Made by a program: the position numbers and the translations under genes. From the NCBI GenBank assembly GCA_023512135.1, contig JAIMAG010000002.1, positions 62,001 to 126,000 on the forward strand: 64,000 nt of DNA, written 5' to 3'. Positions 1 to 64,000 of this stretch are shown one piece after another (the stretch's first letter is position 1; every line of letters begins with the position of its first letter). The stretch is from Terriglobia bacterium (lineage in GTDB: Bacteria > Acidobacteriota > Terriglobia > Acidiferrales > UBA7541). The notes below the pieces were generated by a model, which was not told the DNA's origin, ran no database searches, and saw only the letters and a list, made by a program, of their open reading frames with translations.

Positions 1-51
1 GTCAGCTATGCGGCCGCGCTGAATTTTGCCATCTGGCGGATGAACCCGTGA
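1..51 (+). CDS. C-terminal end of an unidentified protein (truncated by window edge)
   Basis: Frame 1 is open from the window edge to a TGA at 49-51 and encodes about 16 residues ending in LNFAIWRMNP. The stop overlaps the GTG start of the next gene in a GTGA arrangement, the usual sign of translational coupling, so this is probably a genuine gene end. The tail is hydrophobic with a terminal basic residue, as at the end of a membrane helix. Too little is visible to name a family. Confidence 0.5.
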   Translation, partial: VSYAAALNFAIWRMNP

Positions 52-545
52 GGCTGCGTACCTTTCTGAAACGCACGCGGATTCCTGCCTCGGCGGAAGC
101 GGTCTTTGCCTGGCACGCCGCACCCGATGCGCTGCAACGGCTCACGCCTCCCTGGACGCGTGTCCGCGTGGTGACACGCAGCGGCGGCATCGAGCCGGGC
201 GCGCGCGTGCTGCTGGAGATCTCCTTCGGCCCACTGCGGCTTCGCTGGCTGGCCGAACATCGCGACTGGATACCCGGTCGCGAATTCACCGACGTGCAGC
301 TCGCCGGCCCGTTTGCCTGCTGGCACCACACCCACCGCTTCCTCCCTTACGGGCGCGACGAGTGCATCCTGGAAGACGAAGTTCGCTACGCGTTGCCGCT
401 GGGACGGTTGGGGGACTGGCTGGCGGGCTGGTACGTTCGCCGTCAGCTCGAGCGCCTGTTCGCCTTCCGCCACCGCGTCACCTTGTCCGCGTTCGACGGC
501 AGCGGAACCGGCTCACCGGACGCCGCCCCGGCGGTTCAGTCGTAA
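48..545 (+). CDS. SRPBCC-family (START/polyketide cyclase-like) ligand-binding protein
   Basis: The 165-residue product looks like a single SRPBCC helix-grip domain. It opens with the typical first strand and helix (PASAEAVFAWHAAPDALQRL), has central strands around ILEDEVRYALPLG (about 108-120), and ends in a long C-terminal helix rich in Arg and Leu (WYVRRQLERLFAFRHR). Such domains enclose a hydrophobic ligand cavity; the ligand here cannot be inferred. The GTG start at 48 overlaps the upstream stop by four bases. The 3' end overlaps the convergent inositol-phosphate synthase gene by 10 bases. Relatives are often found as cell-division-inhibitor-like or coenzyme Q-binding proteins, but neither role can be assigned here. 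Confidence 0.7.
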   Translation: MRLRTFLKRTRIPASAEAVFAWHAAPDALQRLTPPWTRVRVVTRSGGIEPGARVLLEISFGPLRLRWLAEHRDWIPGREFTDVQLAGPFACWHHTHRFLPYGRDECILEDEVRYALPLGRLGDWLAGWYVRRQLERLFAFRHRVTLSAFDGSGTGSPDAAPAVQS

Positions 546-1849
546 TACTCGGTCCCGAGGTGGGTAATCAGCTCTTCGCCCATCATCCAGCGCAGGGTGT
601 TCTTCAGTTTCATCAACTGAATGAACAGGTCATGCTCGGGATAAATTTCCGGGGCGCACATCGGTGACTTGAAATAGAAGCTCAACCATTCCTGAATCCC
701 GCGCAGGCCGGCGCGCTGCGCCAGATCGAGAAACAGCACCAGGTCGAGCACGATCGGCGCGGCCAGAATCGAATCGCGGCACAGAAAGTCCACCTTGATC
801 TGCATCGGGTAGCCGAGCCAGCCGAAGATGTCGATGTTGTCCCAGCCTTCCTTGTTGTCGCCGCGCGGCGGATAGTAGTTGATGCGCACCTTGTGGTAGA
901 TGTTTCCGTACAGGTCCGGATAGAGCTTCGGCTGGAGAATGTATTCCAGCACGCCGAGCTTGGATTCCTCTTTCGTCTTGAACGATTCCGGGTCGTCCAG
1001 CACTTCGCCGTCGCGGTTGCCCAGGATGTTGGTCGAATACCAGCCGGCCAGCCCGAGCATGCGCGCCTTGAATCCGGGGGCGAGCACGGTCTTCAGCAGC
1101 GTCTGTCCGGTCTTGAAGTCCTTGCCGGCGATGGGCACGTTGTGTTTGCGCGCCAGCTCGATCATCGCCGGAATGTCCACGGTCAGGTTCGGTGCGCCGT
1201 TGGCAAAGGGCACTCCGCTCGTGATTGCCGCCCAGGCGTAGAGCATCGAAGGCGCAATCGCTTCGTGATTTTCCTTCATGGCGCGCTCGAACGCGGCGAC
1301 GCTTTCGTGTACCTTCTGGGGCTTCAGAAACACCTCGGTCGAGCCGCACCAGACCATCACCAGCCGGCTGGCGCCGGTCGCCTTGCGGAACCGTTCGATG
1401 TCCTCGCGAATCTGCAGCGCCAGCTCGTATTTCGTCTTGCCCCGCTTGACGTTCGGCCCGTCCAGCTTGCGCACGTAGTTGCGGTCGAACGCGGCCGGCA
1501 TCGGCCGGATGGTTTCCAGAAAGCCGCGCACTTTTTCCAGATGTTCCCGTTCGAGCACGCCGGCCTTCCGCGCCGCCTCGTAGGCGTTGTCCGGGAAGAT
1601 GTCCCAGCCGCCGAACACCAGATTCTCCAGCCGGTCGAGCGGCACAAACTCGCGAATCCGCGGCGAACGGGGCCGCGTGCGCGGCCCCAGCCGAATCGTG
1701 GCCATCTGGGTGAGCGAGCCGATCGGCTGCGCCTCGCCACGCCGCACCAGCTCCGTGCCCGCCACGAACGTCGTGGCCACCGCGCCCATACCCGGCAACA
1801 GCACCCCGAGTTTGCCCTTCGGCGGTGCAATCTTCTTTGGCCTGCGCAT
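536..1849 (-). CDS. ino1: Inositol-3-phosphate synthase
   Basis: This enzyme converts glucose 6-phosphate to 1D-myo-inositol 3-phosphate using bound NAD. The 437-residue product starts with a Rossmann glycine loop (GVLLPGMGAVATT, about 15-27). It contains WCGSTEVF (167-174), the catalytic-domain block GKDFKTGQTLLKT (242-254) with its conserved lysines, and the STNILGNRDG segment (272-281) matching the family's SxNxLGNxDG. Length fits short bacterial and archaeal enzymes rather than the roughly 530-residue eukaryotic form. The ATG at 1849 is preceded by a purine-rich GAGGGAGG ribosome-binding site. No phosphatidylinositol synthase or inositol monophosphatase is visible in the window, so the use of the inositol (lipid, solute or cofactor) is open. 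Confidence 0.93.
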   Translation of the reverse strand: MRRPKKIAPPKGKLGVLLPGMGAVATTFVAGTELVRRGEAQPIGSLTQMATIRLGPRTRPRSPRIREFVPLDRLENLVFGGWDIFPDNAYEAARKAGVLEREHLEKVRGFLETIRPMPAAFDRNYVRKLDGPNVKRGKTKYELALQIREDIERFRKATGASRLVMVWCGSTEVFLKPQKVHESVAAFERAMKENHEAIAPSMLYAWAAITSGVPFANGAPNLTVDIPAMIELARKHNVPIAGKDFKTGQTLLKTVLAPGFKARMLGLAGWYSTNILGNRDGEVLDDPESFKTKEESKLGVLEYILQPKLYPDLYGNIYHKVRINYYPPRGDNKEGWDNIDIFGWLGYPMQIKVDFLCRDSILAAPIVLDLVLFLDLAQRAGLRGIQEWLSFYFKSPMCAPEIYPEHDLFIQLMKLKNTLRWMMGEELITHLGTEYYD

Positions 1850-1974
1850 TGGCGCCTCCCTCTGCGAGCCGCAGTATCATGCGCAAACCCGCCCCTGTTT
1901 GCAACCGGCCCTTCTGCCCCGAGCTTTCCTCTTGCTTCCGGCAGACCGGCTTCGCGCCTTTCCGCTAAGTCCGT

Positions 1975-3348
1975 TCACCGCCGGAACCTGCGCCGCAGTG
2001 CCAGCAGAAACAGGGTAAGCTGACCCGGAATCACCACCAGTTCCGCCACCCCCACCAATCGGGCCCGGTCGTTTGCCGGCCGGTAGCCGGGCTCGCGCTG
2101 CAGCGTGGCTGTCTCCAGTGTAGCCACCAGCCCGGCCTGGAATGTGTACCAGTAGCGCCGCCAGCCGGTGTGCTCGCCCCACGGCTCCCACCAGCTCACT
2201 CGCGTCTGCGCCGAAGATGGCTCCCGCTTCTGTAAGCCCGCTGCCGGGAAAAGCAAAGGGAACAGGACAAGCACGAAGACACTGAGCCAGAAAAGCGCCC
2301 GGCCGAAGCTGCTGCCGTACACGCTGAGCAGCTTGTACATTCCCAGGAATAGGCGCGTCAGCAGGCTAGTTTGTGGATTGCACCGGCGCATCTCCATTTC
2401 GCCGACAACGGCCTGCTCGGCCAGCTCGTACTGCCGCCCCCGCTCGAAATTGTTCACCAGCCGGCGGTAGGCATCGGCCACCAGCTCGTGCGTGACGTCC
2501 TGTTCCGGGTTTTTCAGGTCAAGTTCATCCTGGAGCACCAGCCGGCCGCCCTGCTGATGCCAGCGAACATCCTCGAACCGCAAGCGATCCAGCAGCGTTA
2601 GTCGTAACCGGAGTCGAAGTCCGGACAGTGAACTTGCTTGACCCGCTGAACCCTGCTGAGCGCCGCCTGGCGATTCCTGGTTGACTCGATGCAGAATCAC
2701 TTCGCTAGATGAACTTGCTTCAGTATCTGACGGTTGGTTGACTCGATGCAGGATGACTTCGCCATCGGCAGCAACAGAAATCCCGTGTAGGCTAAGCACT
2801 TTGCCCACGGTTGTTCTAAAGAACCCAACCCTTCCGGAGAACTCGGCACGGCCGAAGTCGGCGTCTCCCCGGAACGTAGCCTCGCCGAAGTTGGCGTCTC
2901 CCTGGAACCCGGCCCCCAAGAAGTAGGCGGCTCCATGGAATGTGGCCCCGGAGAAGTAGGCGTCTCGCTGGAACGTGGTCCCGAAGAAGTAGGCGTCTCG
3001 CTGGAACGTGGCTATGGAGAAGTTGGCGTCTCCTAGGAACGTGGCCCAGGAAAAGATGGCGTCTCGCTGGAACGTGGCCCAGGAAAAGTCGGCATTTTGG
3101 CTGAACACGAAGCCTCGAAAATCCAGGCGTTCTTTCAGGCGGTGATGGAGTGAGGTTCCAGCCAGGATGGCCCGTATCACTTGCCAGAATTGGTCCCACG
3201 GTTTGTTTGGGTCCTTGGAATGCATCAGGCAGACAGGCTGTGGATCCACACCAGTCGTGGCAGTATAAATAGGACTTCCGCAGGGTTTGCTGTCTGACAT
3301 CGGGTATTGGCACGTTGGCGGCCCTGACGTCGGGGCAGTAGAAGCCAT
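1975..3348 (-). CDS. Pentapeptide-repeat protein with C-terminal membrane segments
   Basis: The 457-residue product has an N-terminal Cys-containing region (CQYP, CGSP, CLMH, within residues 13-42). About 18 pentapeptide repeats of the A(D/N)F type follow (about 74-165), which should form a right-handed quadrilateral beta-helix. A duplicated GEVILHRVNQ/SEVILHRVNQ segment comes next. The C-terminal part has a helical block (AYRRLVNNFERGRQYELAEQ) and two hydrophobic stretches (FWLSVFVLVLFPLLFPAAG and one near the end), so it is probably anchored in the inner membrane. The architecture resembles pentapeptide proteins with a C-terminal ion-channel-like region. Function unknown. The start codon lies six bases after a TATAAT box, suggesting a leaderless mRNA. 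Confidence 0.75.
   Translation of the reverse strand: MASTAPTSGPPTCQYPMSDSKPCGSPIYTATTGVDPQPVCLMHSKDPNKPWDQFWQVIRAILAGTSLHHRLKERLDFRGFVFSQNADFSWATFQRDAIFSWATFLGDANFSIATFQRDAYFFGTTFQRDAYFSGATFHGAAYFLGAGFQGDANFGEATFRGDADFGRAEFSGRVGFFRTTVGKVLSLHGISVAADGEVILHRVNQPSDTEASSSSEVILHRVNQESPGGAQQGSAGQASSLSGLRLRLRLTLLDRLRFEDVRWHQQGGRLVLQDELDLKNPEQDVTHELVADAYRRLVNNFERGRQYELAEQAVVGEMEMRRCNPQTSLLTRLFLGMYKLLSVYGSSFGRALFWLSVFVLVLFPLLFPAAGLQKREPSSAQTRVSWWEPWGEHTGWRRYWYTFQAGLVATLETATLQREPGYRPANDRARLVGVAELVVIPGQLTLFLLALRRRFRR
2679..2762. repeat. Imperfect 27-bp direct duplication, 57-bp offset
   Basis: Copy one (2679-2705) and copy two (2736-2762) differ at two positions of 27. They encode the twin EVILHRVNQ segments of the pentapeptide-repeat protein. 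The offset is 19 codons, so the duplication keeps frame. A shorter GAACTTGCTT word is also shared by the flanks (about 2630 and 2711). Confidence 0.85.
2850..3110. repeat. 30-bp tandem repeats encoding paired pentapeptides
   Basis: The plus strand shows roughly eight units of about 30 bases carrying recurrent words such as GGCGTCTC and GGAACGTGG. Each unit encodes two pentapeptides on the minus strand. Several neighbouring units are almost identical, so copy number may vary between strains. Confidence 0.8.
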
Positions 3349-3354
3349 GAGTGA

Positions 3355-3363
3355 ATTATACCA
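3355..3363 (-). promoter_or_regulatory. Extended -10 box of the pentapeptide-repeat gene
   Basis: The minus strand reads TGG-TATAAT followed by six bases (TCACTC) and the ATG at 3348. This is a consensus extended -10 element. Transcription would begin at or next to the A of the start codon. No convincing -35 is visible, as expected for extended -10 promoters. Confidence 0.6.
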
Positions 3364-3435
3364 ATCTAGTCACTGCCGAACAGTAAACGGGAAACCACCG
3401 CACGGACTGCGCTCTGCCGGGGCCGCAAGTGCAGG

Positions 3436-5226
3436 CTAGCGGGCCGTGCTGGTGCGAGCGGAAGCGGTGCGGACCGCCCCCGGCTTCGGCCGCAGTGCGG
3501 CCAGCAGCTTTTCGGCGGGCAGGGTGTTCAGCACGTCTTTCTTTTCGAGCCAGCCGCGCCGGGCCATCTTCACACCGTACTTCATGAAGGGCAGGTGCGC
3601 GGTGGTGTGCGCATCGGTGGAGATGACGATTTTCACGCCGCGCTCGCGGGCCATGCGCAGGTAGGTGTCTTTCAGGTCGAGCCGGTCCGGGTAGGAATTG
3701 CATTCAAGGGCCACGCCGTGCCGGCGGGCGGCCTCGAGCAATTTTTCCATGTCGAATTCGAACGGGTCGCGCCGGAGCAGCAGCCGGCCGGTGGGGTGCG
3801 CGAGAATTTGCGTGTAGGGATTTTCGATGGCGGCCAGCAGCCGGTCGGTCATCGCCGCGCGGTCCAGGTTCATGTAGGAGTGCACCGAGCAGACCACCAC
3901 GTCGAGTTGCGCCAGCACTTCGCTGTCCAGGTCGAGCCGGCCGTCTTTCAGGATGTCCACTTCGATGCCGGCCAGCAGCCGGATATCGTCGAACCGTTTC
4001 TGTGCCTCGCGGATTTTGCGGATCTGCTCGAGCACGCGCTTTTCGTCCAGTCCGTTGGCCACGGTGACGGCTTTGGAATGGTCGGTCAGGGCAATGTACT
4101 GGTAGCCGAGCCGGCGCGCAGCTTCGGCCATCTCTTCAATCGAGTTTTTGCCATCGCTGGCCGTGGTGTGCATCTGCAGGTCGCCGCGGATGTCTTCGAG
4201 CGCAATCAGCTTCGGCAGGCGGCCGGCGGCGGCCGCTTCGATTTCGCCGCTGGCTTCGCGCAGCTCCGGTTCGATGTAGTCCAGTTTCAGCTTGCGGTAG
4301 ATTTCCGCTTCGGTGGCGCCGGCCACCCGCCGCTCACCCTTCAGCGTGGCCAGCGCGTATTCGCTCAACGTGTAGCCCATTTCGTTGGCGCGGCGGCGGA
4401 GCAGCACGTTGTGCTCCTTCGAGCCGGTGAAGTAGAGCAGCGCGGCTCCGAAACTTTTCTGCTCCAGGATGCGCACATCGACCTGCATCCCGCTGGTCAG
4501 CTGGAAGCTGACCTTGTTTTCCCCGCGCGCCAGGATGCGCTCCAGCCCCTCGAATTTCAGGATGTGCTCGGCCACCGCCTGCACCTGCTGCGGGTTGTCT
4601 TTCCCGCGGGGCAGCGTGACCAGGATGTCCAGGTCGCCGATGGTTTCCTTGCCGCGGCGCAGCGAGCCGGCTGCTTCGGCCGCGGCAATCTGCTTGCCCA
4701 GCCGGCGGATGTGCGCCAGGATGGCCTCGGCCGCGGCTTCCGCCACGTGGATGTGGAAACGGCCGGAAGCCTTCTGAAACGTTTCCACGGCTTTCAGGAT
4801 GTTCTGTTCGCTTTTTTCGCCGAATCCGGGCAGCTCCCGCAGCTTGCCGGCCCGGGCCAGCTCGGCGACCTGTTCCACGGTGCCGGCCCGGAACTTCTTC
4901 CACAGCAGCGCCACCCGCTTCGGGCCGAGCGATTGCAGCTTCAGCAGGTCGAGAATCGTGGGGGGATATTTTTCCAGCAGCTTTTTGCGCAGGCTGTAGT
5001 CGCCGGTGCGCAGAATTTCGCGGATGTGCTCGGCCATGCGCTCGCCGATCCCCGGCAGGGCCAGCAGTTTCTGTTCATCTTTGGCCAGCTCTTCGATGGG
5101 TTCGGGGAGGGCATCGATCAGCTCAGCAGCGCGTTCGTAGCTGCGGTAACGGCCAATCTGAGCGCCGTCGATTTCCAGCAACTCGGCGGTCTGGCGCAGG
5201 ATGCGGGCGACTTCGCGGTTTTCCAT
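3436..5226 (-). CDS. polX: DNA polymerase/3'-5' exonuclease PolX
   Basis: Family X DNA polymerase fused to a PHP phosphoesterase, 596 residues, the normal bacterial PolX length. The N-terminal part carries helix-hairpin-helix motifs (ALPGIGERMA, 56-65; ELPGFGEKSE, 131-140). The polymerase palm has the metal ligands GDLDILV (Asp198, Asp200) and the third Asp in MQVDVRI (Asp250). The PHP domain starts at DLQMHTTASDG (349-359) and continues with ALTDHS and GIEVDIL, all metal-binding motifs. It acts in gap filling during base excision repair. The gene is probably monocistronic: a TATAAT box lies exactly six bases before ATG, so the transcript may be leaderless. The C-terminal tail after KPGA is basic and low-complexity. 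Confidence 0.95.
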   Translation of the reverse strand: MENREVARILRQTAELLEIDGAQIGRYRSYERAAELIDALPEPIEELAKDEQKLLALPGIGERMAEHIREILRTGDYSLRKKLLEKYPPTILDLLKLQSLGPKRVALLWKKFRAGTVEQVAELARAGKLRELPGFGEKSEQNILKAVETFQKASGRFHIHVAEAAAEAILAHIRRLGKQIAAAEAAGSLRRGKETIGDLDILVTLPRGKDNPQQVQAVAEHILKFEGLERILARGENKVSFQLTSGMQVDVRILEQKSFGAALLYFTGSKEHNVLLRRRANEMGYTLSEYALATLKGERRVAGATEAEIYRKLKLDYIEPELREASGEIEAAAAGRLPKLIALEDIRGDLQMHTTASDGKNSIEEMAEAARRLGYQYIALTDHSKAVTVANGLDEKRVLEQIRKIREAQKRFDDIRLLAGIEVDILKDGRLDLDSEVLAQLDVVVCSVHSYMNLDRAAMTDRLLAAIENPYTQILAHPTGRLLLRRDPFEFDMEKLLEAARRHGVALECNSYPDRLDLKDTYLRMARERGVKIVISTDAHTTAHLPFMKYGVKMARRGWLEKKDVLNTLPAEKLLAALRPKPGAVRTASARTSTAR

Positions 5227-5232
5227 GCTGCG

Positions 5233-5238
5233 ATTATA
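5233..5238 (-). promoter_or_regulatory. TATAAT -10 box of polX
   Basis: The minus strand reads TATAAT, then CGCAGC, then the ATG at 5226. The spacing is identical to that of the pentapeptide-repeat gene and places the transcription start at the initiation codon. No clear -35 hexamer is seen. Confidence 0.55.
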
Positions 5239-5287
5239 GTGCGGCGGGGTCGCGGCGGGTAGCCGGCGTCCGGGTGCACGCCGGCAG

Positions 5288-5326
5288 AAAACACGAAGCC
5301 ACCCGGGCAGTGCGGGCGGCTTCGTG
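5288..5326 (-). terminator. Rho-independent terminator of the cold-shock gene
   Basis: On the minus strand, arms CACGAAGCC (5318-5326) and GGCTTCGTG (5292-5300) can form a perfect 9-bp stem with a GC-rich loop, followed directly by TTTT (5288-5291). It lies 23 bases past the stop codon of the cold-shock gene and upstream of polX. Confidence 0.75.
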
Positions 5327-5349
5327 AGAAGCGAGGAATGTGCGGGGAG

Positions 5350-5556
5350 TTAACCGATCTTGACCACGTTGGCAGCCTGCGGACCCTTCTGCCCTTGCAC
5401 GATTTCGAACTCCACGGTGTCGCCTTCCTGGAGGGACTTGTAGCCATCCCCGACGATGGCCGAGTAATGCACGAAGACGTCGGCTCCTCCCTCACGACCG
5501 ATGAAGCCGTACCCCTTCGCGTTGTTGAACCACTTGACTTGACCTGTGACTTTCAA
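5350..5556 (-). CDS. Cold-shock domain protein
   Basis: Single cold-shock (S1-like OB-fold) domain protein of 68 residues that binds single-stranded RNA/DNA and acts as an RNA chaperone. It carries RNP1-type GYGFIG and RNP2-type VFVHYSAI preceded by VKWFNNAKG. The start is taken as TTG at 5556 because an AAGGAGG ribosome-binding site lies seven bases upstream. A GTG at 5562 sits only one base from it and is too close. The gene is flanked by a strong promoter (5649-5677), which gives a leader of about 85 bases, and by a clear terminator, so it is a monocistronic unit. Long leaders are usual for cold-regulated csp mRNAs; regulation here is inferred only from that length. Confidence 0.93.
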
Positions 5557-5648
5557 CTTCACTCCTCCTTGCGCAAGCGGTATCGTGTTGCAGGCTGCCC
5601 GTAGCACTCTGCCGAGCGACGGAGGCCCAGGCGCTGACAACCGGCCGG

Positions 5649-5677
5649 AGTCTATTCACGCCTGCCCGCCATGTCAA
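5649..5677 (-). promoter_or_regulatory. Sigma-70-type promoter of the cold-shock gene
   Basis: On the minus strand a consensus TTGACA (5672-5677) is followed after 17 bases by TAGACT (5649-5654). Transcription should start near 5642, leaving about 85 bases of untranslated leader before the TTG start at 5556. Confidence 0.75.
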
Positions 5678-5717
5678 GAGAGCATCACCCGCTGGTAACC
5701 CCGTCCAATTGAATGAA

Positions 5718-6293
5718 TTAGCTGATGATATACATCCGTGGGTGAGGGTTCGAGCGGGCCAGGTACCGCGCATAGAAGAGCAGGGCGGCGACGGATTTCG
5801 CGTCCCGGAGCGTGCCGCGGTGGATCATCCGTTCGAGTGCCACCAGGGTGAACTTCCGTGTCTGGATGCGCTCGTCGGCTTCGGGACGGGCACGGCCTGG
5901 CTGCAGTCCGGTGGCCAGATACACCAGCATCCGCTCAGAGACGAAGCCCGGGGTTGGGAACAGGTCGAGCAGCTTGCGCAGACGCCGGGCCGAATAACCG
6001 GTCTCTTCGAGCAGCTCCCGGCGCGCCGCCCGCAACGGCGGCTCGCCCGGGTCGATGCGTCCGGCCACCAGCTCCCAAAGAAATCGGCCCACAGCATGCC
6101 GGTACTGGCGCACCAGCAGAATGCGACCATCCGGGAAGAGGGGCAGCAGCACGACCGAACCGCTGTGCGTAACGACGTCCCGGGTGACTTCGATCCCGCC
6201 CGGTTCGATCACGCGGTCGCGTCGCACGCCGAACACCGGTCCGCGGTACAGAATCCGCGAGCTGAGCAGCCGCGCTTTGGTCAAGGTCCGCAC
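5718..6293 (-). CDS. Nudix hydrolase, ADP-ribose pyrophosphatase type
   Basis: The 191-residue product carries a full Nudix box at about 78-100: GRIDPGE, then RRELLEETGY, including the REUXEE metal-binding glutamates. The QYRHAVGRFLWELVAGRIDPGE context is typical of ADP-sugar/ADP-ribose pyrophosphatases, which hydrolyse ADP-ribose to AMP and ribose 5-phosphate. The start is GTG at 6293; a TAGAAT box (6309-6314, minus strand) lies just upstream. The gene is divergent from the LytTR regulator. Substrate specificity cannot be settled from sequence. Confidence 0.88.
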   Translation of the reverse strand: MRTLTKARLLSSRILYRGPVFGVRRDRVIEPGGIEVTRDVVTHSGSVVLLPLFPDGRILLVRQYRHAVGRFLWELVAGRIDPGEPPLRAARRELLEETGYSARRLRKLLDLFPTPGFVSERMLVYLATGLQPGRARPEADERIQTRKFTLVALERMIHRGTLRDAKSVAALLFYARYLARSNPHPRMYIIS

Positions 6294-6350
6294 CGGATGC
6301 GTCGCGCCATTCTACCCGAAGAAGGCCCGGTCCGGACGGGCGCCTGCGGG

Positions 6351-6380
6351 TTGATTGTCCCACGGGCAGTTTCCTATACT
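6351..6380 (+). promoter_or_regulatory. Promoter of the LytTR response regulator gene
   Basis: TTGATT (6351-6356) and TATACT (6375-6380) are separated by 18 bases. The predicted start lies near 6387, about 28 bases before the ATG at 6415. Confidence 0.6.
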
Positions 6381-6414
6381 CGGCGGTGGCCGCGTGCCGG
6401 AGCCGGCTACGAGC

Positions 6415-7194
6415 ATGCCGATCAATACTCTGATTGTGGACGACGAAAAACCAGCCCGCGACGAGTTGGCGTTCCTGTTGAAATCCTTCCCGGAAATCAA
6501 CCTGGTGGGGCAGGGCAGAAACGGGCTGGAAGCCGTCGCCCTGATCAAAGAACACCAGCCTGACCTGGTTTTTCTGGATGTGCAGATGCCCGGGTTGAAC
6601 GGCTTCGGCGTGATCAAAAAGCTCGTGGAACGCAAACTGAAGGTGCCCCAGATTGTCTTTGCCACCGCCTACGACAACTACGCAGTGCAGGCTTTCGAAG
6701 TCCACGCCGTGGACTATGTGCTGAAGCCGTTCGACAAGGCCCGCGTGGCCCGTGCCATCCAGCGCGCCAAGAAGCTGATCGAAGCCGACGCCTCTCCGAT
6801 CGAGCGGCTGGAAAACGTCATCCACCAGCTCAGTGCACAGGCCCGGCCGGCAGCCCCGCCAGTTAAACTGGTGGTGCGCACACAAAATCGCATGCTGCTG
6901 CTGGATGCGCATCAGATGGTCTTTGCCCGGATCGAAGATGGCGTCATCACCATCTTCACGCCGGAATTCGAGGGCACCTCGAACTACCGCACGCTGGAGG
7001 AACTGCAATCCCAACTCGACCCGGAAATATTCTGGCGCGCGCACCGCTCCTACCTGGTGAACATCAACCAGATCAAAGAAGTCGTGCCCTGGTTTAAGTC
7101 CACGTTCCTGCTGCGCATGGCGGACCGGAAGCAGAGCGAAGTGCCCGTCTCGCGCGCACAGACCCGGCGCTTGCGGGAACTGCTCAAACTCTGA
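6415..7194 (+). CDS. LytTR-family response regulator
   Basis: A 259-residue two-component regulator. The receiver domain (1-120) has the acidic pocket at Asp9/Asp10, phospho-acceptor Asp55 in VFLDVQMPG and the conserved Lys in VLKPFD. A linker leads to a C-terminal LytTR DNA-binding domain (about 150-255) containing FWRAHRSYLVNINQIKEV and ending in SRAQTRRLRELL. The ATG at 6415 is chosen because the promoter at 6351-6380 would exclude the in-frame upstream extension. No histidine kinase is adjacent, so it is an orphan regulator here. LytTR regulators often bind pairs of direct repeats; targets are unknown. Confidence 0.92.
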   Translation: MPINTLIVDDEKPARDELAFLLKSFPEINLVGQGRNGLEAVALIKEHQPDLVFLDVQMPGLNGFGVIKKLVERKLKVPQIVFATAYDNYAVQAFEVHAVDYVLKPFDKARVARAIQRAKKLIEADASPIERLENVIHQLSAQARPAAPPVKLVVRTQNRMLLLDAHQMVFARIEDGVITIFTPEFEGTSNYRTLEELQSQLDPEIFWRAHRSYLVNINQIKEVVPWFKSTFLLRMADRKQSEVPVSRAQTRRLRELLKL

Positions 7195-7282
7195 CCGGAG
7201 ACGGACCGGTTCTCCTTCCGGAGACACTTTTTCCTCTGGCCGAGCCGGGTCGTGGCTGCAGGCTTTGTGCCGGCTCGGGTTG

Positions 7283-7291
7283 TGCTACACT
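7283..7291 (+). promoter_or_regulatory. Extended -10 box of the acyl-CoA dehydrogenase gene
   Basis: TGC-TACACT ends 17 bases before the ATG at 7309, giving a leader of about 11 bases. A TTGTGC word lies 15 bases upstream of the -10 hexamer. The same GTGCTA-type element occurs before lptFG and uppS. Confidence 0.45.
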
Positions 7292-7308
7292 GCCGCGTTG
7301 CGCGAGCG

Positions 7309-8457
7309 ATGGATTTTTCACTCACCGACGATCAGCGCCTGATCCGCGACACAGTGCGCAATTTCATGGAAACGGAGCTGCGCCCGCTGGTGCGGGAAAA
7401 CGACCGCGAGGCGCGTTTCCCCGAAGCCCAGGTGCGCAAGCTCGGAGAAATGGGCTTCTGCGGCATGCTGGTGCCGGAGCAGTGGGGCGGCTCCGGAGCC
7501 GATACGGTCAGCTATGCGATCATGCTCGAAGAAGTCGCCCGGGTCTGCGCCGCCACGGCCGTCACGCTCAGCGTGACGAATTCCGTTGTGGCGGTGCCGC
7601 TGTATCGCCACGGCACCGAAGCCCAGCGTCTCAAATATCTGCCCCGGCTGGCCCGCGGCGAAATCCTGGGCGCATTCTGCCTGACGGAACCGGCGGCCGG
7701 CTCCGACGCCGCCGGCATCCAGAGTCGCGCCGAGCGTCGAGGCGACGAATACCTGCTGACGGGCACAAAAACCTGGGTCACCAACGCCGGACATGCCGGG
7801 CTTTATCTCGTGTTCGCCAAAACGGACCCGCAAGCCGGTGCCCGCGGCGTCTCCGCCTTTCTGGTCGAGCCGACCTTCCCCGGGTTTCGCATCAGTCGCT
7901 ACGAAGATAAAATGGGCCTGCGCGCTTCCCACTCGGCAGAGGTCGTGCTGCAGGATTGTCGCGTGCCCGCGGAAAACCGCCTGGGAGAAGAAGGGCAGGG
8001 CTTGAAAATCGCGCTGGAGGCCCTCGATGGCGGACGCGTGGGCATTGCAGCGCAGGCCGTGGGCATTGCCCAGGGAGCGCTGGAAGCGGCGGTTGCCTAC
8101 GCAAAGCAGCGGCGCGCGTTCGGCAGGCCCATTGCCGAATTCCAGGCCATCCAGTGGATGTTGGCCGATATGCAGACGGAAATCGAAGCCGCGCGGGCGC
8201 TGACCTACTACGCTGCCTGGCTGCGGGATTCCGGTGCCGGCAAGCACGGGCCGGCCGCTTCGCGCGCCAAACTGTATGCCGGGGAAATGGTGAATCGTGT
8301 CGTCTACCGGGCCGTGCAGATTCACGGCAGCCAGGGGTATTCACGCGAAAGCGATGTCGAGCGCATGTATCGTGACGCCCGCGTGCTCTCCATCTATGAG
8401 GGCACCAGTGAAATCCAGCGGCTGGTTATCGCCCGCGACCTGCTCGGGTTGAGGTGA
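7309..8457 (+). CDS. Acyl-CoA dehydrogenase (short/medium-chain type)
   Basis: A 382-residue FAD-dependent dehydrogenase that oxidises acyl-CoA to 2-enoyl-CoA and passes electrons to ETF. The family signature GAFCLTEPAAGSDAAG is at 121-136, the second signature around GYSRESDVERMYRDARV is near the C terminus, and the catalytic base is Glu364 in YEGTSEIQR, the position used by short- and medium-chain enzymes. The ATG at 7309 matches the family N terminus (MDFSLTDDQ); longer in-frame starts would lie at or before the promoter. The next gene, trpS, begins a few bases after the stop, probably by chance of packing rather than shared function. Confidence 0.93.
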   Translation: MDFSLTDDQRLIRDTVRNFMETELRPLVRENDREARFPEAQVRKLGEMGFCGMLVPEQWGGSGADTVSYAIMLEEVARVCAATAVTLSVTNSVVAVPLYRHGTEAQRLKYLPRLARGEILGAFCLTEPAAGSDAAGIQSRAERRGDEYLLTGTKTWVTNAGHAGLYLVFAKTDPQAGARGVSAFLVEPTFPGFRISRYEDKMGLRASHSAEVVLQDCRVPAENRLGEEGQGLKIALEALDGGRVGIAAQAVGIAQGALEAAVAYAKQRRAFGRPIAEFQAIQWMLADMQTEIEAARALTYYAAWLRDSGAGKHGPAASRAKLYAGEMVNRVVYRAVQIHGSQGYSRESDVERMYRDARVLSIYEGTSEIQRLVIARDLLGLR

Positions 8458-8465
8458 GCCGCACC

Positions 8466-9680
8466 ATGCCTTCCAAACGCAAACGGGTGCTGAGCGGCAT
8501 GCGGCCCACCGGTCGGCTGCACATCGGCCATTACTTCGGCGCACTCGAGAACTGGCTGAAGTTGCAGGAGCAGTACGACTGTTACTACTTCGTGGCCGAC
8601 TGGCACGCCTTGACCACCGACTATGCCGATACTTCGCTGGTTGCCCAGAATCGCATCGAAATCGCGACCGACTGGCTGGCTGCGGGACTCGACCCGGAAA
8701 AGTGCACGATGTTCGTGCAGTCCTGGGTGCCTGAACACGCCGAACTGCACCTGCTGCTTTCGATGGTGACGCCGCTGGGCTGGCTGGAACGCGTGCCGAC
8801 CTACAAAGAACAGCTCGAACAGATCCAGGACAAAGACCTGCACACCTACGGGTTTCTCGGCTACCCGCTGCTGCAAACCGCCGACATCGTCATCTACGAT
8901 GCCGACTTTGTGCCCGTCGGCGAAGACCAGGTGCCGCACGTGGAGCTGGCGCGCGAAATCGTTCGCCGGTTCAATGCCGCGTACGGACGGGTGCGCTGGC
9001 AGAAGCTCTCCGCCCGGAAGCGGGAAGCGCTGTTCGGTTCGCTGCGGGATTCCTCGAGCGCGCCCCGCAGCCCCGAGGAGCTGCACGCCTGGCTGCGCAG
9101 CCTGTCGCTCGAAGAACGGCTCTCCCGCCTGGCCAACGCGAATGTCTCCGTGCAGCCTGTTCTGGTGGAACCGGATGTCCTGCTCACGGAAGTGCCGCGG
9201 CTGCCGGGGACCGACGGGCGCAAGATGTCGAAAAGCTACAACAATGTGATCTGGCTGAGCGAGCCGGACAGCTCCATCCGCGAAAAAGTTCGCGGGATGA
9301 TGACCGACCCGCAGCGCGTCCGCCGCAGCGACCCGGGACGTCCCGAGGTCTGTCCGGTGTTCGCCTGGCACAAACTGTTCTCCTCACCCGAAACGATTGC
9401 CTGGGCGGACCGCGAATGCCGCGTTGCCGGCATCGGCTGCGTGGACTGCAAAAATACCATGGTCGAAGGCTTGATCCGCTGGATTGCCCCGATCCGTGAG
9501 CGACGACAGCAGTACGAAGCGCAGCCGGAACGAGTCCTCGAGATTCTGGAAGAAGGTTCCCGAAAAGCGCGAAAGGTGGCGCGGAAAACCATGCGGCGCG
9601 TCCGGGAAGCTGTGTTCGGCACCGAAGCCAAGAAAGTCGCGATTGCTCCGCGGTCCGGCGCCGCCACGCCTTCGGGATGA
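8466..9680 (+). CDS. trpS: Tryptophan--tRNA ligase with an inserted block
   Basis: Class I aminoacyl-tRNA synthetase charging tRNA-Trp. HIGH is at residues 19-22 (RLHIGHYFGAL) and KMSKS at 253-257 (GRKMSKSYNN). At 404 residues it is clearly longer than the roughly 330-350 usual for bacterial TrpRS. Most of the excess is a charged helical block at about 175-230 (RVRWQKLS to ANVSVQ), inserted between the FNAAYG segment and the VEPDVLLTEVPRLPG segment that normally follow each other closely; a short basic tail adds the rest. ATG at 8466 has GAGG upstream; a GTG at 8454 overlapping the previous stop is the alternative. Next to scpA-scpB-rluB, an order seen in Acidobacteriota. Confidence 0.94.
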   Translation: MPSKRKRVLSGMRPTGRLHIGHYFGALENWLKLQEQYDCYYFVADWHALTTDYADTSLVAQNRIEIATDWLAAGLDPEKCTMFVQSWVPEHAELHLLLSMVTPLGWLERVPTYKEQLEQIQDKDLHTYGFLGYPLLQTADIVIYDADFVPVGEDQVPHVELAREIVRRFNAAYGRVRWQKLSARKREALFGSLRDSSSAPRSPEELHAWLRSLSLEERLSRLANANVSVQPVLVEPDVLLTEVPRLPGTDGRKMSKSYNNVIWLSEPDSSIREKVRGMMTDPQRVRRSDPGRPEVCPVFAWHKLFSSPETIAWADRECRVAGIGCVDCKNTMVEGLIRWIAPIRERRQQYEAQPERVLEILEEGSRKARKVARKTMRRVREAVFGTEAKKVAIAPRSGAATPSG

Positions 9681-9755
9681 TGCATTGGGGTCCCGTCTCG
9701 TTCCGCCGCCCGCGCCGGAGTGACCTCTGAAGCGATTGGCGTTACACACGGGAGG

Positions 9756-9785
9756 CTGACGGCAGACAGCAGTTCGCAGTACACT
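9756..9785 (+). promoter_or_regulatory. Possible promoter of scpA
   Basis: CTGACG (9756-9761) and TACACT (9780-9785) are 18 bases apart, in the 134-base gap between trpS and scpA. The match at -35 is partial, so this is tentative. Confidence 0.35.
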
Positions 9786-9814
9786 AACGGGCGGAAACGG
9801 GACTCCCGAAGACA

Positions 9815-10597
9815 ATGGCTGAACCGCAACCGTACAAAGTCCAACTGGAGATTTACGAAGGGCCGCTGGACCTGCTGCTCGATCTGATCCGCAAGCAGGA
9901 GATGGATATCCACAACATTCCCATCTCGAAAATCACCAGCCAGTATCTGGAGTACCTGCACAGGCTCGAACAGCTCGACATCGACGTTTCGGCCGAATTC
10001 ATCTACATGGCGGCCACCCTGATCTACATCAAGTCGAAAATGCTGCTGCCGGCCGACCCGCTCGCGCCACCCGAAGAACAGGAAGATCCGCGGCAGGAGC
10101 TGGTGCATCGTCTGCTCGAACACGAAAAATTCAAGACTGCGGCACAGATGCTGCGCGAGCGCCAGCAGCTGGAAGCGCACGTGTGGTCGAAACCCGATCG
10201 CACCCTGTACGAGGGCGACGCCGCCGAAGGGGAGCTGGTGGTCTCGCTGGTTGACCTGGTCAAAGTCTTTCAACAGGTGCTGGAACGGCGTCGCCAGGTG
10301 GCCCGCATCGAACTGGAGCACGAACCGTTCACGGTCGCCCAGATGATGGCGCAACTGCGCGCGCGGCTTCTGGCGGCCGACGACGCATTGCCGCTCGAAG
10401 AATTTTTCGAAAGCTGCCCTTCGCGTCAGGCCATGATCGTCGCCTTTCTGGCTGTTCTGGAGATGGTGCGGCTGCAGGCGGTGCTGGTGGTGCAGGAAGC
10501 ACTGTTCGGCAGGATTCTGCTGCGGAAGCACAAGATGTTCGATACTGTATTTGCGGCGGAGGACGCCTGGGCCCAAGTGGATCAGCAATACCAGTGA
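9815..10597 (+). CDS. scpA: Segregation and condensation protein A
   Basis: Kleisin subunit of the SMC-ScpA-ScpB condensin that compacts and segregates the chromosome. The 260-residue product has the diagnostic N terminus (YEGPLDLLLDLIRKQEMDIHNIPI, about 14-37) followed by ITSQYLEYL and AATLIYIKSKMLLP. The C-terminal winged-helix region (about 180-250) includes FLAVLEMVRLQAV and the terminal strands that contact SMC heads. Length and domain order are normal. The stop overlaps a possible GTG start of scpB, consistent with coupled translation of the two partners. Confidence 0.95.
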   Translation: MAEPQPYKVQLEIYEGPLDLLLDLIRKQEMDIHNIPISKITSQYLEYLHRLEQLDIDVSAEFIYMAATLIYIKSKMLLPADPLAPPEEQEDPRQELVHRLLEHEKFKTAAQMLRERQQLEAHVWSKPDRTLYEGDAAEGELVVSLVDLVKVFQQVLERRRQVARIELEHEPFTVAQMMAQLRARLLAADDALPLEEFFESCPSRQAMIVAFLAVLEMVRLQAVLVVQEALFGRILLRKHKMFDTVFAAEDAWAQVDQQYQ

Positions 10598-10599
10598 CC

Positions 10600-11271
10600 A
10601 TGGAACGCACTGAACTGAAAGCGGCCATCGAAGCCATCATCTACGCGGCCGACGAGCCGGCGACACTGGAATCCATCGCGCAGGCCTGTCAGGTCGAAAA
10701 GGCCGAGGCGCGCGCCGTGATCGAAGAACTGATCGCGGCGACAGCCGCAGAAGACCGCGGTGTGGAAATTCGCAAAGTGGCCGGCGGTTATCGCCTCTAC
10801 ACGAAGCCGCAGCACCACGAGGTCGTGCGCCGCTTCATCAAGAGCCTTCAGCCGCCGGTGCGGCTCACGATGCCCGCGCTCGAAACCCTGGCCGTGATTG
10901 CGTACAAACAGCCGATCACGCTGCCCGAGATCAACGAAATCCGCGGAGTGAACTGCGCCGGGGTGGTCCAGACGCTGCTGGAAAAACGGCTGATCACCAC
11001 GGCTGGACGCAAGCCAGTGCTTGGACGGCCGATCCTGTACCGTACTTCCCGGGAATTCTTGATTCGCTTCGGGCTGTCCGACCTGGACGACCTGCCCAGC
11101 CTGAAGGAGTTCGAGCAACTGGCCCGCGAAGCGCTGGGCACCGAAGAGGGCGTGGCACCGGTAGAACCAGTGTCCGACGAACCTGCGCAGCCGGTGGCAC
11201 TCGGCGCCGAATCCCGCGAAGGTGTCTCCGCCGGCGCGGCCGCAGAGCAGAACTCCGAAACAACTTCCTGA
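10600..11271 (+). CDS. scpB: Segregation and condensation protein B
   Basis: Partner of ScpA in the SMC complex, made of two winged-helix domains. The product (223 residues from ATG 10600; 225 from GTG 10594) shows the conserved starts AAIEAIIYAADEPATLE and, in the middle, LSMPALETLAVIAYKQPIT-like sequence (here TMPALETLAVIAYKQPIT), followed by EINEIRGVN and the LLEKRLITTAGRK wing. The last 50 residues are Ala/Glu/Pro-rich and poorly conserved, as in many ScpB proteins. No strong ribosome-binding site separates the two start candidates. Confidence 0.94.
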   Translation: MERTELKAAIEAIIYAADEPATLESIAQACQVEKAEARAVIEELIAATAAEDRGVEIRKVAGGYRLYTKPQHHEVVRRFIKSLQPPVRLTMPALETLAVIAYKQPITLPEINEIRGVNCAGVVQTLLEKRLITTAGRKPVLGRPILYRTSREFLIRFGLSDLDDLPSLKEFEQLAREALGTEEGVAPVEPVSDEPAQPVALGAESREGVSAGAAAEQNSETTS

Positions 11272-11307
11272 GGTGAAACCGGGCCGCCGGGCAACCGCCT
11301 GATCCCC

Positions 11308-12081
11308 ATGCAGGAACGTCTGCAAAAAATCATTGCGCGTGCCGGCATCGCCTCCCGTCGCCAGGCCGAACAACTGATCCTCGCTGGCCAGGTAACGGTG
11401 AATGGCCGCGTGGTGAACGAACTGGGCGCCAAAGCGGATCCCGAACGGGACCACATCCGGGTGGGGGGCCGACTGCTCCGACCGCAGACCCGGCGTCTGT
11501 ACCTGGTGCTGCACAAGCCGGCCGGTTGTGTGACGACCCTGCATGACCCACAGGGCCGTCGCACCATCGCCGACCTGCTGCGCGGAGTCGCCGGGCGCGT
11601 CTTTCCGATCGGAAGATTGGAATATCACGCCTCCGGACTGCTCCTTCTGACCAACGACGGAGAGCTGGCCAATCGCGTCTTGAAAGCTTCTCACCGGCTC
11701 CCGCAGACCTACTGGCTGAAGGTGAAGGGCGCGCTGAGTGCCGATGAGCTCGCGCAGATTGCCCGACGCGGCGGTGTGCAGCTTCGTCTGCTCCGTCGCC
11801 GTCAGGGTGACCGCAGTGCGCGCGGGGCCAATCCGTGGTATGAAGTTTCCATGACTGAGCCGCGGCGCGACACCCTGCGCCGCCTGCTCGCCCGCCTCGG
11901 GCACCCCGTCGAAAAGGTGAAGCGCACGAAACTGGATGGAATTGCGCTTGCGTCTTTGCCGCCGGGCCGGTATCGTTCGCTTTCCCGGCAGGAGCTCGAG
12001 GCGCTCGAGCGCGCCTGCGCGCCGCACCCGGAGCCGCCGCAAAGGCACGACCTGTCGCCGCAGAGGACACAGAACGGATGA
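11308..12081 (+). CDS. rluB: Ribosomal large-subunit pseudouridine synthase, RluB/RsuA family, with Glu at the catalytic Asp position
   Basis: S4 RNA-binding domain at 1-60 (RLQKIIARAGIASRRQAEQLI, then VTVNGRVV) followed by the RsuA/RluB catalytic domain. The family's YLVLHKPAG, TND and KVKRTKLDGI motifs are all present. The GRLD motif, whose Asp is the nucleophile in known pseudouridine synthases, reads GRLEYHASG here: residue 105 is Glu, encoded by GAA at 11620-11622. Otherwise the enzyme looks intact (257 residues). Its expected job is isomerising a uridine in 23S rRNA helix 89; whether Glu supports this is unknown. Starts 36 bases after scpB and overlaps hisC by ATGA. Confidence 0.88.
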   Translation: MQERLQKIIARAGIASRRQAEQLILAGQVTVNGRVVNELGAKADPERDHIRVGGRLLRPQTRRLYLVLHKPAGCVTTLHDPQGRRTIADLLRGVAGRVFPIGRLEYHASGLLLLTNDGELANRVLKASHRLPQTYWLKVKGALSADELAQIARRGGVQLRLLRRRQGDRSARGANPWYEVSMTEPRRDTLRRLLARLGHPVEKVKRTKLDGIALASLPPGRYRSLSRQELEALERACAPHPEPPQRHDLSPQRTQNG

Positions 12082-13208
12082 ACCGTTCCATCGTCGAACT
12101 TGTTCCTCCGCGTATCCGCCAGATCGAACCCTATCAGCCGGGGCTTCCCGTGGAAGAAGTAGAACGCCGGCTGAATCTTCGCGCCATCAAACTGGCTTCC
12201 AATGAAAATCCCCTGGGCCCTTCGCCGAAGGCGGTGGAAGCGGCCCGTGCGGCACTGGCCGAAGCCAACCGCTATCCCGACGGGGGAGGCTACTATCTGC
12301 GGCAGGAGTTGGCTGCGCGGCTGGGCGTGTCCATGGACAACGTCATTCTGGGTGCCGGTTCGACCGATTTAATTGACATCGTTGCCCGCACCCTGCTCAG
12401 TCCTGCAGATGCTGCCGTCACCTCCGCCGGTTCCTTTCCCATGTATTCCATTGCCGTGCGCAGCATCGGTGCGCAGCTGATCACCCGTCCGTTGCGCGAC
12501 TACACCTTCGATTTACCGGCTCTGCTCGAAGCGGTCACAGCCAGCACCAAGCTGGTTTTTTTGGCGAATCCGAACAATCCCACCGGAACTCTGTTCACGG
12601 CCGCTGCGCTGGAACACTTTCTGCAGGAGCTCGAAAAACTCTCTCCGGCCGTAGTCGTGCTTGACGAAGCCTATTTTGAGTACGTGCAGGTGCCAGACTA
12701 CTCTCGCTCGCTCGAGCTGGTGCGCAGCGGCGCCAACCTGCTCGTGCTGCGCACATTTTCCAAAGTGCACGGACTGGCTGGCCTGCGCATCGGCTACGGC
12801 ATCGGTCCGGCGCCGCTGCTCGCGGAGATGAACAAGGTTCGTTCGCCCTTCAACACTTCCAATGTGGCTCAGGCCGCCGCCCGGGCCGCGCTCAACGATG
12901 CAGAGCATCTGCGCCGCTCGGTCGAAATCAATCGCCAGGGGTTACAGCAGTTGGAAGAGGGATTTCGTCAGCTGGGCCTGCGCCCGGTACCCTCAGTGGC
13001 CAATTTCGTCCTGGTCGAACTGGGTCGCGCGGCCGCACCGGTGGCCGACGCGCTGCTGCGCGAAGGCGTGATCGTTCGCCCCATGGGCTGGATGGGATTC
13101 CCGCAGGCCATTCGCGTCAGTGTAGGCACTGCGGAAGAAAATCGGAAAATGCTCGCCGCGCTGGACCGCGTGCTCAGCCGCGACGGCGAAACCGGGAGGA
13201 ACGCATGA
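12078..13208 (+). CDS. hisC: Histidinol-phosphate aminotransferase
   Basis: PLP-dependent class I/II aminotransferase converting imidazole-acetol phosphate to L-histidinol phosphate, 376 residues. Family motifs are clear: KLASNENPLGPSP (38-50), NPNNPTG (164-170), the PLP ring Asp in VLDEAYFEY (Asp196) and the Schiff-base Lys229 in TFSKVHGLAGLRIGY. It could also act on other aromatic or acidic substrates, as HisC homologues do. The start overlaps the rluB stop by ATGA and the stop overlaps the next gene the same way. No other his genes are in the window, so hisC sits outside any his operon here. Confidence 0.92.
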   Translation: MNRSIVELVPPRIRQIEPYQPGLPVEEVERRLNLRAIKLASNENPLGPSPKAVEAARAALAEANRYPDGGGYYLRQELAARLGVSMDNVILGAGSTDLIDIVARTLLSPADAAVTSAGSFPMYSIAVRSIGAQLITRPLRDYTFDLPALLEAVTASTKLVFLANPNNPTGTLFTAAALEHFLQELEKLSPAVVVLDEAYFEYVQVPDYSRSLELVRSGANLLVLRTFSKVHGLAGLRIGYGIGPAPLLAEMNKVRSPFNTSNVAQAAARAALNDAEHLRRSVEINRQGLQQLEEGFRQLGLRPVPSVANFVLVELGRAAAPVADALLREGVIVRPMGWMGFPQAIRVSVGTAEENRKMLAALDRVLSRDGETGRNA

Positions 13209-13666
13209 GTTATCGCCGCGATATTCCGCCGACACCGACCACCTCGGTGCGGGGACAGGAAGATGCCGTCACGGAGCTGCTCCGTCAGGCGCGCGTCATT
13301 GCTGTGGTGGGGCTTTCCAGTCGTCGCTTCCGTCCCAGCTACGGTGTGGCGCAGTACCTGCAGGCCGCCGGATACCGCATCGTTCCGGTCAACCCGAATG
13401 AAACCGAAGTGCTCGGCGAACGCGCCTACGCGCGGCTGGAAGAAATTCCGTTCCCGGTGGACATCGTGGATATCTTTCGCCGCTCCGAATTCGTGCCGGA
13501 GATTGTGGCCAGCGCCATCCGCATCGGCGCCCGCGCCGTCTGGATGCAGGAAGGCATTCTGCATCCGGAAGCAGCGGAAATCGCCCGGCGGGCCGGCCTG
13601 CGCGTGGTCATGAACGCCTGTATCCTGAAGGAGCATGTCCGGCGCTTCCGGCTCGCCGCCGACTGA
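13205..13666 (+). CDS. CoA-binding domain protein (YccU type)
   Basis: A 153-residue protein made of one CoA-binding Rossmann domain. It shows IAVVGLSSRRFRPSYGVAQYLQAAGYRIVPVNP (split here as IAVVGLSSRR and VAQYLQAAGYRIVPVNPN), DIVDIFRRSEFVPEI, and the terminal WMQEGI and VMNACILKEHVR segments typical of the YccU/YneT family. Relatives bind CoA but lack the catalytic part of succinyl-CoA synthetase; no reaction is established. ATGA overlap with hisC. The stop is only five bases from the convergent propeller gene. Confidence 0.85.
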   Translation: MSYRRDIPPTPTTSVRGQEDAVTELLRQARVIAVVGLSSRRFRPSYGVAQYLQAAGYRIVPVNPNETEVLGERAYARLEEIPFPVDIVDIFRRSEFVPEIVASAIRIGARAVWMQEGILHPEAAEIARRAGLRVVMNACILKEHVRRFRLAAD

Positions 13667-13671
13667 ACCGG

Positions 13672-14778
13672 TCACTGCAGCGCATAGACCAGCAGGTGCT
13701 GGCTGCCCGGCTGCAGCACGGCCAGCCAGCGGCCGTCCGGAGAGAGTTCCGCGTCGCGGAAGCTCAGTCCGTGCAGCACGGGTTCCACCTCACCGCCCGG
13801 CAACCGCACCCAGTGCAGGCTCCCGGAACGATTTTCCACGGCACGGTGCAGCAGCAGGCGCGACTCATCCGGTGCCCACTGGTAGCGGCCGTAGGCCATC
13901 CGCAGGCGAGTCGTTTCCATCGGCCCGTCCAGCCGGCGGATTTCCAGGGTATCCGCATCGCGGAAATACGCCACCTTTTCTCCGCTGGGGGACACGGTCA
14001 AGTGCCCGAAAAATCCTTCGAGTTCGGCAAGCACCTGACGCGTTTGCCGCTCCAGGTCCAGTCGCACCAGCCGGGGCCGCTCGCGCAATTCCACATCCCG
14101 TTCAATGGCCACGGCCAAATTCTGGCGCGCAATCCAAGCAACCGCAGCAAAGGTGCTCTGAGAGAATAGCTGCCGACCGCGCCCGGCCACCGGCCGCACC
14201 GTGTGCAGCGAAAAAAGCAGTCGCGGGGAAACCACCTCCGTCAGATAGCCTACGGTGACGCCGTCGCCGAGCCAGGCGGCACCGAGGGCCTGCGGAATTA
14301 CACTGTCGCCGCCTTGTATTTTGATCTCCCTGCCGTTTTCATCCAGCAGCAGGGTCATCCACTCTTCTCGCGTGTTGCCGCGTTCGTCCACCATCTGCCG
14401 CGTGTCGAGCTCGGCGGTCAGCCGGTGTCCGTCGGGCGACCAGCGCAGACCTCGCACGGTGTAGCTGAACGGGATTCGGGTGCTGACGATCTTTTCGCCG
14501 TTGACGATGCGCCGGCGCTTGCCCTCGGCGAGCGAAAGCAGCCAGATATCGTCCCGTTGCATTTCCAGCCGCTGCTGGCGGACCACGCGGCGCACGGCGA
14601 AGGCCAGCCGCACGCTGTCCGGTGCCCAGCTCAGGGCCACGCATTCCTCTTCGATGCGCTGTGTCGGCGTATTGGCGTCGGTGCGCTGGGCCGGGCTGTG
14701 CTGGCCGGACAGACCAAGCAGCAGGGCAAGCAGCAGCCCGGCGAAGCCTGTGCGCCGGCAATGCTCTCGATTCTGCAT
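13672..14778 (-). CDS. Secreted WD40-like (PD40/TolB-type) beta-propeller protein
   Basis: The 368-residue product begins with a signal peptide (basic N terminus, then GLLLALLLGLSG and a likely cleavage near AQRT). It contains several WD40-like repeats of the PD40 type: ALSWAPDSVRLAFAV, GLRWSPDGHRLTAEL, LTVSPSGEKVAYF, YQWAPDESRLLLH and AELSPDGRWLAVL. This predicts a periplasmic six-bladed propeller like the C-terminal part of TolB. No enzymatic residues are evident, so it is probably a binding or scaffold protein. It follows rarA by 30 bases in the same direction and may be the last gene of that run. Confidence 0.75.
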   Translation of the reverse strand: MQNREHCRRTGFAGLLLALLLGLSGQHSPAQRTDANTPTQRIEEECVALSWAPDSVRLAFAVRRVVRQQRLEMQRDDIWLLSLAEGKRRRIVNGEKIVSTRIPFSYTVRGLRWSPDGHRLTAELDTRQMVDERGNTREEWMTLLLDENGREIKIQGGDSVIPQALGAAWLGDGVTVGYLTEVVSPRLLFSLHTVRPVAGRGRQLFSQSTFAAVAWIARQNLAVAIERDVELRERPRLVRLDLERQTRQVLAELEGFFGHLTVSPSGEKVAYFRDADTLEIRRLDGPMETTRLRMAYGRYQWAPDESRLLLHRAVENRSGSLHWVRLPGGEVEPVLHGLSFRDAELSPDGRWLAVLQPGSQHLLVYALQ

Positions 14779-14808
14779 CGCTTTCCCTGGACGCGGCAGC
14801 GGCGGGGT

Positions 14809-16158
14809 TTATCCCGAGTCCGGTTTGAACTGCCGGCTGCGAATTCGACGAATCTCCTCCAGACGCTGGCGCAGTCGCGCCTCGAAACCCTGGTCGGTCG
14901 GCCGGTAATACTGTCGCCCGCGCAGCGATTCGGGCAGACAGGGCATGTCGGTGATCTTTTCCTCCGTGTCGTGCGCGTACTGATAGCCCCGTCCGTAGCC
15001 GAGCTGCTGCATGAGACGCGTGACCGGATTGCGCAGATGCAGCGGCACGGGCTCGGCAATCGTCTGCTGGAGGTCCCGTTGCACCTGCTGATAGCCGGTG
15101 TACAGCGCATTCGATTTCGGCGCCAGCGCCAGGTACACGGCAGCTTCCGCCAGCGCCAGGTTCCCCTCGGGCATCCCCACGAAATCGGCTGCCTGCATGG
15201 CTGCGACCGCAATCGGCAGCGCCTGCGGGTCGGCCAGGCCAACGTCTTCGCTGGCGATGCGCACCAGACGCCGCGCAATGTAGCGAAGGTCTTCACCGGA
15301 TTCCAGCATGCGTGCCAGCCAGTAGAGCGCGGCGTCGGGGTCGGAGTTGCGCACGGATTTGTGCAGTGCGGAGATCAAATTGTAGTGTTCTTCGCCGGCC
15401 TTGTCGTAGGGCAGCAGCCGGCGCTGGAGCACCTCTTCGAGCACCGCCAAGGTGAGCACGTGTCGGCCGGTCGAATCCGGCGTCGTTCCCATCACCATCG
15501 CTTCGAGCGTGTTCAGGGCGGCGCGCGCGTCGCCGTTGGCCACCCGGGCAATCCGCTCGAGCACCGCCGGATCGACTTCGATGGCCATGCCGCCCAGTCC
15601 ACGGTCGGGGTCGGCGAGCGCCCGCTGCAACAGCAGCACGATCTGTTCGGGTTCGAGCGGTTTCAGCACATAGACGCGGGTGCGCGAAAGCAGTGGCCCA
15701 ATCACCTCAAACGAGGGGTTCTCGGTGGTCGCGCCAATCAGGATGATGCTGCCGCGTTCGACGTGGGGCAGAAAGGCGTCCTGCTGTGCTTTGTTGAAGC
15801 GGTGGACTTCGTCCACAAACAGGATCGTGCGTCGACCGCGCTGCCGCAACCGCTCCGCATCGGCCATCACCTGTTTGATTTCCCGGATTCCACTGAGCAC
15901 TGCGCTGAACGGAATGAACTCGCTGCGGGTGAGACGCGCGATGATCTGGGCCAGGGTCGTTTTGCCACAGCCGGGCGGCCCCCAGAGAATCATCGAGCCG
16001 ATGCGATCCTGTTCGATTTGCGTGCGCAGGGGTTTGCCCGGGGCGAGCAGATGCTCCTGGCCCAGCACCTCGTCCAGCGTCCGCGGACGCATCCGCTCGG
16101 CCAGCGGCTGGGTGCCTCGCGCTGCGAGGGACGGCTCAGCGTTGCGGAACAGACTCAT
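14809..16158 (-). CDS. rarA: Replication-associated recombination protein RarA (MgsA) AAA ATPase
   Basis: A 449-residue AAA+ ATPase related to clamp-loader subunits that acts at stalled replication forks. Walker A is GPPGCGKTT (60-68), Walker B is [10 protein letters not shown] (112-121), sensor 1 lies in [11 protein letters not shown], and the C-terminal MgsA tetramerisation region includes [23 protein letters not shown] and EDVGLADP. Length matches bacterial RarA. It overlaps the SpoU methyltransferase by four bases, suggesting coupled translation. Confidence 0.95.
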
Positions 16159-17003
16159 GCCGGCTCTCCTGCCCGTTGCCGGGCAGCTTCATAGAGGAGG
16201 ATGGCCGCGGCCACCGCAGCATTCAATGACTCCACCGGGCCGCCGGTCAGGGGGATGTGCACCAGGGCATCGGCGGCGCGTTCGACCTCTGCCGGCAAAC
16301 CTGCGCCTTCGTTTCCCACCAGCAGGGCCAGCGGTGCGCGAAAATTCAGCGCGGCCGGTGCCACGCCGTGCACAGCCGAAGCGGCCACAATCTGAATCCG
16401 CGAGATACGAAACTGGGCCAGCAGCGTGGGCAGGGACGTTCCGACCAGCAGCGGCATCCGCAGCGCAGAGCCCGCCGAAGCCCGCAGCGCTTTCGGTGCC
16501 AACGGATGGGCCGAGTTCTGCTCACCCAGGCGTGCGGCCACCACCCCGGTGGCCCCCAGCGCTTCCGCCGTGCGAATCATTGTGCCTACGTTCCCCGGGT
16601 CCTGCACGCCGGCCAGCACCAGCACGAGCGGCTGCGGCCCGCGCAGCAGATCTTCGAACTGCCAGGCGCGCGGGCGCACCAGTGCCGCAATGCCCTGCGG
16701 TGTCTTCGTATCGGCCACCGTAGCGAACAGTTTTTCCGTGGTGCGCAGCAGGCGCACGCCGGGGCCCAGCTGACTCAGCCAGGGACACAGCAGCGGCTCT
16801 CCGCGCGGACTCACCAGCACCGCAGCGATCTCCAGGCCGGCGCGAATGGCCTCTTCGACCAGGTGCGGTCCTTCAACGCCGATGTATCCTTCTCGCGTCA
16901 TCCGCCCCTTCGCCAGAGCCATGCGAAACTGCTTCAGCCAGCGATTCTCGCGACTGGTGACGGTCTCAGCGGGGATCGGCAATGGCGACGCAGAGGCCTG
17001 CAT
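16155..17003 (-). CDS. SpoU/TrmH-family RNA 2'-O-methyltransferase
   Basis: SPOUT-fold methyltransferase of 282 residues using S-adenosylmethionine to methylate a ribose in rRNA or tRNA. The N-terminal substrate-binding domain runs to about residue 120 ([18 protein letters not shown]). The catalytic domain has motif 1 in [22 protein letters not shown], motif 2 in [10 protein letters not shown] and motif 3 in [18 protein letters not shown], the knotted cofactor site. The target nucleotide cannot be read from sequence; RlmB-like or TrmH-like are both possible. Start is an ATG 54 bases downstream of tsaC. Confidence 0.9.
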
Positions 17004-17057
17004 AGTCTCAGCCTACCCGGCCAGCCGCCTTCGGGCAAGTCCACGGGATGCGACGGG

Positions 17058-17699
17058 TCATTCTTCGGCCAGTGCCGCGCGGATCTCGCTTTCGTTCACG
17101 ACGCCTTCGCGCAAAATGCGCCAGGTTTCGCCGCGCAGCTCGACAATCGTAGACGCCAGCGAAGCCCCGGTATCGCCGGCGTCCAGGATCAAAGGAAGCT
17201 GAGCGCCAAGCTGTTTGACCAGTTGCTCTGCGCTGGAACAGGGAGGGAAACCGGAAATGTTGGCACTGGTGCCCGTAATCGGATTGTTGCAGGCCTGAAT
17301 CACTGCGCAGGCAATCGCCGAGTTCGGCCAGCGCAAGGCCACGCGACCGGTGCCGCCGGTGACCTTCAGCGGAATGCGGTGGGAGGCCTCCACCACCAAG
17401 GTGAGCGCACCCGGCCAGAACCGGCGCGCCAGTTTGAAAAACGTGTCGGGCAGCTCACGCGCCAGCACCGCCGCTTCCTCGATCGAGCTGACCAGAATCG
17501 GCAGCGCTTTCTTCTCTTCTCGACCTTTGATGCGGTAGACCTGCTGCACGGCCGAGAGGTTGAACGGGTCGGCCGCCAGCGCGTAGAACGTGTCGGTGGG
17601 CACGCCGACCACCTGCCCGCTGGAAATCAGATTGGCGGCGTAGCGGACAGCCTGCTCCTCGGGTTCGGAAGAAGAAACCTTCAGGAGTTCAGCCGGCAA
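17058..17699 (-). CDS. tsaC: L-threonylcarbamoyladenylate synthase (Sua5/YrdC/YwlC)
   Basis: Single YrdC domain of 213 residues that makes threonylcarbamoyl-AMP from threonine, bicarbonate and ATP for the t6A37 modification of ANN-decoding tRNAs. Visible motifs are GQVVGVPTDTFYALAADPFN (near 29-48), the KGREEKKALPILV nucleotide-binding block, FWPGALTLVVEA and TGTSANISG. There is no C-terminal Sua5 domain, so it is the short form. The start is a TTG at 17699 with no strong ribosome-binding site; the true start is uncertain by a few codons. The 140 bases upstream up to the anmK stop contain only a small palindrome (GTTCAC-G-GTGAAC). Confidence 0.9.
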   Translation of the reverse strand: MPAELLKVSSSEPEEQAVRYAANLISSGQVVGVPTDTFYALAADPFNLSAVQQVYRIKGREEKKALPILVSSIEEAAVLARELPDTFFKLARRFWPGALTLVVEASHRIPLKVTGGTGRVALRWPNSAIACAVIQACNNPITGTSANISGFPPCSSAEQLVKQLGAQLPLILDAGDTGASLASTIVELRGETWRILREGVVNESEIRAALAEE

Positions 17700-17840
17700 A
17701 GCACCCTCACTGGTGCGCGCTCCCGACGCGGCAGGGAACGAGCCGACCGCTCACGGTGTCCCGTTCACGGTGAACCGTCCGGCCCGAGCCGGATTCGTTC
17801 GCGGCAAGCTACCACAACCGCCGAGCGCGGCGCAAGCGAC

Positions 17841-19031
17841 TCAGCCGGGTCCGGGCGGCACCAGCTTGCCCAGCACCACGGCCCGTCGCGCCCCGGTAGC
17901 TCTGGGCAGGTTGGTCGCCCGACCGTGGTAGCTTTCGTAGGCCAGAACTGCGAAGGCAAACGCTTCCTTGGCGTCCTCCGGCATTCCCAGTTCGGCGGAA
18001 CGCAGCAGTCGTACCGTGCGTCCCTGGCGCGTGGTCAGTCCGGCCGCCAGTTGCGCCAGAATGAGCGGGTTGTGGACACCGCCGCCGGAAACGATGAAAT
18101 CGACCGGCTCGTGCCGTCCCAGCAGGGGTTCGGCCCAGCGACGCCAGGCATCCAGAATGGAAATTGGCGTCAGCAGCGTGGCCGTGCGCACCAGGTCTTC
18201 GCTGCGCGCACGATTCCGCCGCCCCCAGGCCAGAATTTTTTCTACGAACGCGGTGCCGAACTGTTCCCGGCCAGCGCTTTTGGGTGGCGGCTGGAGGAAG
18301 AAGGGGTGTCGCAGCAGTTCCGCCAGCAGGTCCGGCAGCAGCTTGCCGCGCTGCGCCAGCCGTGCGTTCCGGTCGAACGCTTGGCGGCCGCGCGTAAGCC
18401 TGCGCACCAGCGTGTCCACCACCATGTTGCCGGGACCGGTATCGAAGGCAAGCACATCCTCGGCCCGTGCCCCGGCGCGGAGGACGGTGAAGTTGGCGAT
18501 GCCGCCGATGTTCAGCACTACGCGTGCCCGCCGCGGGTGGCGGTAGCAGAGAAAGTCGACAAACGGCACCAGCGGTGCGCCCTGGCCGCCGGCTGCCAAG
18601 TCCGTCGGCCGGAAGTCGGCAATCACGGGGATGCCGGTGCGGACGGCAATCACGGCCGGCTCGGCAATCTGCAGCGTGGCGCGCACCGGCGTGCCCAGCA
18701 CACGGGCTGGCGCGCCCTGGTGGTAGATGGTCTGCCCGTGCGAGCCGATCAGGTGAACTTGCTTGGGCGAGATGCGAAAGCGCCGCAGTGCGCGCAGGGC
18801 CGCGCGCGCGAACAGTTCTCCGAGCAGAAAGTTCAACTGGCTGACTTCAGCTGTCGTGGTCGCGCCGCCGCTGGCCAGGCGCAGCACGGCGCTGCGCACT
18901 TCGGCCGGGTAGGGTACAGTCAGAAACTGTTCCAGCCGCGTGCGGAGACGGGGTGGTCGGCCGGCAATGCGCACCAGTGCGACGTCGATGCCATCGGCCG
19001 ACGTGCCGGAAATCAACCCGAGGACACGCAT
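17841..19031 (-). CDS. anmK: Anhydro-N-acetylmuramic acid kinase
   Basis: Phosphorylates and opens 1,6-anhydro-MurNAc to MurNAc-6-phosphate in peptidoglycan recycling. The 396-residue product has the ASKHA ATPase motifs: GLISGTSADGIDVA (5-18), the substrate loop GSHGQTIYH, NIGGIANFT, DTGPGNMVVD and the C-terminal SGGGVHNP. The ATG at 19031 is preferred over a GTG at 19061 because a TAGAGT -10 box (19062-19067, minus strand) abuts that GTG and transcription would start after it. It lies downstream of mutS in the same direction. No other recycling genes are adjacent. Confidence 0.93.
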   Translation of the reverse strand: MRVLGLISGTSADGIDVALVRIAGRPPRLRTRLEQFLTVPYPAEVRSAVLRLASGGATTTAEVSQLNFLLGELFARAALRALRRFRISPKQVHLIGSHGQTIYHQGAPARVLGTPVRATLQIAEPAVIAVRTGIPVIADFRPTDLAAGGQGAPLVPFVDFLCYRHPRRARVVLNIGGIANFTVLRAGARAEDVLAFDTGPGNMVVDTLVRRLTRGRQAFDRNARLAQRGKLLPDLLAELLRHPFFLQPPPKSAGREQFGTAFVEKILAWGRRNRARSEDLVRTATLLTPISILDAWRRWAEPLLGRHEPVDFIVSGGGVHNPLILAQLAAGLTTRQGRTVRLLRSAELGMPEDAKEAFAFAVLAYESYHGRATNLPRATGARRAVVLGKLVPPGPG

Positions 19032-19103
19032 CGGCCGGTTTTCGCGGATCGCCACGGGCACACTCTACTGCAGAGTAGCCCAAGAGGGAACCCATCAATC
19101 CGT

Positions 19104-21776
19104 TCAGCGCTCGATCTGTTTTTTCAGCCGTGCCAGCAGGTTCAGGGCCTCGAGCGGGGTCAGGTTTTCCAGGTCAACAGTGCGGAGCGCATCCAGCACT
19201 TCGCGGTCGAGCGGCGTGAACAGCGCTGGCTGCGCAGGCGTTGCCGGAACGGCTGCCGGGGCGAGGGTTTCGCTCAGCCGATGTTCGCTCTGCTCGTGCT
19301 GACGCAGGATTTCGCGGGCACGTTCGATGACACTGCGCGGCAATCCCGCCAGCCGTGCCACTTCGATCCCGTAGCTTTTGTCGGCCGGCCCGGGCTCGAC
19401 CTGTCGCAAGAAGACGATGTCACTGCCCGCTTCGCGCACGGAGACGTGCACGTTGCGCACGCCGGGCAGCAACTGTTCCAGCTCGGTCAGTTCGTGGTAG
19501 TGCGTGGCGAACAGGGTCCAGGGCCGCGCTTGCGTCGCCAGAAACTCCACCACAGCCCAGGCAAGCGAAAGCCCGTCGAACGTGGCGGTGCCCCGCCCGA
19601 CTTCATCGAGCAGCACCAGGCTGTGCGGCGTGGCTAGGTTCAGGATGGCAGCGACCTCGCTCATCTCCACCAGGAATGTGGAGCGGCCGCGCGCCAGATT
19701 GTCTGAAGCGCCGATGCGCGTGAAGATGCGGTCCACGATGGGCAGGCGCGCCTCTCGTGCGGGCACAAATGAGCCCATCTGCGCCAGAATGACAATCAGC
19801 GCCGCCTGCCGCAGATAGGTAGACTTGCCCCCCATGTTCGGTCCGGTGACCAGCAGAATCCTGTGTGTTTGACTGTTCAGGTACAGGTCGTTCGGGACAA
19901 ACCGTTCGCCGCGCTGTTCCACCAGGCGCTCCATCACCGGGTGGCGGCCGCCGACAATCAGCAGTTCCTCGGCTTCGGTCCACTGCGGTCGCACGTATCC
20001 CCGCGCTGCAGCCAGATGCGCAAAGCAGGCCAGTACGTCCAGCTCGGCCACCGCCGCAGCCGCCTGTCGCAGCCGCGGTGCCTGCTGGGCCACCCAGGCG
20101 CGGAGCTCGCCGAACAGGCGGCGTTCGATCTCCAGGATGCGTTCCTCGGCGGTCAGCACTTTGCGTTCGTATTCTTTCAGTTCGGGTGTGGTGAAGCGTT
20201 CGGCGTTGGCCAGTGTTTGTTTGCGTTCGTACTCGGGAGGAACCAGGTGCAGGTTCGGCTTGGAGACCTCAAGGTAGTACCCGAACACCTGGTTGAAGCG
20301 CACTTTGAGCGAGGCGATACCGGTGCGCTGGCGTTCACGTTGCTCCATGGCGGCAATCGTGGCGTGGCTCTGGCGGGAGAGCTGGCGCAGTGCATCGAGC
20401 TCGGCGTCGTAGCCCTCGCGGATGATCCCCGGCTCAGAGCTGAGTGCGGGCGGGTTGTCGGCAATTGCCCGGCGGATGCGATCACCGATTTCGGCCAGGC
20501 CACCGACTTGCGGATCGAGCGCCGCGCGCAGAGCCTGCAGGCGGGCGCTGTCTGCGGTGCGGAGCTGTTCGTGCAGCACGGGGAGTCGCGCCAGCGAATG
20601 GCCCAGCGCAGCGAGTTCCCGCGGCGAAGCCACGCCCAGCGTGATGCGGCCGGTAAGTCGCTCCAGATCGAGCACGCCATCGAGTGTTCGGCGCAGCTCT
20701 TCCCGCAGCACGGCATTGCCGTGGAGCGCCGCTACGGCATCGAGCCGGGCTTCGATCTCCTCTCGGTCTACCAGGGGCCGCAGAATCCAGGCGCGCAGCA
20801 ACCGTCCACCCATACTGGTTCGTGTCTCGTCCAGCGCGGCCAGCAGCGTGGCGTCGCGCTCTTCGGGGAAAATCGGGGCGACCAGCTCCAGGTTGCGCAC
20901 GGTAGTCTGGTCGAGCACAAGGGCTTCGGCCTGCTCGTAGAACCGGATGCGATCCAGGTGCGCCAGTGCCGATGTGGCCGGGGTGTGCTCAGCGCTGACT
21001 GCTGAGGTTTCGCGCAGGTAATGGAGCAAGGCGCCGGCGGCCGCGGTGGCTTGCGGATGGCCCTCCAGGCCGAAGCCGGAAAGCACGGCCACGCCAAACT
21101 GCTCTCGCAGCAGCCGGCTGGCGTAGTCCGGGGCGAAGACCCACTCCTCGAGTCGCGTAATCGTGGTGTGGAGGCCATCGAGTTCCAGGCGCGCGTGCGC
21201 GAACAGGTGCGTCGGCTGCGCCAGGAGCAGCTCCCGGGGAGCCAGCACGCCCAGTTCATCCCGGAGTTTGACCAGGGCCTGAGGTCCGGAAAATTCCGTG
21301 GCGCGGAACTCGCCGGTGGAAACATCCACGTAGGCCAGCCCGAACGTCGCGTCGGCACGCGCGGAGGGGCTAGCCGTGCCCGCCACTGCAGCCAGAAAGT
21401 TGTTTTCGCGCGCTTCGAGTACGAGCGTTTCCGTCGCTGTGCCTGGCGTAATCACCCGCACGACATCGCGCCGCACCAGCTTCTTGCTCTTCGAAGGTTC
21501 TTCCAGTTGTTCGCAGACGGCCACTTTGTGCCCGGCGCGGAGCAAGCGAGCGATGTAGTTCTCCGCGGCATGGTAGGGAACGCCGCACATGGGCACGGGC
21601 TGGCCGCGTTCGCGATGGCGTGCGGTGAGCGTGATCTGCAGTTCGCGCGCGGCTACGACGGCATCTTCATAGAAGAGCTCGTAGAAGTCCCCCAGGCGGA
21701 ACAGCAGCAACGCATGCGGATACTGTTTTTTGATCGCGTGATACTGCCGCAGCAGCGGCGTGGACGGCTCGGTCAT
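19104..21776 (-). CDS. mutS: DNA mismatch repair protein MutS
   Basis: Full-length MutS1 of 890 residues. The mismatch-reading Phe-X-Glu motif is at Phe31-Glu33 in GDFYELFYEDA. The lever and clamp domains occupy the middle. The ATPase has Walker A GPNMGGKST (about 645-653), the STFLVEMSE signature, and LVLLDEVGRGT and FATHYHEL. The C-terminal part ends with the dimerisation helices (DLENLTPLEALNLLARLKKQI). It recognises mispairs and recruits MutL; mutL is not in the window. A good promoter lies at 21804-21832. Confidence 0.97.
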   Translation of the reverse strand: MTEPSTPLLRQYHAIKKQYPHALLLFRLGDFYELFYEDAVVAARELQITLTARHRERGQPVPMCGVPYHAAENYIARLLRAGHKVAVCEQLEEPSKSKKLVRRDVVRVITPGTATETLVLEARENNFLAAVAGTASPSARADATFGLAYVDVSTGEFRATEFSGPQALVKLRDELGVLAPRELLLAQPTHLFAHARLELDGLHTTITRLEEWVFAPDYASRLLREQFGVAVLSGFGLEGHPQATAAAGALLHYLRETSAVSAEHTPATSALAHLDRIRFYEQAEALVLDQTTVRNLELVAPIFPEERDATLLAALDETRTSMGGRLLRAWILRPLVDREEIEARLDAVAALHGNAVLREELRRTLDGVLDLERLTGRITLGVASPRELAALGHSLARLPVLHEQLRTADSARLQALRAALDPQVGGLAEIGDRIRRAIADNPPALSSEPGIIREGYDAELDALRQLSRQSHATIAAMEQRERQRTGIASLKVRFNQVFGYYLEVSKPNLHLVPPEYERKQTLANAERFTTPELKEYERKVLTAEERILEIERRLFGELRAWVAQQAPRLRQAAAAVAELDVLACFAHLAAARGYVRPQWTEAEELLIVGGRHPVMERLVEQRGERFVPNDLYLNSQTHRILLVTGPNMGGKSTYLRQAALIVILAQMGSFVPAREARLPIVDRIFTRIGASDNLARGRSTFLVEMSEVAAILNLATPHSLVLLDEVGRGTATFDGLSLAWAVVEFLATQARPWTLFATHYHELTELEQLLPGVRNVHVSVREAGSDIVFLRQVEPGPADKSYGIEVARLAGLPRSVIERAREILRQHEQSEHRLSETLAPAAVPATPAQPALFTPLDREVLDALRTVDLENLTPLEALNLLARLKKQIER

Positions 21777-21803
21777 GGAGGTTTCCGCGCGTACTCAGCA
21801 GAG

Positions 21804-21832
21804 TTTATAACCCTGTGGCCGGCAACTGTCGA
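21804..21832 (-). promoter_or_regulatory. Promoter of mutS
   Basis: On the minus strand TCGACA (21827-21832) and TATAAA (21804-21809) are exactly 17 bases apart, each one mismatch from consensus. Transcription should start near 21797, about 20 bases before the mutS ATG. Confidence 0.65.
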
Positions 21833-21895
21833 GCGTCACCCGTTCCGGGCCGGCGAGGCCTGCGCGTTTCGGTGGCAGGGCTCGGCGGAGCCGCG

Positions 21896-21901
21896 TATAC
21901 T
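21896..21901 (+). promoter_or_regulatory. -10 box of the CYTH gene
   Basis: TATACT ends nine bases before the GTG at 21911, so the transcript would have almost no leader. TGGCAG 17 bases upstream is a weak -35 candidate. Confidence 0.4.
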
Positions 21902-21910
21902 GCTCCAGCC

Positions 21911-22522
21911 GTGCGCACAGAACACCACCGGGAAACGGAAGTCAAGCTGCGGATTGCCAGTCTGCCTGCGTTGCGCCGGCGGCTGCGCGCGCTGGGTGCC
22001 CGGCCCGAAGGGCGCGTACATGAATTCAACACCCTGTTCGATACGCCTGACCGCGTGCTGGCCCGACGCGGGGAACTGGTGCGCCTGCGCATCACCACCG
22101 ACTCCCGCCGTCGCCGCCGGGCTCTGCTGACCTTCAAAGGGCCCGGCGGGGCGCGCGGCCCATACAAAGTCCGCGAGGAATTCGAGCAAGAAGTGGTCGA
22201 CCCGGAACTGTTTCGCTCTGCGCTCGCCGCTCTCCGGTTGCAGCCGTTCTTCCAGTACGAAAAGTTCCGCACGACGTTTCGCCTGCCGAACCTGTCCGAT
22301 GTGCTCGTCGAAGTGGACGAAACGCCCATTGGCAATTTCATCGAGCTGGAAGGGACACCGGCAGCCATCGACCGCGCAGCCGAGCGCCTGGGGTACTCCC
22401 GCAGCGAGTATCTGCGGGAGAGCTATCTGGAGCTGTATCTGGAAGACTGCCGACAGCGCCGGCGCGCGCCTTCGGACATGCTGTTTGTCCGGCGCCCGTC
22501 TCGCCGTCGTAGCCGCCGATAG
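21911..22522 (+). CDS. CYTH-domain phosphohydrolase/cyclase-like protein
   Basis: The 203-residue product is a single CYTH domain, the triphosphate tunnel fold shared by class IV adenylyl cyclases and thiamine triphosphatases. The signature ExExK is at the N terminus (Glu8-Thr-Glu10-Val-Lys12). Charged tunnel strands follow: NTLFDTPDRVLARRGELVRLR, LTFKGP, VREEFEQEV, KFRTTFRL, VLVEVDETPIGNFIELEG. The layout (YFDT-like first half, IGNFIELEG second half) is closest to the CyaB class. It may hydrolyse inorganic or nucleoside triphosphates. The GTG at 21911 is chosen from the motif and the -10 box; the C terminus is Arg-rich. Confidence 0.82.
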   Translation: MRTEHHRETEVKLRIASLPALRRRLRALGARPEGRVHEFNTLFDTPDRVLARRGELVRLRITTDSRRRRRALLTFKGPGGARGPYKVREEFEQEVVDPELFRSALAALRLQPFFQYEKFRTTFRLPNLSDVLVEVDETPIGNFIELEGTPAAIDRAAERLGYSRSEYLRESYLELYLEDCRQRRRAPSDMLFVRRPSRRRSRR

Positions 22523-22570
22523 CGCCGTGCCGGGCGGTGTGCCGTCCCGGTCGCTGGCTGCCATCTTTGC

Positions 22571-22599
22571 TTGACAAAGCGTGGCCCGCCATTTAACTA
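22571..22599 (+). promoter_or_regulatory. Promoter of the MgtE_N/CBS-Nramp pair
   Basis: Consensus TTGACA (22571-22576) is followed after 17 bases by TAACTA (22594-22599); TTAACT at a spacing of 16 is an alternative -10. The start would lie near 22606, about 30 bases before the ATG at 22638. No obvious M-box-like riboswitch fits in this short leader. Confidence 0.6.
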
Positions 22600-22637
22600 C
22601 CTGAAAAGCGCTGCTCGCGCGGCGATGGAAGAAAGCG

Positions 22638-23879
22638 ATGCTGCATGCCACGGAAATCCTGGGCGCGGAAGTCTACGACGTGCAGGGCCACTTTGTCGGC
22701 CGGGTCCGAGAAATGTTCATCGAGCCCGCCGAGCAGCCGAATCGAATCGCTCGCCTGCTGCTGGGCCGGGGAAAGTATCGGCCGCTGGTGGCGCGCTACG
22801 ATCAGGTGGCGTTCGTTGCCCCCGGCACCATCCGGTTGAACGTGGAAGAGCAACGGCTGGAACCCTTCCGACCAAACGAAGCCTGGCTGGCCGTACGGAA
22901 GGATTTGCTCGACCAGCAGATCATAGACACGAACGGGCGGAAGGTAGTGCGGGTGAATGACCTCGATCTGGCCGAAAATCGCCTGAACGGGACCGTGGAG
23001 CTGCGCGTCACCCAGGTCGACGTGGGCCTGCCCGGTGCAGTGCGACGGTTGCTGCAAGGAGTGGTTTCGCCCGGCGTGATTCGCCGCATCCAGGAAAAGC
23101 TGCCGCCGAAGACGATCAAGTGGGAATTCGTCAACCTGATCGAACCCGACCCGATGCGGCGGGTGAAGCTGCGCATCAGCATGCAGAAGCTAGCCGAAAT
23201 GCACCCGGCCGACCTGGCCGACATCATGGAGCAGCTCTCGCCCGTCGAGCGCCAGGCCATCATTGCCTCGCTCGACGAGGAAACCGCTGCGGAAGCCCTG
23301 GCCGAACTCGATGAACGCCTGAAAACCCAGGTGGTCGAAAAACTCGGGCCGGAACGCGCCGCCGAAATCCTGGAAGAAATGGAGCCGGACGAAGTCGCCG
23401 ATCTGCTGGCCGAGTTGCCTCCGGAAACCTCGCAGGAGGTGCTGCGCGAGCTGCCCAGGGCCGAAGCCGAAGAGTTCAGCGAGCTGCTCCAGTTTCCGGA
23501 GAACACGGCCGGCGGCATGATGAACACCGAATTTGTTTCGGTGAATGAAAACGCCACGCGCGAGGAAGCCCTCGCCTGGATCCGGCGGGAAGAACCGGAT
23601 CTGGACCAGCTGGATTCGATTTTTCTGATCAACGCGCAGGGGGTGCTGACGGGTGTCGTGCCCATCGGGCGCTTGCTGCTGGCTCCTCCCGAACAACCTC
23701 TGCTCGCATTGCGCATGGAGCCGCTGCTCTCTGTGCCCCCGGATGCCGTGGAGGCCACTGTCTTCGAGCTATTTGACAAGTACAATTTGCGCAGTCTGGC
23801 GGTGGTGGACGCCCAGGGTCGTCCGATAGGAGCCATTACGGTAGATGACATCGTGCACCGCCTCTGGAAGCAGTCATGA
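22638..23879 (+). CDS. PRC-barrel / MgtE N-terminal / CBS-domain protein
   Basis: A soluble 413-residue protein with no membrane helices. Two PRC-barrel-like repeats occupy about 3-135 (ATEILGAEVYDVQGHFVGRV and QQIIDTNGRKVVRVNDLDL). An MgtE N-terminal superhelical domain follows at about 185-290 (MHPADLADIMEQLSPVERQAII and EEMEPDEVADLLAELPPE). A CBS pair ends the protein (about 295-412), closing with RSLAVVDAQGRPIGAITVDDIV. In MgtE these cytosolic domains sense Mg2+ and gate the pore, but no MgtE pore is present here. Instead the stop overlaps the ATG of an Nramp-family transporter by four bases. The inference is that it is the regulatory subunit of that transporter. Confidence 0.85.
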   Translation: MLHATEILGAEVYDVQGHFVGRVREMFIEPAEQPNRIARLLLGRGKYRPLVARYDQVAFVAPGTIRLNVEEQRLEPFRPNEAWLAVRKDLLDQQIIDTNGRKVVRVNDLDLAENRLNGTVELRVTQVDVGLPGAVRRLLQGVVSPGVIRRIQEKLPPKTIKWEFVNLIEPDPMRRVKLRISMQKLAEMHPADLADIMEQLSPVERQAIIASLDEETAAEALAELDERLKTQVVEKLGPERAAEILEEMEPDEVADLLAELPPETSQEVLRELPRAEAEEFSELLQFPENTAGGMMNTEFVSVNENATREEALAWIRREEPDLDQLDSIFLINAQGVLTGVVPIGRLLLAPPEQPLLALRMEPLLSVPPDAVEATVFELFDKYNLRSLAVVDAQGRPIGAITVDDIVHRLWKQS

Positions 23880-25249
23880 ACTGGCCAAAGCTCATTGAGC
23901 GATTGGAGGTGTGGCGTTCGCGCGGCATCCTGCTCGAACATCGCGGCCGGCGCCTGCGCCGTCGGGTGCTCATTTTTCTGGCCATCATCGGCCCGGGTGT
24001 CATCACCTCGAATGTGAACAATGAGGCCGGAGGCATCTACAGCTACTCGCTGGCCGGCGCCAAATACGGCTATGCCGTGCTTTGGATGCTGGTGCCGATG
24101 TGCATCGCCCTGTTCGTCACCGAAGAGATGTGCGCGCGCATGGGGACGGTCACCGGCAAAGGTCTCTCGGACCTGATTCGCGAAGAGTTCGGCTTTCGCA
24201 TCACGTTCTTTGTGCTGCTCGCGGTTCTTGTGGTGAATTTCGGCAACGTGCTGGCCGAATTTGCCGGCGTGGCCACGGCGCTGGAGCTGTTCGGCGTCAG
24301 CAAATACATCTCGGTGCCGCTGGCGGCGGTGCTGGTCTGGGGACTGGTGGTGCGGGGCACAGCACGCTGGCTGGAGAAAGTTTTTCTGACCATCTGCCTG
24401 GTCTATTTTGCCTATGTGTTCTCGGCGTTCCTGGCCGGCCCGGACTGGCCGGCAGCAATTTTGCATTTGCTACCCCCGCCATTGTTGGAGGCCATACCAC
24501 CGGTGCGTCCACTGGTGACCCCGGCGCCGCTTGAGTCGGGCTACCTGCTGATCTTGGCTGCGCTGATGGGAGCCACCATCGCCCCCTGGCAGCACTTCTA
24601 CCTGCAATCTGCCGTGGTTGAAAAACGCGTTGGTCCGCGCGAATATCCCCGCGTGCGCACCGATGTGCTGGTCGGTTCGATCAGTGCGGTGGTCATTGTG
24701 TTTTTCATCATGGTCTGTACCGCGGCGACGCTGTATGTGAGCGGTCACCGCGAAATCCACAACGCTGCCGATGCCGCCGTGGCGCTGGAGCCGCTGGCCG
24801 GGCACTGGGCCAGCGTGCTGTTCGCCATCGGCCTGCTGAACGCTTCGCTCTTCGCGGCCTCCATTTTGCCGCTCTCGACCGCCTACGTCATCTGCGAAGG
24901 GCTCGGGTTTGAAAGCGGGTTGGATCACAAATTCCGGGATGCGCCGATTTTCTATTCTCTCTACACCGCACTGATCCTGCTCGGTGCCGCCGTGATTCTG
25001 ATTCCGGGTGCCCCGCTGGTCCGGATTGCGGTGTGGTCTCAGGTGGCGAACGGCTTTCTGTTGCCCGCCGTTCTGGTGTTCATCCTGATGCTGGCCAACC
25101 GTCGCGATCTGATGGGCGAACAGATCAACAGCCGGGGGTTCAATGCGGTCGCCTGGACGACCAGTGCGGCCATGATCGTGCTGACCGTGCTCCTGCTCTA
25201 CATCAACCTGTTCCGGCCCGATGTTGCAGCCCAGGCGCCCATCCCCTAG
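23876..25249 (+). CDS. Nramp (SLC11)-family transporter with non-canonical metal site
   Basis: A 457-residue membrane protein with about 11 hydrophobic segments and the Nramp core fold. Canonical Mn/Fe Nramp proteins have DPGN in TM1 and MPH in TM6. Here the aligned TM1 motif reads EAGG (in NNEAGGIYSY, 48-57) and TM6 reads APW (GATIAPWQHFYLQS, 232-245), so the Asp, Asn, Met and His ligand positions are all replaced. Similar replacements are known in Nramp-related magnesium transporters (NRMT). Together with the coupled MgtE_N/CBS protein this suggests Mg2+ uptake, which is inference. A generic divalent-metal assignment is the fallback. Confidence 0.82.
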   Translation: MNWPKLIERLEVWRSRGILLEHRGRRLRRRVLIFLAIIGPGVITSNVNNEAGGIYSYSLAGAKYGYAVLWMLVPMCIALFVTEEMCARMGTVTGKGLSDLIREEFGFRITFFVLLAVLVVNFGNVLAEFAGVATALELFGVSKYISVPLAAVLVWGLVVRGTARWLEKVFLTICLVYFAYVFSAFLAGPDWPAAILHLLPPPLLEAIPPVRPLVTPAPLESGYLLILAALMGATIAPWQHFYLQSAVVEKRVGPREYPRVRTDVLVGSISAVVIVFFIMVCTAATLYVSGHREIHNAADAAVALEPLAGHWASVLFAIGLLNASLFAASILPLSTAYVICEGLGFESGLDHKFRDAPIFYSLYTALILLGAAVILIPGAPLVRIAVWSQVANGFLLPAVLVFILMLANRRDLMGEQINSRGFNAVAWTTSAAMIVLTVLLLYINLFRPDVAAQAPIP

Positions 25250-25315
25250 CCAGCCGTTGCACCGGGCCGGGGCGTGTGCTAGCTTTATGGCGTAAAGATA
25301 ACCGGGGCTGCCGAC

Positions 25316-26143
25316 TTGAGCGCACGCGACCTGTTGAAACCTGCCACTCGCGAAGAAGCCCGTCTGCTCGACGAACTGGATCCTGCGCGGCTGCCGCGCC
25401 ACATCGCGATCATCATGGACGGCAACGGTCGCTGGGCCCAGCGCCGGCACCTGCCGCGGGTCGCCGGGCACCGGGCCGGCGTCCACGCCGCACGCACCGT
25501 GATTGAAACCTGCGCTCGGCTGAAAATTCCGGCATTGACCCTGTACGCCTTTTCAGTCGAAAACTGGCGCCGGCCGAAAGCCGAAGTGGATTTTCTGATG
25601 CGGTTGCTGCGCGAATACCTGCGCAAAGAATTGCCGGTGATCCACCGGAACAACATCCGGCTGCTGGTGATTGGACGTCCCCAACAGTTGCCGCGGGAAG
25701 TCCGCGAGGATGTGGCCATGGCCATGCGCACCACCGCGGCGAATACGGGGATGCAGCTCGTCGTGGCCCTCAACTATGGCGGTCGCACCGAACTGGTGGA
25801 TGCCTTCAACGCCATCCTGGACCACGTCCGCCACAACGGCATGGACACCTTCCGCGTAGACGAGCAAACTATCGCGCAGCATCTCTACACGGCTGGCCTG
25901 CCCGACCCCGACCTGCTGATTCGCACCTCCGGCGAGATGCGCGTGAGCAATTTCCTGCTCTGGCAGATTGCCTACGCGGAGATCTATGTTACCGACACCC
26001 TGTGGCCGGACTTTAACCGCGCGCGCCTGCTCGAAGCGCTCGTGGATTTCCAGAAGCGCGAGCGGCGCTACGGCGGACTGAGCCCTTCCGAACCCCGGGA
26101 GTTTTCTGAACAGGCTTTGGTCGGCAGGCGCACGCGTGGCTGA
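25316..26143 (+). CDS. uppS: Isoprenyl transferase (undecaprenyl diphosphate synthase)
   Basis: cis-Prenyltransferase of 275 residues that extends farnesyl diphosphate with isopentenyl units to make the C55 carrier lipid for peptidoglycan and O-antigen. Motif I with catalytic Asp35 is IAIIMDGNGRWAQRR; also visible are LTLYAFSVENWRRP, ALNYGGRTE, PDLLIRTSGEMRVSNFLLWQ and the terminal WPDF. The start is TTG at 25316; no ATG occurs before the catalytic motif. An extended -10-like TGC-TAGCTT (25277-25285) lies upstream. First gene of an isoprenoid/envelope cluster, overlapping cdsA by eight bases. Confidence 0.95.
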   Translation: MSARDLLKPATREEARLLDELDPARLPRHIAIIMDGNGRWAQRRHLPRVAGHRAGVHAARTVIETCARLKIPALTLYAFSVENWRRPKAEVDFLMRLLREYLRKELPVIHRNNIRLLVIGRPQQLPREVREDVAMAMRTTAANTGMQLVVALNYGGRTELVDAFNAILDHVRHNGMDTFRVDEQTIAQHLYTAGLPDPDLLIRTSGEMRVSNFLLWQIAYAEIYVTDTLWPDFNRARLLEALVDFQKRERRYGGLSPSEPREFSEQALVGRRTRG

Positions 26144-27050
26144 CAACCGTGCATCCAGTTCTCGGCCCGGCTTCGGCGGAACCCACGCCCGCATTCTGAC
26201 CGCGGTGCTGCTGATTCCTGTGGTGGTGACCGCCGTGCTCTGGGCGCCGACTGCCCTGGTCACCCTGCTGACCATGGTGGTGTTGTTCCTCTGCCTGGTC
26301 GAGTTTTTCTATCTCGCAACCCTGGCCGGGCTGCGCGGCTATCCCCGCTGGACGACGTTCTGTGCTCTGATGCTGGTTCTGGTGCAGTGGGCCGGCGCCA
26401 GCGTGGCTGTGCGTTCATTCGGTGGGCAACTGCTGATTGTCCGCGAGCCCGGCTCTCTGCTGGCGCGCTTGGCTGTTCCGGTGGAACTGTTGCTCCTTGT
26501 ATTTGTCTTTGGCGCGGCTGTGCTCGCGGTACTCTCGCGGCGACCTGTGCGGGAAGCTCCGGGCGCGCTTGGCGTCAGTGCCGCGGCCATGTTGCTGGTT
26601 GCCTTGCCCCTGAGCTACGCCGTACGCCTTCACGGTGCCGACCCGCTGGGTCGGAAGCTGCTGTTGTTCGTGCTCGTACTGGTCTGGGCTGGCGATACGC
26701 TGGCGTACTTCACCGGACGGCTGATCGGGCGGAGGCCGCTCGCGCCCGTGCTCAGCCCGAAGAAAACCTGGGAAGGTGCAGCGGCCAATCTCGTGGCGGC
26801 ATTGTTCGTAGCGGCGCTGCTGGCTCGCTGGGTGGGAGTGGAAGTCGTGCAGCTCGCCCTGGTGGCTGCCCTGGCCAATCTGGCTGGCCAGTTGGGCGAT
26901 TTGGCGGAATCAGCCTACAAGCGCGCGGCCGGCGTAAAAGACTCCGGTGCGCTGCTCCCGGGTCATGGGGGCATGCTCGACCGAGTGGACAGTTTGTTAT
27001 TTGCGCTCCCGGTGGTCTGGGGCTATCTGTGGATACTCGAGTGGCGCTAG
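26136..27050 (+). CDS. cdsA: Phosphatidate cytidylyltransferase
   Basis: Integral membrane enzyme of 304 residues that makes CDP-diacylglycerol from CTP and phosphatidic acid for phospholipid synthesis. Many hydrophobic segments fill the first two thirds. The CdsA signature is in the C-terminal part: the upstream KKTWEGAAANLVAAL and GQLGDLAESAYKRAAGVKDS, then LPGHGGMLDRVDSLLFALPV with the metal-binding Asp residues. The GTG at 26136 overlaps the end of uppS, implying translational coupling. Confidence 0.94.
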   Translation: MADNRASSSRPGFGGTHARILTAVLLIPVVVTAVLWAPTALVTLLTMVVLFLCLVEFFYLATLAGLRGYPRWTTFCALMLVLVQWAGASVAVRSFGGQLLIVREPGSLLARLAVPVELLLLVFVFGAAVLAVLSRRPVREAPGALGVSAAAMLLVALPLSYAVRLHGADPLGRKLLLFVLVLVWAGDTLAYFTGRLIGRRPLAPVLSPKKTWEGAAANLVAALFVAALLARWVGVEVVQLALVAALANLAGQLGDLAESAYKRAAGVKDSGALLPGHGGMLDRVDSLLFALPVVWGYLWILEWR

Positions 27051-27125
27051 AATGGACAGGAAGCAATCTTTTTGGCAGGCGACACCGGCGGGAGGCAAAC
27101 CGCGCGTCTGCCGCAGCCGTTGGGT

Positions 27126-28337
27126 ATGAAGCGGATTGCCATTCTCGGTTCCACAGGCTCGATTGGTCGGCAGTGTCTGGAAGTCGTGGCCGGCCATCGT
27201 GACCGGTTCCGAGTCGTCGCGCTCGGAGCCGGCAATCGTGTGGAAACGCTCGCCACGCAGGTGGCCGAGCATCGTCCTGCACTGGTCTCGGTCGCCAACC
27301 GCGAACGCGCGCAGGAGCTGGCCGAGCGCCTGCGCGCCAGCCGCATCGAGCCACTTCCGGAAATCGTCTTTGGCGCCGACGGTCTGCTTCGCGTGGCCAC
27401 GCATCCGGAGGCGGACCTGTTGCTTTCGGCAGCGGTGGGTGTGGTGGGATTGACCGCCACATACGCGGCCATCGAGCAGCGCAAGACCGTGGCCCTGGCC
27501 AACAAGGAAGTTCTCGTCGCGGCAGGCGAACTGGTCATGGCGGCGGCCAGCCGGAAGGGCGTCGAACTGCTGCCCGTCGACAGCGAACACAACGCCATCC
27601 ACCAGTGTCTCCGCGCCGGGCATCCACGCGAGATTCGGCGCCTGGTGCTGACCGCTTCCGGCGGGCCCTTCCGGAAACTGCCCGCGTCGCGCCTGCAGGA
27701 TGTAACGCCGGAGCAGGCTCTGGCCCATCCAAACTGGCGCATGGGACCGCGCATCACCGTGGACTCGGCCACCCTGATGAACAAAGGCTTCGAGGTCATC
27801 GAAGCCCACTGGCTGTTCGGTGTTCCGCTCGAGCAGATCGACGTGGTTATCCATCCCCAGTCCACGATTCATTCCATGGTCGAGTTCGTCGACGGTTCGG
27901 TTCTGGCACAGCTCGGTCCGACCGATATGCGCGTTCCCATCCAGTATGCGTTAACCTATCCGCAGCGGCTGGCATCGAATGGTTGGGTGCTGGACTGGGC
28001 CGCACTGCGCAGGCTGGAATTCGCCCCGGCCTCGCCGCGGAAGTTTCCTTGTTTGCGTCTGGCGCGAGCGGCACTGCGGGCGGGCGGCACTGCACCCTGC
28101 GCACTGAACGCTGCCGACGAAGTGGCCGTAACGGCGTTTCTCGAACGACGGCTTGCCTTTCCGGATATCCCGCGCGTGATCGAGCGGGTGCTGGAACAGA
28201 TGCCGTCGTTCGCGATAACTTCGCTCGAAGCGGTGCTCGCCGCTGACGCCGAGGCCCGCCGGCTGGCCAGCCAGGCGATCGCGCAACTGGGCGGGGGCCG
28301 CACGACGGCCCAGGCGGAATCTGCTGCGGGGCGCTGA
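27126..28337 (+). CDS. dxr: 1-deoxy-D-xylulose 5-phosphate reductoisomerase
   Basis: Second step of the MEP isoprenoid pathway: NADPH-dependent conversion of DXP to MEP. The 403-residue product opens with KRIAILGSTGSIGRQ (NADPH loop), then ANKEVLVAAGE, the metal and substrate motif PVDSEHNAI, and the flexible-loop and active-site block ITVDSATLMNKGFEVIEAHWLF, ending in the helical C-terminal domain. The ATG at 27126 gives the family N terminus; upstream in-frame starts lie in non-conserved sequence. ispG follows two genes later, so two MEP enzymes share this cluster. Confidence 0.96.
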   Translation: MKRIAILGSTGSIGRQCLEVVAGHRDRFRVVALGAGNRVETLATQVAEHRPALVSVANRERAQELAERLRASRIEPLPEIVFGADGLLRVATHPEADLLLSAAVGVVGLTATYAAIEQRKTVALANKEVLVAAGELVMAAASRKGVELLPVDSEHNAIHQCLRAGHPREIRRLVLTASGGPFRKLPASRLQDVTPEQALAHPNWRMGPRITVDSATLMNKGFEVIEAHWLFGVPLEQIDVVIHPQSTIHSMVEFVDGSVLAQLGPTDMRVPIQYALTYPQRLASNGWVLDWAALRRLEFAPASPRKFPCLRLARAALRAGGTAPCALNAADEVAVTAFLERRLAFPDIPRVIERVLEQMPSFAITSLEAVLAADAEARRLASQAIAQLGGGRTTAQAESAAGR

Positions 28338-28376
28338 TGGACAGCGCCCGAACGAAAGAAAGGATGAAAGCCACTC

Positions 28377-29708
28377 ATGTCTGATTTTTTTACCAGCATC
28401 GCGGGAATGATCGTCCTGCTCGGTGTGCTGATTTTCATTCACGAGTGGGGACATTTCCTCGCCGCAAAACTGTTCGGCGTGCGCGTCGAGATTTTCTCGC
28501 TGGGCTTCGGCCCGCGGCTCTGGGGACGCCGGCGCGGGCCAACCGATTACCGCATCAGTGCCCTGCCGCTGGGCGGCTACGTGAAGATGGCCGGAGACAA
28601 CCCCACCGAAGCTCGCACCGGCGCACCCGACGAGTTTCTTTCCAAACCGCGCTGGCAGCGGGCAATCATTGCGCTGGCCGGACCGGTCATGAACCTAGCG
28701 CTCGCCGTCCTCCTGATGGCGGGCTTGCTGATGACCGGTGTGCGCGTCCCGGTTTACTCGGACAGCCCGGCCGAGGTTGCCGGGGTACTCGCCGGCTCGC
28801 CGGCCGAACAGGCCGGCATTCGCGCCGGAGCGCGCATTGTGGAGTTCGCGGGCCGGAAGCATCCCACCTGGGAAGAGATTCGCCTGGAGCTACTCCTGCT
28901 CGGCTCCGAAAACACGGTTCCGGTGACCTTCCTGCTCGAGGGCGAAACGCACACCGCCCAGCTTCCGGTGCCGCCCATCGCGCGTCCCTGTGACGAATTT
29001 GCGTTGACTGGCTATCCGGCCGAGCCGGTCCTGGTGGCGGGCGTGGCGAGTGACCTACCGGCTGGACGTGCCGGCCTGCAGCCGGGCGATGTGATTCTGC
29101 TGGTCAACGGAGAAGCGGTCCTGAGTCCGTGCCAGTTTGCGCAGACGATCGAACAGAGCGAGGGCAAACCGTTGCACCTGCTCGTCCGGCGTGGCGAGCG
29201 CGACCTCACCTTGGCGCTGCGACCCCAGCTGCTCGATCGCGGTGATGGCCGCGGGCCGCGCTACCAAATCGGCATTTCGTTCGGTGCTGCCGCCGTCGAG
29301 CGTCGCTATGGCCCCGGTCAGGCGGTTCAGCGGGCCTTCTGGTGGAACGTGCGACTGACGCAGCAGATCCTGGTCGTGGTGGGCCAGTTGCTTCAGGGCC
29401 AGATGTCGCTGAAGCAACTGGAAGGCCCGCTGCGGATTGCGCAGCATTCCGGCGAGGCCGCCCGGCAGGGCGCGACCCCGTTTCTGCAGTTGATGGCCAT
29501 TATCAGCCTGAACTTGGGCATCCTCAATCTGCTGCCTATTCCCATCCTGGACGGCGGCCACATTCTGTTGCTGAGCATCGAGGGTTTGCTCCGGCGGGAC
29601 CTGAGCGTGAAAGTGAAGGAACGCTTTGTGCAAGCCGGTCTGGTCTTTCTGTTGGTTATCTTTGTCATCGTTATGTACAATGACGTGCTGAAGATTTTCA
29701 ATCGCTGA
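28377..29708 (+). CDS. rseP: Site-2 protease RseP (RIP metalloprotease)
   Basis: Inner-membrane intramembrane zinc protease, 443 residues. The HEXXH zinc motif is HEWGH at 22-26 in the first transmembrane helix, followed by GVRVEIFSLGFGP. The third zinc ligand is in the LDGG motif (PIPILDGGHIL, Asp392). Two PDZ domains are recognisable between (GVLAGSPAEQAGIRAGARI and GLQPGDVILLVNGEAV). It normally cleaves anti-sigma factors or signal-peptide remnants; no anti-sigma E partner is adjacent. Clear ATG start 39 bases after dxr. Confidence 0.95.
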   Translation: MSDFFTSIAGMIVLLGVLIFIHEWGHFLAAKLFGVRVEIFSLGFGPRLWGRRRGPTDYRISALPLGGYVKMAGDNPTEARTGAPDEFLSKPRWQRAIIALAGPVMNLALAVLLMAGLLMTGVRVPVYSDSPAEVAGVLAGSPAEQAGIRAGARIVEFAGRKHPTWEEIRLELLLLGSENTVPVTFLLEGETHTAQLPVPPIARPCDEFALTGYPAEPVLVAGVASDLPAGRAGLQPGDVILLVNGEAVLSPCQFAQTIEQSEGKPLHLLVRRGERDLTLALRPQLLDRGDGRGPRYQIGISFGAAAVERRYGPGQAVQRAFWWNVRLTQQILVVVGQLLQGQMSLKQLEGPLRIAQHSGEAARQGATPFLQLMAIISLNLGILNLLPIPILDGGHILLLSIEGLLRRDLSVKVKERFVQAGLVFLLVIFVIVMYNDVLKIFNR

Positions 29709-29720
29709 AGGAATCGTCGC

Positions 29721-30893
29721 ATGCGACATCCCGCGTTGCATCCTCGCCGCAAGACGCGCCCGGTGCGTGTCGGCCGCTATACGATCGGCGGCGACGCACC
29801 CATCGTTGTCCAGTCCATGACCAAGACGGATACCCGCGACGTGGATGCCACCCTGCGCCAGATCGAGCAGCTGGAAGCCGCCGGCTGCGAAATCATCCGC
29901 ATGGCCGTGCCCGACGCCGAAGCCGCCCGTGCGGTGGCGGAAATCCGCAAGCGCACCCAGGCCGTGCTGGTCGCCGACATCCACTTCCAGTACCGGCTGG
30001 CCCTGGCCGTGCTCGACGCGGGCATCGACAAGCTGCGCATCAACCCGGGCAACATCGGCGATGCCGAGAAGGTCCGCGCGGTCGTGAAGAAGGCCCAGGC
30101 CTGCGGCGTGCCAATTCGCATCGGGGTGAATGCTGGCTCGCTCGAACGCCATCTGCTGGAAAAGTACGGCTACCCCACGCCGGAAGCCATGGTGGAATCG
30201 GCGCTCGAACATGTACGCATCCTCGAAGAGCTCGACTTCCGCGATATCATCATTTCGCTGAAAGCTTCCAGCGTGAACATGACCGTGGCGGCCTACCGAC
30301 TGCTCGCCAGCCAGGTGGACTATCCCTTCCACCTTGGCATTACCGAGGCCGGCACGCAATTCAGCGGCACCGTGAAAAGTGCCATCGGGCTGGGCATCCT
30401 GCTGGCCGAAGGCATCGGCGATACCCTGCGCGTCTCGCTCGCAGCCGACCCGGTCGAAGAAGTGCGGGTGGCCTACGAAATCCTGAAGGCGCTGGAAATC
30501 CGTGCGCGCGGCCCGATGATCATCGCCTGCCCGACCTGCGGCCGGCTGGAAGTGGATATGTTCAAGATTGTCGAAGAAATCGAACGGCAGACGGCACACA
30601 TCCACGAGCCGCTGCATCTGGCGGTGATGGGCTGTGCCGTCAACGGACCGGGAGAGGCGCGCTCGGCTCACGTCGGCGTTGCCTGCGGCCGTGGCAACGG
30701 CGTCATCTACCGCGATGGCAAAGCCATCCGCCGTGTGCCCGAAGACCGCATCGTCGCCGAGCTGGTCCAGGAAATCGAATCCTATATCGCGGATCGTAAG
30801 GCCGGCCGCCCGACGACTCCGGAGCAGGAACTACCCCTGCCGGCCGAAGGGCTGGTGGGCATCGCGCCGTCGTCTTCTGCATCCAATGACTGA
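29721..30893 (+). CDS. ispG: 4-hydroxy-3-methylbut-2-enyl diphosphate synthase (flavodoxin)
   Basis: Penultimate MEP-pathway enzyme, a 4Fe-4S protein converting MEcPP to HMBPP. The 390-residue product has the TIM-barrel start ([24 protein letters not shown] in two blocks), INPGNIG and [14 protein letters not shown]. The C-terminal cluster ligands are Cys residues in ACPTCGR and [10 protein letters not shown] followed by a Glu. It lies 12 bases after rseP and 22 bases before the Fur-family gene, so all three are probably cotranscribed. Confidence 0.96.
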
Positions 30894-30915
30894 ACGCACA
30901 GGGAAGGGAACGGTT

Positions 30916-31398
30916 ATGACTGCTTTGCCCGAACGTCGCGTTTCGACCGGCGAACGCATCAACGTGAACGAAAAACCCGGCCGGTTGCAGGCCGAGCTGG
31001 AGCAGCGCGGCATTCGCCTGACCCGTCAGCGACGCGTCGTGCTGCAGGTGATCGAAACGGCCCAACGCCATCTCGATGCAGCCACCATCCTCCGCCGCGC
31101 AAAGAAGCTCGACCCCGGCGTGCATCGTGTGACCGTTTATCGCACCATTGACCTGCTCAAGCGCCACGGGTTGATCGATGAGCTCGACCTGCTGCACCTG
31201 CGCGGTGATGGCCACTACTACGAAAGCCACGGCCCACGCGACCACATCCACATCGCCTGCCTGCGCTGCGGTAAAGTCCGCGAATTCGAAAGCCGCCTTT
31301 TCGAAGAGCTGAAGGAAGAAATCGAGCGCGAACTCGGCATCAAGATCACGATCACCCGCACGGAAATCGGCGGCTACTGCAAGTCCTGCCGGCAATAA
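30916..31398 (+). CDS. Fur-family metal-responsive repressor
   Basis: A 160-residue Fur-superfamily regulator. The N-terminal winged helix includes LEQRGIRLTRQRRVVLQVIE and HRVTVYRTIDLLKRHGLIDEL. The C-terminal dimerisation domain has the metal-site block HYYESHGPRDHIHIACLRCG and a second CxxC at the extreme end (YCKSC). Together the two CxxC pairs form the structural zinc site. Sequence alone does not separate Fur, Zur, Nur and PerR. The paired TTGCAA-N5-TTGCAA sites just downstream match the Nur (nickel) box described in Streptomyces. ATG at 30916 follows a GGGAAGGGAA ribosome-binding site. Likely controls the adjacent receptor-transporter operon. Confidence 0.9.
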   Translation: MTALPERRVSTGERINVNEKPGRLQAELEQRGIRLTRQRRVVLQVIETAQRHLDAATILRRAKKLDPGVHRVTVYRTIDLLKRHGLIDELDLLHLRGDGHYYESHGPRDHIHIACLRCGKVREFESRLFEELKEEIERELGIKITITRTEIGGYCKSCRQ

Positions 31399-31434
31399 CC
31401 CCAGTGTTGGAAAGGCGATTGCGGTTTTCAGGTC

Positions 31435-31457
31435 TTGTTGCAACTAAATTGCAACAA
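31435..31457. promoter_or_regulatory. Operator 1: Nur-type palindrome upstream of the receptor promoter
   Basis: TTGCAA-CTAAA-TTGCAA (31438-31454), extended to perfect 9-bp arms. The layout equals the TTGCAA-N5-TTGCAA Nur box. It lies 17 bases upstream of the -35 element. Confidence 0.7.
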
Positions 31458-31463
31458 TTTTTT
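31435..31463 (+). terminator. Hairpin plus T-run after the Fur-family gene
   Basis: Perfect 9-bp arms TTGTTGCAA and TTGCAACAA around CTAAA are followed by TTTTTT, 36 bases after the stop codon. The stem is AT-rich but uninterrupted, so it can serve as an intrinsic terminator of the ispG-fur transcript. It coincides with operator 1. Confidence 0.5.
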
Positions 31464-31474
31464 CTTCCACCCCA

Positions 31475-31503
31475 TTGACAAAAAACTCTACCTGCCGTAC
31501 TGT
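31475..31503 (+). promoter_or_regulatory. Promoter of the TonB receptor/ABC transporter operon
   Basis: Consensus TTGACA (31475-31480), a 17-base spacer and TACTGT (31498-31503). Transcription should begin near 31510, giving a leader of about 100 bases to the ATG at 31610. It is bracketed by two matching palindromes. Confidence 0.8.
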
Positions 31504-31514
31504 ATTTCTCGTAG

Positions 31515-31531
31515 TTGCAACTTAGTTGCAA
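31515..31531. promoter_or_regulatory. Operator 2: Nur-type palindrome at the transcription start
   Basis: TTGCAA-CTTAG-TTGCAA, with arms TTGCAAC and GTTGCAA pairing perfectly around TTA. It lies about 5-21 bases past the predicted start point, an ideal position for repression. Confidence 0.75.
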
Positions 31532-31609
31532 GTAGATGCACCGCCGCCCCGACCCTCGGAACCGAATCCTGATGAACCACCTGTCCTTTCATTCACGAGG
31601 AGAACGGAG

Positions 31610-34003
31610 ATGAATCCGACCGCCTCGATTTGCCTTCTCGCCGTGTTTCTCATCGTTTTGGTTCCCGCTCTCGCTGCCGACCCCCAGGAGTTGGCCAGCG
31701 GCATCGAGGGGCGCGTGCTGGATCCCAGCGGGGCGGTGGTGGTGGGTGCCAAGGTGCTCCTCTGGCAGCCCGCGACCGCCGTGCAGCACACCAGCTTCAC
31801 CGATGCCAGTGGAGCCTTCCGCATCGCCGGCCTGGTTCCGGGCAGCTATCGAGCTGCGGTGCGCGCCGAAGGTTTTCTGCCTCTGCTGGTTCAGGTGCAG
31901 TTGCAGCCCGGCAGCACGCTCACGGTGGAATGGAAGCTTCAGGTCCAACCGGTGCTGGAGCAGGTGGTGGTGGAAGCGCCGCGATTGGTCAGTCCGGTGG
32001 ATCCGCTGGGGCCGGTGCCTGGCTCTTACGACGTGCTGGAAGGGGCCGTGCTGGAGCTCAGTCGCAGCTTCGACACCACCGAGGCCTTGCGCAAAGTGCC
32101 CGGGCTGAACGTGCGCGACGAAGAAGGCTTCGGCCTGCGTCCGAATATCGGCATTCGCGGCCTGAATCCCACGCGCTCCACAAAAGTGCTGTTGCTCGAA
32201 GACGGCATCCCGCTCGCCTTTGCTCCGTACGGGGACAATGCCTCTTACTACCACCCGCCGCTGGACCGTTTCGACAGCGTCGAGGTGCTGAAAGGTTCCG
32301 GCCAAATTCTCTATGGGCCGGCCACCGTCGGCGGCGTGATCAACTATCTGACGCCGCCCATCCCTGAGCGGCGCAGCGGCTCGCTGACCTTGCTGGGCGG
32401 CAACCGGGACTACCTGAACGCTCATCTGCGGCACGGGTGGCGTTTCTCGGAGGGAGGTCTGCTGCTGGATGTGATGCGCAAGCAGGGGCGCGGCTCGCGG
32501 GAAAACGTGCGCTCCGGACTGACCGATTACAACTTCAAAGGCGAGCTCGATGTTTCCCCCAAGCAAATCTGGGTATTTCGCGCGAACTATTACGACGAAG
32601 ATTCCAACGTGACCTATTCCGGTCTGCGGGAAGACGAATTCGCGGCCAACCCGCGCCAGAATCCTTTCCGCAACGATTTCTTCCGCGGCAAGCGCTTCGG
32701 CGCCTCGGCCACGCATGTCTACGTCTTCGGTTCGGATCTGCTGCTGCGTACAAATCTCTATACGAACATTTTCGACCGGCACTGGTGGCGCCAGTCGAGC
32801 AATTCCAACCAGCGGCCCAACGACGCTGCCGATCCGAACTGTGGCGGCATGGAGAATCTGAACACCACCTGCGGCAACGAAGGCCGTCTGCGCACCTACT
32901 ACACCTGGGGAATCGAGCCGCGGTTCCAGGCCCACCGTCGCTGGGGCCCCCTGGCGGCCGATTCGGACTTCGGTGTGCGTGTGCACTATGAGCTGCAGGA
33001 CCGCATCCAAGAAAACGGTCCGCTGCCGACCTCCCGCTCCGGTGTGCGTGTGGAAGACAACGAGCGGCAAAATGTGGCGTTGGCCGGCTTCTATCAAGTG
33101 CGCATGGCCACGCGTCGCTGGGCGCTGACGCCCGGGCTGCGCCTGGAGCATGTCCGCTACGAACGCACCAACCGCCTGACCGGCGCTCAGGGACGCACGC
33201 ATCTCACGCAGCTCATTCCGGGCATTGCGGTGGCCTATCACATCGCCGAGCGGGCCACCTTTTTCTTCGGTGTGCACCGTGGTTTCGCTCCGCCGCGCAC
33301 CGAAGACATCGTGACGAACACGGGCGGCACGGTGGACCTCGACCCGGAACTGAGCTGGAACTACGAGGTGGGCTTCCGCAGTGCGCCCTATCGCGGCGTG
33401 CGCCTGGAAGCCACCTTCTTCCGCATGGATTATGAAAACCAGGTTGTGCCCGCCAGCGTCGCCGGAGGGCTGGGCGCTACCTTCACCAACGGCGGCGAAA
33501 CGCTGCATCAGGGGGTCGAGCTGGGCGCCCGCCTCGACCTGGGAGCGCTGGCCAGCCTGCGCCACAACGTCTACACCCGCGTGGCCTACACCTACCTGCC
33601 GGTAGCCAAGTTCGTGGGAACTCGATTCAGCAGCATTCCCGGTTTCACCACGGTCAGCGTCAGCGGCAATCGTCTGCCCTATGCGCCGGAGCACGTGCTC
33701 AACTTTCAGATAGGCTATGCGCATCCGCGCGGCCTGGATGCCTTCCTGGAGGCGGGGCATAGCTCGGCACAGTTCGGCGACGACCTGAACACCGTCGTTG
33801 GCACACCCGATGGCCAGCGCGGACTGCTGCCGGGTTGGACGGTGTGGAACGCCACGGTGAACTATTCCTCGGAGCCGCTGCGGATGGTGTTCTTCGTTTC
33901 GGTGAAGAATCTGTTCGACCGGCTCTACATTGCGGATCGCACCCGGGGCCTGTTGCCGGGACCGCCGCGGCTGGTCCAGGGGGGAATCAAATATCGCTTT
34001 TAG
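31610..34003 (+). CDS. TonB-dependent outer-membrane receptor, FecA-like
   Basis: A 797-residue receptor. It has a signal peptide (MNPTASICLLAVFLIVLVPALAA as two blocks: MNPTASICLL and AVFLIVLVPALA), a carboxypeptidase-regulatory-like beta-sandwich at about 28-120 (EGRVLDPSGAVVVGAKVLL), and the plug (about 130-260) with ALRKVPGLNVRDEEGFG and IGIRGLNPTRSTKVLLLEDGIP. A 22-strand barrel ends in the C-terminal NLFDRLYIADRTRGLLPG and a terminal Phe (IKYRF). Barrel sequence resembles ferric-citrate-type receptors. The ATG has a GAGGAGA ribosome-binding site. With its two Fur-family boxes it should be a metal-chelate importer of the outer membrane; the substrate is unknown. Confidence 0.92.
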   Translation: MNPTASICLLAVFLIVLVPALAADPQELASGIEGRVLDPSGAVVVGAKVLLWQPATAVQHTSFTDASGAFRIAGLVPGSYRAAVRAEGFLPLLVQVQLQPGSTLTVEWKLQVQPVLEQVVVEAPRLVSPVDPLGPVPGSYDVLEGAVLELSRSFDTTEALRKVPGLNVRDEEGFGLRPNIGIRGLNPTRSTKVLLLEDGIPLAFAPYGDNASYYHPPLDRFDSVEVLKGSGQILYGPATVGGVINYLTPPIPERRSGSLTLLGGNRDYLNAHLRHGWRFSEGGLLLDVMRKQGRGSRENVRSGLTDYNFKGELDVSPKQIWVFRANYYDEDSNVTYSGLREDEFAANPRQNPFRNDFFRGKRFGASATHVYVFGSDLLLRTNLYTNIFDRHWWRQSSNSNQRPNDAADPNCGGMENLNTTCGNEGRLRTYYTWGIEPRFQAHRRWGPLAADSDFGVRVHYELQDRIQENGPLPTSRSGVRVEDNERQNVALAGFYQVRMATRRWALTPGLRLEHVRYERTNRLTGAQGRTHLTQLIPGIAVAYHIAERATFFFGVHRGFAPPRTEDIVTNTGGTVDLDPELSWNYEVGFRSAPYRGVRLEATFFRMDYENQVVPASVAGGLGATFTNGGETLHQGVELGARLDLGALASLRHNVYTRVAYTYLPVAKFVGTRFSSIPGFTTVSVSGNRLPYAPEHVLNFQIGYAHPRGLDAFLEAGHSSAQFGDDLNTVVGTPDGQRGLLPGWTVWNATVNYSSEPLRMVFFVSVKNLFDRLYIADRTRGLLPGPPRLVQGGIKYRF

Positions 34004-34059
34004 ACCTGCAGGCGGTGCCATTGCGCAAAGACACCGCCGCCGGGGAAGGGAAGGAACTC

Positions 34060-35010
34060 GTGATCGGGCAGAGCAAGTATCTCAGGCAGGCGCAGGGGAT
34101 GGTGGCCTGTCTGCTGCTTCTCGTTAGCGTGACGGCGGCTCGTCCGCCACAAAAACAAAAGCTCGTGGTGGCGATCCAGCCCACCTTTGCGGTCGCCGAA
34201 ATGCTCGAACGGGCCAAGCCGCTGGAACAGTTTCTGGAGCAAAAGCTGGGCGATGTGGATGTGGAAGTGTACGTTCCGCTCAGCCAAGCCGGTGTGATCG
34301 AAGCCCTGCGCTTCGGCCATGCTCACGCAGCCTTCATGGGGCCGTGGGCGGCACAACTCGCCGTGGAGATGGCCGGCGCCGAGCTGGTGCTGGCCGAAGT
34401 GCGCGAGGTGTTGATCGACGGCAAACCCGCGCAAGCCACCTACTACTACTCCTATTGGATTGTTTTGCCGTCGAGTCCCTACCACACGCTGGCCGAGCTG
34501 CGCGGCAAGCGCGCTTGTTTCCCGAGCCCGGTTTCCGGCTCCGGGTATGTAGGGCCGCTGGGCCGGCTGGTGGAAACCAAACTGCTCAACCACACGGAAG
34601 GCCAGGAAGCCAATCCACAGCAGTTCTTTGGCCAGGTGCTGTTTGCCGGCGGCTATGGACAGTGCTGGCAGGCCCTGCAGGCGGGCCAAGTGGACGTCAC
34701 TGTGATCGCGGGCGATGTACCGGCGCGGCTGTACCACACCGTGCTGGAAAATTCTCGGGTGCTGGACCAACAGGGCCCACTGCCCTCGCATGCCGTGCTC
34801 GTCAGCCGGGAGCTGCGCGAGCCGTTGCGTTCGCGTGTGGTGGAAGCGATTGCCGCGCTGGGCGCGCCAGAACACCGCCCGTTGATGCGCACGTTCATCT
34901 CCGGCATCTTCGTCGGTTTTGAAAGATCCAGCGCCGAAAAGCACCTGGCCGCTTTCCGGCGCTATCTGGATTTGACCGGACTGCAATTCACCGAGCGGAT
35001 CGGACGCTAA
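34060..35010 (+). CDS. PhnD-like periplasmic substrate-binding protein
   Basis: ABC-importer binding protein of 316 residues in the phosphate/phosphite/phosphonate (PhnD) family, type II fold. A signal peptide is visible (MVACLLLLVSVTAA near 14-27, followed by RPPQKQKLVVAIQP). Ligand-pocket segments include FGHAHAAFMGPWAAQL and ACFPSPVSGSGYVGPLGRLV, the latter matching the Ser/Gly loop that contacts the anion in PhnD. The GTG at 34060 follows GGGAAGGAA and is preferred to in-frame starts inside the receptor gene. Adjacent to matching ATPase and permease. A metal-regulated promoter suggests the real ligand may be a metal complex; this is inference. Confidence 0.85.
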   Translation: MIGQSKYLRQAQGMVACLLLLVSVTAARPPQKQKLVVAIQPTFAVAEMLERAKPLEQFLEQKLGDVDVEVYVPLSQAGVIEALRFGHAHAAFMGPWAAQLAVEMAGAELVLAEVREVLIDGKPAQATYYYSYWIVLPSSPYHTLAELRGKRACFPSPVSGSGYVGPLGRLVETKLLNHTEGQEANPQQFFGQVLFAGGYGQCWQALQAGQVDVTVIAGDVPARLYHTVLENSRVLDQQGPLPSHAVLVSRELREPLRSRVVEAIAALGAPEHRPLMRTFISGIFVGFERSSAEKHLAAFRRYLDLTGLQFTERIGR

Positions 35011-35014
35011 AACG

Positions 35015-35755
35015 ATGGACCATCCAGCCACCGTGCGTTGTGAAGACCTCTGGTTTTCCTATCCGGGCCAGTCGCCGGTGCTGCGCGGCATCTCTTTGCA
35101 GGTGCCCGAAGGGGCATTCTGGGCCATCTTCGGCCCTTCTGGTGCCGGAAAGACCACGCTGATGAAATGCCTGGCCGGATTGCTCAGACCCCAACGGGGC
35201 CAGATTGCACTGCTCGGGCACGCGGTGAACGGCAATGGATTGCCCGGCTGGCTGCGGCTGAAAGTGGGCTACATCCCGCAGCAACTCGGCCTGGTGCGCG
35301 GATTGACTGCCCTGGAGAATGTCCTGCTCGGTTCGCTCGGGCGCAACGGAGGTCTGGGCAGCATTCTCGGTGCATTTCCGAAAGACGAGGTCGAACGGGC
35401 ACGCGAGTATCTGGCGCTGCTCGGTATCGGACAAAAAGCCCGGGAAAAGGCCTACCGGCTGAGCGGCGGAGAACGCCAACGCGTGGCCATCGCGCGCACA
35501 CTGCTGCAGGGCCCGCGCATCATCTTTGCCGATGAATTCGTCTCGGACCTCGACCTGCCGCGTGCCACGCAAATCCTGACTACCCTGCGCGAGCTCGGCC
35601 AGCGCCAGCGCCTCACCTTCGTGATGAATCTGCACGAGGTCGAGGTCACCCACCAGGTGGCGGACCAGGCACTCGTGCTGAAAGCCGGTTGTCTTGTCCA
35701 TCAGGGCCCGGCCCGGGAGTTGAGCACGGCAGATTTGCTCGCCATCCTGCAATGA
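35015..35755 (+). CDS. PhnC-like ABC transporter ATP-binding protein
   Basis: A 246-residue ATPase subunit with Walker A GPSGAGKTT (40-48), Q-loop in VGYIPQQLGL, signature LSGGERQRVAIAR, Walker B IIFADE and H-loop NLHEVE. The long segment between Q-loop and signature (VLLGSLGRNGGLGSILGAFPKDEVERAREYL in pieces) is characteristic of the phosphonate (PhnC) subfamily. Usual ADEP is ADEF here. Four bases separate it from the binding-protein gene, so the three transporter genes form one operon with the receptor. Confidence 0.9.
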   Translation: MDHPATVRCEDLWFSYPGQSPVLRGISLQVPEGAFWAIFGPSGAGKTTLMKCLAGLLRPQRGQIALLGHAVNGNGLPGWLRLKVGYIPQQLGLVRGLTALENVLLGSLGRNGGLGSILGAFPKDEVERAREYLALLGIGQKAREKAYRLSGGERQRVAIARTLLQGPRIIFADEFVSDLDLPRATQILTTLRELGQRQRLTFVMNLHEVEVTHQVADQALVLKAGCLVHQGPARELSTADLLAILQ

Positions 35756-35777
35756 TGTCTTCCGCCGGGATACGCAG

Positions 35778-36536
35778 GTGAGAAAAGAACTGCTCGTTTT
35801 GCTGACCCTGTTGGGTCTGCTGGCGGCCTCTCTGGCCCAGCTGGGGTTTTTCGACCTTGCGCGGCTCGAGCGCGGGGCGCGCAATCTGCTGGAATTTTCG
35901 CGCGGGATGGTGCCGCCGGACCTGGGCATTCTGCCGCTGGCCGGGCGGGCGCTGCTGGAAACGCTCCAGATGGCGTTCGTCGGCACGACCCTGGGATTTT
36001 TGCTGGCGTTGCCGCTGGGGATTTTGGGCACGCGGATCCTGTTTCCGCGCACGGTGGTGGTGCCGGCCCGTTTGCTGATGGCGGGAATTCGCACCATCCC
36101 CTCGCTGCTCTGGGCCGTTTTGCTGGTGATCGTCGTGGGCCTGGGGCCGCTGGCCGGCACGCTGGCGCTTGCCGCCTACACCGTGGGCTATCTGGGCAAG
36201 TTGTACGCAGAATTTTTTGACGGTGTCGACCCGGAAGTCATCGAAGCCGTCCGCGGTGCCGGTGCCAGCCGGTTGCATCTGGCTCGATTCGTCCTCTGGC
36301 CGGAAAGCGCCAACAGCGTACTGAGCCAGTTGCTGTTCATGTTCGAATACAATATCCGCGTCTCTTCCATTCTGGGCTTTGTCGGCGCCGGGGGCATCGG
36401 GTTCTACATGTACGTCTACGTGAATTCGCTCGAATATCAGCGCCTGGCCACGTTGCTTGCACTGATTTTTCTGCTGGTGCTGGGGATGGATCTGGCCAGT
36501 GCCTGGCTGCGCCGGCGGTATCTGCTCAGGACGTAA
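35778..36536 (+). CDS. PhnE-like ABC transporter permease
   Basis: A 252-residue inner-membrane permease with about six hydrophobic helices. It carries the EAA coupling motif that docks on the ATPase (EAVRGAGASRLHLARFVLWPE, 156-176 region). The segments ETLQMAFVGTTLGFLLALPLGILG and FEYNIRVSSILGFVGAGGIGFY are typical of PhnE-type permeases. Start is GTG at 35778, 22 bases after the ATPase stop. Only one permease gene is present, so a homodimeric channel is expected. It ends nine bases from the convergent ribF stop with no visible terminator between. Confidence 0.9.
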   Translation: MRKELLVLLTLLGLLAASLAQLGFFDLARLERGARNLLEFSRGMVPPDLGILPLAGRALLETLQMAFVGTTLGFLLALPLGILGTRILFPRTVVVPARLLMAGIRTIPSLLWAVLLVIVVGLGPLAGTLALAAYTVGYLGKLYAEFFDGVDPEVIEAVRGAGASRLHLARFVLWPESANSVLSQLLFMFEYNIRVSSILGFVGAGGIGFYMYVYVNSLEYQRLATLLALIFLLVLGMDLASAWLRRRYLLRT

Positions 36537-36545
36537 GTCGTCGGC

Positions 36546-37532
36546 TCAGCTCGCATACTTGCGCGCGAGTGCGGCGCCGCGCTCGAGCCGCAGGAAAAAC
36601 CTGCGCGCCCGGGCGATGTCGCGGAGTACCTGAGCGCGCAGCTCGGCGGCACTGGCAAATTTCTGCTCATCGCGCAGTCGGCTGTAGAAGCGGACTTCCA
36701 GGTTTCCCTCGCGCAGCTCTTCGGTAAAATCCAGCAGGTGACTTTCCACCGTCAGCCGATGCCCGTCGAAGGTCGGCCGCACGCCGACGTTGGTGGCCGA
36801 CCAGTAGGCGCGCCCTTCGAGCAGGGTCTGCGTGGCATAGACGCCGCTGGCCGGCAGCAGTTCCTGTTCCGGTTGCAGGTTCAGGGTTGGAACCACCAGC
36901 CGGCGTCCCTGCCCGGTGCCAGGCTGGATCGTGCCCGTCAGAGCAAAGGGACGCCCGAGCAGTCGGCCGGCCAAGCTGACGCGGCCTGCACGCACCGCCG
37001 CGCGGATCGCCGTGCTTGAAACCGTCTGTCCGCGCAGCTTCACCGGTGGCACGACCTCCACTTCCAGCCCCAGCTCCTGGCCCAGCACACGCAACCGGTG
37101 CACGTCGCCCGCCTGCTGGTGGCCGAAGCGGAAGTTCGCTCCGACGACCACCGCGCGTGCTCGCAGGCAGCCGGCCAGAATCGTGTGCACGAAGGCTTCG
37201 GGAGCCAGTTGGGCCAGTTCGCGCGTGAACGGCAGCACGACTACTGCAGCACAACCCAGTTCCGCCAGCCGGGCGATGCGCTGCTCGAGTGTGAGGATCA
37301 GCGGCGGGGCTTCGGCAGGGCGCAGCAGACGTGCTGGATGCGGATCAAAGGTGACTGCCACCGGCGTTGCCGCCAGCCCGCGCGCCCGCTCGACCAGACA
37401 TTGGAGGATGCGCTGGTGTCCCAGATGCACTCCGTCGAAGTTTCCGACCGTGACGGCGGTACGTTCGCCGGCTGCGACAGGGAACTCTCGTTCCCACTCC
37501 GGGCAGGAGCGAAAGACGCGCACGGTCGTCAA
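36546..37532 (-). CDS. ribF: Bifunctional riboflavin kinase/FAD synthetase
   Basis: Makes FMN and then FAD from riboflavin. The 328-residue protein has the FAD synthetase nucleotidyltransferase domain (1-185) with TVGNFDGVHLGHQ, the FDPHP motif and the KISSTAIR-like QTVSSTAIRAAV. The C-terminal kinase domain (from about 195) contains GQGRRLVVPTLNL, the family's PTAN-like metal/ATP site, then GVYATQ and ATNVGVRPTF. Length and order are typical. Overlaps the MBL hydrolase by four bases. Confidence 0.95.
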   Translation of the reverse strand: MTTVRVFRSCPEWEREFPVAAGERTAVTVGNFDGVHLGHQRILQCLVERARGLAATPVAVTFDPHPARLLRPAEAPPLILTLEQRIARLAELGCAAVVVLPFTRELAQLAPEAFVHTILAGCLRARAVVVGANFRFGHQQAGDVHRLRVLGQELGLEVEVVPPVKLRGQTVSSTAIRAAVRAGRVSLAGRLLGRPFALTGTIQPGTGQGRRLVVPTLNLQPEQELLPASGVYATQTLLEGRAYWSATNVGVRPTFDGHRLTVESHLLDFTEELREGNLEVRFYSRLRDEQKFASAAELRAQVLRDIARARRFFLRLERGAALARKYAS

Positions 37533-38323
37533 CGCAACGCCTCCAATTCGGCGGCTTCGATCTCCAGTTGCAGGCCGTCGTAGGCCAGCCGCACATGCGG
37601 GGGCAGCCGGCGGTTGGTTTCTTCATGGGGCAGGTCGTGGCAGATGTGGGTGAACCAGGCACGACGGGGTGCGAGTTCTTCGACCAGGGCCAGCGATTGC
37701 GCCACGGTGGAATGCATCGGGTGGGGAGTGTCGCGCAGCGCATCCAGAATGAGCACGTCCAGGTCGCGGAGCAGCAGCTTGGAACTTTCCGGCACGGCGC
37801 TGAAGTCGGTCAGGTAAGCAGCCCGCCCGAAACGGAAGCCCAGGACCGGCATGTCTCCGTGTTGCGCGGGAACGGGTGTGAACCGCAGTCCGAACAGCTC
37901 GAACGCATCTCGAATCTCATGCAGAACCACCCCGGGGACCGTGCTCAGGGCCCCGCTGCCGTCGAAGATGTAGGCAAAGGTGCGTCGAATCACCGCGAGC
38001 GTTTCCGCCGAAGCGAACACCGGGATCGGGCCACCCTGCTTGAGATTGAACGGGCGAATGTCGTCCAGCCCGAGAATGTGATCGGCGTGTCCGTGGGTCA
38101 GCAGCACGGCATCGAGCCGTTGCAGGTTCGCGCGGTGCGCCTGCAGGCGGAAGTCCGGGGACGTATCGATCACCACGTTCCGGCCTGCAAAAGCGAGCAA
38201 GACCGACGGGCGAGTTCGGTTGTCGCGCGGATCGGTCGAACGGCAAACCCGGCAGCCGCAGCCGAGCGTGGGAACGCCCATCGAGGTGCCCGAGCCAAGT
38301 ACGGTCAACTGCAGCTTGCCCAT
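37529..38323 (-). CDS. Metallo-beta-lactamase-fold hydrolase (PhnP/YcbX-like group)
   Basis: A 264-residue MBL-fold phosphodiesterase-like enzyme. The zinc-binding HxHxDH motif is in LLTHGHADHILGLDDIRPF. A cysteine-rich N-terminal loop (LGCGCRVCRST) is shared with PhnP, which hydrolyses 5-phosphoribosyl 1,2-cyclic phosphate, and other metal residues are YLTDFSA and the C-terminal THICHDLPHEE. It is cotranscribed with ribF and DUF1844, and no C-P lyase genes are in the window, so a phosphonate role is not supported by context. General phosphodiesterase is the safe call. Confidence 0.82.
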   Translation of the reverse strand: MGKLQLTVLGSGTSMGVPTLGCGCRVCRSTDPRDNRTRPSVLLAFAGRNVVIDTSPDFRLQAHRANLQRLDAVLLTHGHADHILGLDDIRPFNLKQGGPIPVFASAETLAVIRRTFAYIFDGSGALSTVPGVVLHEIRDAFELFGLRFTPVPAQHGDMPVLGFRFGRAAYLTDFSAVPESSKLLLRDLDVLILDALRDTPHPMHSTVAQSLALVEELAPRRAWFTHICHDLPHEETNRRLPPHVRLAYDGLQLEIEAAELEALR

Positions 38324-38328
38324 CTCGC

Positions 38329-38829
38329 TCAGCTCTGGCCCCGTACTTTCTGTTTCATGGCCTTCGACGCAGCCTGCGAAACCTCCACGTAGGAAAGCTT
38401 CAGGCTGCCAAGCACATCCGTCAGCAGGCGTTCTTCTTCCGCGGTCAGGTTGCCGCGCGTTTTCTCGCGGAGTGCGTCCAGCATGTCGAGCAGCTCCCGC
38501 GCACCATCCAGGTCCACGATGGCCTGGCCGGTGCGGGGGTCCGCATAGCCGCCCAGCAGCACGGCAGCGTTCCGCGCCAGGAAATCGATCAGAAGCTGGA
38601 AGGAAGGCGACGACCGGGGCGGCTCGCGCTCCTGTGCTGCCGGCGATGTGGCCGGACGGGACTCCGGCTCGGTGCGACTGGGTTGTGCCGTAGCGGTCTG
38701 TTCAGCCTGTTTCTGCTGCACCGCTTCGGGTCGCAGCTCGCCCTCGGCGGTGAACAAACGCCTGTCGACGACTCGAAATCCGATATCCTCGTTCGAGTTG
38801 CGCTTCTCGTCGTGCATCTTGTCGGTCAT
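38329..38829 (-). CDS. DUF1844-family protein
   Basis: The 166-residue product has a variable Gln/Ala/Pro-rich N-terminal half and a conserved C-terminal DUF1844 helical domain (about 88-160: FQLLIDFLARNAAVLLGGYADPRTG and AREELDML-like ARELLDMLDALREKTRGNLTAEE). The family is common in Acidobacteriota and other deep-branching Gram-negatives; its function is unknown. The ATG at 38829 is chosen because the promoter at 38871-38899 leaves a normal leader; ATG 38817 is an alternative. First gene of the DUF1844-MBL-ribF run. Confidence 0.8.
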   Translation of the reverse strand: MTDKMHDEKRNSNEDIGFRVVDRRLFTAEGELRPEAVQQKQAEQTATAQPSRTEPESRPATSPAAQEREPPRSSPSFQLLIDFLARNAAVLLGGYADPRTGQAIVDLDGARELLDMLDALREKTRGNLTAEEERLLTDVLGSLKLSYVEVSQAASKAMKQKVRGQS

Positions 38830-38870
38830 ATTCACCCTGGGGTGCAAGGCTGAAGGAACAACGAAGTAAA

Positions 38871-38899
38871 AGTGTAACACCCAGCTCGAGAAGGCTCAA
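38871..38899 (-). promoter_or_regulatory. Promoter of the DUF1844-MBL-ribF operon
   Basis: On the minus strand TTGAGC (38894-38899) and TACACT (38871-38876) are 17 bases apart. Transcription would start near 38864, about 35 bases before the ATG at 38829. Confidence 0.6.
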
Positions 38900-38923
38900 G
38901 CCGGCCCGGCCGAACCCAGCCAC

Positions 38924-38952
38924 TTGTCAAGCGCAGCCCGCTGCCGTAGAGT
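38924..38952 (+). promoter_or_regulatory. Promoter of mazG
   Basis: TTGTCA (38924-38929), a 17-base spacer and TAGAGT (38947-38952). The start near 38959 supports the GTG at 38980 as the mazG start codon. It is divergent from the DUF1844 promoter. Confidence 0.6.
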
Positions 38953-38979
38953 ACTTTCCTTTTGACCGAGGTTTGCAGA

Positions 38980-39858
38980 GTGCCCGTTCGGCGAAACCCA
39001 TCTCGTCCGACTCGAAAGCGCCGCCGTCGCCGCCCACACCGAGGTACCAGCTATGGTGGCAAATTCGAGCGCTTCGTAGCGCTGCAGGCCAGACTGCTCG
39101 AACCGGACGGCTGTCCGTGGGATCGGGAGCAGTCGCATCAGTCTCTGCGGAGCTACCTGCTCGAAGAAGCCTACGAGGTGCTCGAGGCGATCGACAGCGG
39201 TGACCCAGGCCGGCTTCGGGATGAGCTCGGCGACCTGCTCTTGCAGATTGTTTTCCACGCCGAGCTGGCCCGCCGGGCTGGACAGTTTGACATCGGCCAG
39301 GTGCTGGACAGCATTCACAGCAAGATGGTGCGGCGCCATCCGCACGTCTTTGGTCGCCAACGGGCCTCCAGCAGTGCTGAAGTGCTGCGCAACTGGGAGG
39401 AGCTGAAGGCCGCCGAACGCCGTGGGGACACCGCTGCGGTATCGTCGCTGCTGGAGGGCATCCCGCGTTCACTGCCTGCCCTGCTGGAAGCCTATCAGCT
39501 CGGCCAGCGTGCCGCACGCATCGGCTTCGACTGGGACCGCGTGGATGACCTGCTGGCCAAGTTGCAGGAAGAATGCACCGAGCTGCGTCAGGTGCTTGCA
39601 GCGCATGACAAGACCGCGCCGGGAAAGCTCGAAGAAGAACTCGGCGATTTGCTGTTCGTCACGGTCAACCTGGTGCGGTTTCTGGGCTTGGACCCGGAAG
39701 TGGTGCTGAAGAAAGCAAACCGCAAGTTTATCGCGCGGTTCCAGGAGATGGAAACTCGCATGCGCCAGCAGGGGCGCCGGCTGGCGGAAGTCTCCCGCGA
39801 GGAGATGGAGAAGCTGTGGGAAGAGTCCAAACTCGTCGTTTCCGGCAGAACCGCGTGA
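38980..39858 (+). CDS. mazG: Nucleoside triphosphate pyrophosphohydrolase MazG
   Basis: House-cleaning NTP pyrophosphatase of 292 residues with two MazG domains. The first has CPWDREQSHQSLRSYLLEEAYEVLEAI and DELGDLLLQIVFHAELA, including the EExxE and ExxD metal-binding motifs. The second repeats them as KLQEECTELRQVL and LEEELGDLLFVTVNLVRF. The GTG at 38980 has CGAGG eight bases upstream; a TTG at 38962 would sit almost on the transcription start. The first 30 residues are very Arg-rich and not part of the domain. GTGA overlap with the next gene. Confidence 0.94.
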   Translation: MPVRRNPSRPTRKRRRRRPHRGTSYGGKFERFVALQARLLEPDGCPWDREQSHQSLRSYLLEEAYEVLEAIDSGDPGRLRDELGDLLLQIVFHAELARRAGQFDIGQVLDSIHSKMVRRHPHVFGRQRASSSAEVLRNWEELKAAERRGDTAAVSSLLEGIPRSLPALLEAYQLGQRAARIGFDWDRVDDLLAKLQEECTELRQVLAAHDKTAPGKLEEELGDLLFVTVNLVRFLGLDPEVVLKKANRKFIARFQEMETRMRQQGRRLAEVSREEMEKLWEESKLVVSGRTA

Positions 39859-40670
39859 ATTCCGCGACGGCGACGCGATCAGCACCCGAATCACCCGCCG
39901 TGGACATCGAGGTCCGGCATTTGCACACCCTGCCGGAATTCGACCGCTGCGTGGAGCTGCAAAAGCTGGTCTGGGGCGGGGAAGACCTGGAAGTAGTTCC
40001 CAACACGATTTTCGTGGTCACGCACCACACCGGCGGTCAGGTGCTGGGCGCATTTGATCGGACAAATGAACAGATGATTGGATTCACCCTGGCGTTTCCT
40101 GCGTTTCACCGGCGCCAGCGTTACCTGCATTCCCATATGACGGCGGTCCTGCCCGAATACCAGAACCGCGGGGTCGGCCGGCAGTTGAAGCTGTTTCAGC
40201 GCCAGGACGCTCTGCAGCGCGGGATTCGGCTGGTCGAATGGACGTTCGACCCGCTCGAGATTCGCAACGCATACTTCAACCTGGTGCGGCTGGGCGCGAT
40301 TGTCCGCCGGTTGATTCCGAACTGTTACGGCGTCACTACCAGCCCTCTGCATCGCGGGCTCCCCACAGACCGTTTGGTGGCCGAGTGGTGGCTCGATTCG
40401 CGGCGCGTGCGACAGGCGGTGGCACGAGGTAGTGTCGTCCTGCCGGAAGGTCGGCGCGCCCGCCGGCTGGTGCGGATTCGTGTGCCGGGCAATTTCAGCC
40501 AGCTCGTCACCCAGGACCTCGCCCGGGCCGGTGCCGCACAGGAGAAGATCCGCGAGGAATTTCTGCACTGGTTTGAAAACGGCTATGCAGTGATCGGTCT
40601 GCATCGCCACGAGGAGGGAGCGGACTATCTGCTCGAACCGTATGCGCATTCGCTCACTCAAGCTGCGTGA
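39855..40670 (+). CDS. GNAT-family acyltransferase paired with the MenC-like enzyme
   Basis: A 271-residue GNAT-fold protein of the predicted-acetyltransferase group often found beside OSBS/NSAR genes. The acyl-CoA-binding motif A region is HSHMTAVLPEYQNRGVGRQLKLFQRQDAL (about 76-104), preceded by FTLAFPAFH and followed by VEWTFDPLEIRNAYFNLVRLGAIVRR. In Geobacillus a GNAT of such an operon succinylates D-amino acids. The GTG overlaps the mazG stop, and the 3' end overlaps the next gene by 29 bases, showing tight coupling. Its acyl donor here is not proven. Confidence 0.8.
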   Translation: MNSATATRSAPESPAVDIEVRHLHTLPEFDRCVELQKLVWGGEDLEVVPNTIFVVTHHTGGQVLGAFDRTNEQMIGFTLAFPAFHRRQRYLHSHMTAVLPEYQNRGVGRQLKLFQRQDALQRGIRLVEWTFDPLEIRNAYFNLVRLGAIVRRLIPNCYGVTTSPLHRGLPTDRLVAEWWLDSRRVRQAVARGSVVLPEGRRARRLVRIRVPGNFSQLVTQDLARAGAAQEKIREEFLHWFENGYAVIGLHRHEEGADYLLEPYAHSLTQAA

Positions 40671-41748
40671 ACTCCGCATGCAATTGATTGCGCCCTTCGA
40701 AACCAGTTTCGGGCGCTCCGACATCCGACGCATCTTCCTGGTCGAAGCCCAGGTCGATGGCGTCTCGGGCTGGGGCGAGGTTACCGCAGGCGGTAACCCG
40801 TTCTACAGCCCCGAAACTGTGGATACGGCCTGGCACCTGATCCGCGATTTCATCTGGCCGCTCTTGAAAGACCAACCGCTGGAAACCGCCGAACAGGTCA
40901 GCGAGCGGCTCAAACCCATCCGCGGACACAACATGGCGAAGGCCGGCGTCGAAACGGCCGTCTGGGATGCCGAAGCCCGCATCAAACAGCTCCCGCTCTG
41001 GAAACTGCTGGGGGGTACGCGCGAAGAGATTGCCTGTGGCGTCTCGATCGGCATCCAATCGTCCTGCGAGCAGCTCCAGGCCCTCGTACAGAAAGAGCTG
41101 GAAGCGGGCTATCAGCGCATCAAGATCAAGATCAAACCGGGTTGGGACCTCGAACCGGTACGCTATCTGCGAGAACGGTACCCGCAACTGCGCCTGATGG
41201 TGGACGCCAACTCTGCCTACTCGCTCGACGATACCCCGTTGCTGAAAGAACTGGATCGCTTCCACCTGATGATGATCGAGCAACCGCTTGCCTGGGACGA
41301 CATCTACGACCATGCCACACTGCAGAAGCAGCTGCATACGCCCATCTGCTTGGATGAAAGCGTGCACTCGGAAGCGCATGCCCGCGCTGCAATCGGAATG
41401 GGCGCCTGCCGGATTATCAATATCAAGCTTGGACGAGTGGGCGGCCATGCCGCTGCGCGACGCATGCAGGCCTACTGCGCTGCCCATGGGGTTCCGGTTT
41501 GGTGCGGCGGCATGCTGGAATCGGGCATCGGTCGCGCGCACAATATCGCCATGTCCACCTTACCCAATTTCACCCTGCCCGGAGACGTCTCCGCCAGCCG
41601 ACGGTACTGGAAGCAGGATATTATTGAACCTGAAGTCGAGGTCACTACCCGCGGTACCATTCCGGTCCGCCAGGAACCCGGCCTGGGCTACCAGCCCCGG
41701 CTCGACCTGATCGAGCGACTGACCATCCGTCAGGAGGTGCTGTCTTAA
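40642..41748 (+). CDS. menC: o-Succinylbenzoate synthase / N-succinylamino acid racemase (enolase superfamily)
   Basis: A 368-residue muconate-lactonising-subgroup enolase-superfamily enzyme. All catalytic residues are present: Lys163 and Lys165 in RIKIKIKPG, metal ligands Asp188, Glu213 and Asp238 (MVDANSAY, MIEQPL, CLDESVH), and Lys262 in NIKLGRVGG. The N-terminal capping domain is intact, which supports the ATG at 40642 despite the 29-base overlap. The family includes OSBS of menaquinone synthesis and promiscuous NSAR. With a GNAT partner and no other men genes nearby, racemase activity in D-amino acid conversion is a real alternative. Confidence 0.88.
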   Translation: MRIRSLKLRELRMQLIAPFETSFGRSDIRRIFLVEAQVDGVSGWGEVTAGGNPFYSPETVDTAWHLIRDFIWPLLKDQPLETAEQVSERLKPIRGHNMAKAGVETAVWDAEARIKQLPLWKLLGGTREEIACGVSIGIQSSCEQLQALVQKELEAGYQRIKIKIKPGWDLEPVRYLRERYPQLRLMVDANSAYSLDDTPLLKELDRFHLMMIEQPLAWDDIYDHATLQKQLHTPICLDESVHSEAHARAAIGMGACRIINIKLGRVGGHAAARRMQAYCAAHGVPVWCGGMLESGIGRAHNIAMSTLPNFTLPGDVSASRRYWKQDIIEPEVEVTTRGTIPVRQEPGLGYQPRLDLIERLTIRQEVLS

Positions 41749-41765
41749 TCCAGGTGAAACCCTCC

Positions 41766-42749
41766 ATGCAGACGTCCGCTGCACGGCCCGGTGTGCCACC
41801 GGGTGCAAGCACTCCTTTGCCACAAACCAGCCGCTGGCATTTGGCGTTCATGATTGCCTGTATGATCCTGATTTGGTCGTTCAATTTCCTGGTGGCCAAA
41901 GTCGGCCTGCGCCATCTGCCTCCGCTGACGCTGGCGGCGTTCCGGGTAGTGCTGGCCGGACTGATCATGCTGGTCATCTATCTGCCCCAGCGCACACGAC
42001 TTCCCAGGCCCACCGCACAGGACGTGTGGGTGTTTGCCCGGCTTGGTCTGCTGGGAGTGGCCCTGAATCAGGTGCTGTTCACCGTCGGTTTGCGGTACAC
42101 CACGGTCGGTCATTCTTCGCTGATTATCGGCACCGGCCCGATCACGATTCTCCTGCTGGCCTGGTTGATGGGACTGGAAACGCTCACGGTGAAGAAAACC
42201 CTGGGCGTCGGGTTGTCGTTTGCCGGACTGGCGGTGCTCGTTTCTGAGTCTGGAGTGATTGCCAACCAGCACCCGGGAGGCCACAGCAGCACCTGGTTGG
42301 GTGACCTGATTACGCTTGCGGGCTCGCTGGCCTTCGCCGGATTCGCCGTGGCCGGAAAGCGTGTGGCCAGCCGTTACGACTCGCTCTCGGTGAACACCTT
42401 TGCGCACTTGACTGGTGCCGTACTCGTTCTGCCGCTGGCCATTCAGCAGGGACTGGTGCTCGACTGGCGGGCGGTGAGCTGGACCGGCTGGTTCGCTCTG
42501 GCATACATGGCCGGCCTGGCTTCGGTAGCTGCCTACTTGATCTGGTACTGGGCGCTGCGCCGGATGGCCGCTTCGCGGCTGGCGGTGTTTGGTTATCTGC
42601 AGCCGCTGCTCGCCACCACGCTGGGGGTACTGTTCCTGGGCGAAGCGGTGACCGCGCACCTGCTGCTGGGCGGAGGATTGATTGTGGCCGGCGTGATCTT
42701 GGCAGAACTGGGTCCGCGCGACGAACCGATTCGAGAAAACATTTCCTAG
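41766..42749 (+). CDS. EamA/DMT-family transporter
   Basis: A 327-residue inner-membrane protein with about ten hydrophobic helices in two EamA repeats (first about 20-150 with LIWSFNFLVAKVGLRHLPPL; second about 175-315 with ASVAAYLIWYWALRRM and LQPLLATTLGVLFLGE). Members export amino acids, purines or other metabolites. AGGTG lies eight bases before ATG 41766; GTG 41754 is an alternative start. It lies 17 bases after menC and probably shares its transcript, so an amino acid or derivative is a plausible substrate, by inference. Confidence 0.85.
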   Translation: MQTSAARPGVPPGASTPLPQTSRWHLAFMIACMILIWSFNFLVAKVGLRHLPPLTLAAFRVVLAGLIMLVIYLPQRTRLPRPTAQDVWVFARLGLLGVALNQVLFTVGLRYTTVGHSSLIIGTGPITILLLAWLMGLETLTVKKTLGVGLSFAGLAVLVSESGVIANQHPGGHSSTWLGDLITLAGSLAFAGFAVAGKRVASRYDSLSVNTFAHLTGAVLVLPLAIQQGLVLDWRAVSWTGWFALAYMAGLASVAAYLIWYWALRRMAASRLAVFGYLQPLLATTLGVLFLGEAVTAHLLLGGGLIVAGVILAELGPRDEPIRENIS

Positions 42750-42777
42750 AGTTCTATAGCTATAAGTAAAATACCAG

Positions 42778-42806
42778 TTGACACCTTCCCGCGCCCGTGA
42801 TAGGTT
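42778..42806 (+). promoter_or_regulatory. Promoter of the IPMDH/tartrate dehydrogenase-family gene
   Basis: Consensus TTGACA (42778-42783), 17-base spacer, TAGGTT (42801-42806). An AT-rich stretch including the palindrome TATAGCTATA lies just upstream (about 42755-42765), a possible UP-element or regulator site. Confidence 0.65.
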
Positions 42807-42864
42807 GCCGCCTCTTTAACCATTCCGCGGAGAGGCGACTCTACAGCCCAGGAGTGCTTCAACG

Positions 42865-43962
42865 GTGGTTGACACAGCAGCGAAAAAGCGGATCGCGGTG
42901 ATTCCCGGCGACGGCATCGGCGTCGACGTCACTGCCGAAGCCACGAAGGTGCTGCACGCTGTAGCGGCGGCGACCGGCAAGTCGCTCGAACTGGTCGAAT
43001 TCGACTATGGTGCCGAACGATATCTGCGCGACGGCACCACGCTGCCGCCCGAAGCCCCGGAAATGTTCCGCCGGGAATTCGATGCCATTCTGGTCGGTGC
43101 CCTGGGCGACCCGCGCGTGCCTTCGATGAAGCACGCGGCGGATATCCTGCTGGGCCTGCGTTTTCAACTTGATCTCTACGTCAACGCTCGTCCGGTCAGG
43201 CTGTTCGACCCGAAGACCTGCCCCTTGAAGAATCGCACCCCGGCCGAAGTGAATTTCATCGTGTTCCGGGAAAACACCGAAGGGCTTTACGTCGGCATGG
43301 GCGGTCAATTCAAGCGCGGCACGCCGGACGAAGTGGCCATTCAGGAAGACGTAAACACGCGCAAGGGAGTCGAACGCATCATCCGCTACGCATTCGAGTA
43401 TGCCCGGCGCCACCGGTTGACCCGAGTCTGCATGAGCGATAAATCGAACGTGCTCACCTACGGGCACGACCTCTGGCAGCGCGTTTTTGCCGAAGTGCAG
43501 CGCGAATATCCGGAAATCGAGGCCTCGCACATGTACGTGGATGCGTTGGCCATGCAGCTCGTCCTGCACCCGGAACGCTTCCAGGTCATCGTCACCTGCA
43601 ACATGTTCGGCGATATTCTCAGCGACCTCGGCGCTGCCCTGGCCGGCGGGTTGGGGCTGGCCCCTTCGGGCAACATCAACCCTGAGGGCATCTCCATGTT
43701 CGAGCCGGTGCACGGCTCGGCACCCAAGTACGCCGGCAAAAACGTGGCCAACCCTCTGGCCGCGGTGCTGAGCGCCGCAATGATGCTGGAGACTATCGGT
43801 TGGCCCGCTGAAGCAGCCCTGATCCAGCGCGCTGTCTGCGAAGCGGTCCTGCAGGGCAAAACCACTCAGGACCTGGGAGGCTCGCTCGGGACACGCGAGG
43901 TGGGCGATTGGCTGGCCGACTATGTTGCCCGCCACGCCTCGAGCCGGTCCGTCACACCCTGA
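42865..43962 (+). CDS. Isocitrate/isopropylmalate dehydrogenase-family enzyme
   Basis: A 365-residue NAD(P)-dependent beta-decarboxylating dehydrogenase. It has RIAVIPGDGIGVDVTAEA at the N terminus, the substrate-binding arginine region (LGLRFQLDLYVNARPVRLF), FRENTEGLYVG, the Asp ligands in VTCNMFGDILSDLGAALAG and the nucleotide loop FEPVHGSAPKYAGKNVANP. The sequence is nearest the 3-isopropylmalate/tartrate dehydrogenase branch rather than isocitrate dehydrogenase. No leuA, leuC or leuD is adjacent, so its substrate is uncertain. GTG start with AGGAG upstream and its own promoter. Confidence 0.85.
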   Translation: MVDTAAKKRIAVIPGDGIGVDVTAEATKVLHAVAAATGKSLELVEFDYGAERYLRDGTTLPPEAPEMFRREFDAILVGALGDPRVPSMKHAADILLGLRFQLDLYVNARPVRLFDPKTCPLKNRTPAEVNFIVFRENTEGLYVGMGGQFKRGTPDEVAIQEDVNTRKGVERIIRYAFEYARRHRLTRVCMSDKSNVLTYGHDLWQRVFAEVQREYPEIEASHMYVDALAMQLVLHPERFQVIVTCNMFGDILSDLGAALAGGLGLAPSGNINPEGISMFEPVHGSAPKYAGKNVANPLAAVLSAAMMLETIGWPAEAALIQRAVCEAVLQGKTTQDLGGSLGTREVGDWLADYVARHASSRSVTP

Positions 43963-43992
43963 CAGCTGCAGCCTGCTTTTGGCCTTCGTCCC

Positions 43993-44670
43993 TCAACCAG
44001 CCGTCGGCCGCCGCACCCCCCGCAGCAGGAGCATGCCGAAAACGAATCCTCCGATGTGCGCCCACCAGGCCACGCCAGCCGTTTGATCCCCGCCGAGCGT
44101 TCCGAGGCCACTGAAAAACTGAATCAAAAACCAGTAGCCGAGCACCACCATGGCCGGCAACCGCACCGTGAGGAATACGAACACCAACGGAACCAGCGTA
44201 ATCACGCGCGAACGCGGAAACAGCACAAAGTACGCGCCCAGCACACCGGAAACCGCCCCGCTGGCGCCCACCGTCGGCACCGTGGATTGGAGCTCGACCA
44301 GCGCATGGGTCACCCCGGCGCCCGCCCCGCAGAGCAGATAGAACACCAGAAACCGCAGGTGCCCGAGCCGGTCTTCTACATTGTCCCCGAACACCCACAG
44401 AAACCACATATTCCCGAGCAGGTGCAAGAACCCGCCGTGCAGAAACATGCTGGTCCACAGCGGCAGCAGAGCATCCACGAAGCTCATCTCAGGAGAACGC
44501 AGTGCCAGTGGCAGCCGGGCCGGCACGAATCCCAGTCCGTTCAGCAGAGCCAGTTGCGCCGTCCGTTCCAGGCTGAGCTGATAGAGGAAGACAACTGTGT
44601 TCACGACGATCAGAGCCAGGGTAACGACCGGCGTGCTTCGGCTGGGGTTGATGTCGCGCAACGGGATCAT
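43993..44670 (-). CDS. Rhomboid-family intramembrane serine protease
   Basis: A 225-residue membrane protein with about six helices. The catalytic serine is in GASGAVSGVLGAY and the catalytic histidine in WWAHIGGFVFGM. The HGGFLHLLGNMWFLWVFG loop matches the conserved HxxxN region of rhomboids. It cleaves substrates within or near membrane helices; targets are unknown. ATG 44670 is chosen from the conserved MIPLRDINPS start. It overlaps the kinase gene upstream by four bases and ends 30 bases from the convergent dehydrogenase. Confidence 0.92.
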   Translation of the reverse strand: MIPLRDINPSRSTPVVTLALIVVNTVVFLYQLSLERTAQLALLNGLGFVPARLPLALRSPEMSFVDALLPLWTSMFLHGGFLHLLGNMWFLWVFGDNVEDRLGHLRFLVFYLLCGAGAGVTHALVELQSTVPTVGASGAVSGVLGAYFVLFPRSRVITLVPLVFVFLTVRLPAMVVLGYWFLIQFFSGLGTLGGDQTAGVAWWAHIGGFVFGMLLLRGVRRPTAG

Positions 44671-45668
44671 GGCCGGTTGCTCCAGCTTGCGCCGGCCTCG
44701 GCGAGGAGGGTCTGCAGCCACTCTCCCGGGGTGTGTCGGCGTCCGGTTTGCATCAGTGTTCGAATTTCCCGCACCGGCCGGATGCCTCCGCGTGCGCCCA
44801 CTGCCGTGCAATTCAGTGCAGCAGCCGCACAGCTGAACTCAAGGATTTCTGCCAGCGACCAGCCCTGCAACAGGGCGAAAAGGAAGGCGCCATGGAAGAT
44901 GTCGCCGGCGCCCGTGGTATCCACACACCGGACCTGGAAGCCGGGGCAATAACAGAACCGCTGCCCGTCCCAGAGCACCGCTCCCTCGCGGCCCAGAGTG
45001 GCACCCGTCACCCGACAGCCAAACTGCTCACGCAATGCGACCAGGGCCCGCAGCAGGTTCGACTCGCCGGTGAACCGGGAAGGGAACTCACGCGAGGTGA
45101 TGAGGAAATCTACTCGAGTCAGCAGCGCGTCCAGCCCCGGGTAGATGTTGTCCACATCCGCCACTACAGGTAGCTGGGCTTGCCGTGCCCACTCGGCAGC
45201 GGCTGCGGCCGCGGCGGTGTCGTGCCCGTCCACCAGCAGGGCCCGTCCGCTGACGATCCATTCGCGCCGCAGTTCTTCGGGTCGCAGTGCCAGTGCTGCC
45301 GGACGCTTCCAGAGGATCGTCCGCTCGCCGCTGTGCTCGTCGACTAGGATGTATGCGTTCTGGCTGGCGCAGCCCGGCACAGTCAGCAGAACGGCTTCCA
45401 CACCCTCTGCAGCAAACTGTTTTCGCTGAAATTCGGCTGCGGCGTCGTCGCCGACTTTGCCGATGTATCGCGCGCGTAGTCCCCAGCGCCGACAGGCCAC
45501 CATGGCGCTGGCTACCTGACCACCCGCCTGCAGCTCAGCAGAAAGGTATTCGAGTTTGGAATCGAAAGCAGGGAAGTGAGGAAGCCGGATAATCGTATCG
45601 GTGGCGTTCAGGCCAACACCGACAACATCCACGATCTCGGTCCGATCAGCAGTCATGAGCTGCAGCAT
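44667..45668 (-). CDS. PfkB-family carbohydrate/nucleoside kinase
   Basis: A ribokinase-fold kinase of 333 residues. It shows the N-terminal VVGVGLNATDTIIRLPHFP, the first family signature around AGGQVASAMVACRRWG and GKVGDDAAAEFQRKQF, and the second signature with catalytic Asp in VDTTGAGDIFHGAFLF. The phosphate acceptor may be a ketose, ribose or nucleoside and cannot be decided from sequence. ATG 45668 or 45656 may be the start. ATGA-type overlap with the rhomboid gene. Confidence 0.85.
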   Translation of the reverse strand: MLQLMTADRTEIVDVVGVGLNATDTIIRLPHFPAFDSKLEYLSAELQAGGQVASAMVACRRWGLRARYIGKVGDDAAAEFQRKQFAAEGVEAVLLTVPGCASQNAYILVDEHSGERTILWKRPAALALRPEELRREWIVSGRALLVDGHDTAAAAAAAEWARQAQLPVVADVDNIYPGLDALLTRVDFLITSREFPSRFTGESNLLRALVALREQFGCRVTGATLGREGAVLWDGQRFCYCPGFQVRCVDTTGAGDIFHGAFLFALLQGWSLAEILEFSCAAAALNCTAVGARGGIRPVREIRTLMQTGRRHTPGEWLQTLLAEAGASWSNRP

Positions 45669-45852
45669 GTCGGGACGCAGTAAAATTTTCAAGTGGACCT
45701 GCACAGAGAATTGCGTCCGATAATTTTAGCCGTGCTTTTCGCCGGGAAACATAACCCTGGCAACGCTGGAAATGTGTTTGGAATTGCCGGGCCGCAAATC
45801 GCAATCGCAATTGCGCAACGCGGGTGGCTGTGGTAAGTAGTTTCGTTTCGCT

Positions 45853-45886
45853 GCATGCGACGGTGTGCAGGCGCACCGTCGCATGC
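45853..45886. repeat. Perfect 13-bp inverted repeat upstream of recO
   Basis: Arms GCATGCGACGGTG (45853-45865) and CACCGTCGCATGC (45874-45886) flank an 8-base spacer. The repeat ends eight bases before the recO ATG. It could be an operator or an mRNA hairpin masking the start region. A possible promoter (TTGCGC, 17 bases, TAAGTA at 45811-45839) lies just upstream. Confidence 0.85.
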
Positions 45887-45894
45887 CGACTCGA

Positions 45895-46638
45895 ATGCCA
45901 CTGCAGGAATCGGAGGCGATCGTCTTGCGCAGTTATCCGCTGGGCGAGGCGGATCGCCTGGTGAGCTTTCTTTCCCGTTCTGCGGGACGAATTCGCGGAG
46001 TAGCTCGCGGTGCCCGTCGCCCGAAAAGTCGTTTTGGCGCGAGCTTGGAGCCCCTCTCGCATATTCGCATCTGGTTCTATGAGCGGGAAACGCGCGAATT
46101 GGTGCGCATCCATCAGTGCGAACTGCTGGAGTCTTTCCTGGATGCGCAGCGCGACTTTCAGTGCGGCTGCGCACTCGCCCTGATGGCCGAAGTGGCTGAG
46201 GCCGTCCTGCCCGAACGGGAAGCGGCCGAAGGCGCTTTCCGCCTCCTGCTGCATGTGGCTCGTGAAATCCGGGACTCGCACGCGGTCGCTTTGCCGCTGG
46301 CCTTCTATGCGCTGTGGATGGTGCGGCTGGCAGGCTGGCTCGGCGATCTGGAGCGCTGTGCCCGATGCGGTGCCTCACTGAGGGAAGTAGCAGCCTGGAG
46401 TCGAATCGGCGCCGCGGGCCTGTATTGCAGCAGATGCCGGCAGGGAGGCATGCGGGCCCTCAGTGCTGAAGCGCTCGAGCTGGCACGCTGCATGCTCACT
46501 GCGCGGCTGGAGAACCTTCGCCGGTTCCAAGACCGCATCCAGCCGCTGCAGGAACTGTCCAGATTTTATCTGGACTTGATTGAGTATCAGATCGAGCGGA
46601 AACTGCTCAGCCGCCCAATGGTAGAAGCAGGGAAATGA
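45895..46638 (+). CDS. recO: DNA repair protein RecO
   Basis: Mediator of RecA loading in the RecFOR pathway. The 247-residue product has the N-terminal OB-fold ([24 protein letters not shown] and [18 protein letters not shown]) and the helical C-terminal domain with a zinc site, CARCGASL and CSRCRQGG. The start is ATG 45895, matching the family N terminus; the inverted repeat lies immediately upstream. ATGA overlap with glyQ suggests recO, glyQ and glyS are one translationally coupled unit. Confidence 0.92.
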
Positions 46639-47579
46639 GAAAAGGCCAAAACAAACGCAGCCGGAATGCTCGCCCTCTGTTCCAGGAGCTGATCTTGGAC
46701 CTGTTGAACTACTGGCATCGGTGTGGCTGCGTCCTCCAACAGCCGTACGATCTCGAGGTTGGTGCAGGCACCATGCACCCGGAAACTTTTTTTCGTGTGC
46801 TCGGCCCCCAACCCTATCGGGTGGCCTACATTCAACCCAGCCGCCGCCCGGCCGATGGCCGCTATGCAGAAAATCCTAACCGCCTCTACAAACATACTCA
46901 ACTTCAAGTAATACTTAAACCTTCTCCGGACAATATTCAAAGCATCTACCTGGAGAGTTTGCGCGCCATCGGGGTCAACCTGCGCCGCCACGACATTCGC
47001 TTCGAGGAGGACAACTGGGAATCCCCCACACTGGGCGCCTGGGGAGTCGGCTGGCAGGTGCTTTTGGATGGATTGGAAATCACTCAGTTTACCTACTTTC
47101 AGCAGTGTGGCGGAATTGACCTGGACCCGGTTTCCGTCGAGCTGACCTATGGTATGGAACGCATCGCCGCTTTCCTGCAGGGCATCGACAATGTGTTCGA
47201 CCTGAAGTGGTCCACAGACCAGACGTACGGCGCAATTCGCACAAGCGAAGAGCAGCAGTTTTCTGCCTACAGTTTCGAGCATGCGGATCCGGCACTGACG
47301 CGGCAGATGTTCGAACTTTGCGAGGCGGAAGCCCGCCGTCTGCTCGATGGCTGGGTCGCTGCTCCGGAACCCGCCCGCCAGCGCTACCCGCTCCTGGCCG
47401 CCTACGACTTCTGCCTGAAGTGCTCGCATCTGTTCAACACACTCGATGCCCGCGGGGTGATTTCGGTCACTGAACGTGCGTCCCTGATCGGGCGCGTGCG
47501 CACCCTCGCCTGCCGGGTGGCGAGCAGTTACCTCGAACAGCAGGCCGCCGCAGTTCCAATCACGCTGGGCTCACGATGA
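46635..47579 (+). CDS. glyQ: Glycine--tRNA ligase alpha subunit
   Basis: Catalytic alpha subunit of the bacterial alpha2-beta2 GlyRS, 314 residues. Class II core motifs are clear: [29 protein letters not shown] in pieces, [49 protein letters not shown] and [12 protein letters not shown]. The ATGA overlaps link it to recO and glyS. Codons at about 46861-46950 are unusually AT-rich for this genome, although the protein block they encode is highly conserved. Confidence 0.96.
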
Positions 47580-49702
47580 AGCAAACTGCCGAATTCCTGC
47601 TCGAAGTTGGTTGTGAGGAGATTCCTGCGCAGATGATTGCGCGCGCCTCCAGCGAACTTAAGGTAATCCTTGAAAAACACTTTTCCGCCGAGCGGATTCT
47701 CGATTCGGCTGAAGTGCACACATACGGCGCATCGCGCCGTATGGTGGCTGTTTGTCGAGCCCTTCGAACTCGCCAGCCGGATTCGGTCGAAGAGGTCACC
47801 GGACCACCCCGGTCGGTGGCTTATGACAATGTCGGCCGGCCGACAAAAGCTGCCGAGAGTTTCGCCGCGCGCCAGGGTGTTCCGGTCGCAAAACTGTACA
47901 CCGTCACGACGCCACGTGGCGAATATGTGGCGGCACGGCGCACGACTCCCGGCAAGCTCACCCGGGAGATTCTGCCCACACTGCTCCCGGCGGCCCTTTT
48001 CTCGATACCCTGGCCACGGACCATGTATTGGCGCAGGCCAGCAGAACGTTTTGTGCGGCCCGTGCGCTGGATTCTCGCCCTGTTCGATGGGAGCGTTGTC
48101 CCGTTCGAATTTGCCGGCGTGCGGGCCGCGAACTGGACCGCCGGCCATCGTGCGCTCGGCCGGGAACGCATCGTCGTTCGCAGTTTCGCCGATTACATTT
48201 CCCAATTGCGCCGCAACTATGTGCTGGTCGATCCAGACGAGCGCCGCAAGAAAATCCTGCGCGAGTTACGCCAGCACGCATCCCGAGCCCATCTCCGGGT
48301 GCACGAAGACCCCGAACTGCTCGAGCAGGTCGTCTATCTGAATGAGTTTCCCACTGTCATCCGGGGCGAGTTCAGCCCCGAGTATTTACGCCTGCCCAGA
48401 GAAATCCTGATCACCGTGATGCGCGACCACCAGAAATACTTTGCCCTGGAACGCAGTTCCGGTGAACTGGCACCGCACTTCCTCGCTGTAATCAACCTCG
48501 ATCGCGATGCCGGAGGCATCGTCCGCGCAGGCCACGAGCGCGTGCTCCGTGCCCGTTTCAGCGACGCAAGCTTCTTCTGGGACGTCGATCAGAAAACTCC
48601 GCTCGGCAACAACCTGGCCAAGCTGACTGCCGTGACCTACGAATCCCGCTTGGGCAGCTATGCCGATAAAACCGCGCGGTTGCGCGCACTCGCACGCACT
48701 ATGGCCGAGCATCTGGCTGCCGCGGGAGTCCAAGAAGCCTCCGTAGCCAGCGCAGACCGTGCAGCAGAGCTGGCGAAGTGTGATCTGGTTACGGAAATGG
48801 TCCGTGAGTTTCCTGAGCTGCAGGGCATCGTCGGCGGACTCTATGCCGCGCGTCAGGGTGAACCAGCGGAAATCGCCTGGGCCATCTACGACCACTATCG
48901 TCCGTCTGGCTTGGAGGATTGGATTCCACGGAATCTGACGGGCTGCATCCTCAGTCTGGCCGACAAGCTCGATACCCTGGTCGGCTGCTTTGCCATAGGG
49001 CTGGTTCCGACAGGTTCGAGCGACCCGTTTGCATTGCGCCGTGCCGCTCTTGGCATAGTGAAAGTAATACTTGAGAAAAACCTGCCCCTTACTCTCGGTT
49101 CGCTGGTGACAGCAGCATCCTGTGCATTGCAGTCTCAACCGCCCAATCTGATGGTTTCCGAAACGATTCAGCAGCAGGTTCTCGAATTCTTGCTCGAGCG
49201 GGCCCGGTTCGTCTTCCGGGAGCGCTACGGCTTCCCTTACGACGAAGTCAACTCGGTGCTGGCTGCCGGTGCAGACGACTTGCCGGATGCGCTGCGACGT
49301 CTGGAGGCGCTACACAGCATTCGTCGCACAAAGAATTTCGAACCCCTCGCGGCCTCGTTCAAGCGGATTCGCAATATTGTGGAGAAGGCGGGCCCGGACG
49401 AGCACTGGCGGCTGCCTGATGTTCGCACCGACCTGCTGGCACTGGAAGCAGAGCAAGCGCTGCACCGGGCCGCGCAGCGTGTGGCGCAGCAAGCCGAGAG
49501 TCATCGTCTGGCCGGGCGCTATCGCGAAGCGCTGTTGCTGATCGCCGAGCTGCGGCCGCTCGTGGATCGTTTTTTTGACGAGGTGCTGGTCATGGCCGAG
49601 CAGGAGGACCTGCGCCGGAACCGGCTCACACTGCTGGCAAAGCTGTTGCGGGAATTTTCGAGGATTGCCGATTTTTCCGAGATTGCTGCCGCGCAGAAAT
49701 AA
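47576..49702 (+). CDS. glyS: Glycine--tRNA ligase beta subunit
   Basis: tRNA-binding beta subunit, 708 residues. The start [15 protein letters not shown] is diagnostic. Further on are [25 protein letters not shown], the HD-like region with [23 protein letters not shown], then [22 protein letters not shown] and the C-terminal anticodon-binding-like DALR domain ([22 protein letters not shown]). Overlaps glyQ by ATGA. Two short AT-rich codon tracts (about 47655-47690 and 49060-49085) stand out. Confidence 0.96.
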
Positions 49703-49731
49703 TCCGTTCGCGCGAGCGGAGCGGGCCCGTT

Positions 49732-49749
49732 TTGTCGGCACGCCGACAA
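49732..49749. promoter_or_regulatory. 18-bp palindrome between glyS and ppdK
   Basis: TTGTCGGC and GCCGACAA flank a 2-base centre. It is too tight for a stable hairpin loop and therefore fits a dimeric regulator site better. It ends 34 bases before the ppdK start. Confidence 0.5.
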
Positions 49750-49783
49750 CGGCCTGCAAGTCGTCGCAGAAAAGGGGAAGACT

Positions 49784-52516
49784 GTGAAAAAGTACGTCTA
49801 TTTTTTTGGCGCCGGGAAAGCGGAAGGTACCGGCGAAATGAAAGACTTGCTGGGCGGCAAGGGCGCCGGCTTGGCCGAAATGACGCGCCTCGGGCTGCCC
49901 GTGCCCGCCGGCTTCACCATCACCACCGAAGCCTGCCACTATTACTTCGCGCACGGCCACAAGTATCCGCCGGGATTACACAAACAGGTGGAGCGTGCCC
50001 TGGCGCGACTGGAAAAGGTTGTAGGCAAAAAATTGGGCGATGCCCATGACCCGCTGCTGGTCTCGGTGCGTTCCGGATCGGCCCGTTCGATGCCGGGGAT
50101 GATGGAGACCATCCTGAACCTGGGGCTGAATGACCGCTCCGTGGAGGGTCTGGCGCGGAGCACGAAGAATCCACGGTTTGCTTTCGATGCCTACCGGCGC
50201 TTCGTGCAGATGTATTCCACCGTGGTCATCGGGCTGTCTAAAGAAGAACTTGAAGAAAAATTGCGCGAACTGAAGGATCGTTTGGGCGTTAAAACGGACG
50301 TCGAAGTTTCCGCGGAGGGGTGGCGCGAGCTGGTCGAGGAGTACAAACGCTACTTTAAGAGTAAAACCGGACGACCTTTTCCGCAGGACCCGCGCGAACA
50401 ACTCTGGGGTGCCATCGAAGCTGTCTTTCGTTCCTGGATGGCCGAGAAGGCCGTGACCTACCGTCGCGTAGAAAAAATCACCGGCCTGCTCGGCACCGCG
50501 GTCAATGTGGTGCAGATGGTGTTCGGGAACAAAGGAGAAAACTCCGGAACCGGTGTCTGCTTCACCCGAGACCCCTCAACCGGAGAAAAAGTTCTCTACG
50601 GCGACTTCCTGATCAACGCGCAGGGCGAAGACGTCGTGGCCGGCATTCGCACGCCGATGCACTTGGATGAAATGGCGCGGCGCATGCCCAAGGTTTACCA
50701 ACAACTGAAACGCGTGCGGGACATCCTGGAACGGCACTACAAGGACATGCAGGACCTCGAGTTCACCGTCGAGGAAGGCCGGCTCTACATGCTGCAGACG
50801 CGAGTCGGCAAGCGCACACCGGCCGCAGCCTTTCGCATCGCCGTGGATATGGCCAACGAAGGCCTGATTTCACGCCGCGAGGCGGTGATGCGCATCAAGC
50901 CGGAAGATATCGAGCGCCTTTTCTATCCGGTCATCGACCCGCAGATTCCTGCCGCAGAACTGGAAACCCGCAGACTCGCCACCGGCATCAACGCCGTGCC
51001 CGGCGCGGCCGTCGGACGCGCCGTTTTCACCGCCCGCGACGCTGAACTGTGGGCCGAGCGGGGCGAAAAAGTCATTCTGGTGCGGCGCGAAACCAGCCCG
51101 GAAGATGTGGGCGGCATGTTCGTGGCGCAGGGCATCCTGACCGCTACCGGGGGCAAGACCAGCCACGCTGCGGTCGTGGCGCGCGGCTGGGGCAAGTGCT
51201 GCGTGGTCGGCGCCGAAGCCTTGAAGATCGATTACGAACAGAAACAACTGCGTGCCGACGGCCGTGTGGTCTGCGAAGGGGAATGGCTGACGCTCGACGG
51301 CAACACGGGCAACGTCTATCTGGGCGCGACACCGCTGATTCGCCCCGAACCGCCGCCGGCCTTTTTCACATTGCTGAAATGGTGCGACGCCATCCGCCGG
51401 CTCCGCGTGCGCACCAACGCCGATACCCCCACCGACGCCCGCAAGGCCCGGGAGCTGGGCGCAGAGGGAATCGGTTTGTGTCGCACCGAACACATGTTCT
51501 TCAAGGACTTCGAAGACCCCAGCCAGAGTGTCGTGCGCCAGCGCGCCATTCAGCAGATGATTCTGGCTGAAACGGTCGAAGAACGAAAACGGGCCCTCGA
51601 CAAACTGCTCCCGTTCCAGCGCCGGGATTTCATCGGCATCTTCGAAGCGATGGATGGTTTCCCGGTGACCATCCGCCTGATCGACCCTCCGTTGCACGAA
51701 TTTGTCCCGCACACCGCCGAAGGGCAGGCCGAGCTGGCACGGGAGATCGGCGTCAGCCCTGAAGCGGTAGCCCGCCGAGTCGAACAGCTCCGCGAAGCCA
51801 ATCCCATGCTGGGCCATCGCGGCGCCCGACTCTGCATTACCTATCCAGAAATACTCGAAATGCAGGTTCGAGCCATCATCGAAGCTGCAATCGAATGTCA
51901 GAAAAAGGGAATTAAAGTTTTACCTGAGATTATGCATCCGCTTACTCTTGACCGGCGTGAGTTGGAAATTCTGAACCGGGAAACCCGCCGCGTTGCCGAC
52001 CAGTTGATCCGCGAAGCCGGGGTAAAGTTGAACTACCTCGTCGGCACGATGATCGAGCTGCCGCGCGCAGCCCTGCTGGCCGACCAGATGGCTGAAGTTG
52101 CTGAGTTTTTCAGCTTCGGCACCAATGACCTGACCCAGACGGTCATGGGACTTTCCCGTGACGATGCCGGACGTTTTCTGGCCGATTATGTCGACCCGAA
52201 CAAGGCAGGGATTTTTTCTGACGACCCGTTCCAGACACTCGACACCGCAGGCGTGGGACTGTTGATTCGCTGGGCAGTGGAGCGAGGCCGCCGGGCACGT
52301 CCTTCGCTCAAGGTCGGCATTTGCGGAGAACACGGCGGCGATCCCGCCAGTGTTCGCTTCTGCCATCAAGTGGGGATGGACTATGTGAGCGCGTCGCCGT
52401 ACCGTGTCCCGGTAGCGCGGCTGGCTGCTGCCCAAGCGGTGCTCGAAGAGCAACAGACCCGTTCCAGCAAGCCAAGACGAAAAGGAACAAAGCGGGGCGC
52501 GCATCGTCCGCACTAG
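49784..52516 (+). CDS. ppdK: Pyruvate, phosphate dikinase
   Basis: Interconverts pyruvate, ATP and phosphate with phosphoenolpyruvate, AMP and diphosphate. The 910-residue enzyme has the N-terminal ATP-grasp domain (LLGGKGAGLAEMTRLGLPVPAGFTIT in pieces, RSGSARSMPGMMET), the swivelling phosphohistidine domain with TGGKTSHAAVVARGWGKCCVVG and the C-terminal PEP/pyruvate barrel (GLCRTEHMFF, NPMLGHRGARL, FSFGTNDLTQT, ICGEHGGDP with a catalytic Cys). GTG start after AAAAGGGGAAG. It allows reversible glycolysis/gluconeogenesis. C-terminal tail is Lys/Arg-rich. Confidence 0.96.
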   Translation: MKKYVYFFGAGKAEGTGEMKDLLGGKGAGLAEMTRLGLPVPAGFTITTEACHYYFAHGHKYPPGLHKQVERALARLEKVVGKKLGDAHDPLLVSVRSGSARSMPGMMETILNLGLNDRSVEGLARSTKNPRFAFDAYRRFVQMYSTVVIGLSKEELEEKLRELKDRLGVKTDVEVSAEGWRELVEEYKRYFKSKTGRPFPQDPREQLWGAIEAVFRSWMAEKAVTYRRVEKITGLLGTAVNVVQMVFGNKGENSGTGVCFTRDPSTGEKVLYGDFLINAQGEDVVAGIRTPMHLDEMARRMPKVYQQLKRVRDILERHYKDMQDLEFTVEEGRLYMLQTRVGKRTPAAAFRIAVDMANEGLISRREAVMRIKPEDIERLFYPVIDPQIPAAELETRRLATGINAVPGAAVGRAVFTARDAELWAERGEKVILVRRETSPEDVGGMFVAQGILTATGGKTSHAAVVARGWGKCCVVGAEALKIDYEQKQLRADGRVVCEGEWLTLDGNTGNVYLGATPLIRPEPPPAFFTLLKWCDAIRRLRVRTNADTPTDARKARELGAEGIGLCRTEHMFFKDFEDPSQSVVRQRAIQQMILAETVEERKRALDKLLPFQRRDFIGIFEAMDGFPVTIRLIDPPLHEFVPHTAEGQAELAREIGVSPEAVARRVEQLREANPMLGHRGARLCITYPEILEMQVRAIIEAAIECQKKGIKVLPEIMHPLTLDRRELEILNRETRRVADQLIREAGVKLNYLVGTMIELPRAALLADQMAEVAEFFSFGTNDLTQTVMGLSRDDAGRFLADYVDPNKAGIFSDDPFQTLDTAGVGLLIRWAVERGRRARPSLKVGICGEHGGDPASVRFCHQVGMDYVSASPYRVPVARLAAAQAVLEEQQTRSSKPRRKGTKRGAHRPH

Positions 52517-52559
52517 TTCGCCGGCAGCAGGGGATGAACGTTTCCCAATGTTTTTTGTC

Positions 52560-54911
52560 TCAGGTGGGCGTCTTCAAGTAAAAGTGGAGACCCAGGAAGG
52601 TGAAGATCGCGGCTGGCGCCCAGCCAGCCAGCCAGCTCGGAAGCTGTCCGACGGCACCGAACGCTTCAAACAGGGCGGCGGTGGCCCAGAACACAATGGC
52701 CACCCCCAGGCCAGCAGCCAGTCCGCCCGTCGCACCCCGGTTGCCTACTTTCAGGGCAAACGGAGCTGCCAACAACATCAGAATGGGCAGCATCAACGGG
52801 AAAGCAAATTTGCGGTGCCACTGCACGGTCAGTCGGGTCGCGTCAAAACCAGCCTGCCGCAGCTCTCGGATGTACTGCCGTAGCTCGCGCCAGTTCATCT
52901 GGTAGTACTGTCGCACTTCGCGCCGGAAATAGTCCGGGGGCTCGCGGAGCTCGGCCAGCGTCAGGCTGGTGAACGGCTGATATTCGGCCACGCGGTTCCG
53001 CTCGAGCACGCGCACCCAGCCCTCCTCGAGTCGCCAACTGGCGATGGCCGGGTCCCAGAGGGCGCGCCGGGCATAGATGCGTCGCCGCAATTGGAAACTT
53101 GCCGGATCGATTTCGAAAACATTCAGCCCGCCGAACAGATTCCGATCCGGATCGAACAATTCGTAGTTGTACAACCGGCCTTCGCGGCCGAAAATCCACT
53201 GGCGTCGGGGCTGGAAGAACGTCTGTGCCGGGCGCCCCTTGATTTGATTCCGCAGCAAGTCTTGCGTCTGGTTGGTGTAGGGCAGGACATTCGAATCCAG
53301 AAAAAACAGCCCGGCTGCAAGAGCCACTCCGCAAACCAGCAGGGGAAGAGAGAGCCGGAAGAAGCTGATCCCGCTGGCCTTGGAGGCGGTGATTTCATTG
53401 TGCTTGGTCATCAACGCCAGGGCGACCAGAGTTGCGGTTGAAGCAGCCAGCGGGGCCAGTTGGTAGAACAGGTGAGGCGTCAGAAAGAAAAAGTAGCGCG
53501 CGACCACACCGACGGGAATCTGATTCCGGCTGATGTCTTCGACCAGCTCGAAGAACGTAAACGCTTCCAGCAGCAAAAGCGATCCACTTAGAAGAATCAA
53601 AAAATAGAAGAAAAACTGGCGGGCAAGGTAGAGGTCCAACAGCAGTGGAAACCCGAAAACGCGTTGAGCGCGTGCGTGCCTCTGCCGCGGAAAGGGTTTC
53701 GGCTGTGCGTTCGCAACGACGACCCCTGCGGGCAGCGGGACGGGGCGGGGCATCGCAGCAGAGTCGGTTTCTCCGACCGTGGCCCGCCGCGACCACTGCC
53801 CGAGCAGTTTCCCGAGCCAGCTCTCGCGACCGATTTCTTCCATGCCGGGCAACAGGGTCAAGCCGAACAGAGCCGTGAGCAGGTTGGCTCCCCACACGCC
53901 CAGCGCGGGGGGAAGCGTCCCGCGGCGGGCCAGCCCGATCCCGGCAACCAAAAGGATATAGTAAGCCGCAATCAAACCGAGGGTCAGGACAAACCCGGAA
54001 GCGCGTCCGCCCCGCACCGGGCGCACCCCGACGGGTACGGCCAGCAACGCGAACACCAGGCAGGCAGCCGGAAAGGCCAGCCGCCGGTGCCACTCGATCC
54101 TGGCTTCCAGGTCGCCCGTGCGTGCGCGGGCATGCAGATGCTCGGTATGGAGTTCGGCAATCTTCGGCCGACGTACACGCACGGGAATTCCGTTGCCTAG
54201 CTCGAGCGACAAACTGTTTTCGCCGAACGTGGAGATCGAGTAGCGATCGGGTTCTCGCTGCGAGTATTCGTGGATGCTGCCGTTTTTCAGGTGCAGGGCG
54301 ATGCGGCGCAGGGGGCGGTCGGCCACCAGAGCGGCTTCCTCCGCCAAAGTCACCTGCGAGCTTTGCGGGTCGCCGAGAGTCGCCAGCAGAATGCCTCGCC
54401 AGCGGCTGCCTCCCGGGTCCACGTCTTCAACGTAGATGAGCCAGCGTCCAAAGCGTTCGTCGAACACGCGCGGCTGGATCTGAATTGCGGCAGGGGATAG
54501 CCGCAGTTCTTCTTCCAGCGAGGCGAAGGCGCGTGCAGAGCGCGGCGCGAGCCAGAAGGTGAGCGTCGCGGTCATTCCCGTGGCCAGCAAAGCCAGCCCG
54601 CCAACCGGCAACAGAATGCGGCGCAGACCCAGGCCGGTGGCGTGCATGGCAATCAGTTCGCTGTCGGCCGACATGCGCCCGAGGCCGATCAAGATGCCCA
54701 CCAGAATCGCCATCGGAATCGTGAAGCTCAGAATGCCGGGCAGCGCCGTGGCCACCAGCCGTGTTGTCGTAGCAATTCCGCCGCCGTGTCGCACCACAAG
54801 GTCCATCAGTTGGACCAGTTGGGGCACAAAAAAAATGAAAGTAAACAGAACCAGGCCCAGGATGGCGTAACTGGAGATTTCCCGGAAAATGTAGCGATCC
54901 AGAATGCGCAT
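52560..54911 (-). CDS. Fused LptF-LptG permease of the lipopolysaccharide transporter
   Basis: A 783-residue protein containing two complete YjgP/YjgQ permease units in tandem. The first (about 1-355) starts MRILDRYIFREISSY and has the PGILSFTIPMAILVG helix and a periplasmic jelly-roll. The linker (about 356-418) is charged and Pro-rich. The second (about 419-783) begins FPLLLDLYLARQFFFYF and ends with FAFPLMLPILMLLAAPFAL and the terminal helices. LptF and LptG normally are separate and flank the LptB dimer to extract LPS. A single chain would replace the heterodimer. ATG 54911 follows an extended -10; the in-frame TTG 54923 lies within that promoter region. Confidence 0.9.
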   Translation of the reverse strand: MRILDRYIFREISSYAILGLVLFTFIFFVPQLVQLMDLVVRHGGGIATTTRLVATALPGILSFTIPMAILVGILIGLGRMSADSELIAMHATGLGLRRILLPVGGLALLATGMTATLTFWLAPRSARAFASLEEELRLSPAAIQIQPRVFDERFGRWLIYVEDVDPGGSRWRGILLATLGDPQSSQVTLAEEAALVADRPLRRIALHLKNGSIHEYSQREPDRYSISTFGENSLSLELGNGIPVRVRRPKIAELHTEHLHARARTGDLEARIEWHRRLAFPAACLVFALLAVPVGVRPVRGGRASGFVLTLGLIAAYYILLVAGIGLARRGTLPPALGVWGANLLTALFGLTLLPGMEEIGRESWLGKLLGQWSRRATVGETDSAAMPRPVPLPAGVVVANAQPKPFPRQRHARAQRVFGFPLLLDLYLARQFFFYFLILLSGSLLLLEAFTFFELVEDISRNQIPVGVVARYFFFLTPHLFYQLAPLAASTATLVALALMTKHNEITASKASGISFFRLSLPLLVCGVALAAGLFFLDSNVLPYTNQTQDLLRNQIKGRPAQTFFQPRRQWIFGREGRLYNYELFDPDRNLFGGLNVFEIDPASFQLRRRIYARRALWDPAIASWRLEEGWVRVLERNRVAEYQPFTSLTLAELREPPDYFRREVRQYYQMNWRELRQYIRELRQAGFDATRLTVQWHRKFAFPLMLPILMLLAAPFALKVGNRGATGGLAAGLGVAIVFWATAALFEAFGAVGQLPSWLAGWAPAAIFTFLGLHFYLKTPT

Positions 54912-54923
54912 CGCGACGGTCAA

Positions 54924-54932
54924 AGTCTAGCA
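54924..54932 (-). promoter_or_regulatory. Extended -10 box of the lptFG fusion
   Basis: Minus strand TGC-TAGACT, ending 12 bases before the ATG at 54911, predicts a very short leader of about six bases. It is similar to the elements before the acyl-CoA dehydrogenase and uppS genes. Confidence 0.45.
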
Positions 54933-55019
54933 CGGCACCGGCAAGTCCGCTCTCCTGCGCCGAGCCAGGTCGGAGTCTGCACGGCAAAGCGGGGGATTGC
55001 GTGCCAGCAGCGAGGCACT

Positions 55020-56159
55020 TCAGAGCATGGCCACTGCAAGGCTGCGCGGGCCCGACCCGACGGGTACCAGCGTCAGGAGGCTGAGCGTGCGCTTGCGGAT
55101 CACGGCCAGGTCATTCGAACCTTCGTTGACCACCAGCAGCAGTTCCTCGCCAGGGGTCAGGGCTGCTGTGGCGGGTCGTTTGCCGACGGGAATCGGGGTG
55201 TGCAGGCGGCGCGTGTGCACGTCTACGGGCGTGACGCGGCCCGCGGCTCGGTCCACCACGAACAACCAGGAAGCATCCTGTGTGATGACCACTTCGGCCG
55301 GGGCATCGCCCACCACCACGAACTCGGCCACTTCCTGCGTCCACGTGTTCAAAATCGTCACACCGTGAGCCGTTGGATGTGGCAGATAGAGTTCGCCTCC
55401 ATCCGGTTTCAACGCCGCACCGGCTGGCCCGGAATGTTCGGCGGTTCCCAGATGCAGGTTGGCCACCAGGGTGGGGCGGTTCAGGTCGATGACGGAAACT
55501 TCTGGCTTTGTCGACGAGGTGACAAACGCCCGCTGGCCGTCCGGCAGCAGCACCACACGTTCCGGCTGCGCGACAACTGGCACAGTAGCGGCAACCTGCA
55601 GGGTATCTGCTTCTACGACGAACACGCGGTTGCCGGTCCGGTCCGGCACGAGCAGCCGGCGACCATCCGGCGTCCGCTTTGGCATGCCTGGCTGCCCTCC
55701 CAGAAACACGCGACGGCGAATCTGCTGACGGTGGCCGTCAACGAGCAGCAGTGTCCCCTCTCCAGCACTGACGACATACACCGCTGCTCCATCAGCGGAA
55801 AATTCCATGCCCGCGGGTTCAGCGCCGACCGGAACCTGCGCAAGGATTCGATTTGTTTTTGTGTCCAGAATCCAGACGTACCCGCCGCGACGGCTCAATC
55901 CCCAGAGCTGCTTTTCTTTCGGATGCATGCGGAGTTCGATCGGCTCCGGTCCGACCGGAACCGTGGCCACCACCGACGCCCGGATCAAATCCACGACCGA
56001 AATGGTCCCGTCGCCGGCGTTGGCGACGTAGGCGAGCAGCCGCACATCGGGCCGAAGGGTGAAGGGGCGGTCTTCGCGCGCCACCTGGCGCAGGGCAAAC
56101 AACAACAGGATGGCAAGCGACAGGAGAAATCGCAGATTCCGTTGTTTCCAGGTGAGCAT
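55020..56159 (-). CDS. YVTN-type beta-propeller protein, membrane-anchored or secreted
   Basis: A 379-residue protein with an N-terminal hydrophobic segment ([16 protein letters not shown], about 11-26) that is a signal anchor or uncleaved signal. It is followed by about seven 40-residue YVTN-like repeats, each of the form [16 protein letters not shown] then [11 protein letters not shown]. Other repeats include [31 protein letters not shown] and [14 protein letters not shown]. It should fold as a seven-bladed propeller in the periplasm. Function unknown; there is no catalytic motif. It lies 16 bases after aroF, probably as a second cistron. Confidence 0.8.
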
Positions 56160-56175
56160 ACGTAGCGCTGCAGGA

Positions 56176-57219
56176 TCAGTTTACCGCTCGGTGCAACACG
56201 GCTGCAATCATCCGCACTTCCTGCTGCAGTTGCAGGAACTCCTCCGGGAGCAGAGATTGCATCCCGTCGGAGAGGGCGCGGTCGGGATCGTGGTGTACTT
56301 CGACCAGCAGGCCGTCGGCGCCGACTGCCACCGCCGCCCGCGAAAGCGGCAGCACCTTGTGCCGGCGACCGGTTCCATGGCTCGGATCCACCAGGATCGG
56401 GAGATGGCTGCGCCGTTTTACAGCCGGAATCACGGCCAGGTCGAGCGTGTTCCGGGTAAAGTCGCTGAACGTGCGCACTCCGCGCTCGCAGAGAATGACC
56501 TGGTAATTTCCCTCGGCCATGATGTATTCGGCCGCCATGAGAAATTCATCGAGCGTGGCCGACATGCCGCGCTTGAGCAGCACGGGCTTGCGCGCACGCC
56601 CGGCCCGTTTCAGCAATGAGAAATTCTGCATGTTCCGTGCGCCGATCTGGATCACGTCGGCATATTGTTCGACCAGCTCCAGGCTTTCGTTGTCCACCGC
56701 TTCGGTCACGATGCCCATGCCGAACCGCTCGCGGACTTCAGCGAGAATCTTCAAACCGGCTTCGCCCAGTCCCTGGAAGCTGTACGGCGACGTGCGCGGC
56801 TTGTATGCCCCGCCGCGGAACAGACGCACTCCAGCTTTCTGCAAGCAGGCCGCGACGGTCATGGCCTGCTCGTGAGATTCGATGGCACAGGGCCCGGCAA
56901 TCAAAGCCACCGAGGTCCCCCCGATGACCACTTCGGCGGTGGAGCCATCGGGTTGCCGCACGGGGATCCGGATGATGGTGTCTTCCTCTTTCACATCTCG
57001 GCTGACCAGCTTGTAAGGTTTGCTGACCGGAATGCACTCGGCCACCCCGGGCATAGATTCCAGCGACCCGATGTCCACCTCGCCGGTGTTGCCCGTGATT
57101 CCGATGGCGGTGCGCTGGGTGCCGGGAATGGGATGCGCGCGATAGCCCAGAGCCTCGATGCGCTCGCAGACGTTGCGAATCTCCTCTTCGGTGGCGTGCG
57201 CCTTCATGACCACCAGCAT
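56176..57219 (-). CDS. aroF: 3-deoxy-7-phosphoheptulonate synthase (AroF type I beta)
   Basis: First enzyme of the shikimate pathway, condensing PEP with erythrose 4-phosphate. The 347-residue product has an N-terminal ferredoxin-like regulatory domain (1-90, [22 protein letters not shown]) and the KDO8P-synthase-like barrel: [53 protein letters not shown] and [12 protein letters not shown] with its metal ligands. The extra domain usually gives feedback inhibition by tyrosine or phenylalanine, or by chorismate in fused forms. AGGAGG lies eight bases before ATG 57219. Own promoter at 57279-57307. Confidence 0.95.
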
Positions 57220-57278
57220 CCCCGTACCTCCTCAAGAAACAACACCCACGCCGTTTCCGGACACGGATGGAGTTACTC

Positions 57279-57307
57279 AGTGTACTGCAGGCGGTTTTTG
57301 CAAGCAA
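57279..57307 (-). promoter_or_regulatory. Promoter of aroF
   Basis: Minus strand TTGCTT (57302-57307), 17-base spacer, TACACT (57279-57284). Transcription should begin near 57272, about 50 bases before the ATG at 57219. Confidence 0.6.
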
Positions 57308-57370
57308 ACCTTCCGCGGTCCTCCGGACGGCCCCCGGGCCCGTCGCATAATTCCCCTCTCACTGCTGCGA

Positions 57371-57399
57371 TTGCAGACGTGCGGCGGCTCAGCTAAAAT
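57371..57399 (+). promoter_or_regulatory. Promoter of nfo-leuS
   Basis: TTGCAG (57371-57376), 17-base spacer, TAAAAT (57394-57399). The predicted start near 57406 lies after the ATG at 57402, which rules that codon out and supports ATG 57438 for nfo. Confidence 0.65.
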
Positions 57400-57437
57400 G
57401 AATGCTTATCTTACTGCCGCCACACCTCGTTGAGGGA

Positions 57438-58505
57438 ATGGACGACGCCTCTCGCAAAGTCACGCTCGAACCTGAAGTAGACCAAGCCCGCCCGAAATCA
57501 CACGTTCGGCCGGCGCCGGCTGACTGGAAAGATGGGACCCTGCGTGTTGGAGTTCACGTTTCCATTGCCGGGGGAGTCAGGCAATCGCTAGAGCGCGCAC
57601 ATGCGCTCGGTTGCACGGCGCTGCAGATTTTTTCGACCAGCCCCCGGATGTGGCCCGCCCGCCGTGGCGTGTACAAATGGCTTACTGCGGCCGAGGCAGA
57701 GCGCTTCCGCGTCCGCCGGGCCGAGCTGGCACTCGGGCCATTGGTAGTGCATGACAACTATCTGATCAACCTGGCTTCTCCAGACCGGGCCACCCGCACC
57801 CGTTCGATTCAAGCTTTAAGCGAAGAGCTCGCCCGGGCCTTGTGGATTGGCGCCGATTACCTGGTGCTGCATCCGGGAAATGCCGGCAACGCGCCGCTCG
57901 AAAGCGCCATTGCAGCGATCGTCGAGGGGCTGCGGCGGGCTACCCGCGGGCTTTCCCTGGGAGAGCTGCACATTCTGCTGGAAAATACGGCCGGACAGGG
58001 AAGTGCCCTCGGATGGCGTTTCGAGCATCTCGAGGCGATTCTGCGGGCCTGTCCGGAGCTTCCGCTGGGCGTCTGCCTGGACACGGCCCACACCTTCGCC
58101 GCAGGGTACGATCTCTCTTCCGAAACCGGCCTGCAGCGGACGCTGTCCGAATTTGCGGCCACGATTGGCTTCGAGCGTTTGCATGTGGTCCACGTCAACG
58201 ACTCCAAAGCGCCGGCCGGCTCGCGCGTGGACCGTCACGAGCACATCGGCCGTGGAAAAATCGGGCTGGAAAATTTCCGCCGATTCCTGAATCATCCTTG
58301 GATTCGGGACTGGCCGGGCCGGGCGTTCATTCTGGAAACACCGGTAGACCGGCCGGGGGATGACCGACGAAATCTCCGTACGGTCTGGGCTCTGTTCGGA
58401 CAGGCGCTGCCCGTCCGAGCCGGCGCCCGGGACGGATTCCCAGCGCGGCGGATATCCTCTGCAAAGCGTCGCACGCAAAAACGAGCCGCATTGCGGAACA
58501 CATGA
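57438..58505 (+). CDS. nfo: Deoxyribonuclease IV (AP endonuclease)
   Basis: Endonuclease IV family, 355 residues, cleaving 5' of abasic sites in base excision repair. A TIM barrel with zinc ligands is visible in [85 protein letters not shown] and ILETPVD. An N-terminal extension of about 35 residues and a basic C-terminal tail of about 40 residues go beyond the usual 280-residue enzyme. ATG 58502 of leuS overlaps the stop, so leuS is coupled to it. Confidence 0.93.
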
Positions 58506-61018
58506 CCGTGAAACAAGCTACAGGGGCAGACTACATCCCGGATGCAATCGAGCGCAAATGGCAGCAGCGCTGGGCCGAGGCCCGCGTGTTCGAAGCCGAG
58601 GCTGACCCGGCGCGTCCGAAGTACTACGTGCTGGAAATGTTGCCGTATCCTTCGGGCACGCTCCACATGGGCCACATGCGCAACTATACGATCGGCGATG
58701 TCGTCGCCCGTTACAAACGGATGCGTGGCTTCAACGTCCTCCATCCGATGGGATGGGATGCCTTCGGCCTGCCTGCTGAAAACGCGGCTATCCAGCACGG
58801 GATCGAACCTCGCACCTGGACGCTGAACAATATCGCCGAATTCAAACGCGTGCTCACCCGCTTCGGCTTCAGCTATGACTGGCGGCGGGAAATCTCCACC
58901 TGCGAGCCGGAGTATTACCGCTGGAATCAGTGGTTCTTCCTGCGCATGCTCGAACGCAACCTGGCCTACCGTAAGCGCAGCCGCGTGAACTGGTGTCCGA
59001 AATGCGAAACCGTGCTGGCGAATGAACAGGTCGTCGAAGGGGCCTGCTGGCGTCACGAAGATACGCCTGTCGAACAGAAAGAGCTGGAACAGTGGTTTCT
59101 GCGCATCACGGCCTACGCGGAGGAGCTGCTGCGCGATATCGCTCTGCTCCGACAGGGCTGGCCGGAACGCGTGCTCGTGATGCAGGAAAACTGGATCGGA
59201 AAATCCCGAGGCGTGCGCGTTCGTTTTCCCCTGATTGGACGGGAAGAAGTCATCGAAGTCTTCACCACGCGGATCGACACGATCTATGGTGCCTCCGCCG
59301 TCCTGCTGGCCCCGGAGCATCCGCTGGTTCCTAGGCTGCTTGCCGCGAGCCGGCAGCGGCCGGGGCTCGAAGAGCAGTTGCAGGCCATGCGCCGCCACGC
59401 GGTTCGCGAAGCCGATCTGGCCACCGCCGAAAAGCAGGGCATCCTGCTCGATTGCCAGGTACGCAACCCCTTCAGCGGAGATACGCTGCCGGTCTGGGTG
59501 GCCAACTTTGTCCTGCTCGAGTACGGCACCGGAGCAGTGATGTGCGTTCCTGCACACGATCAGCGCGATTTTGAATTTGCGGCCAAGTATCGGCTGCCGG
59601 TGCGGGTTGTGGTGCAGCCTGCGCAGGGCGAAGCTCTCGAAGCCGGTTCGCTGCGCGCGGCGATGGTGGACTACGGCGTCCTGGTAAACTCCGGCCCCTA
59701 TTCCGGCCTCCGCTCCGAAGCCGCCATCGAGCAGATGTCCCGTGATGCCGAGCAGAAGGGTATCGGCCGTAGCGAAGTCATCTACCGGCTCCGCGACTGG
59801 GGCATTTCCCGGCAGCGCTACTGGGGCACGCCGATTCCGGTCGTGCACTGCGAGCGTTGCGGCATCGTGCCCGTTCCCGACGAGGAGTTGCCCGTGCTGT
59901 TGCCTGCCCGGGTCACGCTGACCGGACGCGGCCAGTCCCCGCTTGCGCTTGTGCCGGAATTTGTCCAGGTTCGCTGCTACCGTTGCGGCGGTGCCGCACG
60001 ACGCGAGACGGACACCATGGATACGTTTGTGGATTCTTCCTGGTATTTCTACCGCTACACGGATCCGCAGAATCACACCGCGCCCTTTTCCCGCGAGATC
60101 GTCCGCTACTGGTTTCCGATCGACCAGTACATCGGCGGCATCACGCACGCCATCCTCCACCTGCTCTATTCGCGCTTCTTCTGCAAAGTGATGCGCGATA
60201 TCGGCCTGGTGGAACACGATGAGCCGATCCAGCGGCTGTTCACGCAGGGCATGGTGCTCAAGGGCGGCGTGGCTATGTCGAAATCCCGCGGCAATGTGGT
60301 CGGCGCGGCAGAAATGGCCGAAAAGTACGGTGCCGATACCGGACGGCTTTACACCCTGTTCGCTGCTCCGCCCGAGAAGGATCTGGAATGGAGTGAGCAG
60401 AGCATCGAAGGCTGCGCGCGGTTCCTGCAGCGGTTGTTCCGGCTGGTCGCGCGTCACGCGGGCCGGCTCGACTGCGTGCCCGCTGCAGGCCGCGCCGTGG
60501 ATGTGACCGCGCTGAGTGAAAAGGAACGGCTTCTGCTTCGCCGGGCGCACCAGACCCTGCGTCGTGTGACCCAGGACTTCGAGCGGCGCTGGCATTTCAA
60601 CACTTCCGTCGCCGCGCTGATGGAGCTGACCAACACGCTGCAGGAGCAAGAGCCTCTCGAGCAGGGCGTGCAGCCCGCCGTGTTGAAGGAAGTGTTCGAG
60701 CTGCTGCTCCAGATGTTGGCGCCGATGGCCCCGCACATCGCGGAGGAACTCTGGGAAATGCTGGGCCACAAGGAACTGCTGGCCAACCACCCCTGGCCCG
60801 AATACCATCCGAAACTGGCTGAAGAAGAAAGGCTGGAAATCGTCGTCCAGGTGAACGGGAAGCTGCGGGGCAGGGTTTCGGTGGAAAGTGGATTGAGCGA
60901 ATCCGAGCTGCGCGAGCGCGCCCTGGCCGACCCGCGCATTGCCCAGCTCGTCGCGGGAAAGACGTTGCGGAAGGCGATCGTCATACCCGACAAGCTGGTC
61001 AATCTGGTTGTAAGCTAG
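58502..61018 (+). CDS. leuS: Leucine--tRNA ligase
   Basis: Class I synthetase of 838 residues. The HIGH-like motif is HMGH at 55-58 ([12 protein letters not shown]). The editing domain (about 220-400) and TIM-like core with [20 protein letters not shown] are intact, and the tRNA-binding C terminus ends [18 protein letters not shown]. The KMSKS loop reads AMSKS (591-595), with Ala at the first position; other LeuRS proteins also vary here, and the key second Lys is kept. Translationally coupled to nfo by ATGA. A 6-bp inverted repeat (GTGCGG-AA-CCGCAC, 61022-61035) lies just after the stop. Confidence 0.96.
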
Positions 61019-61125
61019 CGAGTGCGGAACCGCACCGGTTCGAAGAGAAGTGCCTTTGTACAGGCTCTGTTCCACAGGCGGGAAGCTGCGACGCTTCGCC
61101 GCCCATCAGCCGGGTGGAGAAAGCC

Positions 61126-62664
61126 ATGGAAATCCCGGGCGGAATCGTCATTCTTGATTTTGGTTCCCAGTACACGCAACTGATTGCGCGTCGGATTCGC
61201 GAGCAGCAGGTTTTCTCCGTCATCCTGCCGTGCACGGCGCCATTGGAAGCCATCCAGCGCCTGTCGCCGGTTGGTATTATTCTCTCCGGTGGTCCGAGCT
61301 CGGTCTATGATCAGACTGCTCCCTACTGCGATCCGCGCGTACTGACTCTCGGTGTGCCTGTGCTCGGCATCTGCTACGGCCTGCAATGGATGGCGCATCA
61401 ACTGGGCGGGGTCGTGCAACCTGCTGATCGACGGGAATATGGACCTGCGCAGGTGGAGGTGCAAAACGGCTCCTGCCTGTTTTCGGCGATGCCGCAACGC
61501 CTGCGCGTCTGGGCCAGCCATGGCGACCACGTCGTACAACTTCCAGCAGGGTTTCAGCTCACCGCACGGACGGAAAATGCCGTGGCGGCCATCGAAGACC
61601 GAACCCGACGGTTTTTCGCTGTTCAGTTCCACCCGGAGGTGCAGCATACCGAAGGTGGTGCGGAGATTCTGCGCCGCTTCGTCTTTGAAATCTGCCAGGC
61701 CAAGCCGAACTGGAATCGCACGTCCATCATCGCCGACGCAGTGCAATCCATCCGGCAGCGGGTGGGTTCGGAATCTGCGATCTGTGCCCTGAGCGGCGGT
61801 GTGGACTCTGCGGTGGCGGCGGTGCTGGTGCATCGCGCGATCGGCGAGCGGCTAGTGAACGTTTTCGTGGACACCGGACTTCTCCGCAAGAACGAATTCC
61901 CGCAGACCCTTGACCTGCTGCAGCGGAAGCTCGGGCTGAACGTCATCGGTGTGGATGCCTCGGGTCGTTTCCTCGAGTGCCTGCGCGGAGTCACCGATCC
62001 GGAAGAAAAACGTAAGCGCATCGGTCACACGTTCATCGACGTGTTTGCTGAACAGGCCCGTCGGATCGGCCCCGTCCGTTTTCTGGTGCAGGGAACCCTG
62101 TACCCCGATGTGATCGAATCCGTTTCCGTGAAAGGGCCGGCAGCGACCATCAAGTCTCACCACAACGTCGGCGGATTGCCGGCGGTGATGCCCTTCGAGT
62201 TGATTGAGCCGCTGCGCGACCTGTTCAAGGACGAGGTGCGTGCAATAGGGCGTGAGCTCGGCTTGCCCGAGGAACTGCTCTCGAAGCATCCCTTTCCGGG
62301 CCCGGGACTGGCGGTGCGGGTGCTGGGCGAAGTGACTGCCGAACGGCTCGCCCTGCTCCGGGAAGCGGATGCCATCGTGGTCGAAGAAATCCGGAAGGCG
62401 GGCCTCTATGAGAAGCTCTGGCAGGCATTTGCCGTGTTGCTGCCCGTGCGCACGGTGGGTGTGATGGGGGATGAGCGCACCTACGGCTATGCGGTTGCCG
62501 TCCGAGCGGTTACCTCCACCGATGCCATGACAGCCGACTGGGCGCGCCTGCCTGCTGAGGTGCTCGAAGCCATCTCCACGCGGATCGTCAACGAGGTGCC
62601 CGGGATCAACCGGGTGGTGTACGACATCAGTTCCAAGCCGCCGAGTACAATCGAATGGGAATAG
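61126..62664 (+). CDS. guaA: GMP synthase (glutamine-hydrolysing)
   Basis: Converts XMP to GMP with glutamine and ATP. The 512-residue enzyme has a class I glutamine amidotransferase domain ([18 protein letters not shown], catalytic Cys in [11 protein letters not shown], His/Glu in FHPEV), the PP-loop ATP pyrophosphatase ([12 protein letters not shown]) and the dimerisation domain ([18 protein letters not shown] and terminal PPSTIEWE). ATG 61126 has GGAGA five to six bases upstream; GTG 61114 is an in-frame alternative. Complete and typical. Confidence 0.97.
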
Positions 62665-62697
62665 AATTCCCCTGGGGGCGGGGGAGCCCCAGAATTC
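62664..62697. terminator. Hairpin between convergent guaA and the XRE gene
   Basis: CTGGGG (62672-62677) and CCCCAG (62687-62692) form a GC-rich stem, framed by GAATTC on each side so that GAATT pairs with AATTC beyond a three-base bulge. There is no T-run, so bidirectional termination is only a suggestion. Confidence 0.35.
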
Positions 62698-62710
62698 GCC
62701 GGGCAGGGAG

Positions 62711-63082
62711 TCAGCGATTCGCCATCTTCTGGGCCATATAGAGCAGAAGCCGACGATCGGATTCGTCCATCCGGCCCAGCAGGCGACGAAACTTGTTCAG
62801 CAAGCGCGCTTCCTTGCCAGTGCTGCCCCAGGCAATATCGTCTGCCGTCTTTCGCTTCGGCAGATTCGGCAGCTCGGGTGGTTCCTCGCCGTCATAGAAG
62901 AGCTGGTAGAGGGGGACTTCCAAGGCCCGTGCCAGCTTTTCCAGGGTTTCGATGGCGGGAACCGTATGACCGTTCTCCACACGGGAGATGTAACAACGCA
63001 GCAACCCGGTCCGCTTTTCGATATCGCCTTGCGACAGATTTTTCTCTTCGCGCAGAGCGCGCAAGCGTTCACCAATAATCAT
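62711..63082 (-). CDS. XRE-family helix-turn-helix regulator
   Basis: A 123-residue protein with an N-terminal Cro/CI-type HTH (5-58: LRALREEKNLSQGDIEKRTGLLRCYISRVENGHT in pieces, then IETLEKLARALEVPLYQLFY). A C-terminal region of about 60 residues ends in two helices (EARLLNKFRRLLGRMDESDRRLLLYMAQKM). The full HTH suggests DNA binding as a dimer. It is divergent from the ECF sigma gene, with about 96 bases between, so shared regulation of that region is possible. The start ATG 63082 has no obvious ribosome-binding site. Confidence 0.88.
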   Translation of the reverse strand: MIIGERLRALREEKNLSQGDIEKRTGLLRCYISRVENGHTVPAIETLEKLARALEVPLYQLFYDGEEPPELPNLPKRKTADDIAWGSTGKEARLLNKFRRLLGRMDESDRRLLLYMAQKMANR

Positions 63083-63138
63083 GCGTTTATTATTGCACGA
63101 GATTACTGACACTGCAACCGGTTTTCCAGGTGTGGACT

Positions 63139-63158
63139 GTGGAGAAGTGATTCTCCAC
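63139..63158. repeat. 8-bp inverted repeat with GTGA loop upstream of the ECF sigma gene
   Basis: GTGGAGAA and TTCTCCAC flank GTGA, which is a GNRA-type tetraloop if transcribed. It lies between the divergent XRE and ECF genes, 20 bases before the sigma factor ATG. Either an operator or an mRNA hairpin is possible. Confidence 0.7.
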
Positions 63159-63178
63159 TTCGATGTAACCTGTCCCTC

Positions 63179-63847
63179 ATGACACACGTCCCAAAAACGG
63201 GGCCAGAAAGCCCTCGCCGGAGCACGGAGCCGACCTCCGGTGCCGAGGAGCGGGAGCTGGTCCGCCGGGCACAGGCGGGCGACACGGCTGCCTATGAAGC
63301 TCTGGTGGAGCGTCACCAGCGGCGCGTATTCGCCATCGTGGGTGGCATCCTGCGCCGCCGGGAGGATGTCGAAGACGTCGCGCAGCAGGTCTTCTTGAAG
63401 GTCTATCTTTCGCTCCGGCGCTTTGACCTGCGCTCCTCGTTTTCGACCTGGCTCTATAAGGTTGCAGTCAACGAGTGCTGGGATTACCTGAGGAAGAAAA
63501 AAGCCCGGCGACTGGTGTACGAGGCCGACCTCAGTGAAGAACAGACGCGGCAGATGGAAACTTTGCAGGGCGACGCCGCCGGCCCGAGCGACTTGGTGCG
63601 ACGGGCTGAAGCCCGGCAACTGGCCGAACGCCTGCTCGCAGAGCTCGGCGAAGAAGAGCGACTGATGCTGATTCTGAAAGAGGTCGAGGGGTTTTCGGTG
63701 GAAGAGATCGCGGAAACGCTGGGCATGAACGTGAATACGGTGAAGGTGAGGCTGTTTCGCGCCCGCGGACGGCTGGCGGAATTCTACCGCCGCCGTCGGG
63801 GAGCGGCTCGGATTGCGGGCAGCCGGAACCGGAAGGAGAGGCCGTGA
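63179..63847 (+). CDS. ECF-type RNA polymerase sigma factor
   Basis: A 222-residue group 4 sigma-70 factor. Region 2 (about 28-95) has LVRRAQAGDTAAYEALVERHQRRVFAI in pieces, VEDVAQQVFLKVY and FSTWLYKVAVNECWDYLR. Region 4 (about 140-200) has LAELGEEERLMLILKEVEGFSVEEIAETLGMNVNTVKVRLFRAR in pieces, ending in a basic tail. The GTG of a zinc-finger anti-sigma gene overlaps its stop, a standard sigma/anti-sigma operon. The signal sensed is unknown. Confidence 0.94.
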   Translation: MTHVPKTGPESPRRSTEPTSGAEERELVRRAQAGDTAAYEALVERHQRRVFAIVGGILRRREDVEDVAQQVFLKVYLSLRRFDLRSSFSTWLYKVAVNECWDYLRKKKARRLVYEADLSEEQTRQMETLQGDAAGPSDLVRRAEARQLAERLLAELGEEERLMLILKEVEGFSVEEIAETLGMNVNTVKVRLFRARGRLAEFYRRRRGAARIAGSRNRKERP

Positions 63848-64000
63848 GCACGGTCTGCAGGGACTATCGAGAGCGCCTCGATCTGCTGGAAGATTACCTG
63901 GAAGGGCGGCTGCCGGCCTCGGAGCAGGCCCAGCTGTCGGAACACCTGGGCCGCTGCGAGCGCTGTGCGCAGGCACTGGCCGCGGCGCAGCTCGCCACGC
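63844..64000 (+). CDS. Zinc-finger (zf-HC2) anti-sigma factor, 3' end beyond the window
   Basis: GTG at 63844 overlaps the sigma factor stop (GTGA). The visible 52 residues read VCRDYRERLDLLEDYLEG then SEHLGRCERCAQALAAA. The HxxxCxxC motif with an upstream Cys is the ZAS/zf-HC2 signature of anti-sigma factors that hold the cognate ECF sigma in check. The rest, probably a membrane helix and sensor domain, is outside the window. Confidence 0.85.
   Translation, partial: MSTVCRDYRERLDLLEDYLEGRLPASEQAQLSEHLGRCERCAQALAAAQLAT

Follow-up and report, generated by a model that had tools for sequence, protein, structure and literature searches.

A Fur-associated operon of a TonB receptor and a PhnDCE-type importer in a Terriglobia bacterium: a probable ferric-iron uptake system

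Organization of the locus

The window, that is, the whole 64,000-nucleotide stretch of Terriglobia bacterium DNA that was analysed, carries on its plus strand a fur gene, two operators and then the genes for a TonB receptor, PhnD, PhnC and PhnE. The earlier note had described these five genes in this order with short gaps, and all were found as claimed, the spacings between the receptor, PhnD, PhnC and PhnE genes being 56, 4 and 22 bp. The start of the PhnD gene is a corrected call, placed at the GTG at 34060. The features of the locus are as follows.

30916..31398, plus strand: fur, Fur-family repressor, 160 aa (PF01475, 1.1e-23)
31438..31454, no strand: operator 1, TTGCAACTAAATTGCAA, exact TTGCAA-N5-TTGCAA
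31475..31503, plus strand: weak candidate promoter read from the sequence (TTGACA 31475-31480, 17 bp, TACTGT 31498-31503)
31515..31531, no strand: operator 2, TTGCAACTTAGTTGCAA, immediately 3' of the -10 element, exact TTGCAA-N5-TTGCAA
31610..34003, plus strand: TonB-dependent receptor, 797 aa (Plug, barrel and N-terminal CarboxypepD_reg)
34060..35010, plus strand: PhnD-family substrate-binding protein, 316 aa, with an apparent signal peptide (PF12974, 2.4e-40)
35015..35755, plus strand: PhnC-type ATPase, 246 aa (TIGR02315, 2.9e-59)
35778..36536, plus strand: PhnE-type permease, 252 aa, GTG start (TIGR01097, 6.7e-71)

The paired operators of one type that had been proposed upstream of the receptor gene are indeed present as two exact copies of TTGCAA-N5-TTGCAA, a sequence expected about 0.005 times per 64 kb. 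They are 77 bp apart, and the corresponding distance is 76-79 bp at L004, L005, L006, L009 and L028. The promoter said to lie between them stood up in part: its -35 element is an exact TTGACA, but the -10 element, TACTGT, is poor and a consensus scan passed no promoter above threshold. The operator 1 sequence can also be read as a terminator-like hairpin at 31435-31457 with a run of T after it.

Genome-wide there were three exact boxes, compared with none in a reversed control. When up to two mismatches were allowed, the 30 sites in the genome and the 32 in the control were at chance level, and the analysis was confined to plausibly placed sites with at most one mismatch. Several exact boxes that, in distant relatives, precede unrelated genes (e.g., L012, L018 and L021) were also set aside.

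Genes marked by the boxes

The Fur protein has the C-x2-C pairs of a structural zinc site (CLRC and CKSC in the translation), and the genome has one other Fur-family gene, located elsewhere (C6:307887). The feoB gene of the same genome is preceded by a one-mismatch box (L082:7010; FeoB_N 3.2e-51), and a hemin-type TonB receptor gene has an exact box in front (L005). In relatives, boxes were found before genes for an FTR1/FtrD-like permease with MacB-like ABC genes (L007, L010, L019 and L022), before feoB (L008) and before TonB receptor genes, and a fur-box-TonB receptor arrangement adjoins ispG in many genomes. Gene names in the loci of relatives come from our own gene caller and reading by eye, unless a Pfam match is given.

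As the same boxes precede feoB here, and FTR1 and feoB in relatives, the metal is most likely iron, and the Fur protein of the locus is most likely the iron regulator. Control of the operon by iron, as read from these sequence contexts, is well supported.

Recurrence of the operon in Acidobacteriota

A search of other Acidobacteriota genomes for the gene order and boxes showed that the operon recurs behind Fur-type boxes. Within the phylum, three lineages have PhnD proteins of the same kind adjoining such boxes; the box variant differs from lineage to lineage and in each case also marks feoB. A congener (G001) has the same five genes, two one-mismatch boxes and a PhnD that is 92% identical. 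The second lineage (family f31, genus g87) has the order receptor, small ORF, PhnD, PhnC and PhnE behind TTGAAA-N5-TTTCAA, a box that is also found before feoAB in five genomes; its receptor belongs to the same subfamily (50%) and its PhnD is different (28%). The receptor and PhnDCE genes form a single operon in two of the three lineages; in the third (f34/f43) PhnDCE is transcribed away from either a receptor-FTR1 pair or another gene. There, the divergent locus of G429, PhnDCE / receptor-FTR1, has TGAGACTNAGTCTCA on either side; this sequence was also found upstream of PhnD in G146 and, in G170, ahead of feoB and a receptor gene.

The TonB-dependent receptor

The earlier description of the receptor as FecA-like holds only loosely: the siderophore/FecA-like protein scores 202.7 bits against the TonB siderophore receptor model TIGR01783, slightly under the cut-off of 223.5, and 189.6 bits against the FecA model NF041676, whose cut-off is 1100. 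Members of the receptor subfamily elsewhere were 47-64% identical. Genes adjoining relatives of the receptor included those for PiuC-like/PepSY proteins (L128 and L139), haem oxygenase (L142 and L145), CbiX (L123 and L133) and cation-efflux-like proteins named by eye (L144, L146 and L147), and others adjoined nothing. With neighbours this varied, the receptor by itself does not identify the substrate. FTR1 is absent from this genome. A FecCD-type permease is encoded elsewhere (C38), and for this reason we do not claim that PhnDCE is the sole ferric importer of the genome.

The PhnD pocket and its likeness to transferrin

In phosphite and phosphonate binding proteins, an STS-H motif and a Tyr/Asp cap have pocket roles (PMC5700983). 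The PhnD of the window has S-G-S, Tyr199 and His244 instead, and comparison with the known binders, which the earlier note had proposed as a check, showed the pocket residues to be rewritten (H160 to Y199 and Y208 to H244, relative to Te_PtxB). The codons concerned are listed here.

34444..34446, plus strand: Tyr129 (Te_PtxB Y100; transferrin Y95)
34534..34542, plus strand: S159-G160-S161 (STS in phosphite binders; R124-S-A in transferrin)
34654..34656, plus strand: Tyr199 (Te_PtxB H160, the His of STS-H; transferrin Y188)
34789..34791, plus strand: His244, in the motif PSH (Te_PtxB cap Y208; transferrin H249)

Among sampled members of the PhnD clade, His244 was conserved in 24 of 24 and Tyr199 in 22 of 24, and neither residue was present in any of seven phosphite/phosphonate-type members. 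The SGS position reads STS or SSS in relatives. With PtxB, PhnD and HtxB, and their PhnC and PhnE partners, the system shares the fold, the ABC type, the hinge Tyr and part of the STS loop. It differs from them in Tyr199 for the His of STS-H, the His244 cap and SGS for STS, and in following a TonB receptor gene, being placed under Fur-type boxes and having no genes of phosphorus metabolism.

The N-lobe of human transferrin holds Fe(III) through D63, Y95, Y188 and H249, with carbonate bound too. In a MAFFT alignment Y95, Y188 and H249 fell on Y129, Y199 and H244 (hhalign covers the two Tyr only), whereas Asp63, Thr120 and Arg124 were replaced by G94, P155 and S159. The lobes thus match the PhnD in fold class, in this set of three residues and in the PSH motif, but not in the D63, T120 and R124 equivalents, and the PhnD is a single bacterial ABC binding protein. 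A PhnD profile found transferrins in the PDB (melanotransferrin, E 6.7e-14; hhalign 1.4e-5) and a fold search with the PhnD model found transferrin 8x3h (6.9e-12), while the score against the Pfam transferrin model PF00405 was 12.6 bits, under the cut-off of 20.3. Transferrins and PhnD have the type II binding-protein fold in common, and for that reason the match alone proves little. Our search of the open-access literature found nothing relevant on an iron-linked PhnD or a link between PhnD and transferrin.

A model for ferric-iron uptake

Because its switch belongs to iron control and its PhnD has transferrin-like tyrosines and a histidine, the operon probably imports iron: we consider it likely to be a Fur-repressed ferric-iron uptake system whose PhnD-family protein would bind Fe(III) or a ferric chelate. 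In iron-replete cells, the product of the adjacent fur gene would occupy both operators and keep the promoter closed. Iron shortage would lead to production of the TonB receptor, which would bring a ferric complex in through the outer membrane, and in the periplasm the PhnD-family protein would receive an Fe(III) ion or small ferric complex in its cleft. Direct binding of Fe(III), as we infer it, would use Tyr129, Tyr199, His244 and perhaps Asp219 with a synergistic anion, in place of the residues that bind phosphite. PhnC and PhnE would then import the Fe(III) or ferric complex.

In this predicted role, Fur-controlled capture of Fe(III) or ferric chelate in the periplasm followed by ABC import, the system would resemble FbpABC, FutABC and FecBCDE, the last of which also works with a TonB receptor. 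To our knowledge, those importers have binding proteins and permeases of other families and none is built from PhnD/PhnE-type parts.

More tentatively, it is conceivable, if short of probable, that the whole Y/Y/H clade of PhnD proteins, which spans bacteria and archaea under the label "phosphonate transporter", binds Fe(III) or other first-row metals through a phosphite pocket turned into a transferrin-equivalent Tyr-Tyr-His site. With such a conversion, the transferrin iron site may have its nearest prokaryotic counterpart in this clade. Phosphonate/phosphite transporter is the routine annotation of PhnDCE genes, which serve as markers of phosphorus cycling. If the clade does carry iron or other metals, such annotations would be wrong in several phyla, iron ABC importers would gain a new family, and Tyr199 with His244 would be a simple rule for separating metal from phosphorus types. 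The change from an anion site to a transferrin-type iron site could then also be studied in a relative from bacteria and archaea.

Alternative cargoes and regulators

A serious, though rather unlikely, alternative is that the ABC module carries an intact ferric chelate and not bare Fe(III), with the PhnD pocket recognising an anion and the iron riding along; candidates would be ferric citrate, ferric pyrophosphate or a siderophore bearing phosphate or phosphonate. The other option given in the earlier note, a phosphorylated or anionic chelator as cargo, is likewise possible. Two of the three Ser/Thr residues that hold anion oxygens are kept, the receptor has siderophore/FecA-like character and transferrin too requires an anion. 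The replacement of the anion-ligand His by Tyr and of the cap by His throughout most or all of the sampled clade, however, resembles a metal site and argues against this alternative.

An importer of phosphorus (phosphite, phosphonate or phosphate) under Fur, serving for example phosphorus/iron balance or phosphate recovery from ferric phosphate, is unlikely. By its score, the PhnE is still a phosphonate permease (TIGR01097, 238.7 bits, above the cut-off of 216.7), the binding protein exceeds the broad TIGR01098 cut-off (119.5 versus 112.05), and the best fold match of the PhnD structure model, which is of moderate confidence (pLDDT 78), is PtxB. Against this, the equivalog cut-offs for PhnD (TIGR03431, 106.9 versus 261.1) and PhnC (TIGR02315, 200.4 versus 266.1) were widely missed, and the STS-H and cap residues are changed. 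A genome search found no PhnJ, and thus no sign of C-P lyase, with a positive control in E. coli. No ptxD or phosphorus genes were among the PhnDCE neighbours in the window, unlike the true phosphite operons L168, L169 and L171, in which ptxD adjoins. Together with the finding that in two lineages Fur-type boxes precede PhnDCE joined to a TonB receptor, these results bear out the earlier proposal of a route for a metal or metal complex that uses a phosphonate-type ABC module.

Uptake of nickel (or cobalt or zinc) under a Nur-like regulator, as a chelate passing through the TonB receptor and PhnDCE, was our first idea, from the box sequence, and now appears quite improbable. The published Nur box of Streptomyces, tTGCaa-N5-ttGCAA (PMC3919588), equals the locus box letter for letter, and among solved structures related to the Fur protein, Nur (3eyy) ranks third. 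The two closest, 5fd6 and 5fd5, are Fur proteins, however, and it was the presence of the boxes before the iron genes feoB and FTR1/FtrD that led us to drop the idea. Although the box and a Fur-family repressor are common to this locus and the Streptomyces Nur regulon, the company of the box here is feoB, FTR1 and TonB receptors, and in other lineages the boxes ahead of this operon and of feoAB are A/T-rich and of Fur type. It is the DNA-binding helix that reads the operator, and the operator sequence does not report the metal. No nickel genes were seen at exact or one-mismatch box sites; a Sod_Ni search gave no match, its control likewise matching nowhere.

Manganese or another first-row metal as the true cargo of the Y/Y/H clade is the least probable reading, given that the regulator here is a Fur with boxes marking feoB and that the operons which suggest it come from a different subclade, which has an SES motif and lacks a TonB receptor. 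Those operons, on three Rhodobacterales plasmids (L167, L172 and L173), are divergent from mntR and have a cytochrome c peroxidase gene in front. They resemble the window locus in PhnD clade, in Tyr199 and His244 and in having a metal regulator as neighbour, and differ from it in MntR for Fur, the missing TonB receptor and SES for SGS/STS. No iron context was visible for the archaeal members of the clade. Since the clade includes operons beside mntR, the metal may differ within it.

Layout of the operon and its operators

The gene order described in the earlier note, a Fur-family regulator followed by a TonB-dependent receptor and PhnD-, PhnC- and PhnE-type genes, was confirmed, with all five genes on the forward strand and gaps of 56, 4 and 22 bp at the receptor/PhnD, PhnD/PhnC and PhnC/PhnE junctions.

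Features of the operon
30916-31398, +, Fur-family gene (fur)
31438 and 31515, exact TTGCAA-N5-TTGCAA (operators 1 and 2), fur-receptor intergenic stretch
31610-34003, +, TonB-dependent receptor gene
34060-35010, +, PhnD gene
35015-35755, +, PhnC gene
35778-36536, +, PhnE gene

By a first-order (dinucleotide) calculation, TTGCAA-N5-TTGCAA (the box) is expected about 0.005 times per 64 kb; genome-wide there were three exact copies and none of the reversed control pattern. The operators are spaced 77 bp apart, compared with 76-79 bp in four other genomes or loci and with 79 bp in the congener. The promoter that they were thought to bracket stood only in part: an exact TTGACA lies between the boxes, but the -10 element is poor and was rejected by a consensus scan. 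Operator 1 also reads as a hairpin (31435-31457) with a run of T residues behind it, and so may also be the terminator of fur.

In many relatives, as in the window (29721-31398), ispG lies directly 5' of fur. Among six such loci (L004, L006, L009, L014-L016) the receptor 3' of this pair has been swapped for unrelated receptors, as though Fur-controlled receptors were inserted here like cassettes.

Recurrence of PhnDCE beside Fur-type boxes

A search of other Acidobacteriota for the same arrangement and boxes, as envisaged in the earlier note, found the five genes in the congener and, with other gene layouts and other Fur-type boxes, PhnDCE in two further lineages. PhnDCE is rare among the nearer genomes: of 120 relatives, only the congener had a close copy (92% identity), in which all five genes recur together with two boxes of one mismatch each. 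Its contig (JAIMBE010000062.1) is labelled Bacillota; the TonB receptor and rip-ispG-fur order match the window's Gram-negative genus, and the record name looks wrong.

A wider survey of the phylum (396 genomes) identified the order receptor-small ORF-PhnD-PhnC-PhnE in four species of genus g87 (family f31), whose receptor is of the window's subfamily (~50% identical) whereas PhnD is only ~28% identical. A Fur-type box, TTGAAA-N5-TTTCAA or a near variant, stands directly 5' of the receptor in three of the four (in the fourth, the receptor is truncated by the contig end), and five genomes of the genus also carry this box 5' of feoAB. In one genome of family f34 (G429), PhnDCE and a receptor plus FTR1 are divergent, with TGAGACTNAGTCTCA palindromes flanking both sides, and another genome of the family (G146) has a TGAGACTNAGTCTCA box 5' of PhnD; in family f43 (G170) this box lies 5' of feoB and of a receptor. 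Together with the window's genus, these loci place this PhnDCE type beside Fur-type boxes, in three variants, in three lineages, in two of which PhnDCE and a TonB receptor form a single operon. Fur-controlled iron importers with a TonB receptor are a known kind of system; searches of the open-access literature found no description of one that is assembled from PhnD/PhnC/PhnE-type parts and has a rewritten pocket.

The PhnD pocket and its likeness to transferrin

The window PhnD belongs to the PhnD/PtxB family, with PtxB as its best solved relative. Ligand-contact positions of the phosphite-binding Te_PtxB were taken from PMC5700983 and the residue numbering was checked. Comparison with known binders, which the earlier note had suggested, gave the following counterparts at three of these positions: hinge Tyr100 corresponds to Tyr129, His160 of the STS-H motif to Tyr199 and cap Tyr208 to His244, with SGS instead of the PtxB-type STS loop. 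On a tree of 31 sequences, all 24 in the window's clade have His at 244 and 22 have Tyr at 199 (Asp in the other two); the seven outside it, of which PtxB and three proteins linked to ptxD are phosphite binders, all have His at 199 and none has His at 244. PhnDCE also occurs in archaea (Calditenuaceae and relatives, L052-L057), where every PhnD has Tyr/Tyr/His and shares 52-56% identity with that of the window; no regulator or receptor was seen alongside.

A profile of PhnD relatives matched transferrins in the PDB (melanotransferrin, E 6.7e-14; 6wb6 transferrin chain, 1.3e-12), hhalign against the human transferrin N-lobe gave E 1.4e-5, and Foldseek matched the window PhnD to the ovotransferrin N-lobe (6.9e-12). 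Homology to transferrin is common to the whole fold class, and our argument therefore rests on the residue swaps and their fit to iron control, not on E-values. Aligned with a transferrin sequence identical letter by letter to PDB 3ve1, Tyr129, Tyr199 and His244 fall on transferrin Tyr95, Tyr188 and His249, three of the four protein ligands to iron. The fourth, Asp63, is without a counterpart, and the anion residues Thr120 and Arg124 are not conserved. By formal criteria the system is neither a transferrin nor, in terms of function, a phosphonate/phosphite importer, but it may work in the manner of a transferrin.

The cargo of PhnD would be either Fe(III) by itself or a small chelate of ferric iron; that it is an intact chelate instead of the ion is a possible, if somewhat unlikely, variant of the same iron answer. 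Import of phosphorus under Fur control is quite improbable, with the STS-H and cap residues changed and PhnJ absent from the genome.

Genes accompanying the box and the proposed mechanism

The box is identical to the Streptomyces Nur nickel box (PMC3919588), and the metal thus had to be judged from the genes behind it. The same genome has a one-mismatch copy, TTGCAACTAAGTTGCCA, 5' of feoB, and its third exact box precedes a hemin-type TonB receptor and then a secreted CbiX-like protein. In relatives the box lies 5' of feoB, 5' of an FTR1/FtrD-like permease that is accompanied by MacB-like ABC genes, and, beside ispG, in the gap that separates fur from a TonB receptor. These genes (feoB, FTR1/FtrD-like, receptors) are iron genes, which makes nickel uptake via Nur very unlikely despite the identical box. 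The sole other Fur-family gene of the window's genome lies away from the locus, at C6:307887. Manganese is a very unlikely cargo, suggested by a sister subclade on Rhodobacterales plasmids that is divergent from mntR and behind a cytochrome c peroxidase gene.

Based on the observed gene order, the boxes with their accompanying genes, the recurrence in other lineages, the changed residues and the lack of PhnJ, we favor an iron-uptake operon that Fe-Fur would repress. Under iron limitation the receptor would import a ferric complex, PhnD would take up Fe(III), the remaining Ser residues perhaps holding a synergistic anion, and PhnC/PhnE would carry the captured iron inward.

In the Rhodobacterales loci (L167, L172, L173), mntR is divergent from cytochrome c peroxidase-PhnD-PhnC-PhnE and the Tyr199/His244 pocket is kept; these PhnDCE, labelled phosphonate transporter, are candidate metal importers.

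Besides the hemin-type TonB receptor and the secreted CbiX-like chelatase, the second Fur-box locus of the window's genome (L005:7082-13741, on G000:C48) contains another TonB receptor, which is siderophore/PqqU-like. CbiX-like genes also lie 3' of window-type receptors in L123 and L133, and periplasmic CbiX may have a role in haem or iron handling. In five genomes (L013, L017, L020, L023, L024) the same box precedes an outer-membrane-like protein with motif YFVAYDHYLEEPGNLEIEYFS, which had no match in Pfam (L020) or NCBIfam (L020, L023). Receptors of the window's subfamily adjoin a haem oxygenase gene at L142:6299-6892 (for which the Pfam match was tested) and L145:9002-9586, which suggests haem as the substrate of some members.
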